Source: Alteromonadaceae bacterium
GTDB taxonomy: Bacteria > Pseudomonadota > Gammaproteobacteria > Pseudomonadales > Oleiphilaceae
Reading direction: 5' to 3'
Length of the DNA stretch: 10,184 nt
Assembly: GCA_013393545.1 (NCBI GenBank)
Contig: JABXHG010000019.1
Span: 1-10,184 of the forward strand
This document shows, piece by piece, positions 1 to 10,184 of this stretch. Under the pieces are notes generated by a model. The model was not told the DNA's origin. It made no database searches and worked only from the letters and a program-made list of their open reading frames with translations. Positions within the stretch are counted from its first letter, which is position 1. Each line of letters begins with the position of its first letter. Both the position numbers and the translations under genes were made by a program.

Positions 1-83
1 GCGGACCGCGGCGGGCGGTCGCGCCCGGCCGCGCCGGGGGGGGCGGCGACGCCGCAGGTAGGCGCGCGGGGGGTCACAGGGGA
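1..83. other. Very GC-rich array-distal flank, possibly containing a corrupted CRISPR repeat
   Basis: This stretch is almost all G and C, with an 8-base G run at 36-43, and no gene is visible. Bases 34-50 match the last 17 bases of the plus-strand repeat at 13 positions, and all four differences are changes to G. That match ends at 50, so only 33 nt separate it from the next repeat at 84, which is a normal spacer length here. It may be a decayed trailing repeat, or a low-quality sequence end in which the array really continues. The left half of the putative repeat (18-33) aligns poorly, so the call is tentative. Confidence 0.35.
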
Positions 84-789
84 GGTTCTGTGCCGCGCGA
101 CCCGTGCGGGCCGCGACGTCCCTCACTCAGGGGCCCGTCTAATGCCCGGCATGTTTCTATCCGCGCGACCCGTGCGGGCCGCGACCAGGCCCGGCGTGTG
201 GAGCAAGCTACCGCCTGGTTTCTATCCGCGCGACCCGTGCGGGCCGCGACTTCCTGTGCGCAATTCTTCGCCTGCCACAAGAAAGTGTTTCTATCCGCGC
301 GACCCGTGCGGGCCGCGACTTGTTTTACTGTGGCAGACATACCGGCTGGCTCGTTTCTATCCGCGCGACCCGTGCGGGCCGCGACCACCGTCGATCTGGT
401 CTTTATACTTACCCACGGGTTTCTATCCGCGCGACCCGTGCGGGCCGCGACTCGCGTACATGGGGGAGGATGTCATGCTCGGCATGGTTTCTATCCGCGC
501 GACCCGTGCGGGCCGCGACCCGATTCCACGCCTGCACATACTCGCCCCAGGTGTTTCTATCCGCGCGACCCGTGCGGGCCGCGACGTGCTGGTCGATTCA
601 ACCCTGGGCGACCCCACCATGTTTCTATCCGCGCGACCCGTGCGGGCCGCGACCTCTTTAACAACGCATCATGCTCCCCACTGGCTTTGTTTCTATCCGC
701 GCGACCCGTGCGGGCCGCGACCTGGCGTGGCAGCGTTATGGGCTGGCTCATATAATGTTTCTATCCGCGCGACCCGTGCGGGCCGCGAC
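84..789 (-). CRISPR. Type I-C CRISPR array, 11 repeats and 10 spacers
   Basis: Ten identical 33-nt repeats start at plus-strand positions 153, 218, 287, 353, 419, 487, 553, 621, 689 and 757. An altered distal repeat lies at 84-117. Spacers are 32-36 nt long. crRNA sense is the minus strand: each repeat there starts GTCGCGGCCC and ends CGGATAGAAAC. The repeat folds into an 8-bp stem (CGCGGCCC with GGGTCGCG, one G-U pair) and a GCAC loop, leaving an 11-nt tail, CGGATAGAAAC. That tail matches the 11-nt 5' handle known for Cas5d cleavage at the base of the stem. The leader and cas2 lie to the right, so the newest spacer should be 722-756 and the oldest 118-152. The distal repeat differs from the consensus by two substitutions to G and one inserted G, all in its first nine bases. 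I did not recognise any spacer source. Confidence 0.98.
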
Positions 790-978
790 TGCTCCTTTAT
801 AACGCTTTGTTTAGACGAATAAAATATCCGCAAATCAGCGAACCATATCGATCAAAAATTATAAATTGTTTTTTAAAGCAAAAGAGTTCTAAAAAATTGA
901 ATAAAAACAAATTATTAAAGCTCCGCGAACCTGCCGAGAAAATGCGAGACGTTTCGGGTTCGCAGGCCAGCAGGAATA
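790..978 (-). promoter_or_regulatory. CRISPR leader
   Basis: This AT-rich 189-nt region lies between the cas2 stop and the first repeat, where the leader of a type I-C array is expected. It should carry the array promoter and the signals that direct spacer integration at the 757-789 repeat. A TATAAA hexamer on the minus strand (801-796) is six bases from the repeat, but I see no convincing -35 for it. The heptamer GCGAACC occurs at 838-844 and 925-931, and its complement GGTTCGC at 957-963. The last two form an inverted pair near cas2. No gene is visible here. Confidence 0.8.
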
Positions 979-1269
979 CTAAAAAACGAGAGGGCCATGC
1001 ATATCCAAGGCGGGCTTGGCGCCGATATGCTCAATACGAGTCTTCCAGTTCCGGCCTAGGGAATAAAAACGCAGGCTATCAACTTCTTCGTCAATCAGGT
1101 CAACCAACTTTTGACGCAGGCGCACCCACTGGTCGGGGTCGACTTCAATTTCAAACACAGAAAACTGCACACGCTGCCCGACATCTCGGCAAGCCTTGGC
1201 AACCCGGCGCAAGCGTCTTTCACCACCCGCGGAGGAGGTGCTTACATCATAGCTGACCAGAACCATCAT
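979..1269 (-). CDS. cas2: Cas2, CRISPR adaptation protein
   Basis: This 96-residue protein has the usual Cas2 length and ferredoxin-like pattern. The first strand reads MMVLVSYDV with the conserved Asp8, RVQFSVFE lies at 33-40, and DSLRFYSLG at 64-72. Cas2 dimers bridge two Cas1 dimers in the integrase that inserts new spacers at the leader end of the array. The start at 1269 is chosen because AGGAG lies eight bases upstream; a second Met codon follows immediately. It is the last gene of the cas run, 23 nt after cas1 and next to the leader, as is standard for type I-C. Confidence 0.97.
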   Translation of the reverse strand: MMVLVSYDVSTSSAGGERRLRRVAKACRDVGQRVQFSVFEIEVDPDQWVRLRQKLVDLIDEEVDSLRFYSLGRNWKTRIEHIGAKPALDMHGPLVF

Positions 1270-1292
1270 CGTCTGTTCTCCTTTTCGTCATG

Positions 1293-2333
1293 TCACTTCC
1301 ATAAAAAGGGCGGGTAAGCATCCAGATCACCACGCAAATGGCGTGCCAGCAGCTGCGCCTGCAATATCGGCAACATACCAATCGGCACTTTTTCATCCAC
1401 AAACGCATGGAAAAGTTCTTCACGCTTCCGTTCCTGGTAGGCCACAAGCACCTTCTTGCGTGCGTCCTCCGTCAGCACTACACCGCCGCTTTCAGCCACT
1501 ACAAAGTCCTTCTCGCGCAGCTGCCGACGATTCACCAGCGATAACGCTAACCGATCTCCTAAAAGCGGGCGAAACTCCTCGGCAATATCCAGCGCCAAAC
1601 TGGGACGCCCGGGGCGATCTCGGTGCAAAAATCCCACGGCAGGATCCAGCCCTACGCTTTCCAGCGCGGAACGGCAATCATGAGTCAGTAGGGTGTAGAA
1701 AAACGACAACAGCGCATTGATACGGTCGCGCGGTGGGCGCCGGTTGCGACCTATAAAACGAAAGGCTTCTCCATCATGACGAACAAGAGTATCGAAAACG
1801 CTAAAATAGACTTGAGCGGCCTCCCCCTCGAAACCACGCAAGCCATTCGTCGTTGGTTCACGCAGCAGGTCCCGCGCAACTCTCCCTAACCGAGCTTTAG
1901 CATTTTCCAGATTTTGTCGTTCCGATAGTGCCAGCTTGGCACTGTAATCACGTAAGCCCCGAGCGACCACCGCACGCTGATTATGCACCTTACCGATCAA
2001 CACATGGCGGATGACGCTTGCACAGCCATTTTCATCATCGGTAATACGGTACTGGGCACGCCTTAGCAGCACATTGCCCGATACCGGACCTTCAATACGC
2101 GCGAGAAATTTTCCATTCGGAGATAGATGAGTAATGGTAATACCTTCCTCGGCACAGAACCCCATCAATGGGGGCGACACCAGCACCCGACCAAAGCAGA
2201 CCAGTGCTTCGAGCATGTGAACCGGCAGCCTTGTCCGCTCCTGGCCCTCAATCATCATAACGATGTTTGCACCGTGCTTCTTTAGCCAAGCACCTTCCGT
2301 GGTGATATACAGCGTGTTTAACTGACGACGCAT
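1293..2333 (-). CDS. cas1: Cas1, CRISPR integrase
   Basis: This 346-residue protein is full length for a type I-C Cas1, the metal-dependent integrase that joins prespacers to the leader-proximal repeat. The N-terminal beta domain covers about the first 100 residues. The helical catalytic domain shows LRGFEGEAAQVYF with metal ligand Glu169, GFLHRDRPGRPSLALDIAEEFRP with His237, and the acidic pair Asp249/Glu252 at the third ligand position of the family. All catalytic positions look intact. The ATG at 2333 lies five bases after the cas4 stop, which suggests translational coupling. It acts with Cas2 and, in type I-C, with Cas4. Confidence 0.98.
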   Translation of the reverse strand: MRRQLNTLYITTEGAWLKKHGANIVMMIEGQERTRLPVHMLEALVCFGRVLVSPPLMGFCAEEGITITHLSPNGKFLARIEGPVSGNVLLRRAQYRITDDENGCASVIRHVLIGKVHNQRAVVARGLRDYSAKLALSERQNLENAKARLGRVARDLLREPTTNGLRGFEGEAAQVYFSVFDTLVRHDGEAFRFIGRNRRPPRDRINALLSFFYTLLTHDCRSALESVGLDPAVGFLHRDRPGRPSLALDIAEEFRPLLGDRLALSLVNRRQLREKDFVVAESGGVVLTEDARKKVLVAYQERKREELFHAFVDEKVPIGMLPILQAQLLARHLRGDLDAYPPFLWK

Positions 2334-2338
2334 ATGGC

Positions 2339-2977
2339 TTACTCATCCAGAGATTTTAGCTGGCGTGCCAGCCATTGACTTGCCGAACGCTGCTTCCCCA
2401 TGACTTGCGGCTGGCAAATCTCCGTCAGCGAACAGTGATCGCAGCGTTTGGCTTCATAGACGGCCGGCGGCGTGCAGTGGCCATCAAAAAGTTTGCGCGT
2501 ATCGGCAATGACGCACAGGGTGAGGGTTCGCAATACCTCGTCAAACGCTACGACTTTGCGCCGCCGCGTCTTGCCATAATAAAGCGCTCCCTGTTCTATG
2601 GTAACGTTCAACATTTCTTCTAGGCACAATGCTTGTGCGCAAAGCTGCACTTCATCGGCCCGGTGCGCCTTGGGTCGTCCACGCTTGTACTCAATCGGTC
2701 TGACGACCGCTGGTTGGCAAGACTCATCAAACTCGACAACATCTGCCACCCCAGTCAACCCAAGAGCTTCATTAGCCAACGGCAACGCCATGGCCGTATG
2801 AATACCACGTCGACGTTCGTGCCCAAAATGATCGGCACGCTCATGAAGAATGCGCCCTTCCGCCGTATAGCGATTTTCTGCCCACTGCTGCTCAAGATGT
2901 ATCAGTGCGCACTGGCGCGGACAAAACAGCATATGCTGCAGCGCTGAAAGGGGAATTAAGCGGGCATCATGCTCCAT
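2339..2977 (-). CDS. cas4: Cas4, RecB-family nuclease of CRISPR adaptation
   Basis: This 212-residue protein is a RecB-like nuclease with an iron-sulfur cluster. Nuclease motifs are His45 (ILHERAD), Asp79 (GVADVVEF), Glu96 and Lys98 (PIEYKRG) and Gln111 in the following helix. Likely 4Fe-4S ligands are Cys19 (FCPRQC) plus Cys179, Cys182 and Cys188 near the C-terminus. In type I-C, Cas4 joins Cas1-Cas2 to select PAM-bearing prespacers and trim them in the right orientation. It is a separate gene, not fused to cas1, and sits nine bases after the cas7 stop. No key residue appears to be missing. Confidence 0.97.
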   Translation of the reverse strand: MEHDARLIPLSALQHMLFCPRQCALIHLEQQWAENRYTAEGRILHERADHFGHERRRGIHTAMALPLANEALGLTGVADVVEFDESCQPAVVRPIEYKRGRPKAHRADEVQLCAQALCLEEMLNVTIEQGALYYGKTRRRKVVAFDEVLRTLTLCVIADTRKLFDGHCTPPAVYEAKRCDHCSLTEICQPQVMGKQRSASQWLARQLKSLDE

Positions 2978-2986
2978 GTTTCCAGC

Positions 2987-3855
2987 CTACAATTTTTGTT
3001 CGACGCTGACGCCCTTCGGCAGGCTGTCAGTATCGACGGTGACACGATAGTCGCTGTAATTGCGGGCCGGCGAGTCCTCATCACCCTCGGCACGTTCGAC
3101 TTTCACGCTATCGAACAGCAGATGAGCGGGGGCATTCCCCATGGGATGATCATGTTTGAAAATAATCAGTTTACGCGCCGACATTTCACCCCGAGAGGCA
3201 GAACGGTCGTGTTCAAACATATTGATCAGCGAACGCCATAGAAGCTCCAGATCCTCGTCAGAAAACCCGGTACGCTCGGCAAGTTTGGCAGATATATAAC
3301 CATGAGCCCGGTAGAGGCCATAAGGAACAATGTGTTTACGCCCCATGGTGCGTTCTTTCTCAAGATCGCGCTCGTTGGTCACCGCCATCCGTGTGATCGA
3401 CACTTCCATCGGTACAACCGGGTCGATAGAGCTGGCAAATGCCATTTGAACCGGGCCACGTACCTGACCGGAGTTGACCTCTGTCGTCATGACCGCACCG
3501 AACGTACGGACATCAAAGAAGTTCGCACACATCCACTGTGTCAGTGCACGGGCCTTCTCAGCTTCCTTTGGCAGCTTTTTGGGTGTCGGCTTGATATCAA
3601 GGGCTTCGTAGGCTTTTTTGTGCTGGTTATTGAGAACCGATTTTTCCTGCATGTAGATCGCATAACCGGCATCTTCCTCCTTTTCCAGCTCGACATAGTT
3701 ACGAATTTTTCGCTTGAGGCAAACATCTGTGACCAGTCCTTGGTTGGTTTCAGGGTCAAGCCGTGGAAGATTACCAGCATCCGGATCACCGTTGGGGTTT
3801 CCGTTGATGACGTCAAACAGCAGAACAAACTCATAGCGATTATCAATAGCGCTCA

Positions 3856-3856
<1 letters not shown>
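2987..3856 (-). CDS. cas7: Cas7 (Csd2), Cascade backbone subunit
   Basis: This 289-residue protein is the RNA-binding backbone of the I-C effector, several copies of which coat the crRNA spacer. Family motifs in order are [15 protein letters not shown] (18-32), [12 protein letters not shown] (44-55), [10 protein letters not shown] (114-123), [13 protein letters not shown] (134-146) and [16 protein letters not shown] (171-186). The length is normal. Its ATG shares one base with the cas8c stop (TAATG, around 3856), and a strong AAGGAG lies just upstream inside cas8c. Coupled and efficient translation fits the high copy number this subunit needs. Confidence 0.98.
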
Positions 3857-6329
<2,473 letters not shown>

Positions 6330-6332
6330 CTA

Positions 6333-6396
6333 ATCCGCACCCTGGCATTCGCCAGGGTGACGTTGCCAGCAACACAGCTGATAGGTTTCTATCCGC
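6333..6396 (-). ncRNA. crRNA-like guide RNA (CreA/CreR type) in the cas3-cas5d gap
   Basis: On the minus strand, 6396-6385 reads GCGGATAGAAAC, identical to the last 12 bases of the repeat and including the whole 11-nt handle. A 25-nt pseudo-spacer follows (6384-6360) and starts CTATCAGCTGT. Next comes a perfect 9-bp hairpin (CACCCTGGC 6359-6351, loop GAAT, GCCAGGGTG 6346-6338) followed by CGGAT, so it ends like a genuine repeat, whose stem is also followed by CGGAT. This is pseudo-repeat, pseudo-spacer, pseudo-repeat. Its seed matches 6667-6677 beside a TTC PAM. The rest of the first repeat is lost apart from a weak CGCT/AGCG stem. A poor -10-like TATAGG lies at 6426-6421. Known analogues are CreA antitoxin RNAs and CreR autoregulators. 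Transcript ends are not known from sequence. Confidence 0.75.
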
Positions 6397-6401
6397 TCTT
6401 T

Positions 6402-6593
6402 TTAGCGCAACAGCTCCGGTCCTATAGCCATCACTGCCAGAAAAAAAGAGACCAGCGGCCAAGCACATGGCATGTCAAGATTCAGGCTCGCTCTACCCCA
6501 ATTGATAGCCAGAGAAGCTTTTCCTCTCCAGACGTAGAAAACCAGAGAAAAGGCTCGTCCTTGCTGTGGGTGGCGTTGCGTATCGTGGGACAT
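6402..6593 (-). CDS. Candidate CreT-like small membrane protein, 63 aa, or leader ORF
   Basis: I do not recognise a family. The ORF has a purine-rich AGAGGAAGGG directly before its ATG and ends five bases before the pseudo-repeat. The N-terminal third is polar (MSHDTQRHPQQGR). A short aromatic stretch, FSLVFYVW, lies at 15-22. Residues 44-62, AWPLVSFFLAVMAIGPELL, could span or insert in a membrane. It lies downstream of a promoter that the crRNA-like guide should bind, which is where the toxin gene creT sits in known CreTA modules. Some CreT toxins are RNAs rather than proteins, so the ORF may be incidental to a toxic RNA. If the guide instead controls the cas operon, this is just leader sequence. 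Confidence 0.35.
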   Translation of the reverse strand: MSHDTQRHPQQGRAFSLVFYVWRGKASLAINWGRASLNLDMPCAWPLVSFFLAVMAIGPELLR

Positions 6594-6663
6594 CCCTTCC
6601 TCTTGGCTCAGCTTGACCGAACCGCTACCTTATCTTGGCACCACCACCGCAATCAATAAAAAC

Positions 6664-6688
6664 TTCCTATCAGCTGTAGGTTATACCA
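6664..6688 (-). promoter_or_regulatory. Extended -10 promoter overlapped by a PAM-flanked match to the crRNA-like guide
   Basis: On the minus strand, 6688-6680 reads TGGTATAAC, an extended -10 with five of six consensus bases. It overlaps the cas3 stop codon. Transcription would begin near 6673 and run through the 63-codon ORF toward cas5d. The -35 region is weak, as is common with extended -10 promoters. On the plus strand, TTC (6664-6666) immediately precedes CTATCAGCTGT (6667-6677), the same 11 bases that start the pseudo-spacer. A Cascade footprint of about 35 bp from 6667 would cover the start site and the -10. Promoter activity is inferred. Confidence 0.6.
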
Positions 6689-8918
6689 CCATGCTTTCAG
6701 CCTGCATAAAGGTAGGATGACTCCAGTTCAGCCCTCGCCATGCATCATAGAGGTCTTCATTGATCAGCTTCACGAACTGTTCACCGAATTTATCAGGCTC
6801 AACGGCCGCTACTGCACCAACCCGCTCCAGCGCGGCAAACCCTTGCTGCGGCACCTGTACTGTATAAGGCTGCAGTTTACGTGAAATTTCTCCAACGCCT
6901 TCAGCATAGACCAAGTCATTCAAGGCTTTACGTGCTACCCCATCTTCATCAGTGGCGATAATGACGGTTTTCTGGGTGTTCTCGATCATGAGGAATTTCT
7001 GCTCAAGGAGCTCGAATGGCAGCCCTTCCAGACGCCCTTTCTCCACAAGATCCAAAAGACCGTGGCGGTCAAGCTTTTGGGCACCTTGCTGCCAGTAAAG
7101 CAGCCGGAAGTAACTTTCTATGGCTGGTGGGGATAAAGGATCGTTACCGTGCTTACGCAGAACCTCCCTGGCCACCTGGGCAAACTGCTTCAGCTCAGGC
7201 GGCGGAGACCAGTCTTCATTTTCCGTGGCAAAAATGGCAACTTCACTATCACTTGCGGAGTGCTTGCCTTCACGATTACAGCGCCCAGCGGCTTGAGCGA
7301 TGGAGTCCAGCCCCGCCTCAGCTCGCAGCACGCGTGGGAAATCTACGTCAACACCTGCCTCTATCAGCGAGGTCGACACCACGCGGCACGGCTTGCCTGC
7401 TTTCAATACCTGCCGTATTTCCGCTAACACTCGGCGGCGATGAACCGCATACATTGAGGTAGTAAGGTGATAAGTGCCTGGCTGGTCGGCGATGGATTCA
7501 AACAATGCCCGAGCATGACGCCGATTGTTGACAATACACAGCACCTGCTCTGTTTTGAGCAGCTCAACGCTTAGCGCATCATCATCCAGGGTGCCGATGT
7601 GACTTACATTCACCCGCTTCAGATCTTGATATAGTTTATCAATATTGGGTGCCAGCTCGTGCAAGTGACGCAGGCCACCCTCAAAACTTTTTTCAGGATC
7701 GTCGCTTTCAGCAAGCGCCGGCTGTGTCGCTGTGCACAGCACAATACTAGCGTGATAATTAAGCGCCAGCTCGTCCAGCGCAGCCACGCTAGGCCGTAAC
7801 AGTGGCAACGGCATGGTCTGCGCTTCGTCAAGAATCACTACGCTGTTAGCAATGTTATGTAGCTTGCGGCAACGCGAGGTTTTGGCAGCAAACAGGCTCT
7901 CGAAAAACTGCACGGAAGTCGTCACCACGACAGGAGCATCCCAGTTTTCGCTGTCTCGACGCAGCTTATCGATCGTTTTTTGATCCGGCTGACTATCAGA
8001 ATCAAAAGCACTGTGATGCTCCAGGACCGCCGATGCTCCATGCTCACCCAACGCATGACGAAAAACGTCGGCGTTCTGCTCCACAATACTGGTGAACGGA
8101 ATAACGTAGATCACTCGGTCCATGCCGTGAGTAATGGCATGATCAAGCGCGAATGCCAAGGAGGCTAGCGTTTTACCACCGCCAGTAGGCACGGTGAGTG
8201 TAAACCTGCCCGGCGGGTATTCTGCCTGGCTGCGAACGTGGGACAATATCTCACCGCGTCGGCGATTTAAATCGCTGTCTGCCTTTAAGGTAGCCAAGTG
8301 GCTATCAAGCGCATTACGCAATATCGAAAGCGACGGCCGGCCACCACGCAGGTGAGGCGAGCCATTTTCACGCACAGCATAAAACGCTTCTGTATCGATG
8401 TAATCAGCATCAACCAGACAAGAAAACAGCATTCTCGCTAAAAAAGCATACTGAAAAAATGCTCTCTCGCAATGCGGCTGGAAGTGTGCCGGTGGCGCAA
8501 GCTGACGGGGCAAGGCCTTTTCTACCTCTTGCTGCCATATAGGATTAAGCGGAGGAAAATCGGCTTCCAGACGATTTTTCAGTGGCGTGCGTTCCCCCGC
8601 ATCGCGCCCATTGGCCAGACCCGCATGGTGACCCGCGATCAAGTACGCAAGCAGATAGCCAAGCCGTGGATATTGCTCCATGGCGACATGGGCACCGGCA
8701 GTAGAGTGATCCACTCGTTCTGCCGCGCCCTCCAACCGCCGCTGAAAGGGCTGCGTATACTTTCCCAGATCATGCAACAGGCCAATCGCCTGTCCCCAAG
8801 GCTCGGCACCAAACCGGCCGGCACGCTCTCCGGCCATTCGGCCGACAACAGTTAAATGATCTGCTAGCGTTTGCCAATCTGTTTTATCCAGAGTAGGAGT
8901 CGAATGCGCGTAGTACAT
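6681..8918 (-). CDS. cas3: Cas3, HD nuclease and helicase of CRISPR interference
   Basis: This 745-residue protein is recruited by target-bound Cascade, nicks the displaced strand and unwinds and degrades DNA. The N-terminal HD domain has YYAHS, LLHDLGK (His49-Asp50), DHSTAGA (His71), AGHHAG (His97-His98) and the Asp of LVDADYI (170). Helicase motifs are TVPTGGGKT (242-250), DEAQ (364-367), TAT (396-398), STSLIEAGVDVDFP (515-528) and QAAGRCNREG (542-551). DEAQ in place of DEAH does not look inactivating. The ATG at 8918 is preferred because AGGGA lies four bases upstream and the family usually starts just before YAHS. The frame stays open to a GTG at 9008. The 366-nt gap after it means cas5d to cas2 probably have their own promoter. 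Confidence 0.95.
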   Translation of the reverse strand: MYYAHSTPTLDKTDWQTLADHLTVVGRMAGERAGRFGAEPWGQAIGLLHDLGKYTQPFQRRLEGAAERVDHSTAGAHVAMEQYPRLGYLLAYLIAGHHAGLANGRDAGERTPLKNRLEADFPPLNPIWQQEVEKALPRQLAPPAHFQPHCERAFFQYAFLARMLFSCLVDADYIDTEAFYAVRENGSPHLRGGRPSLSILRNALDSHLATLKADSDLNRRRGEILSHVRSQAEYPPGRFTLTVPTGGGKTLASLAFALDHAITHGMDRVIYVIPFTSIVEQNADVFRHALGEHGASAVLEHHSAFDSDSQPDQKTIDKLRRDSENWDAPVVVTTSVQFFESLFAAKTSRCRKLHNIANSVVILDEAQTMPLPLLRPSVAALDELALNYHASIVLCTATQPALAESDDPEKSFEGGLRHLHELAPNIDKLYQDLKRVNVSHIGTLDDDALSVELLKTEQVLCIVNNRRHARALFESIADQPGTYHLTTSMYAVHRRRVLAEIRQVLKAGKPCRVVSTSLIEAGVDVDFPRVLRAEAGLDSIAQAAGRCNREGKHSASDSEVAIFATENEDWSPPPELKQFAQVAREVLRKHGNDPLSPPAIESYFRLLYWQQGAQKLDRHGLLDLVEKGRLEGLPFELLEQKFLMIENTQKTVIIATDEDGVARKALNDLVYAEGVGEISRKLQPYTVQVPQQGFAALERVGAVAAVEPDKFGEQFVKLINEDLYDAWRGLNWSHPTFMQAESMVV

Positions 8919-9099
8919 GGCGTCCCTGCGGGTTGATAAATAAGCGCTTGCTTTATGATTTAAGCTAAGCATTCTTAGCCAGTTTTCACAACTTTTTGAG
9001 CTCACCACACAACATACATGAGCACTACATGACGTAAATCATCTGCTCATGAAGGCTGTCCCGCCAAAAAACCTTAATCACCAATTCCCATACCCCGTT
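8919..9099 (-). promoter_or_regulatory. cas3 upstream region with nested inverted repeats
   Basis: This noncoding region lies between cas3 and the divergent metal-transport operon. GCTAAG (8964-8969) and CTTAGC (8974-8979) form a perfect inverted repeat around CATT. CATGAGCA (9017-9024) and TGCTCATG (9044-9051) form another around 19 bases, and an ATGA...TCAT pair is nested inside it. A weak minus-strand promoter candidate is TTTACG, 16 bases, TATGTT, in about 9013-9040, inside the larger inverted repeat. These palindromes could be operators for cas3, but I recognise no specific regulator site. No copy of the guide-seed target is present here. Confidence 0.4.
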
Positions 9100-9116
9100 T
9101 TGTTATGTTATAACAA
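9100..9116 (+). promoter_or_regulatory. Zur-box-like operator
   Basis: The palindrome pairs TTGTTAT (9100-9106) with ATAACAA (9110-9116). It matches 13 of the 14 fixed positions in the core of the gammaproteobacterial Zur consensus as I remember it (TGTTATANTATAACA). The right half contains TATAAC (9109-9114), usable as a -10 with a weak TTCCCA -35 at 9085-9090, so zinc-loaded Zur would block the promoter. It lies 57 bases upstream of the microprotein that begins the transporter genes. A related Fur-family regulator is possible. Confidence 0.75.
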
Positions 9117-9172
9117 CCGTCCTTTTTCACGCCGCATTGCTGCGGCTTTACGCGCCATGTTCGGGAAACACC

Positions 9173-9355
9173 ATGCACGCACAACACCGTAGCGCGGGAG
9201 CGCTCGACTCTCACTCGCACCCTCACCGGCACAACCGCGAGGGGCCGTGCCATTTTTCACTGATGTCGTTGTCGGTGGCGAGACGGCTGGCATTGTGCGC
9301 CCTGCCACTGCTGGCACTTTGGGGGCTGGTGGCGTGGGCAACGGGGTGGTTTTGA
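9173..9355 (+). CDS. His-rich single-pass membrane microprotein of the metal-uptake operon
   Basis: I do not recognise a family for this 60-residue protein. The N-terminal half is rich in possible metal ligands: His2, His5, His14, His16, His18, His20, Cys26 and His27. Residues 39-60 (LALCALPLLALWGLVAWATGWF) make one hydrophobic helix. Its stop overlaps the ATPase start as TGATG, which supports real, coupled translation. The ATG at 9173 has only a weak GGGAA upstream; a TTG at 9137 would add 12 residues. Position behind a Zur-type operator and before a metal ABC transporter suggests a role in zinc handling, which is inference from context. Confidence 0.6.
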   Translation: MHAQHRSAGALDSHSHPHRHNREGPCHFSLMSLSVARRLALCALPLLALWGLVAWATGWF

Positions 9356-10065
9356 TGTCACACGAGGGAAAACTCCGGCTGCATAACCTGCATTTGGCTC
9401 AGGCGCGGCGCAGCGTGCTGGAAGGGCTTGAGGGCGCGTTTGCCAGCGGCGCGGTGACCGCGCTGATCGGCGCTAACGGGGCGGGCAAAAGCACGCTGGT
9501 ACAGGCACTGATGGGCGAGCTGCGCCCGCTTTCCGGCAAAGTGGAATGCCACGTACCCAAGGCTCGGCGCGCGTGGTTGCCCCAGCAGCTGGCGCTGGAC
9601 TTATCGTTCCCCATGAGCGTGGAAGAGCTGGTGATGACCGGCAGCTGGCCAAGCCACGGCGCGCTTAAAGGCTACTGTGCGGCGCATTACCGCCGCGGCC
9701 GGGAGATCATGACGCGGCTGGGGATTTCCGGCGTTGCGCACCGCCCGCTGGGCGAGTTGTCCGGCGGCCAGCGCCAGCGCGCCCTGATTGGCCGCACGCT
9801 GATGCAGGAGGCGGAGCTGTTACTGCTTGACGAGCCGTTTGCCAACGTCGATAGCGAGACGGTGGACATTCTGATTCCGATTATTCGCCAGATGGCCGAC
9901 GACGGCGCCACGATTATCGTCGTGCTGCACGATATGGGTCACCTCAAACGCTTGGCCGATGCCGTGCTGCTGCTGCGCGACGGCGGTGGGCACTGGCTGG
10001 CGCCGGGCGAGGTGGCTGCGCCCTCTTATTTATCCACAGGAGAGCGTCATGCTGGATTTGCTTAA
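9355..10065 (+). CDS. Metal (Zn/Mn family) ABC transporter ATP-binding protein, ZnuC/AztA-like
   Basis: This 236-residue ATPase has Walker A GANGAGKST (39-47), a Q-loop at LPQQ (75-78), signature LSGGQRQR (135-142), Walker B LLLLDEP (155-161) with catalytic Glu160, and the H-loop His192. The sequence after Walker B (FANVDSETVDILIPII) and the permease that follows place it in the zinc/manganese uptake branch. It would power import of a metal delivered by a periplasmic binding protein not present in this window. The frame is open from 9247, but the ATG at 9355 fits the family start and overlaps the preceding stop. The Zur-like site upstream argues for zinc. Confidence 0.9.
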   Translation: MSHEGKLRLHNLHLAQARRSVLEGLEGAFASGAVTALIGANGAGKSTLVQALMGELRPLSGKVECHVPKARRAWLPQQLALDLSFPMSVEELVMTGSWPSHGALKGYCAAHYRRGREIMTRLGISGVAHRPLGELSGGQRQRALIGRTLMQEAELLLLDEPFANVDSETVDILIPIIRQMADDGATIIVVLHDMGHLKRLADAVLLLRDGGGHWLAPGEVAAPSYLSTGERHAGFA

Positions 10066-10184
10066 CGCCTGGCTGATCGCACCGTTCGACTACGGCTTTA
10101 TGCGCCGTGCCGTGGTTGGCGGGCTGGCACTCTCGTTGGCCGCGCCGCCGCTGGGGGTGTTTCTGGTGCTGCGCGGCATGAGCC
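10049..10184 (+). CDS. Metal ABC transporter permease (partial, 5' end), ZnuB/AztB-like
   Basis: Only the first 45 codons are inside the window. The start MLDLLNAWLIAPFDYGFMRRAVVGGLALSLAAPPLGVFLVLRGMS contains FMRRA, followed by the first membrane helix and VFLVLRGMS, typical of the N-terminus of zinc/manganese transporter permeases. The ATG at 10049 has a strong AGGAG seven bases upstream, inside the ATPase gene, and the two genes overlap by 17 bases. It forms the membrane channel for the preceding ATPase. Confidence 0.88.
   Translation, partial: MLDLLNAWLIAPFDYGFMRRAVVGGLALSLAAPPLGVFLVLRGMS

Follow-up and report, generated by a model that had tools for sequence, protein, structure and literature searches.

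The closest described relatives of the locus analysed here are the CreTA, CrePA and CreR systems. In the CreTA modules of the haloarchaea H. hubeiense and H. hispanica, guide and target pair at seed positions 1–5 and 7–11, and a change at any one of these ten positions in H. hubeiense CreA abolishes antitoxin function (PMC8501985). Most published creA genes share a layout with two degenerate repeats, according to the same report (PMC8501985), and a later account states that the earlier creTA genes all surround the cas6 of a type I or III system, while the type I-F module that it describes sits in the cas3–csy1 gap (PMC10097628). No type I-C CreTA was found in the literature searched, whose coverage leaves out key primary papers (Li 2021, Liu 2023, Shmakov 2023 and Shu 2024, of which Shmakov 2023 may list I-C elements). 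We class CreTA, CreR and CrePA as already known, and the type I-C setting, a predicted membrane-peptide toxin and the spread over many lineages as new here. The locus is probably a CreTA-type module in a type I-C cas operon, in which a CreA with a PAM-flanked 11-base seed would guide Cascade, without cutting, to the predicted promoter of CreT, a predicted toxic one-helix membrane peptide.

The window, by which we mean the whole 10,184-nt stretch of DNA that was analysed, carries a complete type I-C locus on the minus strand in the order cas3, a 366-nt gap, cas5c, cas8c, cas7, cas4, cas1, cas2 and array. The cas3 gene (6681–9008, minus) matches TIGR01596 and TIGR01587 and cas5c (5646–6314, minus) matches TIGR01876 (E 8e-54); these family matches bear out the gap length given in a first-pass annotation of the sequence and place the gap at 6315–6680. 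The array (153–789, minus) contains ten intact 33-nt repeats, GTCGCGGCCCGCACGGGTCGCGCGGATAGAAAC, and a degenerate terminal repeat near 84–117. Read in the operon direction, the gap holds a seed target, a weak promoter candidate, a Shine–Dalgarno sequence, a 63-codon ORF, a copy of the repeat handle, a pseudo-spacer and a hairpin. A gap of about 400 bp after cas3, two psi-repeats, a PAM-flanked target and a Shine–Dalgarno-led ORF are shared with the Acinetobacter I-F CreTA (PMC10097628), although the I-F CreT, a 33-bp ORF divergent from creA that acts as a bactericidal RNA, is unlike the ORF in the window (PMC10097628). The I-E locus of Citrobacter rodentium likewise has its module in the gap after cas3 (cas3–casA) and a PAM-flanked partial target, which there lies at the UP element of the promoter (PMC12055562).

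The candidate creA is a degenerate two-repeat mini-CRISPR between cas3 and cas5c (6396–6331, minus). The window has 11 copies of the repeat handle GCGGATAGAAAC; ten belong to the array, and the other stands at 6396–6385 on the minus strand, where the first-pass annotation had reported it. This 12-nt copy of the 3′ handle constitutes the first degenerate repeat, psiR1 (6385–6396), for which folding gave only a weak stem upstream (z −1.65). It is followed by a 23-nt pseudo-spacer (6362–6384, minus), the first 11 bases of which are the seed, and by a second degenerate repeat, psiR2 (6331–6361, minus), which consists of the hairpin CACCCTGGC-GAAT-GCCAGGGTG and then GCGGATTA; as folded, C6359, after GT, pairs with G6338. 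The stretch 6361–6329 adopts the shape of the array repeat (−19 kcal/mol, z −4.4), thus indicating that the guide in the window is a two-repeat mini-CRISPR. Neither psiR2 nor the 63-codon ORF with its Shine–Dalgarno sequence was part of the first-pass annotation. A crRNA-like guide with degenerate flanking repeats is therefore present inside the cas locus, as in CreTA, and the two degenerate repeats around a pseudo-spacer, the TTC PAM and the seed at 1–5 and 7–11 are shared with the haloarchaeal modules (PMC8501985, PMC9458426). Folding was extended to 32 loci, made up of 29 of the 34 loci positive in the survey described below plus L026, L052 and L087, and in 31 of them a hairpin of −7 kcal/mol or lower comes after the pseudo-spacer (counted without a shuffle control). 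Rfam returned three matches for 6200–6800, all below the gathering score. Phage Racr RNAs, which have a single solitary repeat on a mobile element without cas genes, were ruled out by the two repeats between cas3 and cas5c. In L026, a membrane ORF and a handle are followed by two more repeat-like hairpins, and no seed target was found there.

The 11-mer that follows the handle, CTATCAGCTGT, occurs exactly twice in the window, at 6384–6374 (minus), abutting the handle, and at 6667–6677 (plus), abutting a TTC PAM (6664–6666, plus). This is the recurrence on which the first-pass annotation rested, and the seed position, strand and PAM side that it took to fit a type I-C Cascade guide hold in the sequence. 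Guide and target pair at 11 of 11 positions after TTC, with the first mismatch at position 12, also as it had claimed; such an early end to pairing fits binding without cutting. The 14-mer TTCCTATCAGCTGT has a single copy in the window and was absent from all 200 dinucleotide shuffles. A weak candidate creT promoter (6627–6656, minus), with TTGATT at 6656–6651, 18 nt and TAAGGT at 6632–6627, begins 10 nt past the PAM. It scores no better than shuffled sequence (p 0.385), and a stricter scan returned no promoter in 6250–6760. The best promoter beats 90% of shuffles in only 14 of 30 loci, the window not among them, while the best −35 element starts −7 to +12 nt from the PAM (a range picked post hoc) in 19 of the 24 loci with a minus-strand target. 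Promoter scoring thus supports this placement in the relatives and not in the window. The haloarchaeal target sits in the toxin promoter (PMC8501985, PMC9458426), whereas the promoter here is a weak prediction; creT and creA of H. hubeiense are under one promoter, an arrangement to which the module in the window can be likened (PMC8501985, PMC9458426).

The pairing was then compared across loci. We gathered 80 type I-C loci by Cas5 similarity and others from 275 genomes of the family, 390 of the order and 369 of the class. The main count leaves out 24 loci in which the Cas5 match was weak, broken or partial (L108–L110, L122–L134 and L156–L163) and eight duplicates; 132 distinct loci were kept, the window included, three of them without an upstream ORF (L070, L144 and L155), and 49 have a cas3–cas5 gap of 150–2000 nt (with gap limits placed manually for L063 and L078). 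The scan required a handle that departs from one of five I-C handle forms by no more than one base and then matched spacer positions 1–5 and 7–11 elsewhere in the gap region, scoring the ten seed positions plus one point for TTC, and 10 or 11 was taken as positive. A seed-only, PAM-flanked match in cis, the CreTA pattern, is present in the window and was scored in this way in 34 of the 49 loci; among the 15 gaps that fail the scan, several hold other genes. Of the 34 positive loci, 33 have TTC next to the target and one, L028, has TTT; this frequency is partly selected because TTC adds a point to the score.

When all 71 handles were paired with the gaps of other loci, 47 of 3408 foreign pairings reached 10; in 41 cases the pairing was between kin whose guides are alike or included L087, and the other six all come from non-guide handles. 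When the 34 positive guides were set against unrelated gaps, leaving out pairs with guides at least 6/10 alike and six L087 pairs, 0 of 1524 pairings reached 10. The match in the window is not due to chance. For a single fixed 14-mer, the chance estimate in the first-pass annotation has the right order of magnitude, and the contrast between 34/49 and 0/1524 is the stronger test.

Matches per position in the 34 loci number 34, 34, 31, 34 and 33 at positions 1–5, 13 at position 6, 33, 34, 31, 33 and 34 at positions 7–11, 12 at position 12, 25, 28, 22, 27 and 22 at positions 13–17 and 11 at position 18, and then range from 4 to 17; positions 1–5 and 7–11 were selected by the scan, position 6 and those from 12 onward were not. 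The pairing, with its drops at 6, 12 and 18, shows the six-base rhythm of a Cascade R-loop and fades after 17. A decayed array remnant with a chance seed match could be argued from psiR1, which keeps little beyond the handle, and from the 47 foreign pairings above threshold, six of them without kin or L087. With matching pairs in 34 of 49 loci, none in unrelated gaps and a six-base rhythm, this explanation is scarcely credible, and we regard it as ruled out by the cross-locus scan, the rhythm and the psiR2 fold together.

Guides and targets differ between lineages and match in cis. Within the CreT lineage of the window, guide and target both have C at seed position 8 in the window and L004, and both have T there in L001, L086, L090 and L094; at position 3, both have G in L004. 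Independent divergence of seed and target in relatives, which the first-pass annotation had named as evidence that would speak against its guide, was looked for in these comparisons, and the cis match proved to be kept. One of the ten seed positions is unmatched in 9 of the 34 loci (L010, L018, L022, L031, L063, L094, L098, L141 and L150); at position 3 of L094, for example, the guide has G and the target A. In L087 the ORF and guide are intact and the target has one extra base after seed position 5, which could reflect an error in sequencing, a bulge that is tolerated because it falls at the flipped position 6, or a module that is losing control.

Between target and guide lies the creT candidate, a 63-codon ORF (6402–6593, minus) with the Shine–Dalgarno-like GAGGAAGGG (6594–6602, minus) directly before its ATG. 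A three-strand meander followed by one C-terminal membrane helix is predicted; AlphaFold2 places strands at residues 15–22, 25–32 and 35–42 and a helix at 44–62 with moderate confidence (mean pLDDT 71, pTM 0.37). A protein search with the ORF matched only itself, no NCBIfam or PADLOC family was matched, two Pfam matches were both below cut-off, and a fold search of the model against the PDB gave nothing at E 0.001 or better (best 0.13). Its link to the CreT family consists of its position and 19–33% identity. Peptides with a common pattern are found between target and guide in L001, the locus of Halomonas sp. Y3, and in L086, L087, L090, L094 and L004, with a second branch in L083, L091 and L098. 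Nei–Gojobori dN/dS values for close pairs span 0.08–0.41 overall: comparisons of L001 with L086, L087 and L090 fall at 0.12–0.23, the pair L086/L087 is at 0.41, and L083 has values of 0.08 with L091 and 0.11 with L098. For the window, dN/dS is 0.31 with L001, where synonymous sites are near saturation, and 0.39–0.65 or without a value with the others; a looser group (L012, L026, L027 and L031) gives 0.31–0.75 or is not computable. Third codon positions hold most of the differences in most pairs (6, 8 and 29 by codon position in L083/L091), and L086/L087 (11, 6 and 11) has no third-position excess. Judged by these substitution patterns, the predicted CreT peptide is shown to be under purifying selection in the related loci.

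The membrane character recurs beyond this group. From 30 modules with an operon-strand guide, 26 enclosed segments have sufficient length for the test; a membrane-type ORF of at least 34 codons is present in 17 of them, whereas 200 shuffle rounds averaged 0.98 such segments and never exceeded 4. No clear membrane ORF was seen at L010, L064, L065, L071, L075, L141, L142 and L150. A profile of ten CreT peptides gave at least 11 matches in the 275 genomes of the family of L001. Among the candidates scored, nine strong matches all lie directly upstream of cas5 and belong to sequences from which the profile was built, two further matches are weak (E 0.007 and 0.008) and fall inside 712-residue frames, and no strong match lies away from cas5; 23 of 39–79 first-look candidates were scored in the genomes listed, so a distant stray CreT could be missed. 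The ORF in the window likely encodes a small toxic membrane peptide.

We file the window as a putative CreTA-type variant and not as the RNA-toxin form, because its 63-codon ORF belongs to a group under protein-level selection and no tandem rare-codon minigene is present; a small-RNA CreT, such as one that sequesters rare tRNAs, was not found in the window. Haloarchaeal CreT is such a tRNA-sequestering mini-ORF RNA, whereas here a 63-codon ORF of a conserved type is present (PMC8501985). The CreT of Citrobacter rodentium must be translated and is described without a rare-codon design, which the ORF in the window likewise lacks (PMC12055562); as far as that account goes, however, it is a 96-bp ORF without reported homologues, with an opposite-strand guide and known from one locus, whereas the membrane-peptide group occurs in many lineages (PMC12055562). 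The module can also be likened to CrePA, in which a crRNA-like antitoxin and Cascade repress a protein toxin that is triggered by anti-CRISPRs (PMC12737573), but CreP is a KilA-N protein acting on FtsZ and the product here would be a small one-helix peptide (PMC12737573). CrePA itself, the toxin of which is typically a KilA-N protein, was ruled out for an ORF without a Pfam family above cut-off.

Other genes occupy the same slot. L019 and L028 carry, in place of the membrane ORF, Shine–Dalgarno-led minigenes (MVRHTIRRS and MSHSNMFRRA) with AGG AGA and AGA AGA codons. Such tandem rare-arginine minigenes are a known CreT design, and CreT sequestering rare tRNAs by means of such short ORFs has been described for CreTA (PMC8501985, PMC12055562). 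HicA and HicB genes stand beside the module in L004, and a Phd/YefM and PIN pair is found in L145 (Pfam matches, for these two loci only); L063, L078, L117 and L146 have similar type II toxin–antitoxin genes by eye. In L004, L063 and L078, guide and target lie beside the toxin–antitoxin genes. The presence of classical toxins and of a known CreT design in the slot supports the identification of the membrane peptide as a toxin, short of proof. The blank fold, Pfam and PADLOC searches, and a toxicity that is only predicted, would also suit a guide-controlled membrane accessory that is harmless to the cell, such as an effector or sensor in defence through which the envelope is altered when the cell is infected. 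We consider this very unlikely, since position and design equal those of tested CreT toxins and toxin–antitoxin genes share the gap in the loci just named. The gaps of L007, L021, L077 and L176 hold an ORF of about 100–130 codons with a YPNGKIYVG-type motif that looks GIY-YIG-like by eye; the L021 ORF has no Pfam match at E 0.01, and the scan found no guide/target pair in these four gaps.

The first-pass annotation had cited both CreTA and CreR as precedents without choosing between them. CreTA is favoured by the small ORF that is conserved between target and guide and would be the repressed gene, and CreR is left as a rival. In a CreR-type autorepression, the guide would take Cascade to a promoter of cas5–cas8–cas7, so that the complex limits its own synthesis, and the small ORF would be a leader peptide or passenger. 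CreR has been reported for types I-B, I-E and V-A (PMC13131331). Target, creT candidate, creA and cas5 all run in one direction in the window, and a scan of 6250–6760 found nothing resembling a terminator ahead of cas5, so transcription from the promoter may continue into cas5. CreR generally comes without a toxin gene; here a membrane ORF of a conserved type, a toxin candidate, lies between target and guide. Against autorepression, this ORF is under purifying selection in kin, and membrane peptides occur there far more often than in shuffles. The minigenes of L019 and L028 stand at the same place, and in 4 of 34 loci (L039, L065, L119 and L150) the guide lies on the strand opposite cas5 with its PAM-flanked target still in the gap. 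Autorepression as the whole explanation is therefore unlikely. CreR-type control of the cas5 operon may nevertheless act as well, since with creT, creA and cas5 in one direction the amounts of CreA and Cascade may likewise depend on the switch.

A mechanism is proposed for the CreTA-type module. Cas5c is the crRNA-processing nuclease of type I-C systems, which to our knowledge lack Cas6, and it would on these grounds be the enzyme that cuts out CreA, yielding a guide RNA that starts CGGAUAGAAAC-CUAUC. Haloarchaeal CreA, in contrast, is processed by Cas6 (PMC8501985). By analogy with the precedents, Cascade loaded with CreA would block RNA polymerase near the −35 region; a short R-loop would spare the DNA, and Cas3 would not be licensed, since base pairing weakens beyond about position 17, and in the window beyond position 11. 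Intact Cascade would thereby keep creT off, whereas loss of Cascade, jamming by an anti-CRISPR or titration would allow creT to be expressed and the peptide to enter the inner membrane, where it could stop growth or kill the cell. Harm on loss of Cascade would favour retention of the cas operon. TimP is reportedly also a small toxic membrane protein that is repressed by a small RNA, but without Cascade, whereas the module proposed here would use a Cascade guide on DNA.

If this is correct, type I-C systems guard their own integrity by means of a membrane toxin that would be triggered by anti-CRISPRs jamming I-C Cascade, small membrane peptides of a new group are at hand, and some three dozen natural guide/target pairs show partial matches suited to binding without cutting. 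It would also explain why the cas3–cas5 gap is mostly either short (<150 nt in 79 of 127 loci) or about 250–400 nt (35 of 127). We lean towards a broader reading, in which type I-C systems across Pseudomonadota carry an exchangeable toxin slot between cas3 and cas5 that is locked by their own Cascade and combines a fast-changing guide/target pair with one of several poisons (membrane peptides, rare-arginine minigenes or HicA-type toxins). The commonest of these would be one-helix membrane peptides of a group not described before and the first CRISPR-repressed toxins to act on the membrane, with Cas5c as the enzyme that matures CreA.

A small sample from the wider phylum, taken as a fresh replicate, added 21 new loci, one of them a duplicate (L175 of L027); four pass the gap filter and one of these, L181, is positive. 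The three negatives are L176, with its different ORF, L184, which has a misplaced start and a stop in the translation, and L187, which looks coding by eye; L183, the start of which was set by hand, has no upstream ORF. On a Cas5 tree of 129 loci, on which L026, L052 and L087 were labelled as having the module despite failing the scan, module presence is scattered and requires 31 changes, at least 27 of them forced by well-supported branches. Clustering of the module on this tree was rejected (31 changes against 32.5 in shuffles). Gain and loss that look this frequent make the addiction idea testable by comparison. The locus nearest to the window by Cas5, L082, has a gap of 36 nt.
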